Shown here: positions 1 through 64,000 of the stretch, one piece after another
Position numbering within the stretch: position 1 is the first letter of the stretch
Layout of the letters: every line of letters begins with the position of its first letter
NCBI GenBank assembly: GCA_030913685.1
Contig: CP133187.1
Span: forward strand, 372,001 to 436,000
From: Oscillospiraceae bacterium MB24-C1
GTDB lineage: Bacteria; Bacillota; Clostridia; Oscillospirales; Ruminococcaceae
DNA: 64,000 bases
Reading direction: 5' to 3'
Notes under the pieces: model-generated
The model's input: the letters and a program-made list of their open reading frames with translations, nothing else
Databases searched by the model: none
What the model was told of the DNA's origin: nothing
Made by a program: the position numbers and the translations under genes

Positions 1-1
1 G

Positions 2-835
2 TGTAACTATGAAATCCATTCCAGCCGCAACGACACCTACTCGATGGAGCGCCCGCATTTCCATGAAGACGTCGAGATTACGCTTTGCACCTCGGGAGAA
101 GGTATATTTTTTTTAGAACCCGAAATCTATCCGTTGCATCGCGGCCAACTCTTTTTAATTGTGCCTGCAACATTGCACCGCAGTGTGGCCAACGACTCTT
201 ACCGCAGTAGGGTTCTACGCGTTCCTACCAGCCTACTTGAAGAGATATCTACATCGCAAAGTAATTTTGCTGGCTGTACCCAGCAATACGGCAGGGTACA
301 GGTTAATCTGGACGAGGCGCAAACTCGCGAGCTTGAGGAAATGTATGACAAACTGGAAGCGCCAGGTAGCAAACAATTTGGCGGCGATATGCAACGCTTT
401 ATTTTACTCATGGATTTTTTAGTGAAAAGCTTTTCTTATTTTGTGACCGGTGAAGCTACACCGACCAACATCAACATGGAACTGGCCAATATGAAACCGG
501 TTATCAAATACATACAGGAACATTTAGCAGAATCACTTTCCTTGGATACCATTGCGGCACATTTTTTCATCAGCAAATTTTATCTTTGCCGCAATTTTAG
601 ATTGGCCACCGGTTTTAGCGTAAGAGATTATATTATCCATTGCCGTATACTCAGGGCCAGGGCGTTGCTGCGCAACGGTTACCGCGTTCAGGAAACCGGT
701 GAGCTTGTTGGATTTCATAACAACGAGCATTTTATACGCACTTTCAAAAAGCTTACCGGAGTTTCTCCAAAGCGCTACGCTAAAGAATATCTTTTCAGCG
801 ACAAAGACGCGCAATCACTTGACTCCACGGCCTGA
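2..835 (+). CDS. AraC-family transcriptional regulator (5' end outside window)
   Basis: The open frame runs in from the left edge without a stop, so the first in-window ATG at 44 is probably internal and the true start lies upstream. The visible N-terminal part has the cupin-like sensor pattern of AraC regulators (a His-x-His with following acidic residues at about 48-75). The last ~100 residues (about 495-800) are the double helix-turn-helix DNA-binding domain, ending in the typical stretch around GVSPKRYAKEY. Such proteins bind a small effector through the cupin and activate nearby genes. The target is unknown because the upstream neighbour is outside the window. A strong hairpin terminator follows directly. 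Family assignment is secure; effector and regulon are not. Confidence 0.88.
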   Translation, partial: CNYEIHSSRNDTYSMERPHFHEDVEITLCTSGEGIFFLEPEIYPLHRGQLFLIVPATLHRSVANDSYRSRVLRVPTSLLEEISTSQSNFAGCTQQYGRVQVNLDEAQTRELEEMYDKLEAPGSKQFGGDMQRFILLMDFLVKSFSYFVTGEATPTNINMELANMKPVIKYIQEHLAESLSLDTIAAHFFISKFYLCRNFRLATGFSVRDYIIHCRILRARALLRNGYRVQETGELVGFHNNEHFIRTFKKLTGVSPKRYAKEYLFSDKDAQSLDSTA

Positions 836-850
836 AAAAGGCTAACATCA

Positions 851-880
851 AAAAGGTTTGCAAGAAATTGCAAACCTTTT
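851..880 (+). terminator. Rho-independent terminator after the AraC gene
   Basis: A perfect 13-bp inverted repeat (AAAAGGTTTGCAA and its complement) closes a GAAA tetraloop. The arms themselves end in a T run. It lies 15 nt after the regulator's stop codon and would work in both directions. Confidence 0.85.
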
Positions 881-963
881 ATTGACCTTTTCAAAGAATT
901 CAAGATATTTTGTATTTTATCGTTTAAAATGGTTGTCGTTATTTCTAAAAGTTAGAAAATATA

Positions 964-992
964 TTGTGTCCACGACGTATCTACGGTATGAT
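964..992 (+). promoter_or_regulatory. Possible promoter for fhs
   Basis: A good -10 box (TATGAT, 987-992) sits 17 nt after a poor -35 (TTGTGT, 964-969). The remaining leader to fhs is about 160 nt. It contains a small stem-loop (TGGCAG/CTGCCA at 1106-1120), but I recognise no riboswitch class there. Confidence 0.3.
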
Positions 993-1156
993 ATCTTATA
1001 TAGGATTGTCGCTTTATCTGACCTTTGGTCGACGACGGCAAGATTGTTCTAGTTGTCGTTATTGGTGACCGGACATGGTGAAGCTCAAAGCTTTACGCAT
1101 GATCTTGGCAGTTGCTGCCATACAGACTTTACAACGCAGAACCGGGAGGAACGTAG

Positions 1157-2830
1157 ATGAGCTATTTATCCGATATTGAAATTGCGCAGGCGTGCAGTAT
1201 GAAACGCATTGGGGAGATTGCGGATACTGCAGGGGTTGCGGAGGACTATCTTGAGCTTTACGGTAAGCACAAAGCGAAGGTAGATTATAAGTTACTTGAA
1301 GAGGTTAAAAAACCGGATGGCAAATTGATTTTGGTGACCGCCATAAACCCCACCCCGGCGGGTGAAGGTAAGACCACCACCACCATAGGACTGGCCGACG
1401 GGCTGCGTAAAATCGGTAAAAACGCGGTGGTTGCACTGCGTGAGCCGTCTTTGGGACCGGTGTTCGGTGTCAAGGGCGGCGCTGCGGGTGGCGGTTACGC
1501 ACAGGTGGTGCCGATGGAGGACATCAACCTGCATTTTACCGGCGATTTTCATGCCATAGGTGCTGCAAACAACTTGATTGCAGCCATGCTCGACAACCAT
1601 ATCTATCAGGGCAACACGCTGAATATTGACCCCAGACGCATCACCTGGCGGCGGTGTGTCGATATGAATGACCGCCAGCTGCGCAACGTGATAGACGGTC
1701 TTGGCGGGCGGGTAAATGGCTGCCCAAGAGAGGACGGATATGATATTACCGTTGCCTCTGAGATCATGGCGGTACTGTGTCTGTCAAACGACATCGGTGA
1801 TCTCAAGCAGCGCCTTGCCCGTGTCATTGTGGGTTATACCTATGCAGACGAGCCTGTGACGGTTGGTGATTTAAAGGCGGCGGGTGCGGCCGCAGCGCTT
1901 TTGAAAGATGCGCTCAAACCCAACCTGGTGCAGACGCTGGAGGGCACACCCGCTTTTATTCATGGCGGGCCGTTTGCTAACATTGCGCATGGCTGCAACT
2001 CGGTTATGGCCACTAAAATGGCACTACGCCTGAGCGACTATGCTGTCACCGAGGCGGGATTTGGTGCTGATCTGGGTGCTGAAAAATTCCTCGATATCAA
2101 ATGCCGCATGTCGGGGTTGACGCCTTCGGCGGTGGTCGTTGTGGCGACTGTGCGCGCCTTAAAGCATCATGGCGGCGTACCGAAGGCGACGCTCAACAAC
2201 GAAAATCTGTCTGCCCTGAGCGAGGGGTTGCCTAATCTGCTGCGCCATGTTGCCAATATCACGGCGGTTTATGGCTTGCCCTGTATCGTTGCTATCAACC
2301 GGTTCCCGACCGACAGTGAGGCCGAGCTGGCGCTGGTGGCTGAAAAATGCCACGCCGTCGGCGTGAATGTTGCGCTCTCAGAGGTTTGGGGCAAGGGCGG
2401 GGAAGGCGGCGTAACACTGGCGCGTGAGGTTGTCCGCCTGTGCGAACAGCCGTCACAGTTTACCTTTGCCTATGAGGATGATTTGAGCATCGAGCAGAAA
2501 ATAGAAAGCATTGTCAAAAAAGTTTATCGCGGCGATGGTGTTGTTCTCACCCCCAACGCGAAAAAACAGGCGAAAAAGCTCACTGAGTTGGGCTTTGATG
2601 CGCTTCCGGTCTGTATGGCAAAAACGCAGTACAGCTTTTCGGATAACCCAGCTTTGCTGGGCGCACCGAGTGGCTTTTTGATCACGGTAAAAAATTTAAA
2701 GATTTCTGCCGGCGCGGGCTTTATTGTTGCGCTGACAGGTGATATAATGACCATGCCGGGGTTGCCGCCCGTGCCTGCCGCAGAGAAAATCGACGTTGAT
2801 GATTCGGGCAGAATCTCGGGGTTGTTTTAA
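1157..2830 (+). CDS. fhs: Formate-tetrahydrofolate ligase
   Basis: This cytosolic enzyme joins formate to tetrahydrofolate using ATP, giving 10-formyl-THF, and runs in reverse to make ATP during purine or histidine fermentation. The 557-residue length is normal. The nucleotide-binding loop [10 protein letters not shown] is near residues 66-75, followed by the conserved [11 protein letters not shown] and [11 protein letters not shown] blocks. The ATG at 1157 is preceded by GGGAGG. It lies upstream of the riboswitch-controlled folT, so both serve folate one-carbon metabolism. In this genome it probably also receives the carbon released by FtcD and FchA at the other end of the window (inference). 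Confidence 0.97.
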
Positions 2831-2893
2831 CCTCATATCCTATTAAGGCATAAACAAGGCGGCGCGGTGCCCGTGCGGCTTTGTCGAAAATAT

Positions 2894-2985
2894 GCAGAGT
2901 AGAAACAGCGCGTCAAGTGTCGGTGGATGGGAAGTTGCCGCCGAACGAAGGGTAAAAACCCGCGGTGCTGTTTCGCGTCCGCTGC
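2894..2985 (+). promoter_or_regulatory. Tetrahydrofolate riboswitch (THF-I class)
   Basis: Sequence and fold match the THF-I aptamer. The closing stem P1 is GCAG at 2894-2897 with CTGC at 2982-2985. The AGAGTAG strand follows. P2 is AAACAGC at 2903-2909 with GCTGTTT at 2967-2973. The core segments GATGGGAAG and ACGAAG are present at 2925-2933 and 2944-2950, P3 is CGGTGG/CCGCCG, and a short GGGT/ACCC hairpin lies at 2950-2961. It stands about 90 nt before the folT start, the classic target of this riboswitch. Folate sufficiency should reduce folT expression. Confidence 0.93.
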
Positions 2986-3072
2986 CATCTGAAGAAGTTC
3001 TCTTCATGTGGCCCCACCATGCGCCTGTCTGAAAGCGCTTTTCAAACGGGCTGTTACGAGGAGGCAAACATC

Positions 3073-3582
3073 ATGAGATCCAAATCCGCTTTTAAGATTG
3101 CAAACATCGCGTTGCTGATTGCTCTGGAAATTGTACTTTCCCGGTTTCTGTCTATCAGCACACCAATTGTTAAAATCAGCTTTTCGTTTGTACCACTTTC
3201 AATGTTGGCCATGCTCTATGGGCCGTTTTACGCGGCCGCAGGTGCGGCGATTGCCGATATTATTGGCGTCGCGCTTTTCCCGCTGGGGGCCTATTTCCCA
3301 GGGTATACCCTGACAGCGGCGCTGACAGGGCTGACCTATGGACTATTGCTTTATCAAAAGCCAAAGTCGTGGGGGCGTATTGTTTTAGCGGTGCTGATTG
3401 TCGGCCTGGTGCTCAATCTCGGGCTTAACACCGTCTGGATTCAGATGACCACCGGCAAGGCTTATATGGCGCTTTTAGTGCCGCGAATTGTCAAGTCCCT
3501 GACCATGGTGCCAATTATGGTGCTGATAATCCGATTTGCATGGGAAAAGCTCTGCCCACTGGCGACAAAATTTGCCGAATAA
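3073..3582 (+). CDS. folT: Folate ECF transporter substrate-binding subunit FolT
   Basis: This is a small integral membrane protein of the energy-coupling-factor transporter family: 169 residues with about six hydrophobic helices. It binds folate and works with a shared EcfT/EcfA module encoded elsewhere. The frame is open further upstream, but ATG 3073 has the strong ribosome-binding site GAGGAGG at 3058-3064, and the upstream part is riboswitch leader. The THF riboswitch directly upstream is the main evidence for folate as substrate. A strong terminator follows, so folT is the last gene of its transcript. Confidence 0.9.
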   Translation: MRSKSAFKIANIALLIALEIVLSRFLSISTPIVKISFSFVPLSMLAMLYGPFYAAAGAAIADIIGVALFPLGAYFPGYTLTAALTGLTYGLLLYQKPKSWGRIVLAVLIVGLVLNLGLNTVWIQMTTGKAYMALLVPRIVKSLTMVPIMVLIIRFAWEKLCPLATKFAE

Positions 3583-3592
3583 CTTTAATGTG

Positions 3593-3620
3593 AAGGGAAC
3601 CGGAGAAGCCGGTTCCCTTT
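3593..3620 (+). terminator. Rho-independent terminator after folT
   Basis: An 11-bp GC-rich stem (AAGGGAACCGG and its complement) with an AGAAG loop ends in a short T run, 11 nt after the folT stop codon. Confidence 0.8.
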
Positions 3621-3659
3621 AGCTTGTCGAAATTACTTTCGCTTTGTTTAATTTTATAT

Positions 3660-4013
3660 CAAGCTTACAAAACCTGTTTTTTCGTCTACAATACGAACAA
3701 ACAGGCATAATTTTGTGCCTCGTCACAAAAGGTTAGGCTTCGTTGGGTTGCTTACACGGGTGGGTTGCATGATTAGGTGCTGTTTCCGCCGTGCTTTCAC
3801 CTCTAATCTGTTGTTGTTTTTAGAGGTGTGGGGCAATTAGTGCCGGACACGAATAATTTACGTCTTAAATCTTTACACCGCATGCGGTTTAAGGTAAAAT
3901 AGATGCGAAACATCTATTCCGCTGTGGCGATGCCTAATGGCTCCCCCAAGGCGGAGGCAATTGTCCTTTGATGGACAATTATACCACCCCGCGCATTGCG
4001 TTTGTGGTACAAT
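3660..4013 (+). other. Stem-loop-rich intergenic region before pyrH (possible structured RNA)
   Basis: No coding frame is convincing in the 457 nt between folT and pyrH, but inverted repeats are packed in series: 13 bp with one mismatch at 3673-3705, 7 bp at 3711-3730, 9 bp at 3798-3828, a 12-nt palindrome at 3877-3888, 7 bp at 3899-3917, 8 bp at 3959-3980 and 6 bp at 3982-4009. An extended -10 box (TG-N-TACAAT, 4005-4013) at the end could start pyrH transcription. I do not recognise a known RNA family. Several small hairpin repeats are an alternative to a single structured RNA. Confidence 0.45.
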
Positions 4014-4039
4014 AGAATAAAAATGATTGGAATGATTGG

Positions 4040-4753
4040 ATGGGTCTAAAATACAAAAGAGTGCTGCTCAAATTAAGCGGTGAAGCGCTGGCGGGCGGCG
4101 CGCATTTTGGTCTGGACTATAAAACGGTGCTTTCTATTTGTAAAAGTATAAAAGAATGTGTAGATGTTGGCGCACAGGTTGCCATTGTCGTCGGTGGCGG
4201 TAACTTCTGGCGCGGTCGCGATAACGGCGGCATGGAGCGCACAAGAGCCGATCATATCGGCATGCTGGCTACAGTGATGAACTCACTTTCTTTGGCTGAT
4301 GCGCTTGAATCGCTCGGGGTAGAAACCCGCGTACAGACTGCGATTGCCATGCAGTCCATCGCCGAGCCTTATATCCGCAATAAGGCGGTTCGTCATATGG
4401 AAAAGGGCAGGGTCGTCATCTTTGGCTGTGGCACCGGCAACCCCTTCTTTTCTACCGATACGGCTGCGGCATTGCGCTCGGCCGAGATCAATGCCGATGT
4501 TATTCTTATGGCCAAGATGGTCGACGGCGTTTATAATGACGACCCAAAGAAAAACCCCAACGCCAAGCGGTATGATCAGATATCTTTTTCTGAAATTCTT
4601 AACAAGGAACTGGCGGTAATTGATTCCACCGCCGCTTCACTTTGTCGCGATAACCGTATGCCTGTCTTGATTTTTTCCCTGCAGGATCCGCACAATATTG
4701 TCAGAGCGATACAGGGAGATGAAATAGGGACTATTTTGAGGGAGGAAGCTTAG
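4040..4753 (+). CDS. pyrH: UMP kinase (uridylate kinase)
   Basis: This cytosolic hexameric amino-acid-kinase-fold enzyme phosphorylates UMP to UDP with ATP in pyrimidine nucleotide synthesis. The 237-residue length is typical. The N-terminal [14 protein letters not shown] strand and loop, the glycine-rich [10 protein letters not shown] (about residues 50-60) and the C-terminal half with [11 protein letters not shown] and [11 protein letters not shown] are all present. The stop codon abuts the frr start, as in the widespread pyrH-frr pair. The usual upstream rpsB-tsf genes are absent; the structured region at 3660-4013 takes their place. Confidence 0.97.
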
Positions 4754-5302
4754 ATGAACGACTTTGTAAAAGGCTTTGAAACTAAAATGACCAAAACCAT
4801 TTCGGTGCTGCGCCAGGACTATGCCGCGATTCGTGCTGGACGCGCCAACCCCACCTTGCTTGATAAGGTGACGGTGATGTATTACGACGTACCTACCCCA
4901 ATCAATCAGGTTGGTTCCGTTTCAGTAACCGAGGCGCGAACCCTCACGATTACCCCATGGGACCGCACAGTTTTAAAGGCGATTGAAAAGGCCATTATGG
5001 CTTCTGATATCGGCATTAACCCACAGAACGACGGTTCTGTGATTCGGCTCATGTTTCCGCCCCTGACCGAGGAGCGCAGAAAAGAGCTTTGCAAGCAGAT
5101 TTCCAAGATGGGTGAGGAGTCTAAAGTGGCGATCCGGTCTATCCGCCGTGACGCTAACGACAAACTCAAGGCACAGAAAAAAGAGCTTCCTGAAGATACC
5201 ATCAAGGATATTGAAAAGCAGGTTCAGGATATCACCGATAAATACTGCAAGGAAATTGACCAGATTTCTGCTGCCAAGGAAAAGGAGATCATGGAGGTTT
5301 AA
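4754..5302 (+). CDS. frr: Ribosome recycling factor
   Basis: The factor splits post-termination ribosomes together with EF-G. At 182 residues it is full length. The opening helix, the conserved RAGRANPTLLDKV loop and the C-terminal RRDANDKLK helix of the three-helix bundle are clear. The ATG directly follows the pyrH stop, with the pyrH end (GAGGGAGG) serving as ribosome-binding site, so the two are translationally coupled. Confidence 0.97.
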   Translation: MNDFVKGFETKMTKTISVLRQDYAAIRAGRANPTLLDKVTVMYYDVPTPINQVGSVSVTEARTLTITPWDRTVLKAIEKAIMASDIGINPQNDGSVIRLMFPPLTEERRKELCKQISKMGEESKVAIRSIRRDANDKLKAQKKELPEDTIKDIEKQVQDITDKYCKEIDQISAAKEKEIMEV

Positions 5303-5327
5303 GAACCTTTATTTATAGCTTGAAATG

Positions 5328-5436
5328 ACCGTCTTGGCGGCGCTTTTTGCGCCATACTGTGTTGAAAATGCGTGGAATACATCTGGTATTCTTATCCTTT
5401 TCACCTAGTCTGGCGCAAAAAGTGCTTACCAATCCG
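5328..5436. repeat. Long imperfect inverted repeat between frr and uppS
   Basis: Two arms of about 52 nt face each other around 5381-5385. The best-matched blocks are CTTTTTGCGCCA on the left against TGGCGCAAAAAG on the right, and GAATAC against GTATTC at the tip. The transcript would form one long rod, with mispairs in the middle. It could be a processing site or terminator for pyrH-frr, or a small palindromic insertion. No T run follows it. Confidence 0.6.
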
Positions 5437-5495
5437 GCATCTCTCACTTATGAATACAGGTTCTAATTTTGCTCTTTGATCGTCTGGAGGACCAT

Positions 5496-6215
5496 ATGGA
5501 TTATTCTCAAACCACGGCTGCGGGCGTTCCTACTCACATTGCCATTGTTCTAGATGGCAATGGCCGTTGGGCAAAAAAGCGCGGTCTTGCGCGCAGTATT
5601 GGGCATCGTCAGGGTACTAGGGCGCTGAGGCCAGTCATTCGGCACTGTCAAAATATTGGTGTGCGTTACCTGACACTTTATGTGTTTTCAACCGAAAACT
5701 GGAATCGCCCCCAAAACGAAGTGGATGGTATTATGAATCTGCTTCAGGAACATTTTGACGAGGCGACCAAATCTGCCGGCGAAAATATTCGGATACGCGT
5801 ATTGGGCGATGTGTCGCGTTTTGATGCGGATTTGCAGCAACAGATTGCCAAGTCCGTACAGGATACTGCTCAAAATACCGGTTTGACGGTGAATTTTGCG
5901 CTCAACTACGGCGGCAGGCAGGAGCTTGTTTATGCGATGCGCAAATTGGCAGAAGCGGTCGAATCCGGCGATTTGAAGCCGGAGGACATAGATGAAGCAG
6001 CTATTGATAGGCAGCTTTATACGGCAGACATGCCCGATCCCGATTTAATTATTCGCCCCAGCGGGGAGCAGCGGCTCTCTAACTTTTTGCTGTGGCAGTG
6101 CGCGTATTCGGAGTTTGTGTTTATGGACGTGCTTTGGCCGGACTTTAAGACGAACGATCTCGATGCCGCAATTGCCGAATATGCCGGGCGCAACCGCCGG
6201 TTTGGAGGCGTGTGA
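5496..6215 (+). CDS. uppS: Isoprenyl transferase (undecaprenyl diphosphate synthase)
   Basis: This cis-prenyltransferase builds the C55 undecaprenyl diphosphate carrier for peptidoglycan and exopolysaccharide assembly. ATG 5496 is chosen because TGGAGG lies 6 nt before it; an in-frame TTG at 5469 has no such site. The product has 239 residues. The catalytic aspartate is D20 in LDGNGRW, and the C-terminal signature RPSGEQRLSNF is present. It starts a tightly packed run through cdsA, dxr, rseP, ispG and polC. The stop overlaps the cdsA start by one base. Confidence 0.96.
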   Translation: MDYSQTTAAGVPTHIAIVLDGNGRWAKKRGLARSIGHRQGTRALRPVIRHCQNIGVRYLTLYVFSTENWNRPQNEVDGIMNLLQEHFDEATKSAGENIRIRVLGDVSRFDADLQQQIAKSVQDTAQNTGLTVNFALNYGGRQELVYAMRKLAEAVESGDLKPEDIDEAAIDRQLYTADMPDPDLIIRPSGEQRLSNFLLWQCAYSEFVFMDVLWPDFKTNDLDAAIAEYAGRNRRFGGV

Positions 6216-7051
6216 TGAAACAGCGTGTCATTTCTTCGATCGCAGGGCTTATGATTTTGGCTGTGGTATTTGCTTTGTTTGATACCATCGTGCTCAATAT
6301 TGCTGTTGCCATTATAATCGTCATGGCGCTGTATGAGTTGATTGAGGCGGCGGGGCAGAAAAGAAACCCAACCTCTTTGGTAGCGCTGGTACTTGGTTTT
6401 GCCATCCCTTTTTTCAGCACCAGTCTGCTTAACAATATTTTGGCCTCCGTCTGTTTTTTGTTTTCGCTTGCGCTGTTTTGTATGCTGCTCAGATATCACG
6501 ACGCTGTTCGGGTTGAGCAGCTTGGCTTTGTGTTCTTTTTTACCATGTTGATCGGCTTTGCCGTCACCTGCTTTGTTTATATGCGAGATATTTTTGGCGT
6601 GGTCATTGGCTTTTATGGCATGCTGGTATCGTTATGTGGTGCGTGGATGAGTGACACGGGTGCTTATTTTTTTGGAATAGCGTTTGGCCGGCATAAGCTT
6701 GCGCCCGATATCAGCCCCAAAAAGACCATTGAAGGGTTCTTTGGCGGCATTGTAGTTGCGCTGGTTTCTCAGCTTATTATTGCGTTTGCTTATGTGCAGA
6801 TATGTCGCTATTATGGTACGCCGGTAGAAATCAACTATCTGCGGCTTGTATTGGTTTCTCCGCTTATTTCGCTCATCAGTGTTATTGGCGACCTTTCTGC
6901 CTCGGTGATGAAGCGACAGTTTGGCATCAAAGATTTTGGCAATATTATGCCTGGGCATGGCGGTGTGCTAGATCGCTTTGACAGCGTGCTTCTGGTAGCA
7001 CCATTTGTCTACAATTTGTTTTTATATGCTCCTTTGATTGTCGTGAAATGA
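6215..7051 (+). CDS. cdsA: Phosphatidate cytidylyltransferase
   Basis: This membrane enzyme makes CDP-diacylglycerol from phosphatidate and CTP, the precursor of acidic phospholipids. It has about 278 residues and some eight hydrophobic segments. The family signature is at the C-terminal end: MKRQFGIKDFG followed by MPGHGGVLDRFD. A GTG lies one codon earlier, but ATG 6215 is better spaced from TTGGAGG at 6201-6207 and gives the classic TGATG overlap with uppS. Confidence 0.95.
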   Translation: MKQRVISSIAGLMILAVVFALFDTIVLNIAVAIIIVMALYELIEAAGQKRNPTSLVALVLGFAIPFFSTSLLNNILASVCFLFSLALFCMLLRYHDAVRVEQLGFVFFFTMLIGFAVTCFVYMRDIFGVVIGFYGMLVSLCGAWMSDTGAYFFGIAFGRHKLAPDISPKKTIEGFFGGIVVALVSQLIIAFAYVQICRYYGTPVEINYLRLVLVSPLISLISVIGDLSASVMKRQFGIKDFGNIMPGHGGVLDRFDSVLLVAPFVYNLFLYAPLIVVK

Positions 7052-7061
7052 GGCGTAGGAT

Positions 7062-8201
7062 TTGACTAAACAATTAACTATTCTTGGCGCGACCGGTTCC
7101 ATCGGTACGCAGGCTTTAGATGTGGCAAAAAATTTGAATATGTCGGTGTATGGGCTTTGCGCTCATCAGAACACGGCGCTTTTAGAACAGCAGGCGAGGG
7201 CATTTCACCCTCGCTGTGTTGCAATTGGAGATGTCGCGTTGTATAAGACCTTGAAGATCGCTTTGGCGGATACCGATATTATCGTGACAGCCGGGTCGGA
7301 TGCGGTGACCGAGTTGGCCGCACAGCCTGTGGATTTAGTGCTCAACGCCGTGGTGGGTATTGCTGGGCTAGGCGCGACAATGGCTTGTTTGCAGGCAAAA
7401 AACACGCTGGCACTAGCTAACAAAGAATCGCTCGTCACCGCAGGCGAGCTGGTGATGTCAACGGCTAAACGCCATAATGTACCGATTATTCCGGTTGACA
7501 GTGAGCATTCTGCAATTTTTCAGTGCTTAAACGGCGAAAATTGTGATAGAATAAATAAGATCATATTAACGGCCTCAGGTGGTCCGTTCTTCGGTAAAAC
7601 GAAATCTGAGTTAAAAAAAATCACCCCAGCACAGGCGCTCAAACATCCAAATTGGCAGATGGGTCAGAAAATCTCGATCGATTCAGCGACCCTGATGAAC
7701 AAGGGATTGGAGCTCATTGAGGCCATTCATCTATTCGATGTTTCGGCGCGGCAGGTTGAAATCCATGTGCATCGACAGAGTATTTTGCATTCGGCGGTGG
7801 AATTTTGTGACGGTAGCGTAATTGCGCAGCTTGGTTCCGCTGATATGCGCACGCCGATACAGTATGCGATTACCTATCCCGACCGTCTGCCAGGGGTCAG
7901 CAAAACGCTGTCATTGTTCGAAGTCGGTGCGCTCACCTTTGAGCATGCCGATCCAGAGACGTTTTTGTGCCTTGCGGCCGCTCAAAAAGCGGCGGAATTA
8001 AAGGGGCTGTATCCCTGCGCTGTCAATGGAGCTAACGAGGAGGCAGTTGCGTTGTTTTTAAAAGGGAAGATATCGTTCCTAAAAATCGGCGAGCTGGTTG
8101 AAAAGGCGCTGTCGCTGCCGTGCGACAGGCAGGACTACAACTTAAAAACGGTCTACGAAATAGATTCCGCCGCACGTGAGTTGGTGCGGCAAAGCGTGTA
8201 G
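7062..8201 (+). CDS. dxr: 1-deoxy-D-xylulose 5-phosphate reductoisomerase
   Basis: The second MEP-pathway enzyme: it rearranges and reduces DXP to methylerythritol 4-phosphate with NADPH. It has 379 residues with a TTG start. The Rossmann loop GATGSIG is at residues 9-15. The metal and substrate residues lie in PVDSEHSAIFQCL and LMNKGLELIEA, and the flexible-loop region carries the usual histidine. It lies between cdsA and rseP, a common Gram-positive order, and belongs with ispG in the same run. Confidence 0.97.
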   Translation: MTKQLTILGATGSIGTQALDVAKNLNMSVYGLCAHQNTALLEQQARAFHPRCVAIGDVALYKTLKIALADTDIIVTAGSDAVTELAAQPVDLVLNAVVGIAGLGATMACLQAKNTLALANKESLVTAGELVMSTAKRHNVPIIPVDSEHSAIFQCLNGENCDRINKIILTASGGPFFGKTKSELKKITPAQALKHPNWQMGQKISIDSATLMNKGLELIEAIHLFDVSARQVEIHVHRQSILHSAVEFCDGSVIAQLGSADMRTPIQYAITYPDRLPGVSKTLSLFEVGALTFEHADPETFLCLAAAQKAAELKGLYPCAVNGANEEAVALFLKGKISFLKIGELVEKALSLPCDRQDYNLKTVYEIDSAARELVRQSV

Positions 8202-8253
8202 GGTGCTTATAATGAGCCCCGAGCTTGATTTTAAGAAGGGCGTGTGAGACATT

Positions 8254-9285
8254 TTGAGCAGTGGCCTTACAACGGCAGTTGCAGCAATTTTAATTTTCGG
8301 CGCAATTATCTTGTTCCATGAACTGGGACATTTTACCGTTGCAAAATGGGCGGGTGTGTCGGTGCATGAATTTTCAATCGGCATGGGTCCCGCGATTTTT
8401 AAACGCGAAAAAAGCGGAACGCTTTATTCGCTACGCATTCTGCCGGTAGGCGGCTATGTTATGCTGGAGGGTGAGGATGAGCCGGTGGATGCGCCGGGCT
8501 CCTTTTCCGGTAAGCCGCTGCTGCACCGGATAGCGATTTTGCTGGCAGGTTCGTTTAATAATCTAATTATGGGTTATCTAATCCTAGTGGTGCTCACCAT
8601 CATGACCGGCTATGTTGGCACCACGCGCGTTGCGCTGTTCAACGAGGGCGCTGTGAGCTCACAGCAATTGCAATTAGGAGATAAAATTACCAAGATCAAT
8701 GGACATTGGGTGCATACCTCAAACGACATCACCTATGAATTTTTGAGAGATCGCGACGGTCTGATTGAGATGACGGTGCAGCGAAACGGCGAGTCTCTGA
8801 CACTACCGCCAGTCCAGTTTAAAATGGAGCAGCTTGGCGAAGGGGTGCAGGCCATCGACCTCGACTTTAAAGTCGCTGCAGTTCCGGCACAGTCGCTGGA
8901 ATATGTGACCTATCCGTTTAACTGGGGTCTTTCGATCATCAAACAGGTTTGGGGTTCGCTCATCGATGTGGTCACTGGGCGCTATGCCGTCAACCAGCTC
9001 TCCGGACCGGTGGGGGTGGTGAGCGCCATTGGGCAAGCCAGTAAGATGGGGTTTGAAAACCTGCTACTCATCGCTGCCTTTATTGCGATTAACATTGGCA
9101 TCTTTAATTTGGTTCCGTTCCCCATCTTAGATGGCGGCAAGATTATGATTGCGGTTCTCGAAGCCATCATCGGTCGTAGGATTAACCAGCGGGTGCTGGA
9201 ATGGATTATGATGATCAGCGTAGGGTTACTGCTGACATTGATGCTGTATGTCACATGGAATGATATTTTTCGCCTATTTCAATAA
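8254..9285 (+). CDS. rseP: RIP metalloprotease, site-2 protease family
   Basis: This intramembrane zinc protease cleaves anti-sigma factors and signal-peptide remnants within the membrane. It has 343 residues and a TTG start. The zinc site HELGH is at residues 22-26 in the first helix, a PDZ domain lies about residues 110-190, and the third zinc ligand is in NLVPFPILDGGK near the C-terminal helices. The placement after dxr is conserved in Firmicutes. Its substrates here are unknown. Confidence 0.95.
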   Translation: MSSGLTTAVAAILIFGAIILFHELGHFTVAKWAGVSVHEFSIGMGPAIFKREKSGTLYSLRILPVGGYVMLEGEDEPVDAPGSFSGKPLLHRIAILLAGSFNNLIMGYLILVVLTIMTGYVGTTRVALFNEGAVSSQQLQLGDKITKINGHWVHTSNDITYEFLRDRDGLIEMTVQRNGESLTLPPVQFKMEQLGEGVQAIDLDFKVAAVPAQSLEYVTYPFNWGLSIIKQVWGSLIDVVTGRYAVNQLSGPVGVVSAIGQASKMGFENLLLIAAFIAINIGIFNLVPFPILDGGKIMIAVLEAIIGRRINQRVLEWIMMISVGLLLTLMLYVTWNDIFRLFQ

Positions 9286-9294
9286 AGGCGGCTT

Positions 9295-9335
9295 AATTGG
9301 CTGAGCATCGCGTTACGGTGTTTGGCCAATTTTTG
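9295..9335 (+). terminator. Stem-loop with T run between rseP and ispG
   Basis: AATTGGC at 9295-9301 pairs with GCCAATT at 9325-9331, with further partial pairing inside, and is followed by TTTTG. It looks like an internal terminator that could lower transcription into ispG-polC. Confidence 0.55.
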
Positions 9336-9360
9336 TTAAAGGAATCGAGGAATTTGCATA

Positions 9361-10440
9361 ATGAGAAAACAATCAAAAACAGTGTGGGTGGGTAATATTC
9401 CGCTTGGATTTGGGCATCCGGTGGCAATACAGTCGATGCTAAACGTTCCCTCTTACGATATTACGGGTAGTGTTGCGCAGGCCAAAGCACTTGAAGCGGC
9501 GGGGTGTCAGATTATCCGTGCGGCGGTGCCCGACCATGACGCGGTGCGGCTAATTGCGGCACTGAAAGAAGCGGTTTCAATGCCTGTTGTGGCTGATATC
9601 CATTTTGATCACCGGCTTGCATTAGAATGCGCGGAAGCGGGTGTAGACAAAATTCGCATTAATCCGGGCAACATCGGCGGGGCCGATAGGGTGCGGGCGG
9701 TGGCGAAAGCCTGTAATGCCAAGAACATCCCTATACGCGTGGGTGTCAATTCCGGCTCGGTTGAAAAAACGTTGTTGGCAAAGCACGGCAGCCCTACCGC
9801 CGAGGCGATGGTTGAAAGTGCTGCAAATCATCTGGCCCTGCTAGAACAGGCCGATTTTAACAATAGTGTCCTATCGTTAAAAAGCTCGGATTTAAAAACG
9901 ATGATAGAAGCCTACCGCCTTGCGGCGGAGCGGTTTGACTACCCGTTGCATCTAGGCGTAACCGAGGCGGGAACCGAGCGCATCGGTATGCTTAAATCTG
10001 CTATCGGTATCGGCGCACTGCTCATAGATCACATCGGCGACACCATCCGTGTCTCGCTGACGGCCGACCCGGTGCAAGAGATCGCAGCAGCAAAAGATAT
10101 TTTAAAGGCGCTGGGGTTAAAGGGTAGCGGGGTGCAGCTTGTGTCCTGCCCAACCTGTGGGCGCACCCGCATCGACCTTGTTTCGTTGGCGCATCGGGTG
10201 GAGGACGTGCTGAAAAACTGTCCCTGCGACCTCAAGGTCGCTGTGATGGGCTGCGTCGTCAACGGGCCGGGCGAGGCCAAGGAGGCCGACATCGGAATCG
10301 CGGGTGGCGACGGCTGTGGCGTAATCTTCGTCAAGGGCAAGATCGTCGAAAAAGTGCCCGAGGAGGAACTGCTACCCGCGCTGCTCAAAAGGATAGAGGA
10401 GATGACCCATGCCAAATCGGATGAAAAAACAGACCTTTGA
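9361..10440 (+). CDS. ispG: 4-hydroxy-3-methylbut-2-enyl-diphosphate synthase
   Basis: An iron-sulfur enzyme of the MEP pathway that converts MEcPP to HMBPP using reduced flavodoxin or ferredoxin. The 359 residues have an N-terminal TIM barrel. The [4Fe-4S] ligands are C263 and C266 (CPTCGRT) and C298, with a glutamate shortly after in NGPGE. The ATG follows GGAATCGAGG. The last 32 nt overlap the start of polC, so translation of the two is probably coupled. Confidence 0.96.
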   Translation: MRKQSKTVWVGNIPLGFGHPVAIQSMLNVPSYDITGSVAQAKALEAAGCQIIRAAVPDHDAVRLIAALKEAVSMPVVADIHFDHRLALECAEAGVDKIRINPGNIGGADRVRAVAKACNAKNIPIRVGVNSGSVEKTLLAKHGSPTAEAMVESAANHLALLEQADFNNSVLSLKSSDLKTMIEAYRLAAERFDYPLHLGVTEAGTERIGMLKSAIGIGALLIDHIGDTIRVSLTADPVQEIAAAKDILKALGLKGSGVQLVSCPTCGRTRIDLVSLAHRVEDVLKNCPCDLKVAVMGCVVNGPGEAKEADIGIAGGDGCGVIFVKGKIVEKVPEEELLPALLKRIEEMTHAKSDEKTDL

Positions 10441-13400
10441 GGAGTTTGTCGCGTTGTTCGGCGGCCTGACTATGCAGCAACAGCTTATTCAGGCCCTCAA
10501 AGAGGTTGAGGAAATACATATCGCTACCAAATCCAGAAGTCTGTCTATTGCAGTTGTCTGTGCCAGGCTGTTGCTTTGGGATGAGATTCGCTTTTTAGAG
10601 CGCAGCCTTGAAAGCCGTTTATCGTTATCTCAGGCGCGGTTTTTGCCACGCTATCATGGACTTTTGCCAACAGAAGGCTATTTTGACGTGCTCTTAAATG
10701 AGCTACGCCGCGAAGGGGTTCCGGTCAACGGTTTTTTAGAGGGCAGTGCCGCGTCGTTTAACGCTCAGGACAAGCTGTTAAAAATTGCCCTGAAAAACGG
10801 TGGCGGGCGTCAGCTGGAGGAGATGGGCTTTGTCGATAAGCTCCAATCGCTAATCGCTGACCAGTTCCGGCTGGATTGTGACATCCAGTTAGTCGGCGAA
10901 GTGGAGCTGACCGATTCTAACCCTGTTCTGCTTCAGATTGAACAAGAGGTTAAGATGGCTAAATTGGTCAAGCCACAGGGCCCGCAGCTGCATAAACTAT
11001 CCTTTCAGGCAAAAAATTTGCCGTTTATTGAGGATTCGATGGAGCTGATTTACGGCAAGCCGATCAAGGGTGCGCTAACACCGCTCAACGAAGTCAATGA
11101 GGGCAGTGGCCGGGTCGCTGTCTGGGGCGATGTTTTTAAAATTGAGACCCGCGACACCCGTGACGGTTCGCGTCGGATATTCAGCATCTACCTGACCGAC
11201 TACACGAGCTCCAACATGATCAAGATGTTGATGGACATGCAGGAGGTCGGCCCGTTAGAACGCATCAAGGTAAGGGACACCATCGTCGTTCAGGGTGACG
11301 CCTCATTTGACAAATACGACCGAGAGGTCAATATAAGAGCTTACCATATTGCAAGAGTACAAAAAATCACGAGGCAGGATACCTCTGAAAATAAGCGCGT
11401 AGAGTTGCACGCCCATAGCAAAATGTCGGCGATGGACGGCATTGTTTCCGCCACCGATCTGGTTACTGCTGCCGCTAATTTCGGGCATCCGGCCATTGCC
11501 ATCACCGATCACGGAGTGGCACAGGCTTATCCGGATGCAGCAGCTGCCGCCCAGAAGATGGCCAAGGCTGGAAAACCGATTAAAATTCTCTATGGTGTTG
11601 AGGGGTACCTCGTCAATGATCAGATTCCCGCTGTGACAGGCGACGGTACCCAGTCGATTGATAGCGAAATGATTGTTTTCGACCTTGAGACGACCGGTCT
11701 TTCCGCTGCCAATGAACGTATTATTGAGATTGGCGCCACCAAGATCAAAAACGGTGAAATTCTGGATGAGTTTGATATTTTTGTCGACCCACAGCAGACG
11801 CTGTCACCCGAAATTATTAGGCTTACCGGCATCACCGACGAAATGTTAGTCGGTGCACCAAGCGAGGCAGAGGCGCTTGAGCAGTTTTATGAATTCTGCG
11901 GCGGCGAGAACGCCGTTTTAATTGCGCATAACGCACGTTTTGACACATCGTTCTTAAAGGTTGCCGCCAGAAGGTGTGGCAAGCCTTATAACTTTACAGT
12001 TGTGGATACGCTGATTTTGGCGCGCGCTGTCTATTCTGAGTTGAAATCCTTTAAGTTGGGCAAGCTGGCGGATTATTTGAACGTGGACGAGTTCCAGGCC
12101 CACCGCGCCTGCGATGACGCGAGAGCGCTGGCACAGATATTCTTTAAAATGACCGCAAAAATAAAAACCAATGGAACGCTGGAAACAGTGAGTGACCTGA
12201 ACACCTCGCTGGACGCAGTTGATTTTAAGAAAGTTCCAAGCTATCACATCATCATTCTGGCGGAAAATCTAGTCGGTCTTAAAAATCTTTACCGACTTAT
12301 TTCTGAAAGCCACGTCAACAACTTTTATAAAAACCCGCGCATCTTAAAAAGCAACATCATTAAATGGCGCGAAGGGTTGATTCTCGGCAGCGCGTGTGAG
12401 GCGGGTGAGCTGTTCCGCGCGCTGATGGAAGGCTCGCAATTTAGCGAGCTGTGTGAAGTGGCGAAGTTCTATGACTTCTTAGAGGTACAACCGATTGGCA
12501 ACAACGAATTTTTGCTGCGTAACGGACGCTGCAAATCTGAGGATGAGTTACGCGATCTCAACCGCACCATCGTGCGGGTGGGCGACCATCTCGGCCTTCC
12601 GGTTTGCGCCACCGGTGACGTACATTTCCTAAACCCGGCCGACGCAACGTTTCGCGCGGTGCTCATGGCGGGCTTAGGCTTTTCCGACGCCGACAACCAG
12701 GCGCCGCTGTACCTTAAAACCACCGATGAAATGCTCGAGGAATTCTCTTATTTTGGCGAAGAAAAGGCGTTTGAGCTGGTGGTGAAAAACCCCGGTATGA
12801 TCGCCGAGCGCATCGAGTCTATTAAGCCGATTCCCGACGGAACTTTTCCGCCCTCCATCGAGGGTTCAGACGAGGAGTTAGAACGCTTGTGCTGGGAGCG
12901 CGCAAAGCGTATCTATGGTGATCCCGTTCCGGAGCTGGTGGCGACCCGCCTGCAAAAAGAGCTGGATTCTATCATCAAAAACGGCTTCTCGGTCATGTAC
13001 ATTACGGCACAGAAGCTTGTGGCTAAGTCTGAGAGCTTAGGTTATCTCGTCGGTTCGCGTGGCTCGGTTGGCTCATCCTTTGCGGCGACCATGTCGGGCA
13101 TATCCGAGGTCAACCCTCTGCCACCGCACTATGCCTGTCCAAAATGTCAATACAGCGAATTTATCACCGATGGTTCGGTGGGTTCCGGTTATGACCTACC
13201 GCCAAAGTCTTGCCCCAACTGCGGAGGCGACTGCGTTCGTGACGGGCATGATATTCCATTTGAGACCTTTTTGGGCTTTAACGGTGACAAGCAGCCTGAT
13301 ATCGACCTCAATTTCTCCGGCGAATGCCAATCGAGTATCCACAAATATACTGAGGAGTTGTTCGGTGCTTCTCAGGTGTTTAAGGCCGGTACAATCTCGA

Positions 13401-14725
13401 CCATCGCCGAAAAAACCGCCTATGGCTATGTGAAAAAATACCTCGCCGAGCGCAACCGCATTGTGCACAAGGCCGAGGAGGAACGTTTGGCCATCGGATG
13501 CACCGACGTCAAACGCACAACGGGTCAGCATCCGGGCGGCATGGTTGTCATCCCGCGCGGGATGGAAGTCACGGACTTTACACCGGTGCAATATCCGGCG
13601 GATAAGAGCGATTCCGGTATGATGACCACCCACTTTGACTTTCATTCGCTACACGATACGATTTTAAAGCTTGACGAACTGGGGCATGACGTGCCGACCA
13701 TGTACAAACACCTCGAGGATATGACAGGCGTCAAAATCGGGGATGTACCCAACGGTGATTCCGAGGTCATCAGCCTGTTCACATCGCCTGCGGCGCTTGG
13801 TGTGACTGAGGAGCAGATCGATTGCAATACCGGTTCGTTGGCGCTGCCTGAGATGGGGACGAATTTTGTCCGCCAGATGCTCGTCGAAGCTCAGCCAAAG
13901 AATTTTTCAGACCTTTTGCAGATTTCGGGCCTTTCGCACGGAACCGATGTATGGTTGGGTAACGCGCAGGATCTGATTCACAACGGCACCTGCACTATTT
14001 CACAGGTTATCGGCACGCGTGACAGCATTATGGTTTACTTGATGCATAGGGGCTTGGACCCGGGATTGGCGTTTAAAATTATGGAGATCACCCGAAAGGG
14101 TAAAGCGACCTCAAGTCTGACGCCTGACATGGTCAAAACTATGAGGGAGCATGATGTTCCCGACTGGTATATCGAAAGCTGTTTTAAGATAAAATACATG
14201 TTCCCGAAGGCGCACGCCGCAGCTTATGTTACCTCGGCGGTCAAACTGGGGTGGTATAAAATCCACTATCCGCTGGAATTTTATGCGACTTATTTTACTG
14301 TTCGCCCAGAAGATTTTGATGCTGAAACCGTCCTGATGGGCAGGGGTGGGGTCAAAAGCCGAATCGATAGTTTGCGCAGCATGGGGCTGGAGCGCACCGC
14401 CAAGGACGACAACCTTTTGTACGTGTTGAGCATCATCTATGAGATGCTGGCGCGCGGCTTTGGCTTCTTGCCTGTTGACCTGCAAAAATCCTCAGCCGAT
14501 CGCTTTACGGTGGAGGGGAATAACATCCGTCTTCCGTTCGGTGCGCTCAAGGGCGTAGGTGGTACAGCGGCACAGGGGCTGTATGAAGCAGCAAAAAAAG
14601 GTCCGTTCTTGTCTATTGATGAGTTTGCAGAGCACGCGGGTGTATCCAAAACGGTCATTGAATCGCTTAAAAACTTGGGTGCATTTGGTGATTTGCCTGA
14701 AACGAATCAAATTTCTTTATTCTAG
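10409..14725 (+). CDS. polC: DNA polymerase III alpha subunit, PolC type
   Basis: The replicative polymerase of low-GC Gram-positives with built-in proofreading, 1438 residues. The order is an N-terminal domain, an OB fold (about 220-320), a PHP domain from about 331 (HAHSKMSAMDG) into which a DnaQ-type exonuclease is inserted from about 420 (FDLETTGLS), then a cysteine pair region near 909-940 (CPKCQY and CPNCGGDC), then the polymerase palm with DIDLNFSGE near 960. The start at 10409 has GAGGAG 7 nt upstream, inside ispG. The frame ends one base before the his promoter. Confidence 0.98.
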   Translation: MPNRMKKQTFEEFVALFGGLTMQQQLIQALKEVEEIHIATKSRSLSIAVVCARLLLWDEIRFLERSLESRLSLSQARFLPRYHGLLPTEGYFDVLLNELRREGVPVNGFLEGSAASFNAQDKLLKIALKNGGGRQLEEMGFVDKLQSLIADQFRLDCDIQLVGEVELTDSNPVLLQIEQEVKMAKLVKPQGPQLHKLSFQAKNLPFIEDSMELIYGKPIKGALTPLNEVNEGSGRVAVWGDVFKIETRDTRDGSRRIFSIYLTDYTSSNMIKMLMDMQEVGPLERIKVRDTIVVQGDASFDKYDREVNIRAYHIARVQKITRQDTSENKRVELHAHSKMSAMDGIVSATDLVTAAANFGHPAIAITDHGVAQAYPDAAAAAQKMAKAGKPIKILYGVEGYLVNDQIPAVTGDGTQSIDSEMIVFDLETTGLSAANERIIEIGATKIKNGEILDEFDIFVDPQQTLSPEIIRLTGITDEMLVGAPSEAEALEQFYEFCGGENAVLIAHNARFDTSFLKVAARRCGKPYNFTVVDTLILARAVYSELKSFKLGKLADYLNVDEFQAHRACDDARALAQIFFKMTAKIKTNGTLETVSDLNTSLDAVDFKKVPSYHIIILAENLVGLKNLYRLISESHVNNFYKNPRILKSNIIKWREGLILGSACEAGELFRALMEGSQFSELCEVAKFYDFLEVQPIGNNEFLLRNGRCKSEDELRDLNRTIVRVGDHLGLPVCATGDVHFLNPADATFRAVLMAGLGFSDADNQAPLYLKTTDEMLEEFSYFGEEKAFELVVKNPGMIAERIESIKPIPDGTFPPSIEGSDEELERLCWERAKRIYGDPVPELVATRLQKELDSIIKNGFSVMYITAQKLVAKSESLGYLVGSRGSVGSSFAATMSGISEVNPLPPHYACPKCQYSEFITDGSVGSGYDLPPKSCPNCGGDCVRDGHDIPFETFLGFNGDKQPDIDLNFSGECQSSIHKYTEELFGASQVFKAGTISTIAEKTAYGYVKKYLAERNRIVHKAEEERLAIGCTDVKRTTGQHPGGMVVIPRGMEVTDFTPVQYPADKSDSGMMTTHFDFHSLHDTILKLDELGHDVPTMYKHLEDMTGVKIGDVPNGDSEVISLFTSPAALGVTEEQIDCNTGSLALPEMGTNFVRQMLVEAQPKNFSDLLQISGLSHGTDVWLGNAQDLIHNGTCTISQVIGTRDSIMVYLMHRGLDPGLAFKIMEITRKGKATSSLTPDMVKTMREHDVPDWYIESCFKIKYMFPKAHAAAYVTSAVKLGWYKIHYPLEFYATYFTVRPEDFDAETVLMGRGGVKSRIDSLRSMGLERTAKDDNLLYVLSIIYEMLARGFGFLPVDLQKSSADRFTVEGNNIRLPFGALKGVGGTAAQGLYEAAKKGPFLSIDEFAEHAGVSKTVIESLKNLGAFGDLPETNQISLF

Positions 14726-14754
14726 TTGACAAAAATCAATTTATACACTAATAT
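14726..14754 (+). promoter_or_regulatory. Promoter of the histidine biosynthesis operon
   Basis: A consensus -35 (TTGACA, 14726-14731) and a near-consensus -10 (TAATAT, 14749-14754) are 17 nt apart, directly after the polC stop. Transcription should start near 14761, leaving a leader of about 53 nt. That is too short for a T-box, so histidine control is not visible in the leader. Confidence 0.88.
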
Positions 14755-14813
14755 GGCAATATGTTAGCGTACTAAAGCGAACTACTACTACATACATGAT
14801 TGCGGGTGTCTAA

Positions 14814-15998
14814 ATGAATCAGTTCAGCAAAATTACGCCGGATGGCACAAAAGACCGGTTGTTCGACGAGTGTGAAAAGCGCGGTCGGTTTACCCAGGCG
14901 CTGCGTGCGTTGTTCGAGTCCAGGGGATTTGGTGAGGTTTCGACCCCGGTGCTGGAATATTATGACGTGTTTGATACCGCGCGGGCTTATTTTTCGCCGG
15001 AGAGTATCTACAAGTTGGTTGACCATACCGGGCGTATTCTAGTTTTGAGGCCGGACTGCACGATTCCAATTGCACGTCTCGTCGCCTCCCGCCTTAAAAA
15101 CGAGAATGGACCGCTGCGCATTTTTTACAATGAAAATATATACCGCTACGCAGACGGCAACAGTGCTATTTCCGGAGAAATTGCCCAGATGGGTGTGGAA
15201 TACGTTGGTGGTGGCTTGCCGATCTGCGACGTTGAGATTGTCGAATTGGCCTGTCGCAGTTTGCGCTCGGTATGTGGGGCCGATTACCAGTTGGAACTTT
15301 GCCACATCGGCTATTTCAATGCGCTTATCGACAGCCTGAACACTGACGCCGACACCCGCGAGCAGATCAGGGAGTTGGTTGAACATAAAAATTTTCCGGC
15401 ACTCGACCAAATTTTGGATCGGTTTTCTGATTTTCCAGCGCAAAAAGCACTTAAAAAACTACCGGCGCTGTTTGGTTCGGCGGCGGTGCTTGATGAGGCG
15501 CGCAGCTTGTTTAGAAGCGAGGCGGCGGACAAAGCGCTCGATTACCTTGCCTACATTTACCGTTCGCTCTCGGTACTGGGGCTGGACAATCACCTGACCA
15601 TCGACTTAGGGCTGGTGAATCAGGCAGATTATTACACCGGCATCATCTTTCGGGGATATACCGCAGGAGCCGGCGAGCCGGTGCTTTCCGGTGGGCGCTA
15701 CGATGGGCTGATCAAGGAATTCGGCGAAGATCGCCCCGCTACCGGCTTTGGCGTCAATCTTGATATACTTTGCGAAAAGACTGAGGCGACCGCCGTTATC
15801 AAGCTGCCGTCCGCGGCGGTGCTGGTGGATGAAACCAGCGATATCAAATTGGCTTTTGAACTGCTCGACCGTTTGGGCAATCAGCGTTTTTGCGCACAGT
15901 TGCTTCCTGTGGCCAGTATTGCCGATGCCGTCCTGCAAAGTGGCTTTGATCGCACGTTTGTCGTCACAAGCAGCGATAGCAGGGAGGTGCTGGCATGA
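14814..15998 (+). CDS. hisZ: ATP phosphoribosyltransferase regulatory subunit
   Basis: A HisRS-like protein without tRNA charging that forms a hetero-octamer with short HisG and mediates histidine feedback. The 394 residues keep the class II synthetase core: PDGTKDRLFDE near the N terminus, the motif-2-like FYNENIYRY and the histidine-binding GGRYDGL. It precedes and overlaps hisG by 4 nt (ATGA), fitting the short HisG encoded next. The start is ATG 14814. Confidence 0.94.
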   Translation: MNQFSKITPDGTKDRLFDECEKRGRFTQALRALFESRGFGEVSTPVLEYYDVFDTARAYFSPESIYKLVDHTGRILVLRPDCTIPIARLVASRLKNENGPLRIFYNENIYRYADGNSAISGEIAQMGVEYVGGGLPICDVEIVELACRSLRSVCGADYQLELCHIGYFNALIDSLNTDADTREQIRELVEHKNFPALDQILDRFSDFPAQKALKKLPALFGSAAVLDEARSLFRSEAADKALDYLAYIYRSLSVLGLDNHLTIDLGLVNQADYYTGIIFRGYTAGAGEPVLSGGRYDGLIKEFGEDRPATGFGVNLDILCEKTEATAVIKLPSAAVLVDETSDIKLAFELLDRLGNQRFCAQLLPVASIADAVLQSGFDRTFVVTSSDSREVLA

Positions 15999-16636
15999 GT
16001 AACACCATTAGAATGGCGTTGACAAAGGGGCGCATCGAAAAGGGCGCGATCGCACTGCTCGAAAAGGCGGGCTATGGCTGCCAAGGTCTCAAGAATAAGG
16101 GGCGGCGGCTTATTGTTCCCACCGACGGTGGCGAGATTGACGTTGTTTTTGCCAAGGCCGTCGACGTGATCACCTATGTTGAGACCGGGGCATGCGATAT
16201 TGGCATCGTCGGTAAGGATACGATTTTAGAAAATGGCCGTTCCTTTTACGAAATGGCAGATTTGGGCATCGGGAAATGTCGCATGGTGCTGGCGGCCCCC
16301 AGAGGCAAGGATGTTTTTGAAGGATATGCCGCTAAACGCATCGCCAGCAAATACCCCAAGATTACCGCCGACTATTTTGCTCGAAAGCAGATGGACGTTA
16401 AAATACTTAAAATAGAGGGATCGGTGGAGTTAGGCCCGGTGCTGGGTATCACCGACGCGATTGTCGATCTGGTCGAAACCGGCAAAACACTGGACGAAAA
16501 CGGGCTAGAGGTTGTCGAAACAGTCTGCGAGGTATCAACCCGTGTGATCGTCAACATCGCAAGTCTGAAGCTTTCTAAGAATCAGATTCAGGAAATTGTG
16601 GAGCGCTTAAATCAGGCAAAGGAGGCGGCGAAATGA
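15995..16636 (+). CDS. hisG: ATP phosphoribosyltransferase, short form
   Basis: First step of histidine synthesis: ATP plus PRPP gives phosphoribosyl-ATP. The 213 residues lack the C-terminal regulatory domain of long HisG, so it needs HisZ. Visible blocks are RMALTKGRIEKGA at the start, the GACDIGIVGKD segment, and the PRPP-binding region ending in DLVETGKTLDENGL. It overlaps hisZ upstream and hisD downstream by 4 nt each. Confidence 0.96.
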   Translation: MSNTIRMALTKGRIEKGAIALLEKAGYGCQGLKNKGRRLIVPTDGGEIDVVFAKAVDVITYVETGACDIGIVGKDTILENGRSFYEMADLGIGKCRMVLAAPRGKDVFEGYAAKRIASKYPKITADYFARKQMDVKILKIEGSVELGPVLGITDAIVDLVETGKTLDENGLEVVETVCEVSTRVIVNIASLKLSKNQIQEIVERLNQAKEAAK

Positions 16637-17928
16637 TTAAAACAATTAAAGCTGACGGCGTTTGTGAATATGAGCTTTTTGAAAAGATGCGCAGCCGATC
16701 GGTCGAAACCGATCGCACGGTGACCGCTGCCGTTTCTGATATTGTAGAAGCGGTGCGCACCCGTGGTGACGATGCCGTGCGCGAATACACCACCAAATTT
16801 GATAAGCGCTGCCCCGAGGTTTTTGAGGTGCCGCGCGAGCTGATCAACGACGCGCTGACCGAAGCCGATCCCGACTTTGTCAGCGCGATTCTAAACGCTC
16901 AGGAGAATATTGTTGCATTTCACCAACGGCAAAAGGCGCAGAGTTTTATCGATACGCAGCCGAATGGTGTTATTTTAGGTCAGCGGGTGCGAGGCTTAAA
17001 GCGGGTCGGGCTATATGTACCCGGTGGTACGGCGGCTTACCCGTCGTCGGTGCTCATGAACGCAATTCCAGCCAAAATCGCGGGTGTCGAAGAGTTGATT
17101 ATGGTTACACCACCCGACGAAAACGGTAAACCGAACCCAGATATTCTCACGGTGGCAGCCATCTGCGGTGTCGACCGCATATTCCTAATGGGTGGTGCAC
17201 AGGCGGTGGCAGCGCTGGCGTTTGGCACCGAGAGCGTACCCAGAGTGGACAAAATTGTCGGCCCTGGTAACATCTTTGTTGCGACCGCTAAAAAGTTGCT
17301 GTTTGGTACCGTGGATATCGACATGATCGCCGGCCCGAGCGAGATTCTGATTATGGCGGATGACAGCGCCAACGGGCGCTATGTCGCCGCAGATATGATG
17401 GGGCAGGCTGAGCACGACCGCATGGCCTCCGCCGTGCTGCTGACCACCAGCGAACGGCTGGCTAAAGAGACGGTCGAGGAGCTCTCCCGGCAGATTCAGA
17501 CTTTGCCGCGCCGCGAGATTATAGAAGCTTCTTTAAAAGATTACGGCGCGATCATCCTGTGTGAAAGCGAAGCGCAGATGATCGAGCTGGCCAATACGCT
17601 GGCACCCGAGCATCTTGAGGTGCAGATTCGAGAGCCGATGCGGTTGTTGGGCGTTTTGGATAACGCGGGCTCAATATTTCTCGGGGAATATACTCCCGAA
17701 CCACTGGGCGATTACTATGCGGGCCCAAACCACGTATTACCGACCAGCGGCACCGCCCGCTTCTTCTCGCCACTTGGTGTGGACAGCTTTGTCAAACGCA
17801 GTGCGTTTTTATACTACACCAAGGAGGCTATGCAGCAAAGCGCTGCCGACATCCTGACCATTGCACAACGCGAGGGACTTTCGGCCCACGGCAACGCAGT
17901 ACAGGTTCGCCTTGACGACACATTTTAG
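16633..17928 (+). CDS. hisD: Histidinol dehydrogenase
   Basis: Zinc enzyme for the last two steps of the pathway, oxidising histidinol to histidine with two NAD. It has 431 residues, the usual length. The conserved [23 protein letters not shown]-like block lies about residues 120-145, [12 protein letters not shown] and DMMGQAEHD follow, and a glycine-rich [13 protein letters not shown] region is near the end. It overlaps hisG by 4 nt. Confidence 0.97.
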
Positions 17929-17945
17929 CAGAAAGGGGATACACC

Positions 17946-19001
17946 ATGAGACTAAATCCTGCTTTGGAATCGCTTTCACCCTTTGCCTACTGTGGCACCG
18001 ATTATACCACCCGCCTAGACGCCAACGAAAGCTGCGTTCCAATCCCCAAAGCACTGCTGGATGAGATTGCGCAGGGCATTACGACTAAGCTGAACTTAAA
18101 CTGCTACCCCGACGACCGTACCGTTACGCTGAGAAATGCTTATGCCAAGGCGTTCTCGGTAGACCCCGAATGTGTGGTACCTGGCAACGGCTCAGATGAA
18201 TTAATTAATATGATCGTTGGGCGGCTTATTGCGCCGGGGGGCGTCGTACTGGGGTTTGAACGCGATTTTGGCAGCTATTGGAGCAATGCGGCGATCTTTG
18301 GACGAAAAGCTGTCAAACTACCGCGCCTACCGGACATGACTTTCACGGTTGATATGCTGATTGAAGGTGCAAAACAGCATAACGCCGATCTTATTATTTT
18401 CTCGAATCCTAACAATCCCAGCGGCGCACAGCTGTTGCGGGACGACGTTATCCGCTTAATTGAATCGGTGGATTGCCTTGTCGTCGTGGATGAGGCTTAC
18501 ATGGATTTTTCCGATCAGTCGGTTCTTGATTTAGCGGGAAAATATAAAAATCTTATCGTGTTGCGTACATTGTCAAAGGCGATAGGTGCAGCGGGCATCC
18601 GAATTGGGTTTGCCATTTCAACCCCGAAGCTAACCTATGCCATGCGCTCGGTGCGCGACGCTTATAATGTTAGCTCGGTTGACCAGATGATCGCCACCAT
18701 CCTTCTTGATCATCCCGAATACCGCCGGGCAACCCTTGCCGAAATCCAGCGACTGATGGAGATTATGAAGCGTCGGTTGGCCTATATCGCCGGGCGCTCC
18801 AAGCAGAAAATTGTTGTCTACCCCTCAGTGGTCAATTTTATGCTGCTGTGGCTAGAGGATGCTAAGGCCGTGAGTGACGCGCTGCATGAAAAAAATATTT
18901 CGTTGCGGCAGTTTGACGATCATCTGGTTCGCATCAGCGTCGCCAGAGAGGATATTTTAAACCATGTTCTCGACGAGTTGGAAGCCATTTTGACCAAATA
19001 G
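17946..19001 (+). CDS. hisC: Histidinol-phosphate aminotransferase
   Basis: A PLP-dependent fold-type I aminotransferase that makes histidinol phosphate from imidazole-acetol phosphate and glutamate. It has 351 residues. The motifs are LDANESCVPIP near the N terminus, SNPNNPSG, VVVDEAYMDF, and the PLP lysine in RTLSKAIGAAGIRIGF. An AGAAAGGGG ribosome-binding site precedes the ATG. Confidence 0.95.
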   Translation: MRLNPALESLSPFAYCGTDYTTRLDANESCVPIPKALLDEIAQGITTKLNLNCYPDDRTVTLRNAYAKAFSVDPECVVPGNGSDELINMIVGRLIAPGGVVLGFERDFGSYWSNAAIFGRKAVKLPRLPDMTFTVDMLIEGAKQHNADLIIFSNPNNPSGAQLLRDDVIRLIESVDCLVVVDEAYMDFSDQSVLDLAGKYKNLIVLRTLSKAIGAAGIRIGFAISTPKLTYAMRSVRDAYNVSSVDQMIATILLDHPEYRRATLAEIQRLMEIMKRRLAYIAGRSKQKIVVYPSVVNFMLLWLEDAKAVSDALHEKNISLRQFDDHLVRISVAREDILNHVLDELEAILTK

Positions 19002-19014
19002 GGGAGTGTTTGAC

Positions 19015-19596
19015 ATGAGAACCGCTACTATTACCCGAAAAACAAAGGAAACCGATATCGCGCTGTCCCTAAATTTAGACGGCAGAGGTAAGGTTGATAT
19101 CAATACCGGCGCCGGGTTTTTTGACCATATGCTGACGGCGTTCGCTGTTCATTCCGGCGTGGACCTTTCGGTGACCTGCAAGGGCGATCTGGAAGTGGAC
19201 TGCCACCACACTGTTGAAGATGTCGGCATTGTGCTGGGGCAGGCGTTTTTGCAGGCTGTGGGTGACCGCGCGGGCATAGCACGCTATGGGCATTTTATGC
19301 TACCGATGGACGAAGCACTAGCTATGGCGGCCATCGACATTAGCGGCCGGGCGTATCTGGTGTTTGACGCCGAGTTTAAAAGCGCACAAATCGGCACTAT
19401 GGATACCCAGATGGTGGAGGAGTTCTGGCGAGCATTTACGATGAACGCCGCTGTGACGCTACACCTAAAATTGTTGTACGGTAGCAATGACCACCACAAG
19501 GCCGAGGCGCTCTTTAAGGCTGCCGCCCATGCGGTTAAAATGGCGATTGTCATTCAAAAAGAAAAAGTAGTCCTTTCAACCAAGGGCTGTTTGTAA
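19015..19596 (+). CDS. hisB: Imidazoleglycerol-phosphate dehydratase
   Basis: A manganese-dependent enzyme that dehydrates IGP to imidazole-acetol phosphate. ATG 19015 is preferred over an in-frame GTG at 19006 because GGGGA at 19001-19005 is correctly spaced from it and the protein then begins at the usual MRTATITRKTKET. The 193 residues carry the paired metal motifs FFDHML and DCHHTVED, and DNHHKAE-like NDHHKAEALFKA. There is no histidinol-phosphatase domain, so this is the single-function form. Confidence 0.95.
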   Translation: MRTATITRKTKETDIALSLNLDGRGKVDINTGAGFFDHMLTAFAVHSGVDLSVTCKGDLEVDCHHTVEDVGIVLGQAFLQAVGDRAGIARYGHFMLPMDEALAMAAIDISGRAYLVFDAEFKSAQIGTMDTQMVEEFWRAFTMNAAVTLHLKLLYGSNDHHKAEALFKAAAHAVKMAIVIQKEKVVLSTKGCL

Positions 19597-19621
19597 TGAC
19601 GCCCAAGGCAAGAGGGGGATT

Positions 19622-20230
19622 ATGATGATTGCGATTGTCGATTACGGTGCAGGCAATCTTTTTAGCGTAAAAAATGCCTGCGATTTTTTATCTATAGAGA
19701 CGGTAACCACCAGTGAAGCTTCAATTTTAGAAACTGCCGACGGTATTATTTTACCGGGCGTGGGCGCGTTTCCTGATGCGATGAAAATGCTTAGCGCAAC
19801 CGGCCTGATTCCTACCATCAAGGCGCAAGCAAAGAAAAAACCGCTGCTTGGCATCTGTCTTGGCATGCAGATGCTGTTTGATTATGGCACCGAGTTTGGA
19901 AAATGCGACGGTCTAGGACTGATACCGGGTTATGTCGATCTGTTACTCTGTAAAGATTTAAAGCTGCCGCAGATCGGTTGGAACTCTCTGACGTTGCATC
20001 AGTCTTCGCCAATTCTGGCGGATACCCAAGATGGCGATTATGTTTATTTTGTACATTCCTTCGGTGCAGTCTGCGACGCGCAATATATTCTGGCTAGCAC
20101 TGAATATGGTTGCGAAATCCCCGCGTTGGTAGGCAACAAAAATGTGTTCGGTGCGCAGTTCCACCCCGAAAAGAGTGGTGAGGTGGGGCTTAATATGCTC
20201 AAAAACTTCGGGAAGTTGGTGGAAAAATGA
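19622..20230 (+). CDS. hisH: Imidazole glycerol phosphate synthase, glutamine amidotransferase subunit
   Basis: Releases ammonia from glutamine for HisF. It is a 202-residue class I amidotransferase with the nucleophilic cysteine in LGICLGMQ and the His-Glu pair in FHPEKSGEVG. The start may be ATG 19622 or the next ATG at 19625, behind GAGGGGG. It overlaps hisA by 4 nt. Confidence 0.96.
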   Translation: MMIAIVDYGAGNLFSVKNACDFLSIETVTTSEASILETADGIILPGVGAFPDAMKMLSATGLIPTIKAQAKKKPLLGICLGMQMLFDYGTEFGKCDGLGLIPGYVDLLLCKDLKLPQIGWNSLTLHQSSPILADTQDGDYVYFVHSFGAVCDAQYILASTEYGCEIPALVGNKNVFGAQFHPEKSGEVGLNMLKNFGKLVEK

Positions 20231-20952
20231 TTATTTTACCGGCAATTGATATCAAAGATGGCAACTGCGTGCGTCTGGTCAAGGGCGACTTTGCCACGGT
20301 ACACCGGGTTGCCGAAGATCCTTTAGAGACTGCTTTAGGCTTTCGCGCGTCGGGCGCGGTGTGGCTGCATATGGTCGATCTCGACGGTGCGTTGCAGGGT
20401 GCACGTGTCAATGCCGCTGTGTTCACCCAAATTGCGGCAGAGAGTGGATTGAAGGTTGAGCTAGGCGGCGGCATTCGCGATATGGCTGCAGTAGATTATT
20501 ATCTCTCGCATGGCGTACAGCGGGTAATTTTAGGTTCGGCAGCCCTGACCAACCCACAGCTGGTGGACGATGCCGTTCGCAATTTTGGTGAGCAAATCGC
20601 CGTCGGCATCGATGCCAAAAACCGAATGGTTGCCACTCGCGGCTGGCTAGATGCTAGCGAGGTGGATTTTATAGAAATGGCCAAGAGAGTGGAAGATAAA
20701 GGTGTAAAGTATATTATTTTTACGGATATTTCGCGCGATGGAACGCTGTCCGGACCGTCCATTGACCAGCTCACTGAGCTTAAAAATGCAGTGGACTGCA
20801 AGATCATTGCATCCGGTGGCATCGGGCAGCTTTCGGATATTGACCTGCTAACAAAAGCTGACCTATATGGTGCAATTTGCGGTAAGGCGCTCTATGCTGG
20901 AACACTCAGCCTGTCTCAGGCAATTATGGCGGGAGGCGATCAGTCATGTTAG
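20227..20952 (+). CDS. hisA: ProFAR isomerase
   Basis: A (beta/alpha)8-barrel enzyme that isomerises ProFAR to PRFAR. The 241 residues begin [16 protein letters not shown], which holds the catalytic aspartate. The second aspartate lies in [13 protein letters not shown], and IASGGIG forms a phosphate site. It overlaps hisF by 7 nt. Confidence 0.96.
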
Positions 20953-21704
20953 CAAAGCGCATCATCCCGTGCCTAGACGTTAAGGATGGCAGGGTGGTCA
21001 AAGGTGTCAACTTTGTCGGTCTGCAAGATGTGGGCGACCCGGTAGAATGTGCTGTTGCTTACAACAATCAAGGTGCAGATGAAATAACTTTTCTTGATAT
21101 CACCGCCACGCACGAGGGTCGGGGCACCATGGTAGATGTCGTACGCCGCACCGCAAAAAAGGTGTTTGTACCGCTGACCGTCGGCGGGGGCATCGGTTCG
21201 GTGGAAGATATTAAGAATCTTCTGCGGGTCGGTGCCGACAAGGTCTCGCTCAATTCTGCCGCCGTACGAAAGCCCGAATTGATCAGCGAGGGCGCTGAAC
21301 GGTTCGGCAGTCAGTGTATCGTGGTTGCTATCGACGCAAAAAGAACGCCGGAAGGGACCTTCACCGTTGTTATTAATGGCGGACGTATCGACACCGGTAT
21401 CGAGGTGCTCGGTTGGGTTAGAAAGGTCGTCGAGCTGGGTGCGGGTGAAATTTTGCTCACCTCAATGGATACCGATGGTGTTCGCGGTGGGTTTGATATT
21501 GAACTGACCGATGCTGTTTCAAAAGCGGTAAATGTACCGGTCATTGCCTCTGGAGGTTGTGGAAAGCTCGAACACTTTACAGAGGTATTTCAGAAAACCG
21601 GGGCGGACGCGGCGCTGGCTGCGAGCTTGTTTCACTACGGTGAGCTGACGGTCGGGCAGGTCAAGGAAGATCTGCGCGCCTGCGGCATCCCGGCGAGGAG
21701 GTGA
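20946..21704 (+). CDS. hisF: Imidazole glycerol phosphate synthase, cyclase subunit
   Basis: The barrel subunit that uses ammonia from HisH to form IGP and AICAR. The 252 residues start [22 protein letters not shown], and the second catalytic aspartate is in [14 protein letters not shown]. Phosphate sites are VGGGIGS and IASGGCGK. It comes directly before hisI. Confidence 0.97.
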
Positions 21705-21711
21705 GCGACAG

Positions 21712-22023
21712 ATGGATTTAGATTTGTTTTTTAAAAAAGGGGAGCTCATCCCTGCAATTGTACAGGAAACCGGCACGAAACAGGTACTGATGCTCGCCTA
21801 CATGAACCGCAAAAGCCTTGAGCTGACGCTTAAAACCGGCTACACCTGGTTTTATAGCCGCTCCCGCCATGAACTGTGGAACAAGGGAGCAACCTCGGGC
21901 CATGTGCAAAAGGTACTTTCTGTCTACGGTGACTGCGACAACGACACGTTACTAATCGAAGTTGAGCAAATTGGTAACGCCTGCCACACGGGTACGCACA
22001 GTTGTTTTTTCAATAAAATATGA
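21712..22023 (+). CDS. hisI: Phosphoribosyl-AMP cyclohydrolase
   Basis: A zinc enzyme that opens the adenine ring of phosphoribosyl-AMP. The 103 residues include [41 protein letters not shown] and the zinc cysteine region [11 protein letters not shown]. The protein stops after the HisI domain; the HisE pyrophosphohydrolase domain often fused to it is missing. It is the last gene of the operon. Confidence 0.95.
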
Positions 22024-22120
22024 TAAAGTGATCATACCAATATGTTTGCTATTTTTTAAAAATGTCGCTATTGCTATATATAAATGGGACGGTCAGTTAT
22101 TTGAGGCAGAGAATAAAATA

Positions 22121-22173
22121 TTAGTGCCCCCGATTGCAGCTTTATTGACTGCGATAGGGGGCACTAACGTTTT
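22121..22173. terminator. Bidirectional terminator after the his operon
   Basis: A 19-bp stem with two mispairs (22121-22139 with 22149-22167) is followed by CGTTTTT. The opposite flank is A-rich, so it can also end the convergent rluA-type transcript from the minus strand. Confidence 0.85.
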
Positions 22174-22271
22174 TCAGTTTCTTTAATGTTGTCTAAAATA
22201 CTATATTGATGCCTAATGCTGTCGGGATCATCTCTTGAGCTACGTCCCGTTTTTACTCTACATGTTTCAGT

Positions 22272-23225
22272 CTATTGAAAAAGCGACAAAAACGGAACGT
22301 CTTTAACCTCAAATAAGCGGTCATTTAGATATTGCAGATGCTCGGCCCGTTCCCCGGCGCAAAACTTTAGCCGATAGGCGTACAGCGCCTGAAACTTAAA
22401 GCCTGTCCCTTTATTTTGCTTTGCTGTACCGTATTTGGTGTCGCCTAGCAGGGGATGGCCGGTGCTACTCATCTGAGCGCGTATCTGGTGGGTGCGTCCG
22501 GTTAAAAGCTCAATTTCAAGCAGTGAATAGCGCTCGTTTTCTTTAAGCGCCCGGTATTTTGTCACGGCCGTTTTGGCTCCCGGCTGTGGGGAAGAAAACA
22601 CTTCCACCCGGTTTTGGGATTCATCCTTGAGCAAATAACTTTTGATCGTTCCACTCTGGGGCGAGATGCGGCCGTGTACTACACAGAGGTAATATTTTTC
22701 GATCAGTCTGTCACGGATCAGGGCATTGACAACCCTGAGGGTAGCGGCGTTTTTCGCGGCGATTACAATGCCGCCGGTGTTGCGGTCTATCCGGTTGCAC
22801 AAAGCGGGTGCAAAGCTGTTTTCGGCTGCGGGGTCATATTCTTTTTTTTCATAAAGATAGCGTTGGATGCGCGCAATCAATGTGTCACGCTCACCTGTGT
22901 CATCCTCGTGCACCACCAGACCCGGTTCTTTGTCAGCCAGTAGGATGTTTTCATCCTCATAGACAACCGAAAGTTTTTGTTGTGCGGCTAAAAAGGCGAG
23001 AGCAGAGGTTTCGTCCGGCGGAAAAAACTCGTCGTTGATATAGAGCGCGACCATATCGCCGGGCGTCAACACCGTGGCATTTTCGGCTCGCTTATTGTTG
23101 ACCTTAATTCGTTTTATTCGAATGTAACGTTGTAACAGCGAAGAAGGTAGGGAAGGTGCCACTTTTTTTACAAACCGATCCAATCGTTGACCGGCATCAT
23201 TTTCATTTATTATAAAAGATTTCAT
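22272..23225 (-). CDS. RluA-family pseudouridine synthase with S4 domain
   Basis: Converts uridines in rRNA (RluC/RluD type) to pseudouridine. ATG 23225 is chosen over an upstream in-frame start at 23339 because GAGGA precedes it and the protein then starts with an S4 RNA-binding domain (about residues 10-60). The catalytic aspartate is D147 in NRIDRNTGG; ELLTGRTHQIRAQM and GDTKYG complete the family pattern. The product has 317 residues. The exact rRNA site cannot be told from sequence. It is transcribed opposite to its neighbours. Confidence 0.88.
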   Translation of the reverse strand: MKSFIINENDAGQRLDRFVKKVAPSLPSSLLQRYIRIKRIKVNNKRAENATVLTPGDMVALYINDEFFPPDETSALAFLAAQQKLSVVYEDENILLADKEPGLVVHEDDTGERDTLIARIQRYLYEKKEYDPAAENSFAPALCNRIDRNTGGIVIAAKNAATLRVVNALIRDRLIEKYYLCVVHGRISPQSGTIKSYLLKDESQNRVEVFSSPQPGAKTAVTKYRALKENERYSLLEIELLTGRTHQIRAQMSSTGHPLLGDTKYGTAKQNKGTGFKFQALYAYRLKFCAGERAEHLQYLNDRLFEVKDVPFLSLFQ

Positions 23226-23286
23226 CTTGTCCTCGCTTTTTAGATGGTATTGGACATGTATGTAACGCAATAGATGCGTTGCAATT

Positions 23287-23295
23287 ATTATACCA
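23287..23295 (-). promoter_or_regulatory. Possible extended -10 promoter for the pseudouridine synthase
   Basis: On the minus strand TGGTATAAT (TG-N-TATAAT) lies about 60 nt before the start codon. No good -35 is visible, as is usual for extended -10 promoters. Confidence 0.4.
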
Positions 23296-23362
23296 CAATA
23301 ACAGCCATCATTTCCAGACAACCATAGCGGATTATTCATTGTATAATATTGCGCTTATACTC

Positions 23363-23391
23363 TTTAAATTCCATATAGTTTAAGCTATAAT
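23363..23391 (+). promoter_or_regulatory. Possible promoter for radC
   Basis: TATAAT at 23386-23391 with a weak -35 (TTTAAA, 23363-23368) 17 nt before it. It lies about 80 nt before the radC start. Confidence 0.45.
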
Positions 23392-23473
23392 ATTTTTAGA
23401 TGGCCCGTTTTGAACGGTTTGTCCGATGCTCCTGTTTCTGGAAGTACCAACATGGGATTAAGGAGGGAATGGC

Positions 23474-24157
23474 TTGTCTCAGGTTCACACTGGGCATCGT
23501 GAGCGGCTGCGAAAGCGGTTGGAACACGAAGGGCTAAACGGTTTTCAGCCGCACGAAATTCTTGAGCTGATTTTGTTTTATTCCATTCCCCGTGCGGATA
23601 CCAATCCGATTGCACACCGGCTGTTGGCACATTTTGGTTCGCTTTCAGCCGTACTGGAAGCACCGCAAAGCGAGCTGATGAAAGTTGAGGGAATCGGCGC
23701 GGCCAGCGCTACGCTGCTTTCGATGATTCCGGCTATTGCCCGTCGCTATCTCGTCGATAAAAACGACGCTGGCGTCGTGCTTGATTCACCACAAAAGCTC
23801 GGTGAATTCATTCACCCATATTTCATCGGGACCAATAACGAACAGCTTTATTTGATCTGTCTGGATAAAAAACGCAAACTGTTAAACTGTACGCTGTTGG
23901 CCGAGGGCTCGCTGGGGAAGGTTTCGGTTGATATGCGGCTGATTATAGAAACGGTGGTGCGATGCTCGGCCTCTTCGGTGGCGCTGGCACATAACCACAC
24001 GCAAGGTTTTGCGCTGCCTTCACATGATGACATCAGAGTGACGAGCCGCGTCGCTGAAGCACTTAAAATCCTTTCGGTTGATGTGGTAGATCACATTATC
24101 GTGGCGCGAGATGACTACGTCTCATTTGCTCAGTCTGGGCTATTCATCACAGCATAG
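23474..24157 (+). CDS. radC: RadC-family JAB/MPN domain protein
   Basis: The 227 residues contain an N-terminal helix-hairpin-helix (VEGIGAASATLL, about 71-82) and a C-terminal JAMM-type metal site, H173-x-H175 with D186. The usual HNHPSGD is HNHTQGF here, so the metal histidines are kept while the PSGD loop is changed. The start is a TTG with AGGAGGG before it. The family is linked by name to DNA repair, but its biochemical role is unsettled. Confidence 0.85.
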   Translation: MSQVHTGHRERLRKRLEHEGLNGFQPHEILELILFYSIPRADTNPIAHRLLAHFGSLSAVLEAPQSELMKVEGIGAASATLLSMIPAIARRYLVDKNDAGVVLDSPQKLGEFIHPYFIGTNNEQLYLICLDKKRKLLNCTLLAEGSLGKVSVDMRLIIETVVRCSASSVALAHNHTQGFALPSHDDIRVTSRVAEALKILSVDVVDHIIVARDDYVSFAQSGLFITA

Positions 24158-24218
24158 GTGCAGTACGCCGAGCTTATGCAGGAGTTAGACATATCGGTTT
24201 TCTTTAGCCGCATGACCT

Positions 24219-24245
24219 AACCATCTTGTGGTGCACCAGATGGTT
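24219..24245 (+). terminator. Stem-loop after radC, possible weak terminator
   Basis: AACCATCT at 24219-24226 pairs with AGATGGTT at 24238-24245 around an 11-nt loop. No strong T run follows, so termination is uncertain. Confidence 0.35.
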
Positions 24246-24318
24246 TAGATAAAAAAGGTATTTATGCACGACGTTAATGACAATGATTTTTATGGAATAT
24301 GTAAGCGGGGGTTTTTAT

Positions 24319-25227
24319 ATGGTGTTAGAAAATTTTGATGTGGTGTTAAAACGCGCAAAATCGGCTGTGCGCACCCGACGGGTTGTGGTTGCAGGCGCGG
24401 CGGATACCCATGTGATTGAGGCAGTCTTAGCAGCCAAAAATCTCGGTATAGCAGAGCCGGTGCTGGTTGGTGATAAGTCGGAGATCAGCGCGCTACTCAC
24501 CGCGCTAGGAGCCGCCCCTGAGCATTTTTTAATGATAGCCGGACAATCCCCTGCAGAATGCGGTGAGATAGCGGTGCAACAGATCAAGTTGGGTAACGCC
24601 GACTTTATCATGAAGGGGATGATTGAAACCCGCGACGTGCTAAAGCCACTGGTCAAAAAAGAAAACCAGCTCCATACCGGCAGGACGATGTCACATGTCG
24701 GCTTTTTTGGAATTCCAGGCGCTAAAAAGCTGATGATTATCACCGACGGCGGTATGCTGATTAACCCTACGCTGGAAGAAAAGCGCGATATAATCAATAA
24801 CGCAGTGTCATTGCTATGCGATATCGGCTATAAAAAGCCCAGCGTCGCAGTGCTGTGCGCCGTTGAGACGGTCAGCCCTAAGATGGTGGAGACGACCGAC
24901 GCACAGGCGCTGGTTGAGATGAATCGCGCAGGGGATATCCCCAACTGTACAGTGGTTGGGCCTATCTCCTACGACTTAGTCATGAGCAGCGACATCGCGC
25001 AGATCAAGCACTACGATTGTCCTCATTGCGGCGATTTTGACATTCTGATTGCGCCAACTATGGCCTGCGGTAATATTCTGGCCAAAAGCTGGATTCTGAC
25101 GGCGGGCGCCGATATGGCGGGGCTGATCGTTGGGGCTAAGGTGCCGGTGGTGCTTAACTCGCGCGGTTCTTCCGCGCAGGAAAAACTATATTCAATGGCG
25201 CTGGCCGCCATTTCTTCGCCCGATTAA
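24319..25227 (+). CDS. ptb: Phosphate butyryltransferase (phosphate acyltransferase family)
   Basis: Exchanges the CoA of butyryl-CoA for phosphate, giving butyryl phosphate for Buk. ATG 24319 is chosen because GCGGGGG precedes it; earlier in-frame ATGs at 24277 and 24292 have no ribosome-binding site. The 302 residues match the Pta/Ptb fold, with GAADTHVIEAV near the start, the conserved FIMKGMIETRDVLKPL block and a C-terminal VPVVLNSRGSSAQEK. The adjacent buk supports butyrate over acetate. A branched-chain acyl substrate is possible. Confidence 0.9.
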   Translation: MVLENFDVVLKRAKSAVRTRRVVVAGAADTHVIEAVLAAKNLGIAEPVLVGDKSEISALLTALGAAPEHFLMIAGQSPAECGEIAVQQIKLGNADFIMKGMIETRDVLKPLVKKENQLHTGRTMSHVGFFGIPGAKKLMIITDGGMLINPTLEEKRDIINNAVSLLCDIGYKKPSVAVLCAVETVSPKMVETTDAQALVEMNRAGDIPNCTVVGPISYDLVMSSDIAQIKHYDCPHCGDFDILIAPTMACGNILAKSWILTAGADMAGLIVGAKVPVVLNSRGSSAQEKLYSMALAAISSPD

Positions 25228-25250
25228 GTGTAAAAGGGGGAATATTTAAA

Positions 25251-26336
25251 ATGCGGTATAAAATTCTGGTCATCAATCCGGGTTCCACGTCCACCAAAAT
25301 TGCCGTCTATGAAGATGAGCATGAGGTGTGGTCGCGCAGCATTTTGCATTCCACTGAAGATCTTTTAAATTATCATAGGCTATTCGACCAGCTGATCATG
25401 CGCTATGAAAAGATTGTGGACACCATCACTATCCATGATATTCCTATGACTGACCTGTCCGCTGTGGTGGGACGGGGTGGCCTGTTGCCACCGGTAAAAT
25501 CCGGCGCTTATTTGGTCAACCACGATATGTTGGTACAGCTTGAGGAAGCACCGGTGTTGGAGCACGCGGCAAATCTCGGTGCGCCGCTAGCTTTTCGTGT
25601 GGCGGAACAATTGGGCGTACCAGCGTATATTTACGACCCTGTTACAGTCGATGAGATGATTGATGTCGTGCGCATCACAGGGCGAAAAAGCATCAAGCGA
25701 TTTGGAAAGGGGCATAACCTGAACATGCGCGCTGCCGCTCTGCGCTACGCCCGAGAAAACGGACTGGACTACCAACATCTTAACCTCGTGGTGACCCATC
25801 TGGGTGGGGGAATTACCTCATCGCTGCACAGCAAAGGGCGCATCATCGATATGATCTCGGACGATGAGGGCGCTTTTTCGCCCGAGCGTGCCGGCAGCTT
25901 GCCGGCGCAAAAGCTGATTGGCGAGTGTATGCAAGGCGACACTACCTACAAGGAAATGATGCGTAAGGTTCAACGTCAGGGTGGCCTGATGGATCATCTT
26001 GTCACGACTGACCTGCGCGAGGTTGAGCACCGCATTCTGGAAGGGGACGAATACGCCAAACTGGTTTATGACGCTATGGCACTCAATGTCTCAAAGGATA
26101 TCGCAAGGCTGAGTACGGTGGTCAACGGTCATGTGGATGCCATTATTTTGACCGGTGGCATCGCATATTCGCGCTCCTTCACCGCTGAAATAACTGAGCG
26201 GGTTAAATGGATTGCGCCCGTTAAGATTCTGGCAGGGGAAAACGAAATGGAAGCGTTGGCCCACGGAGCGCTACGGGTACTGCGGGGCGAGGAGCAGGCT
26301 AGAACCTACATTTTTCAGCCATTGGAAGATTGCTGA
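25251..26336 (+). CDS. buk: Butyrate kinase
   Basis: Transfers phosphate from butyryl phosphate to ADP, giving butyrate and ATP. The 361 residues are of the ASKHA acetate-kinase superfamily: ILVINPGSTSTKIAVYEDE at the N terminus, VTHLGGGITSSLH in the middle, and ILTGGIAYS for adenosine binding. It lies 23 nt after ptb with an AAAGGGGG ribosome-binding site. Together with ptb this is the terminal ATP-yielding step of butyrate (or isobutyrate/isovalerate) fermentation. Confidence 0.95.
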   Translation: MRYKILVINPGSTSTKIAVYEDEHEVWSRSILHSTEDLLNYHRLFDQLIMRYEKIVDTITIHDIPMTDLSAVVGRGGLLPPVKSGAYLVNHDMLVQLEEAPVLEHAANLGAPLAFRVAEQLGVPAYIYDPVTVDEMIDVVRITGRKSIKRFGKGHNLNMRAAALRYARENGLDYQHLNLVVTHLGGGITSSLHSKGRIIDMISDDEGAFSPERAGSLPAQKLIGECMQGDTTYKEMMRKVQRQGGLMDHLVTTDLREVEHRILEGDEYAKLVYDAMALNVSKDIARLSTVVNGHVDAIILTGGIAYSRSFTAEITERVKWIAPVKILAGENEMEALAHGALRVLRGEEQARTYIFQPLEDC

Positions 26337-26357
26337 AACCGATAGGGAGGAAAGAAG

Positions 26358-26798
26358 ATGTTTATTAAGCAATTGAGCGTTATTATTGAGAACAAAAAAG
26401 GCACTTTGGCCGACTGGGCCACGCTGATGGCCGAAAATAATGTTGATTTAATTGCGTCTACGCTTGTCGATACCGGCGAAACGGGCACGCTGCGCGCAGT
26501 GGTCAGCGATCCAGACACCGCTTTAGAACTGTTGCGCAAGGCGCATTATGCTGTTACTGTCACCGATGTGCTTGCTATCCCGCTTTTTGACCACCCCGGT
26601 TCGCTGGCTGAAATTCTAGAGCTGTTGCGCGCGAATAATATTTGCGTGGAATATCTTTATTCGTTCATGCGGCAGCTTGAGGGCGACGGGGTCGTGGTTC
26701 TGCGTGCTAATCTTCCAGGCGCTGCCCGCGCGTTGTTTGAGGCACACGATATCCCGATGATATCTGAGGCGCAGCTTGCAGCTAAAAAAACAAAATAG
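26358..26798 (+). CDS. Tandem ACT-domain protein
   Basis: 146 residues made almost wholly of two ACT domains (about 2-68 and 70-135), each a small beta-alpha-beta unit that usually binds amino acids. There is no catalytic or DNA-binding part. It sits 21 nt after buk with a GGGAGG site. Such lone ACT proteins are found near acyl-kinase and aryl-acid genes, so a sensor role for an amino acid in fermentation control is plausible but unproven. Confidence 0.75.
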   Translation: MFIKQLSVIIENKKGTLADWATLMAENNVDLIASTLVDTGETGTLRAVVSDPDTALELLRKAHYAVTVTDVLAIPLFDHPGSLAEILELLRANNICVEYLYSFMRQLEGDGVVVLRANLPGAARALFEAHDIPMISEAQLAAKKTK

Positions 26799-26837
26799 CA
26801 TCGTATCGCAGAGATTTAAAGAAAAGGGTGATCGGCA

Positions 26838-27182
26838 TTGAATTGTCTTATGGATATTCTTCGGGAACAAGGCGCAGACATAGATGGTATTATGGAACGC
26901 TTTCTAGGGGATGAGGCATTTTATACCGATTGCTTTAAAGAGTTTATGCAGGATGAGAAATTTGTTGCGCTAGGAAAGGCAATTGAGGCGAAAAGCTATA
27001 AGCAAGCCTATGAGTATGCGCATGCATTGAAAGGTGTGGCAGGAAATTTAGGACTGATACCTTTATATCGTCCCGTGAGCGACATTGTTAATGCGCTCAG
27101 GGCAGAGAAATATGATAACTTAGAGAATCTTTATTGCAATTTTGTTGTTTGTTGGGATGTTATTATTGCTACACTAGAATAA
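26838..27182 (+). CDS. Stand-alone HPt phosphotransfer domain protein
   Basis: 114 residues forming one four-helix HPt domain. The phospho-accepting histidine is H62 in AHALKGVAGN. A TTG at 26838 is the start, behind AAAAGGGTG. HPt proteins relay phosphate between response-regulator receiver domains. No histidine kinase or receiver protein is encoded in the window, so its partners are elsewhere. A strong terminator follows. Confidence 0.8.
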   Translation: MNCLMDILREQGADIDGIMERFLGDEAFYTDCFKEFMQDEKFVALGKAIEAKSYKQAYEYAHALKGVAGNLGLIPLYRPVSDIVNALRAEKYDNLENLYCNFVVCWDVIIATLE

Positions 27183-27225
27183 GGTATACGCGAGATACCA
27201 CGTTTAGGAACTATATTTTTATGTG

Positions 27226-27268
27226 GTGCGGACAAAAGCGCTAAAAAGCGTGATTGTCCGCACTTTTT
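27226..27268 (+). terminator. Rho-independent terminator after the HPt gene
   Basis: GTGCGGACAA pairs perfectly with TTGTCCGCAC, with an inner CGCT/AGCG hairpin, and is followed by TTTTT. Confidence 0.88.
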
Positions 27269-27318
27269 GATATGCCTGTTACTATAAAATATTTTTGTAA
27301 GAATAATTTTTACATTAA

Positions 27319-27348
27319 TTGACAAACTGACAACTTATAATATATAAT
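27319..27348 (+). promoter_or_regulatory. Promoter of the amino-acid ABC transporter operon
   Basis: A consensus -35 (TTGACA, 27319-27324) and -10 (TATAAT, 27343-27348) are separated by 18 nt. The spacer and -10 lie inside a large inverted repeat. Confidence 0.85.
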
Positions 27349-27360
27349 AAGTTGTCAGTT
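27325..27360. promoter_or_regulatory. Probable operator: perfect 14-bp inverted repeat over the promoter
   Basis: AACTGACAACTTAT at 27325-27338 is repeated as its exact complement at 27347-27360, with an AT spacer of 8 nt. The repeat covers the spacer and the -10 box, so a bound dimer would block RNA polymerase. The repressor is not known. A terminator function is unlikely, because the repeat includes the promoter itself. Confidence 0.65.
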
Positions 27361-27412
27361 GTTTTCTGAAGCTTCGCCTAAAATAAACATGTAGACAGAA
27401 AAGAGGTATGTA

Positions 27413-28231
27413 ATGAAATTATTTAAGAGAGCAAGCACATCAATAATCGCCATCCTTCTGTTATCAATTTTACTTGCCGCCTGCGGTGGTAGCGGTACTG
27501 CTGTAAATGCGGCAAAGGATAAAGACAGCCTTCAGCGGGTCAAAGACACTGGAAAGCTCACAGTGGTTGGTAGCGGTGGATACCCTCCATTTAACTTTTT
27601 TGATGATAATGGTAAGGTGGTTGGATTTGATGTTGACGTCGGGCAAGCCATTGCAGAGCGGATGGGGGTTGAGCTCAATTATGTTACAAGCGATTGGGAT
27701 GGCCTTGTGGAAGGACTAAGAAATAAACGCTATGACGGAATACTAGGTAGTATGGCAATTACCGAGGATCGACTTAAGGTTGTAGCCTTCTCCGATCCAT
27801 ATTATTACTCCGGTGCACAGCTTGTAGTGCGTAGCGATTCTGGAATTACTGATTCTCCCCAGATGAAAGGTAAGACGATTGGCGTGACCACCGGAACCAA
27901 CTACGTGGACGATGCTAAAGAGTTAGGTGCCGAGGTTAGTCTTTATCAAGATGATAACGCCACTCTGATGGAGCTGATCAACGGCAGAATTGACGGCATT
28001 ATAACCGACAGGCTTGTGGCACTTAAGGCAATGGAAGAAATGAGTGGCGGCAGTGACCTTGTGCTGGCCGGTAAAATTTTGCGACTTGAGGAAATGGGTA
28101 TTGCTATTAACAAGGATGATACGACCCTATTGGCAGCGGTCAATGAGATACTCGAAGAAATGCGCGAGGACGGCACCCTGTCAGAAATTAGTAATAAATG
28201 GCATAACGGGGTGGATATTACAGTAGAATAG
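27413..28231 (+). CDS. Polar amino-acid ABC transporter, substrate-binding lipoprotein
   Basis: 272 residues with a lipoprotein signal peptide: charged start, hydrophobic core and lipobox LAAC with the lipidated cysteine at about residue 24. The mature part is a family 3 periplasmic-type binding protein, with GYPPFNFFDDNGKVVGFDVD near its start and a C-terminal region ending EEMREDGTLSEISNKW. It binds an amino acid outside the membrane and delivers it to the permease encoded next. The ligand (histidine, glutamine, cystine or other) cannot be read from the sequence. Confidence 0.92.
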   Translation: MKLFKRASTSIIAILLLSILLAACGGSGTAVNAAKDKDSLQRVKDTGKLTVVGSGGYPPFNFFDDNGKVVGFDVDVGQAIAERMGVELNYVTSDWDGLVEGLRNKRYDGILGSMAITEDRLKVVAFSDPYYYSGAQLVVRSDSGITDSPQMKGKTIGVTTGTNYVDDAKELGAEVSLYQDDNATLMELINGRIDGIITDRLVALKAMEEMSGGSDLVLAGKILRLEEMGIAINKDDTTLLAAVNEILEEMREDGTLSEISNKWHNGVDITVE

Positions 28232-28298
28232 TGATCTGTCTAGCAAAAAAACATGAGGAACCTGCGTACACGGATCCTTTTCGAAAAGAGGTATTTTA

Positions 28299-28967
28299 AT
28301 GACTGTATGGGATTTTTCCATTATACCAACATACTTTGTATCCTTTGTGCCGTTTGCATGGATGACAGTGCAGATTACGGTTTTGGGACTGTTGATTGGT
28401 CTTGGCCTAGGCCTTATCTTTGCCCTACTTAGAATCTCTAAGTTTAAATTATTGAACAACCCAGCAAAATTCTACATTTGGATTATCAGAGGGACGCCAT
28501 TGCTATTACAGCTTCTGATTTTATATTTTGGCTTTACCAATATAATCCTGCTCGATAAACTGCCGGCGGCCGCATTGGCACTGGGGGTACATAATGGCGC
28601 ATATATTGCGGAGATTTTCAGGGGTGCCATTCAATCTGTCGATAGGGGGCAGCGTGAGGCGGGACTTTCGCTTGGTATGACCTACAGGCGGATGATGAGG
28701 CGCATCATTCTACCCCAGGCTTTTAAGAGAGCTGTCCCACCTCTGGGCAACCAGTTTATTATTGCGCTTAAGGATTCATCTCTCGCCAGTTCGATTTCGG
28801 TACCGGAGCTTCTGCTTCATGCTCGTCAGTTGGGTTCTTCAAATTTTCATTATATGGAAATGTTATCGATTGCTGCAATTTATTACTTGACCATGACCAC
28901 GATACTGACATTTTTGGTTCATGTAATAGAAAGACGCCTGCGCGTCAGCGACGCCCGGACCGTTTAA
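28299..28967 (+). CDS. Polar amino-acid ABC transporter, permease
   Basis: A 222-residue HisM/GlnP-type membrane protein with about five transmembrane helices. The EAA loop that docks on the ATPase is visible at [23 protein letters not shown]. The ATG follows AAAAGAGG. It pairs with the lipoprotein before it and the ATPase after it, probably as a homodimer. Confidence 0.93.
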
Positions 28968-28987
28968 CTATGAAAAGAGGTGGTCTT

Positions 28988-29710
28988 ATGATAATAATAC
29001 AAAATTTGTGTAAGTGGTATGGGGGACACAAGGTCCTAAATGACATAAACCTTACAGTGGAACAAGGTGAGGTTGTGGTTATTATAGGAGCGAGCGGTTC
29101 AGGTAAAAGCACACTGCTGCGCTGTATTAATTTTCTTGAAAAACCGCAAAAAGGAACGATTAATATTGCTGGCAAAGAAATCAGTAGCAAAACGAAAAAA
29201 CTTCATCTTGTACGACGCGATGTGGGCATGGTATTCCAACATTTTAATCTATTCCCCCATATGACGGTAATGCAAAATGTAATTGAGGGTTTGACGCAGG
29301 TTAAAGGGAAGAATTATAGCGAAGCGGTAAAAATAGGCGAAAAGATGCTCGATAAGGTCGGTCTGCTTGAAAGGGCAGATTTTTATCCTTCAATGATTTC
29401 GGGTGGGCAAAAGCAGCGTGTGGCTATTGCACGTGCATTGGCTATGAATCCTAAAATTATGCTTTTTGATGAGCCGACATCAGCGCTTGATCCCGAATTG
29501 GTGGGCGACGTCCTACTGGTTATGAAAAAGCTAGCATCCGACGGCATGACGATGATTGTTGTCACCCATGAAATGGGCTTTGCGCGCGAAGTGGCAGACA
29601 GAATCATCTATATGGATGAAGGACGAATCGTAGAAGAAGGCTCGGCTGTCAATATCTATAATAATCCCCAAAATGAGCGGACAAAAGAATTCCTAAGCCG
29701 TATTTTATAG
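28988..29710 (+). CDS. Polar amino-acid ABC transporter, ATP-binding protein
   Basis: 240 residues. ATG 28988 is preferred over the ATG at 28970 because AGAGGTGG lies just before it and the protein then starts at the usual [13 protein letters not shown]. Walker A is GASGSGKST, the Q-loop [10 protein letters not shown], the signature SGGQKQR, Walker [13 protein letters not shown], and the switch histidine is in VTHEMGFA. It energises uptake through the permease encoded upstream. Confidence 0.96.
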
Positions 29711-29769
29711 CGGTTATTAAAAATAGCTAAACTACATAGCGGACAATATCGGAATGTGTAAACAACACA

Positions 29770-29812
29770 AGGCCGCTTGCATGCTAAAAAGGGCATGCGG
29801 GCGGTTGTTTGT
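29770..29812 (+). terminator. Terminator after the ABC transporter operon
   Basis: CCGCTTGCATGC at 29773-29784 pairs with GCATGCGGGCGG at 29793-29804 (two G-T pairs), with flanking partial pairing, followed by TTGTTTG. Confidence 0.75.
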
Positions 29813-29889
29813 GCAATTACTACTTTATTACATGGAAACGTCTGTGCAGGTTCAATATTTTATATGTGGCATATTTTATTAAAATGATC

Positions 29890-29918
29890 TTGACAAATTT
29901 CGATTTACCCTCTATAAT
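29890..29918 (+). promoter_or_regulatory. tRNA-Ser promoter
   Basis: A perfect consensus pair: TTGACA at 29890-29895 and TATAAT at 29913-29918 with a 17-nt spacer, 25 nt before the tRNA. Confidence 0.92.
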
Positions 29919-29943
29919 ATGCAAGTACCTGTGAAACGGTCTT

Positions 29944-30035
29944 GGAGAGATGGCTGAGCTGGTCTAAGGCGCACGACTGGAAATCGTGTGTCGGCTAATA
30001 CCCGACCGAGGGTTCGAATCCCTCTCTCTCCGCCA
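29944..30035 (+). tRNA. tRNA-Ser (anticodon GGA)
   Basis: The acceptor stem GGAGAGA (29944-29950) pairs with TCTCTCC (30025-30031). The anticodon stem CACGA/TCGTG encloses the loop CTGGAAA with anticodon GGA at 29979-29981, a long variable arm typical of serine tRNAs follows, and the T arm has GGTTCGAATCC. The discriminator is G and CCA is encoded (30033-30035). It reads UCC and UCU codons. An integrative element begins just downstream. Confidence 0.97.
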
Positions 30036-30038
30036 AAG

Positions 30039-30073
30039 AAACCGCATGAACATAACGTTTGTGCGGTTTTTTC
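30039..30073 (+). terminator. Terminator after tRNA-Ser
   Basis: AAACCGCA and its complement TGCGGTTT, with an inner AAC/GTT pairing, are followed by a run of T. It begins 4 nt after the tRNA CCA. Confidence 0.82.
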
Positions 30074-30280
30074 TTATGCCCAAAACCAATTCGGAACATA
30101 TATAATCTCATGCCCAAAAAGCAAAAAAGACGCCGATTTGTCGCCTCAATAGCTGAAAATATCTAAAAACAACCGTAAACAACGCGTACTAATTGAAAAT
30201 TAGTATCATACTATGATGGGTTTATTACGTAGATATGCGTTGATTATCACACAATTAATATAGCTCTGAAGTGTCAATTA

Positions 30281-30364
30281 TGGGCGGCGGAAGAACCGCC
30301 GCCCACTAGAGAATAACATAATAGTATAATAAGGGCGCTTACAGCTTGACCGCTGTAAGCGCCC
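30281..30364. other. Two perfect hairpins in a gene-free stretch
   Basis: The stretch from 30074 to 30428 has no gene I can support. It holds a 10-bp perfect hairpin (TGGGCGGCGG arm, 30281-30305) and a 13-bp perfect hairpin (GGGCGCTTACAGC arm, 30333-30364). Neither has a long T run, so they may be weak terminators of leftward or rightward transcripts in the element. Confidence 0.55.
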
Positions 30365-30428
30365 GAAACGTTTCTAAAAGCCTCTTAAATATATATTATT
30401 CTATAAATAATTTTGAGGAGGCTTAAAA

Positions 30429-30736
30429 TTGGATGAAAGCACAATCACCGCGATCATGGCGACATATGTCCGGTTGAATCGTCACCCTCTAATAATCCAG
30501 CTTATGCCAATGCCACATTAAAAATAATTTCTGCCATTCATGAGTTGGAAGACGTCATTCCGTCCGACAAGCATTATCTATTGGAGCAGTTGCAGGAGTG
30601 GTATAGTGAGCAAAACATGATAGAGCTTGAAGCCGCCTTTGAACAGGGGTTCCGGCTTGGGGCTCAATTAATGATGGCAATACAGGAAAGCGATATCTCT
30701 GTCGAAATTATTGCAGGGGAAAAAGATGGGAGATGA
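30429..30736 (+). pseudogene. DUF6809-like small phage/element gene, frameshifted
   Basis: A good GAGGAGG site precedes a TTG at 30429 whose frame (DESTITAIMATYVRLN) stops early at about 30521. A different frame continues the protein from about 30475 (VESSPSNNPAYANATL) through 30736. The second part has the family-like ending with acidic helices and FEQGFRLGAQLMMAIQE. I read one gene of about 100 codons broken by a frameshift near 30465-30480. The family likeness is from memory of DUF6809 proteins common in clostridial phages and integrated elements. Function unknown. Confidence 0.6.
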
Positions 30737-30778
30737 TTTAATAAACTATAAACAGTACTATTGCTGTTTATAAAAATT

Positions 30779-30824
30779 GCGCTGGCGTTTACAGCTTTAT
30801 GGCTGCAAACGCCAGCGCCGTTTT
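30779..30824 (+). terminator. Long hairpin terminator after the DUF6809-like gene
   Basis: A 17-bp stem with one mismatch (30779-30795 with 30802-30818) and the tail CGTTTTC. Its core GGCGTTTACAGC is close to that of the hairpin at 30333-30364. Confidence 0.75.
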
Positions 30825-30861
30825 CATATTACCCGATAACTATAAAAAATGAGGTGGTAAA

Positions 30862-31224
30862 ATGATTGAAGTCCAAACATGGTCGGATGCTCTAGAATTG
30901 GAAAAGCAGATCGATAATGATTTGTATATTTATATTACAGCACGCTTTCGCACTCTTCATCAGAGCTATTGCGCCTCCGAAAAAATCTGCCGGTCGCTTT
31001 CAGAATTCAGCTTGGCAGATTACGGCGCAATAGTTCTGGTTCAATCGTACGAAGAGCTTAAGCCTCTGATAATTGAAACAGCATGGATACAGTCTTTAAA
31101 GGACTATGATCTCTTCGTTGCATTGGTACCGGTCAATAACAGCACTTGTAAAGAATATTTAATTCCACACGCGCTCATGACGCCAAAGCAAATAGGAGCA
31201 TTTAAAGAGGAGTACTGTTTATGA
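30862..31224 (+). CDS. Hypothetical protein of the integrated element
   Basis: 120 residues, soluble, acidic, no motif I recognise. The ATG follows GAGGTGG. Its last 4 nt overlap the DUF1643-like gene, so the two are co-translated and probably act together. Real coding is supported by the ribosome-binding site, the overlap and normal amino-acid use. Confidence 0.7.
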   Translation: MIEVQTWSDALELEKQIDNDLYIYITARFRTLHQSYCASEKICRSLSEFSLADYGAIVLVQSYEELKPLIIETAWIQSLKDYDLFVALVPVNNSTCKEYLIPHALMTPKQIGAFKEEYCL

Positions 31225-31733
31225 TTATCCAAAAGGCTTCGATTAAAAATGAGGCTATTTATTCTGATGATAAGACGCACTTATATCTAATACGCAGGGT
31301 GTGGGAGGCTAATCAGCCGTCAGCAGCAATTATTATGCTGTCACCGTCATCCGTTGCCAACGTCATTGCGACTGATATGAGCGGTATGTATATACTCCAG
31401 AATTGTTGTAAGCTGGGGATTGGTTCGGTGTCTATCATGAATCTGTATTCTCAACTTAAAGGCGGTATTTACGGCACAAACGGTGAGAACGATCTCATTA
31501 TTAATAAGTCATGCAAAGACTGCGATAAGATCATTTTAGCCTATGGTACCGGTTGCCAGACTAAACAGGTGGTAAAGCGGATAGGGGAGCTCTATCTGCT
31601 TCTAAAACCCTATGCCCAAAAGCTTTATCAAATTGCTTCCGAGGATGGCGTCGGATATCATCCTCTTGGCGCGGCTGTGCGCCATCGGTGGATATTAAAG
31701 CCCTTTACACTTCCGCAGGACAATGCCGGTTAG
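31221..31733 (+). CDS. DUF1643-like protein
   Basis: 170 residues resembling the DUF1643 family: an early YLIRRVWEANQPSAAIIMLSP-type strand with the family's Pro-Ser turn, then SVSIMNLYSQLKGGIYG, a nucleotide-fold-like central part with IILAYGTGC, and the C-terminal HPLGAAVRHRW. Members are scattered in phages and integrative elements and have no established function. It overlaps the gene before it by 4 nt. Confidence 0.7.
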   Translation: MIIQKASIKNEAIYSDDKTHLYLIRRVWEANQPSAAIIMLSPSSVANVIATDMSGMYILQNCCKLGIGSVSIMNLYSQLKGGIYGTNGENDLIINKSCKDCDKIILAYGTGCQTKQVVKRIGELYLLLKPYAQKLYQIASEDGVGYHPLGAAVRHRWILKPFTLPQDNAG

Positions 31734-31841
31734 ATCATGCTCCAATAGCCAATGGAATTTTCTAAGAAAAAGTTCAGGCAACTGGACGCAAGAAAGTTCA
31801 ATGCGAAGGCGCTATAATCACACCATTGGGAGGGGATGGTA

Positions 31842-32132
31842 ATGGCTGAGGAGTTAATTGCGGAACAGTTGAACGGCTTCTATCGAGATATTGCGTCGGA
31901 CATGGACGTGGAAATTGCTGTCCAGATGTATGAGCATTATAAGGGTTTACAGGTTGTTTTTCCTACAAAGCTGCTGGACAGCAAGTTTATACAAACTCAG
32001 ATTCTAAAGGAGTATGATGGCAAAAATTATAAACATATCGCTTTAAAGTACGGTTATAGCGAAAGGTGGGTGCGGAAAATCATTAAGAGTAGGACAATAA
32101 AAATGAATGAGGAGGATTTAAAGTATGTTTAG
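31842..32132 (+). CDS. Mor-family transcriptional activator
   Basis: 96 residues like the Mor (middle operon regulator) family of Mu-like phages: an N-terminal dimerisation part and a C-terminal helix-turn-helix (KEYDGKNYKHIALKYGYSERWVRKIIK). ATG 31842 is favoured over ATG 31836 because GGGAGGGG ends at 31835. It probably activates genes of the element. It overlaps the following gene by 8 nt. Confidence 0.78.
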   Translation: MAEELIAEQLNGFYRDIASDMDVEIAVQMYEHYKGLQVVFPTKLLDSKFIQTQILKEYDGKNYKHIALKYGYSERWVRKIIKSRTIKMNEEDLKYV

Positions 32133-32493
32133 CGACCCTGCATATCTGAGTAAAACAATCACCGTCAATAATCCGGCTGCCCTTAACGACGCACTTGATA
32201 GCGAATATGGCGCTGTAGTCGCCGTTGGGGATGCCGCACAAAGTCTTCGGGAATCCATTAAAAAATATGCTGGTAACCGAAAGCTTTCAAAATTGAGCAA
32301 TATGGTGTTTCTTTTGACGCCGTTTAATCCACTGCTTTTTATTTCGCTGGGGATTATCGGCAAGTTCCTGACAAGCGATAAGGTGAGCAAATACCGTGTG
32401 AATATTGGGGGAACAGACTTCGTTCTTCTAATACATAAACAAGCGGCACTCACCGAAAGCCAGAAAAAGGAGCTTGAAGCATTGGCACATTGA
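32125..32493 (+). CDS. Hypothetical protein with one hydrophobic segment
   Basis: 122 residues, not recognised. A hydrophobic stretch near residues 70-87 (LLTPFNPLLFISLGIIG) could be a membrane helix. The ribosome-binding site GAGGAGG lies inside the end of the Mor-like gene, so the two are coupled. A terminator follows. Confidence 0.6.
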   Translation: MFSDPAYLSKTITVNNPAALNDALDSEYGAVVAVGDAAQSLRESIKKYAGNRKLSKLSNMVFLLTPFNPLLFISLGIIGKFLTSDKVSKYRVNIGGTDFVLLIHKQAALTESQKKELEALAH

Positions 32494-32521
32494 GCGGATG
32501 CATACAAAATAATAATAAAAT

Positions 32522-32558
32522 GACCCGATAAAGCAGAGATCATCGCTTTGTCGGGTCG
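32522..32558 (+). terminator. Terminator after the Mor-like operon
   Basis: GACCCGATAAAGC pairs with GCTTTGTCGGGTC (one G-T pair) around a 10-nt loop, followed by GTTATAATT. Confidence 0.75.
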
Positions 32559-32581
32559 TTATAATTAGTGGAGGGAAATTC

Positions 32582-32662
32582 ATGAACGTCTATTTGATCG
32601 GTTTCTTTGGCACGTTAATTATTCTGTGTTGCTTTGATTATTGTCTGAGCAAGGCGTTTTAA
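32582..32662 (+). CDS. Small hydrophobic peptide (26 aa)
   Basis: A short frame starts at ATG 32582 behind GGAGGGAAA. Most of it is hydrophobic (about residues 4-19, with LIGFFGTLIILCC), so it would form one membrane helix. It is followed 16 nt later by a second small frame. Function unknown; holin-like or toxin-like roles are only guesses. Confidence 0.45.
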   Translation: MNVYLIGFFGTLIILCCFDYCLSKAF

Positions 32663-32678
32663 AAAAGGGGGACTGTGA

Positions 32679-32789
32679 ATGAACGAAAAGCTACTGGATC
32701 TTTTTGTGGCTGGGGTATCGCTGGCACTCACTGTTTATCAAACAGCGCTGGCTACCGTTAAGGAACAGGCCAACAAACATAAGATATAA
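32679..32789 (+). CDS. Small amphipathic peptide (36 aa)
   Basis: ATG 32679 follows AAGGGGGAC. The peptide has a hydrophobic middle (LLDLFVAGVSLALTVYQTAL) and a basic tail. It forms a pair with the peptide gene before it. No family recognised. Confidence 0.45.
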   Translation: MNEKLLDLFVAGVSLALTVYQTALATVKEQANKHKI

Positions 32790-32801
32790 TTATATATGTG
32801 T

Positions 32802-32873
32802 GTGCCAACGGGCGGGAATCACGTGGTTTTTGGAAAATCCACAGGTTCAACCTGATCTTTCTCGCCCCGGCAC
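32802..32873 (+). ncRNA. Candidate structured RNA with three-way junction
   Basis: In the 389 nt between the small peptides and the DUF927 gene, GTGCC (32802-32806) pairs with GGCAC (32869-32873) and GGGCGGGA (32810-32817) pairs with TCTCGCCC (32860-32867). Inside are two hairpins, GTGG...CCAC (32823-32842) and AGGTT/AACCT (32843-32853). This is a compact branched fold with strong GC pairing in AT-rich surroundings. I match it to no known family. It may also be a replication or transfer origin of the element. Confidence 0.45.
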
Positions 32874-33178
32874 CTTCGTGTAATCGTCCCGAATCCCCGT
32901 GACACTAAAAAATTTTTGTGCACTTTTTTTATCAATTATCGATTTTTTGAATGTGGAAAGAGATTTCAATATTCGTCATGCCCAAAATGACAGGAATCTG
33001 CGTAAAAAACTGCGAACTTTGAGCGGTAGGATAAAAATGGCGGATTTTTAAAGCATCGCCGTAAAAGCGCGTTTTTCGATGTCCCTTGTTCAATTCACTA
33101 AAAATGAAAAAATGGCTTGATAATCAGGAAAATATGGTATAAAATCTCCTTGCTACCTTTAAAGGAGGTTTTATATAT

Positions 33179-34839
33179 ATGAAAACTAATGAAATTAACC
33201 CAGCAGATTACCCGTATTATCCCTATTACCCATATCCTGAAAATGGGTTGGTCTACCGTTACGTAAAGAAAAAAGATACAGATGAGCAATCCTGGCTGCC
33301 GCTGTGCAGATATGTGGAAGTAAGTAAGAAGTTGGTTAACTTGCATTAGGACACTGAGCTTTTGGAGTTGACGATGCAAACGAACGACCCGAATCGCCTT
33401 AAGAAGATTGTTATCAGCCGAGGTGACTTGACAGCCAAACGCTATGATGTTTTGGCTGATAAGGGCGTGGACATCACAGACAAAAATTATAAGGACGTGT
33501 TGGCGTACCTCTTGAAGACGGAAAAAGATGCGCCGGTGGACTATCGACATGAAAAATTGGGGTGGGATTTAGAGAATCAGAACCATTACATATTTTATCA
33601 CCACAAGTTGCTCGGTGAGGGTGTACCAAGCAATCATACCGATGCCACTGCGCTTGCACCTACTGGTACGTTGTCGGCTTGGGTCAACATGGTGAAGGAA
33701 GAGGTTCTTGGGCAGACCGCGATGGAGCTCGTTTTGGCGGCAGGCTTTTCAGCTATGCTGGTGCCAAGGCTTCAGGAGGTCAGTAGCCACAAAGCTTTAT
33801 TTATCCATATGGTCGGTAATTCAAGTGTTGGAAAAACCACGGCAGAGAAGCTGGCGCTATCCGCATTCGCCCACCCTGAGTGCGAACGTCTATTCAAACA
33901 ATGGGTTAATACGAAGAATGCACTCTTTGGAGCACTGATGGAAATTTCGGGTTTCCAATTGTGATTGATGAGAGCGAAGAGTCTAATCTATCCGATTTCA
34001 CTGGCACGATTTACAACATCAGCCAGGGCAAGGGCAAAGAGCGTGCTAAACCTGACGGAGGGGTAAGGCGCGCCGGTAGATGGAACTGCACATTAATATC
34101 ATCGGGTGAGTCGAAATTGCCTCGCAATAACAATGTTGGCTTATCGTTTCGCCTGATCGAAATCTGCGACGCTACTTTTACCCGCTCGGCAGAAAATTCT
34201 CATAGAATTAAGCGTGTGATTCAGAAAAACTATGGACATCCTTCGATTGAGATGGCAGAGTACCTGCTTGCATTACCCGATGATGCACTGTTTGCAGACT
34301 ATGACGCTTGTAAAGAACAGCTGTTGGGGATAATACCCTCGAACCATTATGCCGCAAGGGCCGTAAATGTGCTGGCAATCATTGTTCTTGCAGCTCATTA
34401 TGCCAATCACGTATTAGCTCTTGGGCTTAATATTGCGGCTATCGAGGAGATGCTTGCTAAACTAGATTCTCAGCAGAAACGGGACATCGGTATGGAGGCG
34501 CTTGAAATGCTGTACCAATACACGGTAACTCATAACAGCCAGTTTCAAGATTCAAAAGGTAATAACTATAATCCAATGTATACTACAAATGCGATTGGTA
34601 CTTATAAGTCTATTGGAGACAATGTCGAAATTGCGGTTTTGAAATCTGAGTTGCCCAAAATACTCAGCCAAGCCAACTTCAGCAGCACTGAGGTGATTCT
34701 GTCATCATGGAAGCAGTCGGGCATTTTAGATTGTGAGCGGGATCGTTACACTCGTACCAGAAAAATCAATAATTTGAAGGTTCCAATGTATGTTGTCAAG
34801 TTTAAACAAACTCTTTTTATGAGTGAAAATTGTGCATAA
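33179..34839 (+). pseudogene. DUF927 ATPase/helicase-like gene, broken by a stop codon and a frameshift
   Basis: The reading frame starts at ATG 33179 behind a perfect AAAGGAGG, runs 56 codons to an in-frame TAG (33347-33349), and continues in the same frame from 33350 to 33964 with the Walker A motif GNSSVGKTT. At about 33955 the frame shifts: adding one base to the T run restores GFPIVIDESEE, and the rest of the family (GTIYNISQGKGKER, then the STGE-like ISSGESK) runs on to 34839. DUF927 proteins are primase-helicase-like replication proteins of phages and integrative elements. With two lesions the gene is very likely dead. Confidence 0.82.
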
Positions 34840-34997
34840 TACTGAAAATAATGTCTGAAAAGCCTACCATCACGTTTCTAAAAAGGCATTTGAGGCAATT
34901 GCGAGAGCATTTTCCGATTACGCGCCTATGGGTTAGTACGACATTTGCAAAAAGCCTTGGTGCCTCATAAATGACAGCATATAGCAAAAATCCGCTA

Positions 34998-35051
34998 TGC
35001 AAATGCAACAAAAAACATCAATGGGAGAAATTTGCCAATGTTTTATTTGCA
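34998..35051. promoter_or_regulatory. Inverted repeat upstream of the excisionase gene
   Basis: TGCAAAT at 34998-35004 with ATTTGCA at 35045-35051, and inside these AAAACAT with ATGTTTT, flank a 20-nt centre. It could be an operator for xis-int or an accessory recombination site. No gene is seen from 34840 to 35105. Confidence 0.35.
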
Positions 35052-35105
35052 TGATATTATAGCGCAAAAGGGTAACCACCCTAATTAATTTAAGGAGCGT
35101 ACGAT

Positions 35106-35306
35106 ATGAATTGTTCGCATGAAAATAGAAAGCTAGAAGACCTACCTGAAATCTTAACCGCACGAATGATCGCTGACTACCTTGATATCGGATATACCAA
35201 GGCGCTGCATCTAATCCAATATGAGGGCATTCAGCACCTTAAGCTGGGTTCGACCTACCGCGTTCCCAAGCAGCACTTTGTGAAGTGGCTTGGACTTGAA
35301 AGCTGA
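35106..35306 (+). CDS. Excisionase-type helix-turn-helix protein
   Basis: 66 residues with a MerR/HTH_17-like winged helix (LTARMIADYLDIGYTKALHLIQ, then a basic wing LGSTYRVPKQHF). The ATG follows AAGGAGCG. It lies 74 nt before the integrase gene in the usual xis-int order, so it probably directs excision or regulates the integrase. Confidence 0.82.
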   Translation: MNCSHENRKLEDLPEILTARMIADYLDIGYTKALHLIQYEGIQHLKLGSTYRVPKQHFVKWLGLES

Positions 35307-35380
35307 AATGGTCGCTTATGGAAGAGGAAAGCCCGGTGTTTTGCCGGGCTATGTTTTTCAATCGAAAGGAAGAGATAATT

Positions 35381-36520
35381 ATGACAGGTCACGTTAGGAA
35401 ACGCAAAACTAAAAATGGCACATCTTGGCAGGTTGTTCTGGATAAGGGTGTCGATGTTAACGGAAAGCGCATAAGAGAATACATCACTGTAAAGGGCAAC
35501 AAAGGGCAGGCGCAAGATGAGCTTGCCAAGAGAATTTCGGAATACAACAGCGGCAGCTACATAGCACCGTCGAAAATGACGGTACAAATGCTCATTGACC
35601 AATGGCTTACGGTCTATGCCGTGCCACAACTAGCGCCCAGCACAGTTCGCGGTTATAAAGTAAACTTTGATAAACATACAATTCCCTATATCGGACATAT
35701 CTTGGTTCAGAAGCTGACCGGCATAGAGATACAGCACATGTATACGCAGTTGTCACAAATCGGATTATCACCACGCAGTGTTCGCTACGTTCACACAACC
35801 TTGCGCGAAGTACTGCAATATGCCTACAAGACACGACTGATATCCCTTAATCCAGCTGATTTTGTGAGTGCGCCAAAGCAGGGAAAATATAAAGCCGAGG
35901 TCTACAACACCGATGAGGTGGCTAAATTACTCAGTTGCGCCAAAGGGACTGATATGGAAATACCTCTCATGGTTGATTTAGAGACTGGCTTGAGACGTGG
36001 TGAGCTATTAGCGTTAAAATGGTCAGATATCAACTGGGACGAACAAACGATAACTATATACCGCAATCTGGTGTGCATCAATGGTGAGCATAAATTTGGT
36101 AGTCCTAAGACGAAATCGGGCAACCGTAAGTTGTTGTTATCGGAATCATTGATTGAGAAGTTAAGACAACACCGAGTCAGACAGAATAAGATTAGGCTGC
36201 AATTAGGTTCAACATACAAAAATAATGACTTGATCTGTTGTCGGGATGACGGCAGCCCTTATCACACTGGTAGCTTTTCTCACAAATTTGCCAACTTTTT
36301 GAAAAAACATGGGCTGAAACACATTCGACTGCATGACATTAGGCATACCAATGCAACGATGATGCTGGAGAATGGCATTCCCGCAAAGATTGCCTCTGAA
36401 CGGCTAGGGCATTCCGGCATTGCAATCACATTGGACACCTATTCTCATGTTTCACCCAAAATGCAAAAGGATGCTGTTGAAAAACTTTCAGGCGAGATAT
36501 TCCTACCGGAAGCGGAATAA
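35381..36520 (+). CDS. int: Tyrosine recombinase (phage/ICE-type integrase)
   Basis: Catalyses site-specific integration and excision of the element. ATG 35381 is chosen over an in-frame start at 35318 for its AAAGGAAGAG site. The 379 residues carry an N-terminal arm-site-binding domain (about 1-50), a SAM-like core-binding domain (about 60-160) and a complete catalytic set: R205 (TGLRRGE), H318-x-x-R321, H344 (LGHSG) and Y354. It appears intact although other genes of the element are broken. The nearby tRNA-Ser is a plausible target. Confidence 0.93.
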   Translation: MTGHVRKRKTKNGTSWQVVLDKGVDVNGKRIREYITVKGNKGQAQDELAKRISEYNSGSYIAPSKMTVQMLIDQWLTVYAVPQLAPSTVRGYKVNFDKHTIPYIGHILVQKLTGIEIQHMYTQLSQIGLSPRSVRYVHTTLREVLQYAYKTRLISLNPADFVSAPKQGKYKAEVYNTDEVAKLLSCAKGTDMEIPLMVDLETGLRRGELLALKWSDINWDEQTITIYRNLVCINGEHKFGSPKTKSGNRKLLLSESLIEKLRQHRVRQNKIRLQLGSTYKNNDLICCRDDGSPYHTGSFSHKFANFLKKHGLKHIRLHDIRHTNATMMLENGIPAKIASERLGHSGIAITLDTYSHVSPKMQKDAVEKLSGEIFLPEAE

Positions 36521-36545
36521 TTAACGAACGAGCCACCCATATACA

Positions 36546-36590
36546 CATAATCTCTACACAGCTAAATGCTTGTAAAGATTATGTTTTTTC
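36546..36590 (+). terminator. Terminator after the integrase gene
   Basis: CATAATCTCTACA pairs with TGTAAAGATTATG (one mispair), followed by TTTTTTCTTTT. Confidence 0.85.
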
Positions 36591-36692
36591 TTTTATAGGG
36601 GTTTTTTACGACGTTTGATGCTGAAAAATAATGATTGCTATATTGCTGTAGTATGTGGTAGTATCGTAAAAATAACTTCCGGGGGTATTATC

Positions 36693-37010
36693 ATGGATCA
36701 ATTTCAGAATGCCACAATTGTTAAAAGAGCAAATGTTTACTATGACGGCAAGGTGACCAGCCGAACCATTTATCTGGCTGACGGCACACGCAAAACGCTG
36801 GGCATCATTATGCCCGGTGAATACGAGTTTGGCACAGCGGCGAAAGAAAAGATGGAGGTATTAGCTGGAACGCTGAATGCTCTGCTCCCCGGTAGCGAAA
36901 CATGGGTGGCCTATGGTGAAGGTCAAATGTTTGAGGTGCCAGCGAGCAGTAAATTCAAGGTCTCTACCGACATCGTGGTTGATTATTGCTGCTGTTATAT
37001 TGAGGAATAA
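36693..37010 (+). CDS. ppnP: Pyrimidine/purine nucleoside phosphorylase (PpnP, cupin family)
   Basis: A small cupin enzyme that splits nucleosides with phosphate. ATG 36693 is used because GGGGG at 36682-36686 precedes it; the longer frame from 36615 has no site. About 105 residues match the family: ANVYYDGKVTSRTI, GTRKTLGIIMPGEYEFGTAAKE, LPGSETWVAYGEGQMFEVP. It stands alone between the integrase and the polysaccharide cluster, so it may be cargo or a resident gene. Confidence 0.88.
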   Translation: MDQFQNATIVKRANVYYDGKVTSRTIYLADGTRKTLGIIMPGEYEFGTAAKEKMEVLAGTLNALLPGSETWVAYGEGQMFEVPASSKFKVSTDIVVDYCCCYIEE

Positions 37011-37040
37011 TTGACTACCAACGTAATAGAGAACAATAAA

Positions 37041-37083
37041 AATTACGCTAAGGCCTAATGCAAAGCCATGGCGTAATTTTTTT
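37041..37083 (+). terminator. Terminator after ppnP
   Basis: AATTACGC pairs with GCGTAATT, with inner AGGC/GCC pairing, flanked by A and T runs. Confidence 0.78.
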
Positions 37084-37155
37084 GCTACTAGAGTGATAGA
37101 TAAGAAAAAAGGGCTTGAATAGTAATTGTTTGTTGTTACTACAAGTTGCCCACCA

Positions 37156-37282
37156 TTGACCATCAATCGACCACTATTATCAGTTGCAAATTTTATAAAT
37201 ACGTACACCATATTGACAATAGATGGAAATAATGCTAATATGAACAAGGTTTTAATAAACAATTGACTACTATTGACCACTT
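37156..37282 (+). repeat. Direct repeats of a TTGACYAC motif around the polysaccharide promoter
   Basis: Near-identical 10-mers occur as two tandem pairs: TTGACCATCA (37156) with TCGACCACTA (37167), and TTGACTACTA (37263) with TTGACCACTT (37273). A further copy, TTGACTACCA, is at 37011. One pair lies before the promoter and the other between promoter and ribosome-binding site. They look like binding sites of one protein, possibly arm-type recombinase sites or operators. Confidence 0.6.
37213..37241 (+). promoter_or_regulatory. Promoter of the polysaccharide operon
   Basis: TTGACA (37213-37218) and TAATAT (37236-37241) are 17 nt apart; transcription should start near 37248. Direct repeats lie on both sides. 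Confidence 0.85.
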
Positions 37283-37294
37283 AAGGAGTGCTCC

Positions 37295-37924
37295 ATGAAA
37301 ACGGGTGCTAATATTCGACTAAGAAGCGACGGGCGCTTTGAAGCGCGGTACGAAAAAGGCAGAACTCCGGACGGCAAAATTGTGTATGGATATTGCTATG
37401 CCAAGACCCGTTCAGAGGCTGAAGAAAAGAAAAATAAAGCTCTAGCGACATTGTCAAAACAGTCCCATGCGAAGCAGATGAATCTGCTGATTTTAGGTGC
37501 AGGCGGTCAGGGGCAAGTGGTTAAAGAACTTGCGCAAGACGTCAGAGTGTTTAAGAAAATCGCTTTTTTGGACGATGATCCGCTCAATCCCCATACGATG
37601 GATACTTGCGATAACTGTTGGAAGTATTTAGATGAATACCCAATTGCGATCCCATCTGTTGGTAACAATGCACTACGCCAAAAGTGGATTGGAATGCTGG
37701 TGCAATATGGTTTTATTCTGCCGACGCTGATACATAGTACTGCAACTGTCTCCCCTAGTGCCGAGATCGGCTATGGTACGGTAGTGGAGGCGAAGGTTAC
37801 GATTAGTGCAAACGCTAAAATCGGCGTGGGGTGCATTATCAGTAGCGGCGCAATCATCGAACGTAATGTAACAATACAAGATTGGACGCATATTGAATGC
37901 GGCAGAACAGTAAGAAAAGAATAA
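37295..37924 (+). CDS. Integrase-type DNA-binding domain fused to PglD/NeuD-type sugar acetyltransferase
   Basis: 209 residues in two parts. Residues 1-50 (ANIRLRSDGRFEARYEKG, then GYCYAKTRSEAEEKK) are the small DNA-binding domain found at the start of phage and Tn916-type integrases, comparable to the first 50 residues of the integrase at 35381. From M62 on (MNLLILGAGGQGQVVKELA) it is a PglD/NeuD-like acetyltransferase with a nucleotide-sugar domain and a left-handed beta-helix, shorter than usual at its end. The AAGGAG site belongs to ATG 37295; M62 has none, so the fusion is what is translated. It heads the polysaccharide operon. Confidence 0.82.
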   Translation: MKTGANIRLRSDGRFEARYEKGRTPDGKIVYGYCYAKTRSEAEEKKNKALATLSKQSHAKQMNLLILGAGGQGQVVKELAQDVRVFKKIAFLDDDPLNPHTMDTCDNCWKYLDEYPIAIPSVGNNALRQKWIGMLVQYGFILPTLIHSTATVSPSAEIGYGTVVEAKVTISANAKIGVGCIISSGAIIERNVTIQDWTHIECGRTVRKE

Positions 37925-37952
37925 TAGTCTGATACATTAGGGAGTAATTAAT

Positions 37953-38573
37953 ATGTCTTATATGCGGCTTAAACGTGTAATTGATATTCTGTTATCCTTA
38001 TTGGGAATAGTTGTTTTAGCACCGGTATTTTTAGTTTTAGTTATTGCAATTAAGCTTGATTCGCCGGGGCCAATTCTTTTCAAGCAAACGAGAGTGGGTA
38101 TACATAAAAGCCACTTTAATATTCTTAAATTCCGCACTATGCGTATTGATACGCCAAAAGATATGCCGACGCATTTGCTAGAAGATCCGGAACAGTGGAT
38201 AACGAGAGTCGGTAAATTTCTGAGAAAAACAAGCTTAGATGAACTGCCGCAGATTTGGAATATCTTCATAGGCGAAATGAGCATTATTGGCCCCAGACCG
38301 GCACTTTGGAATCAATACGATTTGATTGAAGAGCGGGACAAATATGGTGCCAATGATGTCCCGGTAGGCTTGACTGGCTGGGCGCAAATTAATGGTAGAG
38401 ACGAACTGCCGATAGAAGTCAAAGCTAGACTTGATGGTGAATACGTCGAACGGATGAGTATTGTGTTTGACTGCCGCTGTTTTATAGGTACGGTACTGGC
38501 TGTGCTTAAACACGATGGCGTTGTAGAGGGTGGGACAGGTGAATTGCGAAAAAGGGAGTCGGTTGTAAAATGA
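37953..38573 (+). CDS. Initiating sugar-phosphate transferase (undecaprenyl-phosphate)
   Basis: A membrane enzyme of the bacterial sugar transferase family (PglC/WcaJ C-terminal type) that places the first sugar phosphate on undecaprenyl phosphate. It has 206 residues with one N-terminal membrane helix (about 13-35), then SPGPILFKQTRVG, FKFRTM-like LKFRTMRID, RKTSLDELPQIWN and GPRP. The neighbour acetyltransferase suggests a bacillosamine-like or other amino sugar (inference). It overlaps the next gene by 4 nt. Confidence 0.93.
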   Translation: MSYMRLKRVIDILLSLLGIVVLAPVFLVLVIAIKLDSPGPILFKQTRVGIHKSHFNILKFRTMRIDTPKDMPTHLLEDPEQWITRVGKFLRKTSLDELPQIWNIFIGEMSIIGPRPALWNQYDLIEERDKYGANDVPVGLTGWAQINGRDELPIEVKARLDGEYVERMSIVFDCRCFIGTVLAVLKHDGVVEGGTGELRKRESVVK

Positions 38574-39451
38574 AACGTATTTTAATTACCGGCGCCAATA
38601 GCTATGTGGGAACTTCTTTTGAGAATTATGTTAAGCAGTGGCCGGATAAATATCAGGTTGATACTATTAGCATCCATGGCGATGGATGGCGCAAGAAGAA
38701 TTTTAGTCAGTATGATTCAATTTTCCATGTAGCGGGTATTGCACACTCTGATACAGGACATGCATCGCAAGAGACAAGAGCAAGATACTATCGTGTTAAT
38801 ACTAATTTGACAATAGAGGTGGCTACAAAGGCTAAAAATGACGGCGCAAAACAGTTTATTTTTATGAGCAGCATTATAGTTTATGGTGATAGTGCACCTA
38901 TAGGCAAGAATAAGGTTATCACTAAAGATACTGTTCCATGTCCATCTAATTTTTACGGTGACAGTAAATTACAGGCCGAAAATGGTATTTTGCCGCTAAA
39001 TGATGAGCGATTTCATGTCGCAATTATTCGAGCGCCAATGATTTACGGTAAAGGTTGCAAAGGAAATTATCAGACGCTCGTAAAGGTTGCGTTGAAAATG
39101 CCGTTTTTTCCATATGTAAAGAATCAGCGTTCCATGCTGTATATTGAAAATCTCTGTGAGTTTGTCCGGCTGATGGTGACAAACAATGACCAAGGCCTTT
39201 TCTGGCCGCAGAATGCAGAGTACAGCAATACATCAGAGATGGTTAAAATGGTTGCCGAAGCGCACGGCAGGAAAATAAGACTTGCTAGGGGCACTGGTTG
39301 GATGTTGGAACTAGCAGGATGCTTTACTAGAATTATACATAAAGCCTTTGGTAGTATGAGTTATGTTATGACGATTAGCGAATATAGGATTAACTACAGA
39401 GAATATACACTATCCTCCTCTGTTAAGAAAATGGAGATTGATAATGGCTGA
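38570..39451 (+). CDS. NAD-dependent epimerase/dehydratase family protein
   Basis: 293 residues, extended short-chain dehydrogenase fold. The Rossmann motif is ITGANSYVGTSF (about 5-16), and the catalytic tyrosine-lysine pair is in FYGDSKLQAE. It probably changes a nucleotide sugar, or a lipid-linked sugar together with the initiating transferase. The exact reaction is not clear. It overlaps its neighbours on both sides. Confidence 0.88.
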   Translation: MKRILITGANSYVGTSFENYVKQWPDKYQVDTISIHGDGWRKKNFSQYDSIFHVAGIAHSDTGHASQETRARYYRVNTNLTIEVATKAKNDGAKQFIFMSSIIVYGDSAPIGKNKVITKDTVPCPSNFYGDSKLQAENGILPLNDERFHVAIIRAPMIYGKGCKGNYQTLVKVALKMPFFPYVKNQRSMLYIENLCEFVRLMVTNNDQGLFWPQNAEYSNTSEMVKMVAEAHGRKIRLARGTGWMLELAGCFTRIIHKAFGSMSYVMTISEYRINYREYTLSSSVKKMEIDNG

Positions 39452-40277
39452 TGTTACAATTTTGATATTGACAAAAAATGAAGAAGTAAATTTGCCGGAT
39501 TGTCTAAAATCTTTAAACGGTTTTGCTACACGCGTAGTTGTGTTGGACAGCGGAAGTACAGACCGCACAACGCAAATTGCGAGGGAATGGGGAGCGGATG
39601 TATATATACATCCTTTTGAAAATTATGCAAGACAGTTTAACTGGGGATTGGACAACGTAAATATCACAACAAAATGGACTTTTCGTCTTGATGCCGACGA
39701 AAGGCTTACAATCGACCTCCGTAGCGAATTGGAGCAGCTAATGGCTGATCATTTTGATGATGATGTCAATGGTATAACCATGGAAGCGTGGTTATATTTT
39801 ATGGATCGTAAAATCAAGCATGGGTGTCGCAATAAACGAAAGCTTATGCTTTTTAAAACAGGAATTGGTCGGATAGAGGACCGCAATATGGATGAGCATA
39901 CTATACTAAGTAATGGCACGTCAGTATATGCAAAAAATAGGTTTATACATTATGATTTCAAAAATTTGACACACTGGATAGATAAAATGAACTGGTATGC
40001 AACTCGGGAAGTGCAAGATTATTACGAGTTTAAAAATGGAAAATCAGCGGAAATAATTGTTAAGGATGCAGCAATATCGAGTACAAGAAATAAGAAATTT
40101 GGGGTGTATTATCGCTTCCCCTTGTTTTTACGGTGTTGGCTTCTTTTTATATATAATTATATTTTCAAACTTGGCTTTTTGGATGGTAAGGAAGGCTTTA
40201 TATACCACTATATGTATCATCAATGGTATCGAACGCTTGTAGATGCTAAAATTTATGAGCAACAGAACGTAAAGTGA
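39444..40277 (+). CDS. Family 2 glycosyltransferase (WaaE/KdtX-like)
   Basis: 277 residues. ATG 39444 is preferred to the in-frame TTG 39438 because GGAGA precedes it. The GT-A fold shows ILTKNEEVNLPDCLKSL, VVLDSGSTDRT and the DxD-like LDADERL. It adds a sugar to the lipid-linked repeat unit on the cytoplasmic side. A gene-free stretch of 187 nt follows, with no clear signal. Confidence 0.9.
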   Translation: MADVTILILTKNEEVNLPDCLKSLNGFATRVVVLDSGSTDRTTQIAREWGADVYIHPFENYARQFNWGLDNVNITTKWTFRLDADERLTIDLRSELEQLMADHFDDDVNGITMEAWLYFMDRKIKHGCRNKRKLMLFKTGIGRIEDRNMDEHTILSNGTSVYAKNRFIHYDFKNLTHWIDKMNWYATREVQDYYEFKNGKSAEIIVKDAAISSTRNKKFGVYYRFPLFLRCWLLFIYNYIFKLGFLDGKEGFIYHYMYHQWYRTLVDAKIYEQQNVK

Positions 40278-40464
40278 ATTCAAACTTCAAACTTCCCAAA
40301 TAATGATCTAGATAATTTTAGTTTTTCGCGGCTTATAGATTGATTTATAAAAAGCTCACGATTTAAATGGAATTATGATTGGTAGAACAGATCAATAAAT
40401 ATTGAAGCTGCTGCGAGAGAAGCTCAATATAGATTTTTCTCTTGCTAATTTGGGAGATATTTAG

Positions 40465-41562
40465 ATGAAAAAGATAAAGGTACTAATGAGCTCGACAAAC
40501 TCCTATACCAAAAATGGCGTCACTAATGTAATGCTCAATTTATTCAGAAATATCGATAAAACAGATATTCGGATTGATTTTGTTGCAATTGAAGAACCGG
40601 ATGATAATATACGATTGGAGATAGAAGCTGCCAAGAGCAAAATTACGGTTGTGCCGAGAAGTATCAGACACTTTATCAGATTTATTAGTAGGTTTTCCAA
40701 AGTTTGTAAGGGTTATGATATTGTTCATGTTCATGGTAATAGTGCAACAATTGCCTTGGAACTGTTTGCAGCAAAGAAAGCTGGGATAAAGACTAGGATT
40801 GCACACAGTCACAACAGCACGTGCAAATTCAAAAAATTAGATATACTGTGTAGAATTCCTTTCTATGCCTTATGCAATGGTTACCTTGCCTGTGGTCAGA
40901 AAGCAGGAGAATGGTTATTTGGCAAACGGGGATTCCAGGTCATCAACAACGGTATTGATACAGAGAAATTTGCATTTGACCAGAAGAAGCGTTATGTAAT
41001 AAGGGATAAGTTGGGCTGGCATTCTAATAAAATAATCGGTCACGTAGGAAACTTTGTAGAGGCAAAAAATCATACTCTGATTTTAGACATATTTGCGGAT
41101 GCATATCAAAAAGATAACAATTGCAGGTTGCTACTTTTGGGTGATGGAAGACTGAAACAGGATATTATGAAGAAAGCGCAAGCACTGAAAATTGCTGACA
41201 TGGTGTGTTTTGTCGGGAATACAGATTATGTTGCAGATTATCTGTGTGCTATGGATTTAGTTCTTATGCCATCGCTTTTTGAAGGGCTTCCACTGGCGCT
41301 TGTTGAGGAACAGTCCAACGGACTCAAATGCATAGTGTCAGATGCCATAACAACGGATGTGGATTTAACGGGTAATCTTATTTTCATCCCGTTGTATGCA
41401 GAAATTGTGAAGTGGAGTAATGTAATACTGAATCTAGATATTGATATGGATCGCACCTTAGTCTCTAATAACGCAATAGCATTAATAAAGAAAAAAGGCT
41501 TTGATAGTCGTCAGTCTGCTTGTCAGCTTGAGAAATACTATCTTGAGCAAAATTTGTTATGA
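40465..41562 (+). CDS. Family 4-type glycosyltransferase (EpsF-like)
   Basis: 365 residues with a GT-B fold: an N-terminal half with DIVHVHGNSATIALE and a C-terminal half with NNGIDTEKF, GHVGNFVEAKNH and the nucleotide-sugar site PSLFEGLPLALVEEQ. It builds the polysaccharide repeat. The sugar donor is unknown. Confidence 0.9.
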   Translation: MKKIKVLMSSTNSYTKNGVTNVMLNLFRNIDKTDIRIDFVAIEEPDDNIRLEIEAAKSKITVVPRSIRHFIRFISRFSKVCKGYDIVHVHGNSATIALELFAAKKAGIKTRIAHSHNSTCKFKKLDILCRIPFYALCNGYLACGQKAGEWLFGKRGFQVINNGIDTEKFAFDQKKRYVIRDKLGWHSNKIIGHVGNFVEAKNHTLILDIFADAYQKDNNCRLLLLGDGRLKQDIMKKAQALKIADMVCFVGNTDYVADYLCAMDLVLMPSLFEGLPLALVEEQSNGLKCIVSDAITTDVDLTGNLIFIPLYAEIVKWSNVILNLDIDMDRTLVSNNAIALIKKKGFDSRQSACQLEKYYLEQNLL

Positions 41563-41602
41563 TATGTGGCTTTGCCACAAAAGTTGTAGGAAAGGTGAAA
41601 AT

Positions 41603-42250
41603 ATGACTTTAGATGGGATTCTACTTGGGCTACGTAACAATTATGTAAAAGCTAGCAGCAATTATAGAAGAAAAAAACTAGATACGACAAATTTCACAAT
41701 TATTTCCAACAATTGTTGGGGTGGAATTGTTTACGAATCATACGGATTGCCGAAACAGACTCCTACTGTAGGTATGTTCTTCATGGCAGAGGAATATTTA
41801 AAGTTTGTCTCAAACCTAAGACATTATGTGGAAGATTGTGAAATGATTTTTGTTGAACCAGATCAAGCTAGGCACAAGAATTATTACATGAATGATAAAA
41901 GGTTTGGATCATATCCAATTGCAAGATTGGATGATGTGGAGATTGCAATGCTACATTTTCATTCTCGAGAAGAGGCGGCTTTTAAGTGGAAAAGTCGCTG
42001 TGAGCGAATAAACTGGGAATCTATGCTCGTGAAAATGAATGACCAGAATGTCTGCAAAAAAGAACACGCAGAACAGTTTATGAAACTTCCATTTAAAAAC
42101 AAGGTATTCTTTACTGTGAAAAAAGATTGGATAGACATCCATGGAATTACAGTCCTTAAATCTAAGAATACGAATTGCTGCGGTGTTCTTGATGAACCGT
42201 TTGGGGCTTCTACGATGTTTAATGTCAATAAGTTAATAAATAAGATATAA
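41603..42250 (+). CDS. DUF1919 family protein (polysaccharide-associated)
   Basis: 215 residues. ATG 41603 follows GGAAAGGTG; the frame is open further upstream but overlaps the previous gene. It matches the DUF1919 pattern: FTIISNNCWGGIVYESYGL near the start, then PTVGMFF, and MLHFHSREEAAFKWKSR with NDQN. Members lie in capsule and exopolysaccharide clusters and may be transferases, but the activity is not established. Confidence 0.82.
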   Translation: MTLDGILLGLRNNYVKASSNYRRKKLDTTNFTIISNNCWGGIVYESYGLPKQTPTVGMFFMAEEYLKFVSNLRHYVEDCEMIFVEPDQARHKNYYMNDKRFGSYPIARLDDVEIAMLHFHSREEAAFKWKSRCERINWESMLVKMNDQNVCKKEHAEQFMKLPFKNKVFFTVKKDWIDIHGITVLKSKNTNCCGVLDEPFGASTMFNVNKLINKI

Positions 42251-42268
42251 AGGTAAAGGATAATGCAT

Positions 42269-43390
42269 ATGAGGGGTGTTTATTTAACTACCTATGATAT
42301 AACTAATCCATCTGATGGTGTTGCCAAGAAAATTGTTTCACAAATAAAGTGCTTTGAAAATGCGGGCTTTGATATGATTATTGTGGACGCCAATGATATT
42401 CCATCGGGGAATTATTATAAATTTAGAAAAATAATTTCAAAGTTTTTAGCTACTGCTTACGTAACAGGATGTTTATATGATTATTTAATTAACAATATTG
42501 ATTTAAATACAGTGGACTTTATCTATATTCGCAAAGGCTATTGTGATATAAGACAGATTCATGCACTTAAAAAAATCAAGAGAATTAACCCGTCCATTAA
42601 AATATTAATGGAAATACCTACATATCCGTATGATCAAGAATTCGGTGGGCGGAGAAGATTTTTGGCGATTCCCAGAGATAAAAAGGCGAGAAAATATTTG
42701 TACAAATATCTAGATCGTATTGTTACATATTCAGTTGATCCAGTTATTTTTGGGATACCTACGTTGAGAATATCAAATGGAATAGATTATAAAAAAGTAT
42801 CCTTAAAAAACACTAAGACGCATGACGGTATTAATATAATCGCAGTTGCATTATTTGATTATTGGCATGGCTATGACAGAATCCTAATGGGTATCGCAAA
42901 TCAAAAAGATGTTGTTAAAACAAATGGTGTGGTATTTCATATGGTAGGAGAAGGAAGAGCTCTGACGAAATATAAAGAAATTGTAGAAGAAAATAGTCTT
43001 GAAGATAATGTGGTCTTTCATGGAAGGCTTTTTGGTGAAGCGCTAGAAACTATTTATGATGTGTGCGATATTGGGATAGATACATTAGCCAGGCACAGAG
43101 TTGGTGTTAATTATAACAGCACATTAAAAGGAAAGGAATACTGTGCAAAAGGTCTTCCAATTATTTCCGGAGTGATAACCGAGTTAGATGATATGAATTG
43201 TGACTACTATCATAGAGTTCCTGCAAATGATGACGCAGTTTTAATTGACGAGATTGTTGACTTTTATCACTGTATGTATGATGGTAAGGATGCTGCTCTG
43301 GTTGCAGAATCTATTAGGAAGCAATCTCAGCAAATCTTCCATTTTCCTAATACTTTTGCATCAATTGTAGAATATATAAAAAAGAAATAA
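42269..43390 (+). CDS. Glycosyltransferase, GT-B fold
   Basis: About 373 residues; ATG 42269 is better spaced from AAAGGA than ATG 42263. The N-terminal part (GVYLTTYDITNPSDGVAKKI) and the C-terminal donor half (IIAVALFDYWHGYDRIL, VGEGRALTKYKEI, HGRLFGEAL) fit retaining glycosyltransferases. It is AT-rich relative to the chromosome flanks. The sugar is not identifiable. Confidence 0.8.
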   Translation: MRGVYLTTYDITNPSDGVAKKIVSQIKCFENAGFDMIIVDANDIPSGNYYKFRKIISKFLATAYVTGCLYDYLINNIDLNTVDFIYIRKGYCDIRQIHALKKIKRINPSIKILMEIPTYPYDQEFGGRRRFLAIPRDKKARKYLYKYLDRIVTYSVDPVIFGIPTLRISNGIDYKKVSLKNTKTHDGINIIAVALFDYWHGYDRILMGIANQKDVVKTNGVVFHMVGEGRALTKYKEIVEENSLEDNVVFHGRLFGEALETIYDVCDIGIDTLARHRVGVNYNSTLKGKEYCAKGLPIISGVITELDDMNCDYYHRVPANDDAVLIDEIVDFYHCMYDGKDAALVAESIRKQSQQIFHFPNTFASIVEYIKKK

Positions 43391-43419
43391 AATGATAAAT
43401 TTCAATTTAGAGGTATTAA

Positions 43420-44682
43420 ATGACAAATACGGCAGAATTAAAAATTAGAAATTATAAAACGACTTATGATTCAGATGCAATTGCACTCCTTGGCTGTATG
43501 TTTTTATTTTACTCAGGATCATATTCGATTAAAGTAATTTTGTCAGGAATCGGATTAGAAGCTGTTACAAATTTTGGCTCATTATTTTTTTATATATTGT
43601 GGTTTTATAATTTGGTGAAAATTTCAATACAAAATAAATTTATTATAAAGAAGATAGTTTTTTTTGAACTCTTATATATCGGTATTTTGATGATAAATAA
43701 AGCGACATTTCCATATACAGAGCAATATTACATTGAATATCATATGTTTCTTAGACAAATTGTTTTAGTGTTTCTACCATGTGGGGTGGTTCTATCACAG
43801 GTAAAGACGTTTGAAGACACATTTGGGATATTAAGAAAATATGCTTGGATAGGTAGTTTGCTTATGCTGACTGCTTTTCCATTAGGGTATATGAATTATT
43901 GGGGAGAACAATATTGGGGAGTGCAGTTGTCTCCACTCACAATTATAATATTCGAAAATTATATAAAAAATAAGAGGAAAAGTGATTTTGCTTTATTAGC
44001 AATTAGCTTAGTTATGATATTAGCAGGTGGTAGACAATCATTTATTGTTATTTCAGCATCCTGCCTGATGCTTTACTTATATGATAATCGAAAAAAGTCT
44101 ACTAAAATACTTCTTTTAATTTCGTTAGGTGTTATTGTTTCAATCATTTTAGTATCAGACTTTTACATTGCCATATTCAAGTGTATGCTCGAAATACTTC
44201 AATCATTGGGGCTGGAAAAGATGAGAGCACTTGAATACTTAGCAAATGGTAATCTGTTTAGTACATTAACCAGAAATTATATATACGAGTCTGCAATTGT
44301 ATCTATCGCTGCAAATGGAACTAAGGTCTCTGGATTATTTGCCGACAGATATTATATAAGGCAGTTTGGCAGGTGGATAGCTTATCCACATAATCTTTTT
44401 CTTGAGTTATGGATGGATTTTGGAACAGTATGGGGGACGGTTCTGGCTGTGATATTGATGGCCAAAGCAATTGAGAATCTATTTATAGGAGGGGAAGGCC
44501 GCAAACGCCTTTATATTGCATTGAGTATACTTTCGTTATTTAGGCTGATGGTTTCAAACAGTTTTATGATAGAGGGGTATTTTTACGTTTTGTTAGGGTT
44601 CTTGTTCGGTAAAGGTACAGGATTGAGATTTAAGAATCCTAATAAACAAAAACATATAGTATCAGTTTACAATAGAAGATAG
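43420..44682 (+). CDS. Wzy-like polysaccharide polymerase
   Basis: 420 residues with about ten to twelve hydrophobic segments and a large loop in the second half (about residues 245-320), the layout of O-antigen and capsule polymerases that join repeat units outside the membrane. Sequence motifs are weak in this family, so the call rests on topology and position between glycosyltransferases and a flippase. Confidence 0.75.
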   Translation: MTNTAELKIRNYKTTYDSDAIALLGCMFLFYSGSYSIKVILSGIGLEAVTNFGSLFFYILWFYNLVKISIQNKFIIKKIVFFELLYIGILMINKATFPYTEQYYIEYHMFLRQIVLVFLPCGVVLSQVKTFEDTFGILRKYAWIGSLLMLTAFPLGYMNYWGEQYWGVQLSPLTIIIFENYIKNKRKSDFALLAISLVMILAGGRQSFIVISASCLMLYLYDNRKKSTKILLLISLGVIVSIILVSDFYIAIFKCMLEILQSLGLEKMRALEYLANGNLFSTLTRNYIYESAIVSIAANGTKVSGLFADRYYIRQFGRWIAYPHNLFLELWMDFGTVWGTVLAVILMAKAIENLFIGGEGRKRLYIALSILSLFRLMVSNSFMIEGYFYVLLGFLFGKGTGLRFKNPNKQKHIVSVYNRR

Positions 44683-44694
44683 GGAGGCAGCAAC

Positions 44695-45567
44695 ATGTTA
44701 CCAATCAAATTGGCATACAGCAAAATTCAGAATGCTGGGGACTTACTGAATGAGTATCTATTTGACAGGGTTTTTCAAGTCCCTATTGTTAAAAGTACAA
44801 ATATTTGGGAGACAGAATTAACAGGGATAGGAAGTTTTTTAGAGATACTATTCATTAATTATGATTGGAACGGAAATAACTTAAGGACGATAATAAAAAA
44901 ACCATTTATGTACAAAAACAGCAGTGAATGCTGTGTGACATGGGGGACTGGTTTTATTCATGATTATGGAAAAAAATTAAAGGGATTGGCTAGGAATAAT
45001 GTTCAATTGATGGCATTACGTGGTCAGAAGAGCAAAGAACTCATTGAAAAAACTCTAAACTGCAACATATCTCCTGTATTGGGTGACGCTGGAATACTAA
45101 CACCAATGTTACTTGATGGAATTGTGTATAAAAAGTATAAAGTAGGTATAATCCCACATTATCGTGAAAGTGAATGTTGTGAATTAAAGTATGTACTAGA
45201 GCGATACCCCAATATTCATATTATTGATATGCGTAGAGATGTCCTTGATGTCGTTAGGGAAATCGCAGAATGTGAAATCATCCTATCCAGTAGTTTGCAT
45301 GGACTGATCATTGCAGATGCTTTTCGTATTCCAAATCAACGTATTTATTTTACTGATGCGCCTATGGGCTCCGGTTTTAAATTTGACGACTATTATTCTG
45401 CTCATGGTGTTGAATGTCCTCCTTGTAAAGTAAAGTCGTTTGAAGATGTCCCGTCAATTAATCATATTATTGATAGATATCAGATTACAGATGATATGGT
45501 AAAGGCAATGCAAAACGATATGTATGATTGTTTAATGAAGTATTTAAATACTAGAAGTCAGAGATGA
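44695..45567 (+). CDS. Polysaccharide pyruvyl transferase family protein
   Basis: 290 residues like the CsaB/PssK family that adds pyruvate ketals from PEP to sugars. Visible are the N-terminal NAGDLLNEYLFDRVF, TWGTGFI, LRGQKSKELIEK, GDAGIL and the C-terminal SSLHGLIIADAF with its conserved histidine. The pyruvate would give the polymer negative charge. It overlaps the flippase gene by 4 nt. Confidence 0.87.
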   Translation: MLPIKLAYSKIQNAGDLLNEYLFDRVFQVPIVKSTNIWETELTGIGSFLEILFINYDWNGNNLRTIIKKPFMYKNSSECCVTWGTGFIHDYGKKLKGLARNNVQLMALRGQKSKELIEKTLNCNISPVLGDAGILTPMLLDGIVYKKYKVGIIPHYRESECCELKYVLERYPNIHIIDMRRDVLDVVREIAECEIILSSSLHGLIIADAFRIPNQRIYFTDAPMGSGFKFDDYYSAHGVECPPCKVKSFEDVPSINHIIDRYQITDDMVKAMQNDMYDCLMKYLNTRSQR

Positions 45568-46862
45568 GAACATATATGTCTGGTGTTTGGAATCGAATCA
45601 AAAGAATGGCTCAAAAAGCAGATGCAAAACATATTGTGATGCTTTCTGTTGGAGTACTTAGTGGACAGATTATTAGTATGCTGATAAGTCCCATAACCAC
45701 GAGATTATATGCTCCTGAAACATTTGGTGATTTATCATTAATTGTATCATTAGCGACTATGTTCGTCCCGATCGCAACTCTACAATATCATATTTCTATT
45801 GTGAATTCTAAAGACCAAGATGAGTATGCTTTGTGTAAGCTTACATTTTTGTTAGTTATTTTGACATCAGTTATTTTTTTGATAGGGTTAATTTTCTTTC
45901 TTCATTTCAAATCTGAGAAATACAAATCGGTTGGCAATCTAATATACATTGCTGTTTTTTGGTTTATGATGTCAGGATTAGTGGCTATTGTAGAATCATA
46001 CAATAACAGACATAATGAGTATGGGCTTATGGCGAAAATTACCTTAAGGCGATCGATAGTGTCTAACCTTGTAAAAGTAGTGCTTGGTTTATTTCATTCT
46101 AGCATCTTAGGATTGTTAGTTGGGCAAACATTGGGATACATTGCAGGCATAAAAAGGCAATCACAATCAATAGTACGACATATGGGTTATATTTTAGCGA
46201 TAGATATAAAAAGAGTTGTCGAAGTGGCAAAGATTTATAAAGCGCAACCATTTTATGCTCTCCCAGGCATATTCATTTTACAGTTTTCATATTCGACACT
46301 TGTGCTCATAATTAATACGATATTTTCATCTCGAGAAGGTGGATTCTTCTCACTTTCAGTGACTATTTTAGGGATCCCACTTTCCTTAGTAAGCAATAAT
46401 GTGTCAAGAGTTTTTTTTAAAAATGCTTCAGCAGAGTACGACAATACCGGAGCATTTCGTTCTACTTTGCGTAGTACCGCCATTTTACTAGTAGCGATAT
46501 CATCGCTTGGATTTACATTGCTATGGTTTATTGCGGAACCTGCATTTTCATTAATCTATGGTAATGCGTGGATACGAAGTGGAACATTTGTGAAAATTCT
46601 TATTCCAATGTATGCAGCGCGTTTTGTTGTTAATGGAATGATGCATGGTTTTGTTATTGCAAATAAACAGCGACTCAAGACAATGCTGCAAAGTTTATTC
46701 ATTGTTGCTATCCTTGTTGGATATAATCTCGCTTCAAAGAACGTTCTTGATATCGAAGAATTTCTATGCTTTATAAACTGGACTTACTTTGGACTATATA
46801 TATTACTTTTTATTGCTCTTTGGAAACAGAGTGGGTTAGAAAGTAAAGGCCAGAAAACTTAA
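45564..46862 (+). CDS. Wzx-like oligosaccharide flippase
   Basis: 432 residues with about twelve membrane helices of the MOP flippase superfamily. The start is LSVGVLSGQIISMLISPITTRLYAPETFG, a typical opening for such flippases. It would move the undecaprenyl-linked repeat unit across the membrane to the polymerase encoded two genes upstream. Confidence 0.87.
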   Translation: MRTYMSGVWNRIKRMAQKADAKHIVMLSVGVLSGQIISMLISPITTRLYAPETFGDLSLIVSLATMFVPIATLQYHISIVNSKDQDEYALCKLTFLLVILTSVIFLIGLIFFLHFKSEKYKSVGNLIYIAVFWFMMSGLVAIVESYNNRHNEYGLMAKITLRRSIVSNLVKVVLGLFHSSILGLLVGQTLGYIAGIKRQSQSIVRHMGYILAIDIKRVVEVAKIYKAQPFYALPGIFILQFSYSTLVLIINTIFSSREGGFFSLSVTILGIPLSLVSNNVSRVFFKNASAEYDNTGAFRSTLRSTAILLVAISSLGFTLLWFIAEPAFSLIYGNAWIRSGTFVKILIPMYAARFVVNGMMHGFVIANKQRLKTMLQSLFIVAILVGYNLASKNVLDIEEFLCFINWTYFGLYILLFIALWKQSGLESKGQKT

Positions 46863-47388
46863 CTAATATCTTATGCTACCTACATGCGGCAGAGTACATG
46901 ATTTATGCTCCAGTTTTTAGATAGATTAATTATACACCAAGGGTCTATATTCTACTGAAGGTAGACAATTCTTTAAACTATATAAGATCGTCAAGAAATA
47001 TAATGTGCTGCTAGTATACTTAAAATACATTATGCAAGGACACTCGGCAGGCTTAGTGAAACGATAGGCATTTTTAATTATGAAAATTATAAATGGGATC
47101 ATTATTACCGGTAACATGGCAACAACCATCCAGAAATCTGCTAAATTTAGTGGATGCTCGCTCTGCAGCAAGAGCTGATCTGAGCAAGTATGCTGGCATC
47201 AGATTATGATTTGGAAGCACATAAAAACCGGTTCCGATGCAACTTGGGAGATGAGCTAATTACATGCGCTGACACATCAGCGCAGAACGTGATTTTTGTT
47301 TAAACTCAGTATGCCTTTATGCGATGGGTAAAAAATGTTTACCCAATGGTGTAAGAGAATATTATATGGGAAAAAGGAGTGCGATTAC
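46863..47388. other. Gene-free AT-rich stretch between flippase and ugd
   Basis: About 525 nt without a frame I would support. Short frames on both strands lack ribosome-binding sites and family likeness. It may be worn-down sequence from an earlier gene or insertion. No clear terminator or promoter is seen. Confidence 0.5.
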
Positions 47389-48573
47389 ATGAATATCGCA
47401 GTTGCAGGCACTGGATATGTCGGCCTTTCGATGGCTGTTTTGTTATCACAATATAATGCTGTCAAAGCAGTTGACATTATTCCGGCAAAAGTAGCACTTA
47501 TAAACGAAAAAATGTCTCCTATTGTGGACGAAGACATAGAAGTATTTCTGACCACCAAAATACTGGATTTGGTTGCTACGATCGACGGGGACTCTGCCTA
47601 TGCAGATGCTGAATACGTAATTATTGCAGCGCCAACAAACTATGATCCTGTAAAGAACTATTTTGATACTACATCGGTCGAGAGCGTTATTCAACAGGTT
47701 ATTAAGGTCAACCCCGATGCTGTTATGATTATCAAATCGACAGTGCCCGTTGGTTTTACAGAGCATGTTCGTACAAAATATTGCTGTGACAATATTCTTT
47801 TCAGCCCAGAATTTCTACGCGAAGGACATGCCCTATATGACAATCTTTATCCAAGCCGAATTATTGTCGGCACACCTATTGGAAATGCACGTTTACAAAA
47901 AGCAGCACAGACCTTTGCAAACCTATTAAAGCAAGGCGCATTAAAAGAGAATATTCCTACGCTATACGTGAATCCAACTGAGGCAGAAGCGATTAAGCTG
48001 TTTTCTAATACATACCTAGCGTTGCGCGTAGCTTATTTCAATGAGTTGGACACATATGCTGAAACCAAGGGGCTGAATACAAAAGCAATCATAGAGGGTG
48101 TTTGCCTTGATCCACGCATAGGAGATCAATATAACAACCCATCCTTTGGCTATGGCGGCTATTGCTTGCCTAAAGATACCAAACAGCTTCGCGCCAATTA
48201 TGAAGATGTTCCACAGAATCTGATCGGTGCGATAGTAGACGCAAACACAACTCGTAAAGACTTTATTGCAGACCAGATTATTGCACATAATCCTAAGATC
48301 GTCGGTGTTTATCGATTGACCATGAAAGCGAATTCTGATAACTTCCGTCAGTCCTCTATACAAGGCGTCATGAAGCGCATTAAGGCGAAGGGAATAGAAG
48401 TGGTCATCTATGAGCCGTCTATGTCGGAGGACTGTTTCTTCAATAGCCGTGTTATCCGAGATCTAGAGGAATTTAAATCTATAAGTGACGTAATTATAGC
48501 AAACCGATATCACGAAGATATAGCGGATGTATTGGACAAAGTCTACACCAGAGACTTATATTTCCGCGATTAG
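47389..48573 (+). CDS. ugd: UDP-glucose 6-dehydrogenase
   Basis: Oxidises UDP-glucose twice to UDP-glucuronate, an acidic precursor of the polysaccharide. ATG 47389 follows AAAAGGAG. It has 394 residues: the Rossmann motif [12 protein letters not shown] (about 4-15), the [10 protein letters not shown] and SPEFLREG segments, and the active-site cysteine near residue 259 in [14 protein letters not shown]. The sequence is more GC-balanced than the preceding genes, so it may have a separate origin. Confidence 0.95.
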
Positions 48574-48733
48574 ACTAAGAACGATAATTAGCCATTCTGC
48601 CGCCACAATACCGACGACTAAGTCGACCTGATACACACTAACTAAAAACAGATGCAAAACAGGGGATTATTACCCATCATTGTTTAATACCAACTAAAAA
48701 TATCCAAGCATAACTAAAAGCGTCCTCACGCTT

Positions 48734-48746
48734 CTGGAAATCGTGT
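48734..48746. other. 13-nt match to the tRNA-Ser anticodon arm (possible attachment-site remnant)
   Basis: CTGGAAATCGTGT is identical to 29977-29989 in the tRNA-Ser anticodon loop and stem. It lies in the 262-nt gene-free stretch after ugd, next to the return to native chromosome genes. The following bases do not match the tRNA, so the site, if real, has decayed. Confidence 0.3.
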
Positions 48747-48835
48747 ATTGCAATCTAAACCGTTTACACCGTCGATTGAATGATCCCCCTTTGCTGTTGT
48801 GCAGTTGGCAGGACCGCGCTCCTAGTGTATATAAT

Positions 48836-48865
48836 AAAGCCGCGTGTTGATTCGCACGCGGCTTT
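48836..48865. terminator. Terminator between ugd and the ureohydrolase gene
   Basis: An 11-bp perfect stem (AAAGCCGCGTG and its complement) with an 8-nt loop. It lies 6 nt after the end of the minus-strand ureohydrolase gene, and the A-rich left flank gives a T-rich tail on that strand. Confidence 0.8.
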
Positions 48866-48871
48866 GCCTTA

Positions 48872-49810
48872 TCATATTTTAATCTGTGTTTCAATCTGGG
48901 TCATGATATGTAACAGGGTTAAAGCACCCAAACGCACGGTGCTGCCGGAAGGGTCATAAGCAGGGGAGACCTCCACCAGATCGGCAGCGACAATGCGGCC
49001 TTTTTGTGCAATGCCGCAAATGATATCACATACCTGATCAAACAACAACCCGCCCGGATAGGGAGAGGCGACGCCGGGCGCAATAGAGATATCAAATCCG
49101 TCAATGTCCACGGTAATATAATAATTTTTTGCTTCTGGTATTTTGGCTAAGATACCTGCGACACCGATAGTATGTGCCTCTCGGGCCGAAATCAAAACGC
49201 TACCATAGGCTTTTGCGGTTTCAAAATCCGCTTTTTTGCTGCTGCCAATACCGCGCAGGCCAATTTGCGCCATTGGCCCGATGTGAGGCATTTCGGACAT
49301 GCGACGCATTGGACTACCATTGCCGTATTTTAACTGCCCTACGTGGTCAGCCCAGTCGAGGTGAGCGTCTATCTGCACCACGCAAATTTCTTCGCCGATC
49401 GCTTCAAGCGCTTTACCCACTGGCGCACTGATAGAATGGTCGCCACCGATGACAATCGGCACAGCACCGCGGTGTAAGATAGCCTTGACGCTTTCCACTA
49501 CTGCGTCAAAGGTGTGTTGTGGGTCGGCATGTAAAATGTCTGCATCTCCACAGTCCACAATTTTAAGGGGTGCGGCAAGGCGTACACAATCGCTTTCAAA
49601 ATCGTAGAAGCCTGCGTCGCCACGTCCATACTGGGTGGAGGCTTCACGAATTCGGCGGGGCGCAAGCCGCGCGCCACTCATATATCCGACAGCAAAATCA
49701 ACCGGTACGCCTAAAACGGCGATATCTGCGTCAAGCTGTGATAAATCGGTGCAGATTGGGTATTTTCCGAAAGAACAGATGCCTGTTATAGGCAGATTCA
49801 GATGTTCCAT
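48872..49810 (-). CDS. Ureohydrolase (agmatinase/formimidoylglutamase family)
   Basis: 312 residues of the manganese arginase fold: GGDHS, DAHLDW and DIDGFD supply the metal ligands. Its place beside the hut genes suggests formimidoylglutamase (HutG), giving glutamate and formamide. The active-site loops look closer to agmatinases, and FtcD already handles formiminoglutamate here, so agmatine or a guanidino acid is also possible. It is divergent from the Lrp/AsnC gene, with which it shares a promoter region. Confidence 0.82.
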   Translation of the reverse strand: MEHLNLPITGICSFGKYPICTDLSQLDADIAVLGVPVDFAVGYMSGARLAPRRIREASTQYGRGDAGFYDFESDCVRLAAPLKIVDCGDADILHADPQHTFDAVVESVKAILHRGAVPIVIGGDHSISAPVGKALEAIGEEICVVQIDAHLDWADHVGQLKYGNGSPMRRMSEMPHIGPMAQIGLRGIGSSKKADFETAKAYGSVLISAREAHTIGVAGILAKIPEAKNYYITVDIDGFDISIAPGVASPYPGGLLFDQVCDIICGIAQKGRIVAADLVEVSPAYDPSGSTVRLGALTLLHIMTQIETQIKI

Positions 49811-49860
49811 ATGATCATCTCCTGTAATCCTATTTTGTGGTTTGCTCAGATTTTGTGTTC

Positions 49861-49889
49861 ATTATAGCCTGATCCGCGTGAACTGTACA
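49861..49889 (-). promoter_or_regulatory. Promoter of the ureohydrolase gene
   Basis: On the minus strand the -35 TGTACA (49889-49884) and -10 TATAAT (49866-49861) are 17 nt apart. The -35 is shared with the divergent promoter. Confidence 0.7.
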
Positions 49890-49912
49890 TGGAATCTGTT
49901 TTGTGCTATAAT
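49884..49912 (+). promoter_or_regulatory. Promoter of the Lrp/AsnC gene
   Basis: The -35 TGTACA (49884-49889) and extended -10 TGCTATAAT (TATAAT at 49907-49912) are 17 nt apart. The palindromic -35 serves both directions. Confidence 0.75.
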
Positions 49913-49987
49913 CCTTTCGATTAACAATATTTAAAACAATCAGGCTTTAGCTTTACAAAATGCTACCGTTACAGAAGGAGCCCGCAT

Positions 49988-50419
49988 ATGGATCGGACAG
50001 ACATCAAAATCATGAATATTTTGCAGCAGGATTGTAAGACGACCACGCGCGAAATTGGTAAGCAGGTTGGCCTGACTGCACCCGCCGTTTCAGAACGCAT
50101 TTTGCGCCTGCGCGAGTCTGGGGCTATTCAGGCATTTCGGGCAAAGCTAGATGTCAATATGATAGGTAAAAAACTTTCGGCTTATATTATGATCAATGTA
50201 CCACCGGAAACCTATACTAAATTCTGCACTTTTGCTGAAGAAAATCCGGCCATTGTTGAGCATCATCACATCATTGGTGTCAATAATGCTTTGCTTCGTA
50301 TTCAGGTTGCCGATTCTACAGAGCTAGAGCAACAGCTAAGTGAAATACGGAAATTTGGTATGTCTCAGACTTCTATTTTATTAAACACCTATTTTGATCA
50401 GAAGCCGCTGGATACTTAA
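49988..50419 (+). CDS. Lrp/AsnC-family transcriptional regulator
   Basis: 143 residues: an N-terminal AsnC helix-turn-helix (DRTDIKIMNILQQDCKTTTREIG, with the recognition helix around APAVSERILRL) and a C-terminal RAM ligand domain. These proteins sense amino acids and often control the divergent gene, here the ureohydrolase. The AGAAGGAG site precedes the ATG. The ligand is not known. Confidence 0.9.
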   Translation: MDRTDIKIMNILQQDCKTTTREIGKQVGLTAPAVSERILRLRESGAIQAFRAKLDVNMIGKKLSAYIMINVPPETYTKFCTFAEENPAIVEHHHIIGVNNALLRIQVADSTELEQQLSEIRKFGMSQTSILLNTYFDQKPLDT

Positions 50420-50448
50420 TTGTTCTATCTGCGCCCAAAAGATTAAAA

Positions 50449-50486
50449 CCGCCCGTCGCCGAGATTATTTTCGGGGGCGGGTGTTT
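50449..50486 (+). terminator. Terminator after the Lrp/AsnC gene
   Basis: CCGCCC at 50449-50454 pairs with GGGCGG at 50475-50480, with inner CCGA/TCGG pairing, and ends in TGTTT. Confidence 0.6.
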
Positions 50487-50503
50487 CAGTTCTTCTAATA
50501 TGA

Positions 50504-50541
50504 GGAAAACGGGCCCGCTATAAATAGCAAGCCCGTTTTCC
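50504..50541. terminator. Terminator of the hutU-hutI transcript
   Basis: An 11-bp stem (GGAAAACGGGC and complement) lies 21 nt after the minus-strand hutI stop. The arms carry A/T runs, so it can work from both sides. Confidence 0.78.
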
Positions 50542-50561
50542 ATTTTTATAGGGGAGAGTGA

Positions 50562-51809
50562 TTATCGAGTCAATACGATTTCGCCGTTTTTCATGACGGT
50601 TTCGACCAGATTGATGGTGGTGTGATAGGGAAGAAAGTGAACCGACGGATATTTCAAAAAGATGATATCCGCCTGTTTGCCTGGCTCTATACTGCCGACT
50701 CGGTCGGCGCGGCCAACAGCTGCAGCACCATTAATGGTCAACGCGGTAATCACTTCTTCTATGGACAGATGCATGTAAATGCAGGCCAGTGCAATCAGTA
50801 GGGGAATGGAATTAGTAAAGCAGCTACCAGGATTCAAATCGCTGGCAATAGCGACCGCCATGCCGTCGTCGATCATCTTGCGGGCACGTGCGAAATCTTC
50901 CTTGAGACAGAACGCGGTGGCGGGCAGCATGGTGCCGATAACGCCAGCCTTGGCCATGTCATAAATGCCTTTGTCGGACGCTTGTAGCAGATGGTCGGCA
51001 GAAATCGCGCCAACCTCGGCGGCCAGTTCGGCGCCGCCAAGCTGCACCATTTCGTCGGCATGGATTTTAAGCTTAAAGCCCATCGCCTTGGCGGCATTGA
51101 GGTAATAACGCGAATCCTCAATGGAGAAAACGTTCTTTTCAGTGAAGATATCCGCAAACTCCGCGAGATTTTCAGCCTTTACAACGGGGGCAACATCACG
51201 CAGTAGCATATCGAGAAAGTCCCGCTCGCGCCCTTTGTATTCTGGCAGTACACTGTGTGGACCCATAAAGGTGGGTACAATGTCCACAGGCTGCATGCTA
51301 TCCAGCGCTTTCATAGCGCGCAGTTGCTTGAGCTCGGTCTCCTTATCCAAACCATAGCCGCTTTTGCCTTCTACGGTGGTCACACCGAATTCCAGCATCC
51401 GTGTCAGACGGTCGCGACCGGCCTCAACAAGCTCTTCCAGTGTGGCCGCACGGGTTTTTCCGACGGTGGCATTGATGCCGCCGCCGCGCTCCATGATAGA
51501 CATATAGCTGTCACCGCGCAGCCGCCATGAAAATTCATCGGCGCGATAGCCACCGAAAACAAAATGCGTATGCGAATCGACAAAACCAGGCAGAACGGTT
51601 TTTCCGGTGGCGTCTATGATTTCGCAGCCGGTATTTCCACACTCTTTTATCAGCTCTTCGGTCGTTCCGACAGCTTCAATTTTATCGCCGCTGATCAGAA
51701 CTGCGCCATCTCGAATCAGGCCGATATCCGACATTTTGATGCCATGCTTTGGCGCGCTGCCAGCGCAGGTAACCAGTTCTGCGGCGTGACAAATTAATTT
51801 TTTGCTCAT
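50562..51809 (-). CDS. hutI: Imidazolonepropionase
   Basis: Third step of histidine breakdown: a zinc or iron amidohydrolase that opens imidazolonepropionate to formiminoglutamate. It has 415 residues. The metal motif VDSHTHFVFGGYR is near residue 80, followed by the IMERGGGINATV loop, KIHADEM and the metal aspartate in IASDLNPG. It lies 20 nt after hutU in the same operon, with GGAGG before its ATG. Confidence 0.96.
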   Translation of the reverse strand: MSKKLICHAAELVTCAGSAPKHGIKMSDIGLIRDGAVLISGDKIEAVGTTEELIKECGNTGCEIIDATGKTVLPGFVDSHTHFVFGGYRADEFSWRLRGDSYMSIMERGGGINATVGKTRAATLEELVEAGRDRLTRMLEFGVTTVEGKSGYGLDKETELKQLRAMKALDSMQPVDIVPTFMGPHSVLPEYKGRERDFLDMLLRDVAPVVKAENLAEFADIFTEKNVFSIEDSRYYLNAAKAMGFKLKIHADEMVQLGGAELAAEVGAISADHLLQASDKGIYDMAKAGVIGTMLPATAFCLKEDFARARKMIDDGMAVAIASDLNPGSCFTNSIPLLIALACIYMHLSIEEVITALTINGAAAVGRADRVGSIEPGKQADIIFLKYPSVHFLPYHTTINLVETVMKNGEIVLTR

Positions 51810-51829
51810 GGCGGTTCCTCCGTCTTGCT

Positions 51830-53851
51830 TTATTTGATAACCTCGCGGTAAACTTTTTCGATTAGCTCATCCGAGGCGATATAGGGCATTGTGATGTAGT
51901 CTGTACCATTGCGAATTTCATTATATTCGGCCACCGTTTCGATGGAATGCTCACAGCGGGCCCAGTTTCTTCTGGCTACGCCAATCATGGTATCCCACGG
52001 CATTGCCGTCATCAGGATGTCGTCCACGCGTTTACTGCCATCGAGCACCATACCGAAGCCGCCATTGATTGCTTTGCTAACGCCAACGCCACCGCCGTTA
52101 TGCAACGCAACAAGACTCATACCGCGTGCGGCGTTGCCGGCATAGCACTGAATGGCCATATCCGCGGTGACGTTGCTCCCGTCATAGATATTGGAGGTTT
52201 CACGATAAGGGGAATCAGTACCGCCGGTATCGTGATGGTCACGGCCAAGCATAACCGGCCCAATCTCGCCGTTACGAATCATTTCGTTGAATTTCAATGC
52301 AATATCGCGGCGGCCCAAAGCATCTTGATAGAGAATACGGCACTGAGTACCAACGACCAGCTTATTCTTTTCCGCATCACGAATCCAGATATAGTTGTCG
52401 CGGTCCTGGCCACGGCGGTTAGGGTCGATGACTTTCATTGCGGCATGATCTGTTTTGTGCAGATCCTCCGGCTTGCCCGAGAGACAGCACCAACGGAACG
52501 GGCCGTAACCGTAGTCAAATAGCATGGGGCCCATGATGTCCTCGACATAGGACGGGAAGATAAAGCCTTCGCTGGTATCAATGCCGTTTTTGGCTATATC
52601 CTTGGCACCGGCATCAAATACAGCCTTCATAAAAGCGTTGCCATAATCGAAGAAATAGCTTCCGCGTTCGACCAGCTTTTTAATAATATGATAATGATGG
52701 ATCAGTGACGCATCAACCAGCTTACTAAAGTTTTCTATATCATTTTTGAGCATTTCGGTGCGCTGCTCAAAGGTGAGACCTTGTGGGCAATAGCCGCCGT
52801 CATAAGGCACATGGCAGGAGGTCTGGTCGGACAACAGATCGATGTGAATGTTATTGTCTAAAGCGTACTCGAGCAGATCAATGATGTTTCCTTGGTAGGC
52901 GATGGAGAGAACCTCTTTCTTTTCCTGCGCGTCTTTTGCCCAGGCAAATGCTTCTTTGAGGTTGTCGGTAACCTTGCCCACCCAGCCCTGACTGTGACGG
53001 GTTTCAATGCGCGAGGGATCAACTTCGGCCACGATACCCACACCGCCCGCGATTTCAATTGCTTTAGGCTGCGCGCCGCTCATGCCGCCAAGACCCGACG
53101 TCACAAACAGGTGGCCGCTTAGATCACCGTCTGGTGCGACACCAAGCACCTTTCGACCAGCATTCAGCAATGTATTAAAGGTACCGTGTACAATACCCTG
53201 CGGGCCGATATACATCCAGCCACCTGCTGTCATCTGGCCGTAGCTCGAGCAACCCATCGCGGTGGCCTTGGCCCAATCGTGGGGATTATCAAACATGCCG
53301 ACCATGAGGCCATTGGTAATAACGACGCGCGGGCTGGTCTTGTGCGATTTAAACAGGCCCATGGGATGCCCGGACATCATGACGAGCGTCTGTTCGTCTG
53401 TCAGAATTTCAAGATACTTCTTGATGAGCTGATACTGCATCCAGTTCTGGCAGACCTGACCGGTTTCGCCGTAGGTGACAAGCTCATAAGGGTAGAGTGC
53501 CACTTCATGATTCAGATTGTTGTCAATCATAACCTGAAAGGCCTTCCCCTCAATACAGTTGCCTTTGTATGCATCAATGGGTTTGCCATAGATACGCTCC
53601 TTGGGCATAAAGCGGTAGCCGTAGATACGCCCTAGGGTCAACAGCTCCTCTAAAAACTCAGGTGCGAGTTGCGCGTGGAGTTCTTCCGGAATATAACGTA
53701 GCGCATTTTTTAAAGCCAGCTTTATTTCCCGTTCATTAAGCGTCAGCTCACGCTTTGGTGCACGGCGAACCCCATCTTTAAACTTGGGATATTCCGGCAG
53801 AGTAGCATCAAGCTTTATGGTCATTGCTTTTCCGATATCACAATTATTCAT
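51830..53851 (-). CDS. hutU: Urocanate hydratase, long form
   Basis: Second step of histidine breakdown: an NAD-containing enzyme that hydrates urocanate to imidazolonepropionate. ATG 53851 is used because AAAGGAGG precedes it; an earlier in-frame start at 53896 has none. At 673 residues it is the longer clostridial/fusobacterial type rather than the ~555-residue Bacillus type. Visible are the NAD-binding SGLGGMSGAQPKA and the conserved QGLTFEQR and GRDHHDTGGTDSPYRET segments. Confidence 0.95.
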   Translation of the reverse strand: MNNCDIGKAMTIKLDATLPEYPKFKDGVRRAPKRELTLNEREIKLALKNALRYIPEELHAQLAPEFLEELLTLGRIYGYRFMPKERIYGKPIDAYKGNCIEGKAFQVMIDNNLNHEVALYPYELVTYGETGQVCQNWMQYQLIKKYLEILTDEQTLVMMSGHPMGLFKSHKTSPRVVITNGLMVGMFDNPHDWAKATAMGCSSYGQMTAGGWMYIGPQGIVHGTFNTLLNAGRKVLGVAPDGDLSGHLFVTSGLGGMSGAQPKAIEIAGGVGIVAEVDPSRIETRHSQGWVGKVTDNLKEAFAWAKDAQEKKEVLSIAYQGNIIDLLEYALDNNIHIDLLSDQTSCHVPYDGGYCPQGLTFEQRTEMLKNDIENFSKLVDASLIHHYHIIKKLVERGSYFFDYGNAFMKAVFDAGAKDIAKNGIDTSEGFIFPSYVEDIMGPMLFDYGYGPFRWCCLSGKPEDLHKTDHAAMKVIDPNRRGQDRDNYIWIRDAEKNKLVVGTQCRILYQDALGRRDIALKFNEMIRNGEIGPVMLGRDHHDTGGTDSPYRETSNIYDGSNVTADMAIQCYAGNAARGMSLVALHNGGGVGVSKAINGGFGMVLDGSKRVDDILMTAMPWDTMIGVARRNWARCEHSIETVAEYNEIRNGTDYITMPYIASDELIEKVYREVIK

Positions 53852-54041
53852 GGCAGATGCCTCCTTTACTAATGTTTTGCAGTTAAATATTATCACAGCT
53901 ATGTCTAAATAACGTCTATAAACAGTATCTTTTACTAGCCTTTTTTTAATTTTGTAGATGCTTTTATGGAAAAATATTGTATAATAAAATAGATGAATTT
54001 TATTTAAGATATTCTATATTGTTTGGTGAGGCTGTTTTAAC

Positions 54042-57000
54042 TTGAATAATGAGAAAGAGAGCGTGTCTATGGCTGTAATTTCTTTTAAACTGCTGCAAAT
54101 GCCGATGATATTATTAGACGGTCAACAGATTCTTCTGCCATTTAAAAAGGCGGAGGCGCTGTTGTATTGCCTTGCGATAAAAAAGACTGTTTCGCGCGAA
54201 CAGGCGGCAAACCTGCTCTGGGATACCGATGATTCGCAGGTTGCAAAGAAGAATTTACGCCATACGCTGTATACGATTAAAAGAGTATTTGGCATCGAAT
54301 TGATCGTTTCCCCCAAAAAGCATCTGCTGACCTTAAACCCTGAACTAGAATATGACATTGATTATGATTATTTCATGAAAACCCACGACTTTTCACTCTA
54401 CGATGGAGAGTTGCTACAAGGCTTCAGCCTGAAAAACGCCGATGCTTTTGAAAACTGGCTAGAAATGGAGCGCAATGAGTTTCGGGAATACTATCTTCAC
54501 CAGCTGTATGACGTAATGATTCAAGCGGTGGAAAGAGATGTCTCTGAAACCGAAATGCTCTTTACCCGATATATCAAAAAAGGTCCGCTGGACGAGCGTG
54601 TTTATCAACTTATGATGACGTGCTACCAGAAAAATGCTCTGTATTACAAGGGAATCAAGGTGTATCAGAATATCAGCAAGTTGTTAAATACTGAACTGAG
54701 AATTGCCCCCTGTGCCGAACTGACACAGCTACACCGCGAACTCTTGAGCGCGTGGACCGAATCCACAGCCGAGGAGCAGGAACAAGCGCCTGTGCGTGTG
54801 ATCGGCCGCGCAGAGGAAATGCAGTTTATGATGAAGGCATACCGTGCCTTTTTGCTTGGCACACCGACGGCGCTTTTGATTTTGGGCGAAAACGGCGTCG
54901 GAAAAACATATCTCGTCAACAGTTTTTTAGACAGCATCGGCGAAGATGCCTGCATTGTACTTAAAACGATTTGTTTTCAGGCAGAACGCGAGTTTATTCT
55001 GCAGCCATGGAACACCATTATGCTACAGCTTGACCAGCAAATTCGTAGCCGCAATATGACGGTTCCCACAAGCTACACTAGCTATATCAATACCTTGTTT
55101 CCGCTTTTTGGTGACAGTGAGCAAACCTCGCAGGTGCCGGAAGATGTGATGACATCCTACAACTACCGCACCGCCAGAAACAGCGTGCTCAAGCTGTTTT
55201 CATATGTCGGGGAAGAGAGCCCGATCATTTTGTTTTTCGATAATATTCAGTTTATGGACAATCACAGCCTGGAGCTGCTTTCGCTGATTATAAGAGAGCG
55301 CAACCCAAATATTCTTTGTGTCAGTACCTGTCTTGATATACAGATGCCCTATCTGCAAAAGCAGATCAACGCGCTGGTGCGCGAAAAATTTGTAAGCCCG
55401 TTGCTAGTTCCGCCATTCACTGAAAAGGATGTATCGGAGATTATCACCGACCGGCTTGGCCCGGATGCGCTCAACGAACAGATCATCTCTCATATTTATC
55501 AAGACTCTGAAGGGAACGGCTTTTTCCTTGATATGCTCCTCGGTTATCTTACCAACGACAAAGGTGCTTCACGCCGAATGCCGTCCAATCCGCATGACAT
55601 TCTGCTCGAACGGCTTGAGGCGCTTTCCGCCGATTCCCGGCAGTTACTGGATACCATGTCCGTCTGTCCTGAATCTATCACACTTGATATTGTGGAGTAT
55701 ATTCTCAATCGTGATACGCTGGAAATCATTGAATTGACCGACAATCTCAAGCAACATAGTCTGATTAAGGAAAAGGTCACCGATGGGCAAATTCGGTTTC
55801 AGTTCCGCCATGCAAAAATGCAGGACTTTGTCCATTCGCAGCTTTCGCCCTCCAAGCGTAGGCTGTTGCATGCTCGAGTGGCAAACTACTACGAGCAGAC
55901 GCCGGAGCTGCTGCACAATAATAACTGGTACCAACGGATTATTTATCATTATGCGCAGGCTTGTAACGACGTTAAGGTCCTCCAGTACAAAATTCTTAGT
56001 TTAGCGGACTATTCGCGGTATAACTATGAGCTGTATCCAGTTCTTCAGCCGCAGAAAGATTCTGCACTGGAAGCGCCCAAGCAGCTTTCGAAATATTTTG
56101 ATGAGCTGGTGACAGAGCTTGTCCGACTATATAATTATCAGCCTAACGCCATCGATTTTGTAGAGCTAGAGACGTTGCTCTATCTCGTTATCGGAAAATA
56201 CTGCATTTCACAGGGCTTTTATAAAAAGGGGCTTGAGGCCATTAAACGCAGTCTTGCACACACTGGTTATTTAGAAACACATCCGCATATCCATATTTCT
56301 TGCCTGCGGCAGCTTACATTTTACGGAATACAGACGTGGAATGCCAATCTAATGCGCGAAAACATTGAGAAAGGCATGGCAATTGCAAAGGAGAAACGGC
56401 TGAGCATCGATTACGCCATTGAATGCCGCCTATATGGATTGTATTTGACAATGTGCGGTCGGTATGACGAAAGCAGGGACCGGTTAAATCAGGCTATAGG
56501 CCTGTTTGAATCCACAGCGCTGGACGGCCAGAATTATGTTTTGAATCTCGCAGCCTGTTACAATTATCTGGGGGAATTGGAGCGTAAGCAAAAGCACTTT
56601 GATGCCTCTCTGGCGTTTTACGAGCGGGCAATTGCGCTTTGCGGTGATCGCAAATATCCCAAAAATCCAATTTTCTATTCTAATCAGGCCTGTGCATTGA
56701 TGATGCTGGGCAAAAAGGAAAAGGCAGCAGAGCTTTTTTTCTATGCCAATAAGCTGTATGACGCTTCCAATATTCTTGTCGGGCGCGCGGCAACAAAGGC
56801 GCATTGCTGCTTACTTTATGCCATGGATGGTAACGCAAGTGATGCTAGGCGTCTGCTGACAGAGGCCGAAAAAACAGCCCGCATCATCAGTTCCCCTATG
56901 GCGATGGGGATTGTTGAACGCATCAAAGCGATGCTGCTAAAAAACTTCCCAGAAGTGTTTAGCGGTGTTATATCAGACAGTCTTGAAGCTTGCTGCATAA

Positions 57001-57080
57001 AAAGCGAAAAATATCTGGCCGAGCTTCCGGGCGCTTATGAGCTTGAACTTCCGCTTGAACTTCCGCGAGTGGGCGAATAA
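54042..57080 (+). CDS. Large SARP-type regulator with BTAD, AAA ATPase and TPR domains
   Basis: 1012 residues. The N-terminal winged helix (about 20-95, with AEALLYCLAIKK and KNLRHTLYTIKRV) and bacterial transcriptional activator domain (about 110-240) are followed by an ATPase with Walker A GENGVGKT (about 283-290) and Walker B ILFFDN. The last third is TPR-like helices. Start may be this TTG or ATG 54069. Such proteins activate target operons after nucleotide and ligand binding. It is divergent from hutU and inside the hut region, so it is a candidate histidine-use activator (inference). Confidence 0.87.
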   Translation: MNNEKESVSMAVISFKLLQMPMILLDGQQILLPFKKAEALLYCLAIKKTVSREQAANLLWDTDDSQVAKKNLRHTLYTIKRVFGIELIVSPKKHLLTLNPELEYDIDYDYFMKTHDFSLYDGELLQGFSLKNADAFENWLEMERNEFREYYLHQLYDVMIQAVERDVSETEMLFTRYIKKGPLDERVYQLMMTCYQKNALYYKGIKVYQNISKLLNTELRIAPCAELTQLHRELLSAWTESTAEEQEQAPVRVIGRAEEMQFMMKAYRAFLLGTPTALLILGENGVGKTYLVNSFLDSIGEDACIVLKTICFQAEREFILQPWNTIMLQLDQQIRSRNMTVPTSYTSYINTLFPLFGDSEQTSQVPEDVMTSYNYRTARNSVLKLFSYVGEESPIILFFDNIQFMDNHSLELLSLIIRERNPNILCVSTCLDIQMPYLQKQINALVREKFVSPLLVPPFTEKDVSEIITDRLGPDALNEQIISHIYQDSEGNGFFLDMLLGYLTNDKGASRRMPSNPHDILLERLEALSADSRQLLDTMSVCPESITLDIVEYILNRDTLEIIELTDNLKQHSLIKEKVTDGQIRFQFRHAKMQDFVHSQLSPSKRRLLHARVANYYEQTPELLHNNNWYQRIIYHYAQACNDVKVLQYKILSLADYSRYNYELYPVLQPQKDSALEAPKQLSKYFDELVTELVRLYNYQPNAIDFVELETLLYLVIGKYCISQGFYKKGLEAIKRSLAHTGYLETHPHIHISCLRQLTFYGIQTWNANLMRENIEKGMAIAKEKRLSIDYAIECRLYGLYLTMCGRYDESRDRLNQAIGLFESTALDGQNYVLNLAACYNYLGELERKQKHFDASLAFYERAIALCGDRKYPKNPIFYSNQACALMMLGKKEKAAELFFYANKLYDASNILVGRAATKAHCCLLYAMDGNASDARRLLTEAEKTARIISSPMAMGIVERIKAMLLKNFPEVFSGVISDSLEACCIKSEKYLAELPGAYELELPLELPRVGE

Positions 57081-57159
57081 ACGCAAAAAAGACGGCGGGG
57101 TACTACACTGTGGTTAATAATAGACCGGATGGTTCCGGAGCGAGGGGTATTAATTTTAT

Positions 57160-57948
57160 ATGGAGCTTTCAATAAGAATTGCCGACCCGGCCGGCAACAT
57201 CACAATTTTTGTCATGAGCGCCGTCTCGCCACAGCAGTATGCGTCGGTAGCGGCAATGCTGCTGGCTGACAGCAGATTCCGTGCCGAGCAGGTAGCGTTT
57301 CATGTCGCACCGAAGAGGGGCGCGGATGGTCGCATCGAGATGATGGGCGGGGAGTTCTGCGGCAACGCAACCCGCAGCTACGGCTATTTGCTTAGCGCGC
57401 TGTTGCCCAATCATCCGAGCGAGGTAAAAGTAGAAATCAGCGGTGCCGACCACCCGCTGTTGGTGAAAATTGATTGTGAGCACGGCAGGTGCGAAACACA
57501 GATGCCGTTGCCGGCAGGGAAGGGTACCATCAAATTTGAAGGCGAAGAATTTGACGCGATCCACTTTGATGGGATTATACATATAATCGTACCAGGTGCT
57601 TCGCGCGGCCAGCATTTTGTCGATGGCCTTTTCGCAACGGCAAAAAGCAAGGTGGATAGTAGTGCTTATGGCATCATGTTTTTAGATGGAGACAATATGA
57701 CGCCTGTTGTCTATGTCTGCGAAACTGATTCGGTGGTGTGGGAGAGTAGCTGCGGTAGCGGTTCGATGGCGGTGGCCGTACTGGGGGCCATAACGCAAAT
57801 AAACGGTGTGTGTCACCGTGCTTTGCAGCAGCCCGGTGGTATTATTGAGGCGGTTGCGCGTGCCGAAGGCGGAAGGGTAGTACAATGTAGTATGGGTGGG
57901 CCAGTCAGCTTATCTAAGGAGATCAAGTGGACAATGCCGAAATTTTGA
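57160..57948 (+). CDS. DapF-fold epimerase/racemase, candidate histidine racemase
   Basis: 262 residues of the cofactor-free diaminopimelate epimerase fold. Both catalytic cysteines are present: C67 in GGEFCGNATR and C198 in ESSCGSGSMA. It differs from true DapF in its N-terminal half and resembles the broader group that includes the histidine racemase CntK. Its position in the hut region, 79 nt after the SARP regulator, suggests conversion of D- to L-histidine before HutH. Diaminopimelate or another amino acid cannot be excluded. A strong terminator follows. Confidence 0.75.
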   Translation: MELSIRIADPAGNITIFVMSAVSPQQYASVAAMLLADSRFRAEQVAFHVAPKRGADGRIEMMGGEFCGNATRSYGYLLSALLPNHPSEVKVEISGADHPLLVKIDCEHGRCETQMPLPAGKGTIKFEGEEFDAIHFDGIIHIIVPGASRGQHFVDGLFATAKSKVDSSAYGIMFLDGDNMTPVVYVCETDSVVWESSCGSGSMAVAVLGAITQINGVCHRALQQPGGIIEAVARAEGGRVVQCSMGGPVSLSKEIKWTMPKF

Positions 57949-58012
57949 GCTTTTAACCCTCGGTACCGATAGAAATAAATTGTAAACACTGTGATTGGCT
58001 AGTTATATATAG

Positions 58013-58052
58013 ATAGGATTCGCTAAAGTAAAATTTAGCGAATCCTATTTTA
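58013..58052. terminator. Terminator after the racemase gene
   Basis: A perfect 15-bp stem (ATAGGATTCGCTAAA and its complement) with a 6-nt loop, followed by TTTT. Confidence 0.88.
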
Positions 58053-58281
58053 ATAGATATAAGCTCCAGGTATCATGACAACGGGGAAACGATGTGAAAA
58101 GGGAGGCGTGACGGCAATTGCCTATATCATATACAGCAATCAGAGAAGTCATTCAGCCACCAGCCCCACTTTCAAGTACAACAGATCATTCGTCCGCAGG
58201 CGCAAAAGCGAGCCTTTGCCCAACTTTGCGAAACTACGTAAAAGACTAAGCGAAGCAAAAGACTTTTGGGACAAACTGAGA

Positions 58282-58305
58282 AAAGGTTGCCATAAGGCAA
58301 CCTTT
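58282..58305. terminator. Terminator of the histidine permease gene
   Basis: A perfect 10-bp stem AAAGGTTGCC with an ATAA loop, 38 nt after the minus-strand stop codon. Between 58053 and 58281 I see no gene I would support. Confidence 0.75.
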
Positions 58306-58342
58306 CCCAACTCGCCAGCTTAACTAGCAGTTTTGACTGGAA

Positions 58343-59641
58343 TCATATGAACTGAGCGCCGATAATCGCAGCGATCATCAGTGGGATATTGAAATGCAGG
58401 AAGGTTGGGACGCAGGTATCCCAGATGTGATCATGCTGGCCATCCGCATTTAATCCGCTGGTCGGTCCAAGCGTGGTGTCAGAAGCAGGGGAACCGGCAT
58501 CGCCAAGAGCCGCTGCCGCAGAGATCAGCAAAATTGTCGCCGGGGTACTGAATCCAATTTGCTGACAAAGCGGAACGTAAAGCACTGCCAGAACCGGAAT
58601 GGTACCAAAGGAAGTGCCGATGCCCATTGTGACCAACAGGCCGATCAGCGTAATCATGGTGGCTGCAATCAGCTTGTTGCCACCCATCAGGCCGATGGAG
58701 TTCTTAACAAGTTCGTCAACTGCGCCGGTATCTTTAAGAACCTGTGCAAAACCGCCAGCGACAAGCATGACGAAGGCGATAAAGCCCATCAGCTTGATGC
58801 CGCCTTCAAACTGGGCATCAATTTGGTTCCATTTAATAGTGCCGGTGATTATCAGGAGTAGCAAGCCACCGAGCGCCGCAATGGGAAGTGATCCAAACTG
58901 AATCTGCAGGATAACCATTACAATAACGGTAACTAGCGTAAACCAATGATGGCGTTCAAACTTGAGTTCCTGAGGAATTTCGTGTTCGATAATCTGGACA
59001 TTCTGATAATCACGGGGCTTGCGATAGGTAAAGAACACTGCAATACACAAACCGATGAACATGGCCAACCCGAGAATCCAGTTCGCTCTCCAAACTTCCT
59101 TGACATCGACAGGCATGCCGTTAGTGGTCATATTTTTAGCCACAATACCGTGGAATATCAATCCGAAGCCTACGGGTAAGGTGATGTACGGCGCTTTTAA
59201 GCCGAATGCTAATGAGCAGGCCGCAGCACGACGATCAATTTTCAGTTTGTTCATCAGTATAAGCAGCGGGGGGATAAGGATAGGAATAAACGCAATATGT
59301 ACCGGAATGGCATTTTGTGAAAGGCAAGCGATAAATGCAAGTGTCCATAAAAAGACTAGCTTTTTGTTACCGATAAACTTGGTCATTTTTTGACCTAGAA
59401 TATCGACAATGCCTGTGGTTGCCATCGCTGTGGCAAAAGTGCCAAGAAGGATATAGGCCAATGCGGTTTCGCCGTTGCTGCCCAGCCCGGAAAGCAGGGA
59501 AGACATTGTTCCCTTCAGACCGAGGCCGCCCGCAAGACCACCCGCAAACAACGAGATGATCATAGCGAGGAGGATATTCATCTTCGCGAGGCATAGTGCG
59601 CAGAGAATGACTACTGCTACAATTACAGGGTTGAACAACAT
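58343..59641 (-). CDS. Na+/H+ antiporter-family permease (YuiF-like), probable histidine transporter
   Basis: 432 residues with about eleven membrane helices. ATG 59641 is chosen because GGAGGAA precedes it; an in-frame ATG 15 nt earlier is less well placed. The C-terminal AAAALGDAGSPASDTTLGPTSG is the family mark of the YuiF-like group (COG2056 in my recollection), which is usually annotated as an antiporter but is often found with histidine genes. It lies in tandem after hutH, so histidine or urocanate uptake is the likely role. Confidence 0.82.
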   Translation of the reverse strand: MLFNPVIVAVVILCALCLAKMNILLAMIISLFAGGLAGGLGLKGTMSSLLSGLGSNGETALAYILLGTFATAMATTGIVDILGQKMTKFIGNKKLVFLWTLAFIACLSQNAIPVHIAFIPILIPPLLILMNKLKIDRRAAACSLAFGLKAPYITLPVGFGLIFHGIVAKNMTTNGMPVDVKEVWRANWILGLAMFIGLCIAVFFTYRKPRDYQNVQIIEHEIPQELKFERHHWFTLVTVIVMVILQIQFGSLPIAALGGLLLLIITGTIKWNQIDAQFEGGIKLMGFIAFVMLVAGGFAQVLKDTGAVDELVKNSIGLMGGNKLIAATMITLIGLLVTMGIGTSFGTIPVLAVLYVPLCQQIGFSTPATILLISAAAALGDAGSPASDTTLGPTSGLNADGQHDHIWDTCVPTFLHFNIPLMIAAIIGAQFI

Positions 59642-59743
59642 ATTGTATTCCTCCAATCCTTATATATCGAATTTAGCTGCTTATCTAAGCTTTCCAATGA
59701 AGTATATGCGTCATCGTTTCATCGGCAGCATTATAGATATTAA

Positions 59744-61273
59744 CTAAAATTCAATTCGTGAAACGTGGCGTTCTACGTTAGAGACTAGGCTACCATCTAT
59801 AATCGCATTTTCGCACTGATCAATATCTCCATACAGTGGGCGGTCTTCTTCCAGCGGGGCAACTAAAGCACGGATGGTTTCATAAGCCGGTTGGGTGCCG
59901 ACACCCATTCCTTTATTACCGCGCAGATCGATGGCCTGACAGGCACACATGATCTCCATAGCAAGTACGCGTCGCGTATTGTTGAGAATTTCGCATGCCT
60001 TGCGGGCGGCGGTGGTTCCCATGCTGACATGGTCTTCCTGATTTGCTGAGGATGGGATGCTGTCCACGCTAGCCGGATGTGCAAGTACTTTGTTTTCAGA
60101 AACAAGGGAAGCTGCAGAATATTGTACAATCATAAAGCCGGAGTTGACACCGCCGTGCTTTGTCAAGAAGGCTGGAAGTCCGCTTAACGCAGGGTTGACA
60201 AGACGCTCGAGACGTCGTTCTGAGATATTGGCGATTTCGGATATAGCCATACCCAAATAGTCAAAAGGAATCGCCATCGGCTGGCCGTGGAAGTTTCCAC
60301 CGGAGATAACCTCCATCGTGTCTTTTAAAATGATGGGGTTGTCGGTCACGGAATTCATTTCGATATCAAGCTTGTTTTTCACGAAGTTGATTGCGTCCTT
60401 GCTCGCCCCATGAACCTGTGGTACACAGCGCAGAGAATAGGCGTCCTGTACGCGAATTTGACCCTGGCGTGTCGTGTTTTTACTGTCTTGCAAAAGCTGA
60501 CTGACGATACGGGCCGTATCAATCTGACCTTGATGCGGGCGTATCGCATGAATGCGCGAATCAAGTGCATCAATAATACCATTTTGTGCCTCAAAGCTCA
60601 ATGCGGCAGCAACGTCCGCAACCTTTAAAAGTTCTAGTGCATCATAAACCGTTAGCGCACCGCTTGCCGTCATAGCCTGCGTTCCATTGATAAGTGCCAG
60701 ACCCTCTTTAGCGCTTAACTCGATAGTCGGGATACCCGCACGATTCATCGCCTCCGCGCCGTCCAGAATTTCACCCTTGTACTCCGCTTTACCAAGTCCG
60801 ATCATCGGCAGCACCATGTGAGACAGTGGCGCCAGATCTCCCGAGGCACCCAGCGACCCTTTTTGAGGAACAACCGGTGTCACCCCTTTATTGAGCATAT
60901 CAACCATGGTCTCTACGACTTCCATTCTTGGGCCGGAATATCCTTTAGCAATGTTGTTAATGCGCAAAAGGAGCATGCCGCGTACCACTTCACGCGGAAA
61001 AGGCTCTCCCGCCCCCACGGCGTGGGTGATAATCAAATTCTTTTGCAGCAGCTTGGACGCCTCGCTGCTGATGACAACATCGCTAAATTTACCGAAACCA
61101 GTTGTGACGCCGTAAACTACGCGACCCTCTTTGATGATCTGATCCACAACCTCGCGCGACGCGATGATGCTTTGCTTGGCTGCTTCCGAAAGTACCACAG
61201 GCGCATCCTGGCGGCAGACAAGCGCTACTTCTTCCAAAGTCAGATTCTGACCGGTCAAAACAATTGATTTCAT
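59744..61273 (-). CDS. hutH: Histidine ammonia-lyase
   Basis: First step of histidine breakdown: removes ammonia to give trans-urocanate. It has 509 residues. The self-made MIO cofactor comes from A143-S144-G145 in GSLGASGDLAPL; Y54 (YGVTTGFG) and the later QDHVS-like NQEDHVSMG and FHGQPMA are present. It is the first gene of the hutH-permease transcript, with AAAGGAG before the ATG. Confidence 0.97.
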   Translation of the reverse strand: MKSIVLTGQNLTLEEVALVCRQDAPVVLSEAAKQSIIASREVVDQIIKEGRVVYGVTTGFGKFSDVVISSEASKLLQKNLIITHAVGAGEPFPREVVRGMLLLRINNIAKGYSGPRMEVVETMVDMLNKGVTPVVPQKGSLGASGDLAPLSHMVLPMIGLGKAEYKGEILDGAEAMNRAGIPTIELSAKEGLALINGTQAMTASGALTVYDALELLKVADVAAALSFEAQNGIIDALDSRIHAIRPHQGQIDTARIVSQLLQDSKNTTRQGQIRVQDAYSLRCVPQVHGASKDAINFVKNKLDIEMNSVTDNPIILKDTMEVISGGNFHGQPMAIPFDYLGMAISEIANISERRLERLVNPALSGLPAFLTKHGGVNSGFMIVQYSAASLVSENKVLAHPASVDSIPSSANQEDHVSMGTTAARKACEILNNTRRVLAMEIMCACQAIDLRGNKGMGVGTQPAYETIRALVAPLEEDRPLYGDIDQCENAIIDGSLVSNVERHVSRIEF

Positions 61274-61928
61274 TTCGCATAATCTCCTTTATCAGAGGGA
61301 GGTGTCATACAGACCATACACAACTCTCCGGTTAATTATATGACTAAAGTATAAAGATACCCTGTCAAAGAAACGTCTAAGTGATTCCATTTCTATTAGT
61401 GGGTAAGACATATTATCGACGCTGCTTTCACGCTGTAAACGGTGATTTGCAATCATGCAAGACGGTAAAGGCTAGCAGAATAATCAGATTGTTCGGCCTT
61501 TAGTCTAATTTATTTGTAGTTGTTTGGTAAAATTGACAATAGAGTATAACTTAATAAAAATAGGTATAAAATTAGCTTATGAAAAAAATAAGAATTTATA
61601 ACAAAAATAACGATTATAAAGCCATTTTGAGGAAGGTACCGGATTGTTTATAATAGCCAAAAGACGCAATAAAGATGAAACTTTATTCCGGTAATATGCT
61701 AACGAAATGGCGAAGCGGCAATACAATAGGGTTTTTAATATTTAAACGGCAATATGCATTATATTTAATTTGCCGATAAGCATAAAGTATATTTTACTAG
61801 TTATTTTCTAAAAAATAAATAAAAATTTAGTCAAAATTTATTGCACTGAATTTATAATTCGAAAACGTTATAAGAGGCATTTCAAAAGATGCTAATCTGC
61901 TGGCAGAATCGTTTTTATAGAAAATCAA
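61274..61928. other. Long AT-rich gene-free stretch upstream of hutH
   Basis: About 650 nt with no supported gene. On the minus strand TTGACA (61368-61363) and TATAAT (61340-61335) are present but 22 nt apart, too far for a standard promoter. The rest is strongly AT-rich and could hold the regulator sites for hutH. I see nothing else firm. Confidence 0.45.
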
Positions 61929-61956
61929 CAGAGCAACCAGAAATCTGGTTGCTCTG
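61929..61956. terminator. Terminator of the ftcD-fchA transcript
   Basis: A perfect 12-bp stem CAGAGCAACCAG with an AAAT loop. On the minus strand it is followed by TTGATTTTC, about 90 nt after fchA. Confidence 0.78.
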
Positions 61957-62043
61957 AGTTAGTCGATCAAGTATTAGCAATTAGTATGCGATTCATTGCC
62001 GCTTTCGTGGTGGGCTACTTTGAAACAATAAAAAGATGTGCGA

Positions 62044-62670
62044 TCAATTTTCAAGCGGGGAAGTAGCTAGTACAGTAGCCTCGCCACTGATTATTTCGGT
62101 TTCAAGCTTCTGAATCTTTTCCCTCATTTGAGAAACATAGGATTCATCCTTGATCGAGCCTAAATTGATTTTAACATTTAGCAAAGCGCCAAGTACAGCG
62201 GTTCGCGTCATCATGGCGGAAACTAGGCCGTCGGTCACCGCGTTGGCATTCCCTTTTTTAACCAGAATAGCTGCCAAAGGCATGATTTTAGCTGCTGTTT
62301 GAGCAACGCTGAGCGGAACTTCAGCCGCTTTTTTCAGCGCGTCCTGCATCGCTTTACGGCGGACAGCCTTTTCCTCATCGGTGTTTTTCGGCAGGGCCAG
62401 CGCTTCCATGTAGGCGTTAAAGGATGTACTGTCACGGGTGATATCGTCGAGCAGTGTGTTACGCAGTGCAGCTGCCTGAGGAATTAGCGCGGTCATTTCT
62501 TCCGCGACGGCTTCGTAGCCCTTTTTACCAACGGTTAACTGCGCGACCATCTCCGCCAAAGAGGCCGCCAGAGCACCGGCCAATGCGGCGACACTGCCGC
62601 CGCCGGGAGCCGGCTCGTTAGAAGCGGTCGTGGCGCAAAAGACCTCCAAGGTCATATTTTTCATTTCCAT
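62044..62670 (-). CDS. fchA: Formiminotetrahydrofolate cyclodeaminase / methenyl-THF cyclohydrolase family
   Basis: 208 residues of the all-helical FTCD_C family. The N-terminal EPAPGGGSVAALAGALAASL is the signature. It releases ammonia from 5-formimino-THF to give methenyl-THF, and may also hydrolyse it to formyl-THF. It follows ftcD by 24 nt with GGAGGAA as ribosome-binding site. The two correspond to the halves of the fused mammalian FTCD. Confidence 0.93.
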   Translation of the reverse strand: MEMKNMTLEVFCATTASNEPAPGGGSVAALAGALAASLAEMVAQLTVGKKGYEAVAEEMTALIPQAAALRNTLLDDITRDSTSFNAYMEALALPKNTDEEKAVRRKAMQDALKKAAEVPLSVAQTAAKIMPLAAILVKKGNANAVTDGLVSAMMTRTAVLGALLNVKINLGSIKDESYVSQMREKIQKLETEIISGEATVLATSPLEN

Positions 62671-62694
62671 CGATTATTCCTCCGGTTCAAGCGT

Positions 62695-63585
62695 TTAGAG
62701 TCGGGTCTCGAGAACCTGATCCATGTTGAAGTTCTCGATCTGTAGATAGTATTCAGCGCAGTCGATCAGCGCAGCCATGGGGGTCAAACCGATGACTTCG
62801 CTTCCGACCACGTTAACGCCGTAGCGGCGTGCTTCCATCTTCACGGTTTCAAACACGCGGTAGACAGCACTTTTGGTGTAATCAGTGAGATTCATTGAAA
62901 CCTGCGCAATGTTGCGATCCTCCAGCATGACACCCATCGCCTTGACAAAACGGAACCCGCCGTTTATGTGGCGAACCCTGTGTGCGATCTGGGTGGCTAT
63001 ATCCAGATTGGGCGTATCAAGGTTGATGTTGAAGGCGATGAGCGGCATGCGTGCGCCAATAGCGGTTACACCGGCGGTCGGATGGATGGTATCCGGGCCA
63101 AAGTCGGGCTTCCACTTAGTGTCCTTCATCTTTTCAGGCATTCCTTCAAACTGACCCTTGCGGATGTCGGACAGGTTGGCGCGGTGGGGTGCTGTGGCTG
63201 ATTTTTCATACAAAAAGCTGGGAACACCAAACTTTTCACCGACTGCCAAGGCAACATCACGGGCTATTTGATCAGCCTCTTCTACAGTGCAGTTGCGAAT
63301 CGGAATAAAGGGTACCACATCGGTAGCGCCCATGCGGGGGTGTTGACCTTCATGCTTGGTCATGTCGATCAACTCAGCAGCAATTCCGATTGCCTCAATG
63401 ACGGCATCTCGCACAGACTCCGGTTCACCGACTACCGTGACAACGCAACGGTTGTGGTCTTTGTCGGTGCTGTAGTCCAGCAGCTTGACATTTTCTTTGC
63501 CGCGGAATGGGGCAACAATTTTTTCAACTTTATCAAGGTCGCGGCCTTCACTGAAGTTTGGTACACATTCCAGAATTTTGTTCAT
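62695..63585 (-). CDS. ftcD: Glutamate formimidoyltransferase
   Basis: Moves the formimino group of formiminoglutamate to THF, leaving glutamate. ATG 63585 starts the usual MNKILECVPNFSEGRD; ATG 63591 and the upstream frame to 63654 are less likely. The 297 residues contain the family segments HEGQHPRMGATDVVPFIP and FGPDTIHPTAGVTAIGAR. With fchA it links histidine breakdown to the folate pool used by Fhs. Confidence 0.95.
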   Translation of the reverse strand: MNKILECVPNFSEGRDLDKVEKIVAPFRGKENVKLLDYSTDKDHNRCVVTVVGEPESVRDAVIEAIGIAAELIDMTKHEGQHPRMGATDVVPFIPIRNCTVEEADQIARDVALAVGEKFGVPSFLYEKSATAPHRANLSDIRKGQFEGMPEKMKDTKWKPDFGPDTIHPTAGVTAIGARMPLIAFNINLDTPNLDIATQIAHRVRHINGGFRFVKAMGVMLEDRNIAQVSMNLTDYTKSAVYRVFETVKMEARRYGVNVVGSEVIGLTPMAALIDCAEYYLQIENFNMDQVLETRL

Positions 63586-63782
63586 AGTCATCGGCTCCGT
63601 TTCTATAAAAGTAATCTGCAAGTTCATCATAGGGGATGAATTTTGTGAACGCAACCATATAAAATCTGTTTTGGCATCTCGCGCATCACTTTATGACGTT
63701 TATTAGACGATAAGGCCATTATACTTTCGGACAGTAAATTTCACCTTTAAAAAGCGCATATAGAAAGGAAAGTGTCATAATA

Positions 63783-64000
63783 ATGAGAAAATTAACACCT
63801 GATACCTATATTATCAGCGATTGGTCGGGTGGAAAGACAAGACAAATTGCCATTGATCCACTTTAAGACGAAGATGCTGATAGGGATTTCAATTTTCGCC
63901 TTAGCTCTACCACTGTCGCGCTGTAGGAGTCGGACTTTATCCATTCCCCAACTATGAGCGCATCATATCACTGGCAAAAGGACAATTTCAGCTTCTATTA
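63783..64000 (+). pseudogene. Broken hutD-family gene (runs off the window)
   Basis: ATG 63783 begins MRKLTPDTYIISDWSGGKT, the opening of the HutD/Ves cupin family. The same frame hits TAA at 63864-63866 and TAG at 63924-63926, but between them reads DRDFNFRLSSTTVAL, again HutD-like. After about 63938 the likeness continues one frame over (PFPNYERIISLAKGQF). Two stops and a frameshift show a decayed gene. HutD is an accessory protein of histidine use. Confidence 0.75.

Follow-up and report, generated by a model that had tools for sequence, protein, structure and literature searches.

Tyrosine recombinases of the Tn916/Tn1549 type carry an N-terminal arm-binding domain, and such domains recognise accessory arm sites close to the recombination sites (accessible part of PMC8138268). 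An akin N-terminal domain begins the protein described here, which is encoded in a 64,000-nucleotide stretch of DNA from Oscillospiraceae bacterium MB24-C1 (the window). Unlike these integrases, the window protein has neither a catalytic nor a core-binding domain, and in longer members of its family the catalytic domain lacks three active-site residues. Its remainder finds its best sequence and fold matches in PglD/NeuD/PglB-type N-acetyltransferases (4m98, 3bss, VioB, PerB), with which it has PglD_N and hexapeptide parts in common, but it differs from them in the missing catalytic His, the short C-terminus and the fusion to a DNA-binding-type domain. On balance, we favour the reading that the fusion is a one-component autoregulator, in which a recombinase-derived part would bind DNA and a pseudo-acetyltransferase would act as the sensor.

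Rex-family redox repressors, which have a winged helix and sense NADH, likewise combine a DNA-binding part and a Rossmann-like sensor in a single chain and may be the nearest working analogue. The fold search reached them from rank 7 through the Rossmann part (E 0.005 and above), but the fusion has an AP2-integrase-like domain instead of the winged helix, and we claim no common descent. As an evolutionary precedent, the nearest would be the eukaryotic domestication of DNA-binding domains of mobile elements (accessible part of PMC3537659); the DNA-binding parts of such elements became transcription regulators of the AP2/ALOG type in plants and of the crypton-derived type in fungi (accessible parts of PMC3537659 and PMC3212892). 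Those regulators are eukaryotic and, in the same parts of these sources, appear with no metabolic-enzyme partner, whereas the present fusion is bacterial and heads a biosynthetic operon. If the favoured reading is true, the fusion would be a bacterial counterpart of that domestication and a small example of a recombinase and a metabolic enzyme both turned into regulator parts, and it would suggest how the often exchanged polysaccharide operons of these bacteria are kept controlled, with the regulator riding at their head and reading a pathway intermediate. To our knowledge, the control of surface polysaccharides in this bacterial group is poorly known.

A reading of the window made earlier from the sequence alone (the sequence-only reading) had described the gene as a fusion of two domains, and this description stands: the open reading frame is present (Table 1), its 209-residue product matches PglD_N, and residues 1-50 are integrase-like. 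In Pfam, PglD_N was matched at residues 63-134 (E 1.3e-10, 42.1 bits against a cutoff of 23.4) and Hexapep at residues 168-200 with a score slightly below its cutoff (26.7 against 27 bits). The NCBIfam model TIGR03570 gave 101.4 bits, missing its cutoff of 160.8, and only positions 1-149 of the 202 in the profile were covered, the C-terminus being short. Among solved structures, the PglD-like part has its best relatives in Neisseria PglB (4m98, acetyltransferase domain, E 8e-19) and in the PglD-type acetyltransferases 3bss, 2npo and 2vhe.

Table 1. Features at the head of the polysaccharide operon (positions in the window)
Feature	Positions	Strand	Basis or remark
Fifth copy of the repeat, TTGACTAC, directly after the PpnP stop	37010..37019	+	L054 has ACTAATTACC, 7/10, GAC core lost
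Inverted repeat (17-nt arms, 88% complementary), then T run	37038..37081	+	between PpnP and the fusion promoter
Repeat U1, ATTGACCATC (TTGACCAT from 37156)	37155..37164	+	9/10 identical in L054
Repeat U2, ATCGACCACT (TCGACCAC from 37167)	37166..37175	+	7/10 identical in L054
Promoter-like TTGACA-17-TAATAT, TG before -10	37213..37241	+	both hexamers identical in L054
Repeat D1, ATTGACTACT (TTGACTAC from 37263)	37262..37271	+	8/10 identical in L054; 107 bp from U1
Repeat D2, ATTGACCACT (TTGACCAC from 37273)	37272..37281	+	9/10 identical in L054; 106 bp from U2; adjoins ribosome-binding site
Ribosome-binding site AAGGAG	37283..37288	+	read from sequence
Fusion gene, integrase arm-binding-type domain + PglD/NeuD-like domain	37295..37924	+	ORF, Pfam, homologues
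Arm-binding-type (AP2-integrase-like) domain, residues 1-50, predicted beta-beta-beta-alpha	37295..37444	+	integrase N-terminus matches, model
PglD_N Rossmann-like part + short hexapeptide part, residues 62-209	37478..37921	+	Pfam, structure relatives
Arg190 codon, at the PglD-family catalytic His position	37862..37864	+	alignment columns
Sugar transferase (Bac_transf), first polysaccharide gene	37953..38573	+	Pfam
NAD-dependent epimerase/dehydratase, glycosyltransferase family 2	38570..40277	+	Pfam

The N-terminal residues 1-50 are 37-64% identical to the N-termini of integrases in relatives, most of these integrases being about 370-400 aa long, and the domain is thereby related in sequence to integrase arm-binding domains. 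Searched alone, it matched no Pfam model, and no integrase was among its matches in sequence searches of the PDB. Its structural model has the bbba fold (mean pLDDT 86.6) and is weakly similar to the N-domain of Tn916 Int (1bb8; rmsd 2.2 across 47 residues at Z 3.9, in row 46 among mixed folds) and to the AtERF1 AP2 domain (1gcc; Z 5.2), with unrelated rows of similar Z around both; a Foldseek search of the PDB with the model returned nothing under E 0.001. In its PglD_N domain the window protein matches the PglD/NeuD family, and its DNA-binding-type domain and ligand-fold domain in a single chain have the layout of a one-component regulator, as judged by homology only.

Twelve fused genes were found, from nine genomes (the window's own included) and two MAG contigs, and they occur in three layouts. 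An arm domain, a degenerate recombinase catalytic domain and PglD are joined in L169, L168 and L208; arm domain and PglD alone in the window, L054 and L170; and degenerate catalytic domain and PglD in, for example, L055, L005, L087 and L089. The L151 gene is cut by a contig end and is a member by the tree only. The L054 protein, from a MAG labelled Neobacillus, is 86% identical to that of the window, and the L055 fusion lies on a 4.6-kb contig of a MAG labelled Parabacteroides (both labels may be wrong); the same scan of named genomes gave L056, a standalone PglD-like gene. One genome, G562, holds two fused copies (L169 and L168).

Counts of genomes with a fused gene are lower bounds for each search, and the genome sets overlap. 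The gene was recognised in 2 of 297 genomes (50 stretches inspected), in at least 4 of 394 (with the catalytic part as query, which is blind to the window's layout), in 3 of 250 in one search and 2 of 250 in another (G1287 by tree only), and in 2 of 216 in the search that gave L208. A class-wide search of 391 genomes returned the window's own gene only, among 30 loci inspected, and a phylum-wide one of 186 genomes no fused gene besides it; of the four same-genus genomes among the matches listed, none has the fusion gene. Viral contigs of IMG/VR yielded no fusion (12 loci with the N-domain query, none with an in-frame PglD-like domain), on plasmids no place covered 80% of either the window or the L087 protein, and phages, with the L087 protein as sole query, gave one partial match. 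In the open-access literature searched, no title or abstract was found to describe such a fusion, which does not by itself establish novelty.

In a tree of 127 PglD domains (12 fused and 115 standalone), the fused domains form one clade (support 100/96; recovered in 99% of the 200 bootstrap replicates, which at 0.986 were still short of full convergence). The window and L054 group with the catalytic-domain forms L087, L089 and L005 and with L151 (support 100/89), and L170, an arm-plus-PglD form on a long branch, sits among the three-domain forms (support 100/98), so that the arm-plus-PglD layout occurs in two supported groups. The simplest reading would be a three-domain ancestor from which domains were lost later.

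The His that we take to be catalytic in the PglD family is present in 114 of the 115 standalone domains and in 1 of the 12 fused ones (Fisher p 6e-14), a contrast that does not represent 12 independent losses because the fused rows form one clade. The window protein has Arg190 in this column, which makes the label 'acetyltransferase' doubtful; the earlier assignment to that group thus holds for the matched PglD/NeuD-like domain, with activity in question. In L168 a His lies one residue after the column, and the sole fused protein with the catalytic His is that of L090, whose gene looks broken. The glycines of LGAGxxG and the aspartates of FLDD are kept in all 12 fused proteins and in most standalone ones.

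Tyrosine recombinases use a catalytic set of Arg-I, His-II, Arg-II, His/Trp-III and Tyr. Arg-I, His-II and His/Trp-III are replaced in all seven fused recombinase domains tested and present in all five ordinary integrases, while Arg-II and a Tyr remain in all seven; the Lys column was left out of the comparison, the alignment being unreliable there. Against the Pfam Phage_integrase cutoff of 27.1 bits, L087 (27.8) and L089 (28.2) score above, L005 (25.2) and L055 (19.2) below, and L090 gives no match. The scores of L087 and L089 place the descent of the fused catalytic domain within the tyrosine recombinase superfamily, a test to which the window protein, having no such domain, is not subject. 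Neither the window protein, which lacks the domain, nor the seven fused domains, which lack the three residues, thus qualify as active tyrosine recombinases, and both borrowed catalysts, recombinase and PglD, look dead.

Both domains are under purifying selection, as measured on one pair of loci, the window and L054. Over the whole gene dN is 0.08 and dS about 1.04; residues 1-58 give dN 0.086 and dS 1.066, and residues 62-208 dN 0.076 and dS 1.024 (Nei-Gojobori; two other methods agree). Since dN/dS is alike in the two parts, the arm domain is selected as strongly as the rest. This conservation of the N-domain also speaks against a working sugar N-acetyltransferase with the integrase piece as an inert or protein-binding extension, to which we give very little weight: the PglD_N match is in its favour, as is the operon position, which by eye equals that of the standalone PglD-like genes that L153 and L152 have before a sugar transferase. 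The catalytic His position, however, is Arg in the window protein, and the His is gone in 11 of the 12 fused proteins. The same loss tells against the earlier picture of a metabolic enzyme that regulates its own operon and makes a pseudoenzyme sensor more likely than a metabolic enzyme.

Upstream of the fusion gene, the five repeat copies that had been reported were all found (Table 1). As an array of five they hold up in part: four copies are kept in L054, but the one near 37011 is poorly kept and is probably a chance occurrence outside the array. The four repeats are identical at 33 of 40 positions between the window and L054 and the promoter hexamers at 12 of 12, compared with 87 of 207 in the remaining spacer (gap columns scored as mismatches). 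Sets of four 10-column stretches drawn at random attain 33 identities in 169 of 20,000 draws, and the repeat footprint comes from a single alignment of a single pair of loci. Conservation extends to the terminator stretch (40/55), where the inverted repeat is a probable terminator, although it was not among the calls of the terminator scan. The promoter-like site between the repeat pairs draws its support from the 12 of 12 bases conserved in L054, because the promoter scan, with two sites against 1.5 in shuffles, is not above chance.

The geometry of the repeats is the same in the two loci to 1 bp, with the GAC at -137, -126, -30 and -20 from the start codon in the window and at -136, -125, -30 and -20 in L054. 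Spacing is 11 and 10 bp within the pairs and about 106 bp between them. The pairs flank the promoter, the upstream one about 40 bp before the -35 and the downstream one after the expected transcription start and ahead of the ribosome-binding site. With nine copies in the window, TTGACYAC exceeds its expectation of 2.34 (none of 100 shuffles has as many), and three of these copies lie within this 300-bp stretch; a looser 10-mer that allows one mismatch shows no window-wide excess (35 copies, 27.9 expected, 12/100 shuffles). The pair pattern TTGACYAYN{2,3}TNGACYA is found twice in the whole 2.95-Mb genome, both times at this promoter (backward control once); having been drawn from these two sites, it is informative only in its absence elsewhere in the genome. 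The longest direct repeat upstream of the window gene, 10 nt, is not exceptional (10/100 shuffles).

We propose that the fusion product is a transcriptional autoregulator of the polysaccharide operon headed by its own gene. The integrase-derived arm-binding domain would bind the tandem TTGACYAY pairs, and a multimer bridging both pairs would repress by looping, or repression would come from blocking the leader. The pairs are 106-107 bp apart, about ten helical turns, so that a multimer could bridge them, and the PglD family forms trimers. Autoregulation through DNA binding is the component that we regard as distinctly likely. The earlier idea that the fusion controls its own operon through the repeats, with binding predicted, gains from the homologues, from the purifying selection and from repeats that are kept in L054 and whose pair pattern lies nowhere else in the genome, but loses from repeats that do not clearly recur at most other members and are absent at related integrases.

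The PglD-like part would read a UDP-sugar or acetyl-CoA-type ligand, so that DNA binding would be set by the state of the pathway. With its catalytic residue lost but its nucleotide-fold motifs kept, this part is a candidate ligand reader; that it senses a ligand at all is, in our estimate, a nearly balanced matter, tilting slightly to the negative. An autorepressor of fixed strength, in which the PglD-like part would be a multimerisation scaffold without sensing, is unlikely: the lost His and short C-terminus (1-149 of 202 in TIGR03570) agree with it, and a trimeric form would suit tandem pairs, but nucleotide-fold motifs kept in 12 of 12 answer no obvious need in a mere scaffold. More tentatively than autoregulation itself, we suggest a class of regulators made from two dead enzymes, which would have replaced a standalone PglD once and then lost domains repeatedly, staying as a fixed head while genes were exchanged behind it; in it the recombinase part would recognise DNA and the pseudo-acetyltransferase would read the operon's nucleotide-sugar intermediate.

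The expectation that the same fusion would head polysaccharide loci in other genomes was borne out, since homologues exist and in 8 of the 12 loci (window, L054, L170, L169, L208, L087, L089 and L055) the fusion is followed by DegT aminotransferase and/or Bac_transf genes (Pfam). The L005 context ends at the contig edge, and that of L151 was read by eye. At L090 the fusion is followed by a piece that we take to be helicase-like; the names DUF927, DUF1643, HAD, helicase and kinase are presumed from translations. The L168 fusion has no polysaccharide genes beside it. This three-domain gene (1644-3005, +), the second copy in the genome of L169, may act in trans.

The DNA that the window has in common with L054 runs from 32937 to 37918 and ends in the fusion gene at its last codons; beyond it the gene content of the two differs, except for 68 matching bp within the Bac_transf genes. 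That homology ends at the end of the fusion indicates, for this one pair, that the head stays while the polysaccharide genes are exchanged. The sequence-only reading had also considered a recombination-driven swap of clusters: the history of the window and L054, a shared head followed by different polysaccharide genes, agrees with the swap in part, although a recombinase catalytic domain is missing from the window protein and looks dead in its relatives. Within the shared region, a DUF927-like gene occupies two overlapping frames at 33362-34839 of the window but a single 551-aa ORF in L054 (1867-3522). About 2.7 kb of the window (30229-32937), with a few small genes, interrupts DNA whose two sides are nearly contiguous in L054.

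Two genes upstream of the fusion lies an integrase gene (35318-36520) with all tested active-site residues present and a counterpart in L054. It could point to the fusion being an excisionase-like accessory factor for this integrase in cluster swapping, with the repeats as arm sites of an attachment region, as could the end of the window/L054 homology at the last codons of the fusion and a broken integrase adjoining L087. We nevertheless hold this to be improbable, as no integrase was seen by eye in the upstream flanks (about 1 to 7 kb) of L089, L168, L169, L170, L208 and L005, so that the constant integrase linkage of a recombination directionality factor is absent, and the repeats frame a promoter with no visible crossover site. 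A search of the own genome with the fusion N-domain, moreover, missed the neighbouring integrase, whose N-domain is therefore different.

An accidental fusion, the decaying relic of an integrase insertion, is the reading that we disfavour most and consider barely credible. Integrase genes adjoin some loci and some members look broken (L090, and L055 at its 5' end), but dN/dS is about 0.08 in both domains, one clade holds several layouts, and the promoter and repeats are conserved. The broken integrase beside the L087 fusion is at 2258-3586 (-), and the same genome carries, at L088 (3908-4225, -), a degenerate catalytic-domain remnant that lacks PglD.

Seven other loci were scored upstream with a matrix built from the window and L054 sites. 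The independent three-domain locus L169 scores high (top-three sum 1/300 shuffles, number of sites 3/300, best single site 25/300), one of its top three sites overlapping its -35, and L208 is borderline (top three 22/300, number of sites 55/300), its best site being its -35; none of L168, L170, L087, L089 and L005 stands out. Recurrence of TTGACYAC repeats upstream of relatives, as the sequence-only reading had anticipated, is therefore seen in L054, where they are kept, and perhaps in L169, but is not clear at most others. None of 20 integrase loci with a related N-domain has a nearby same-strand TTGACYA pair within 40 bp, which leaves the specificity of the arm domain without an anchor in the integrases.

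All nine loci with upstream sequence have a promoter-like site (at least 9/12) no further than 200 bp from the start, a count made with no shuffle control. The longest direct repeat is 13 nt at L005 (0/100 shuffles), 12 nt at L090 (1/100), 12 nt at L169 (4/200) and 9 nt at L208 (28/200), with shuffle ranks of 39, 38, 99 and 29 of 100 at L054, L087, L089 and L055 and of 89 and 199 of 200 at L168 and L170. Leader palindromes are strong at L208 and L089 (0/200 shuffles each), rank 7, 13, 36 and 76 of 200 at L170, L169, L005 and L054, and were not found at the window, L168 and L087. Members may differ in their site specificity, which autoregulation permits; alternatively, the signals at different members are unrelated to each other.

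The palindromes of L208 (2880-2910, -) and L089 (11946-11987, -) lie between the promoter-like site and the start and both contain ACTTCATGAC, although they come from two different families of bacteria; they are possible operators. An earlier ATG at 12010 of L089 would put its ACTTCATGAC palindrome inside the frame. Upstream of 1082 (-) in L005/L155, the exact 13-mer TTTGTTGTAGCTT occurs twice, 100 bp apart, with one copy in the promoter spacer and the other before the start codon.

PglD-like domains are also fused to a kinase, in proteins of about 550 aa (L006, L007, L018 and L026, and by frame length L008-L014 and others). The kinase partner in the first four presumably resembles a relative of aminoglycoside phosphotransferase/NahK. 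These fusions recur in the window's family and keep the catalytic His.
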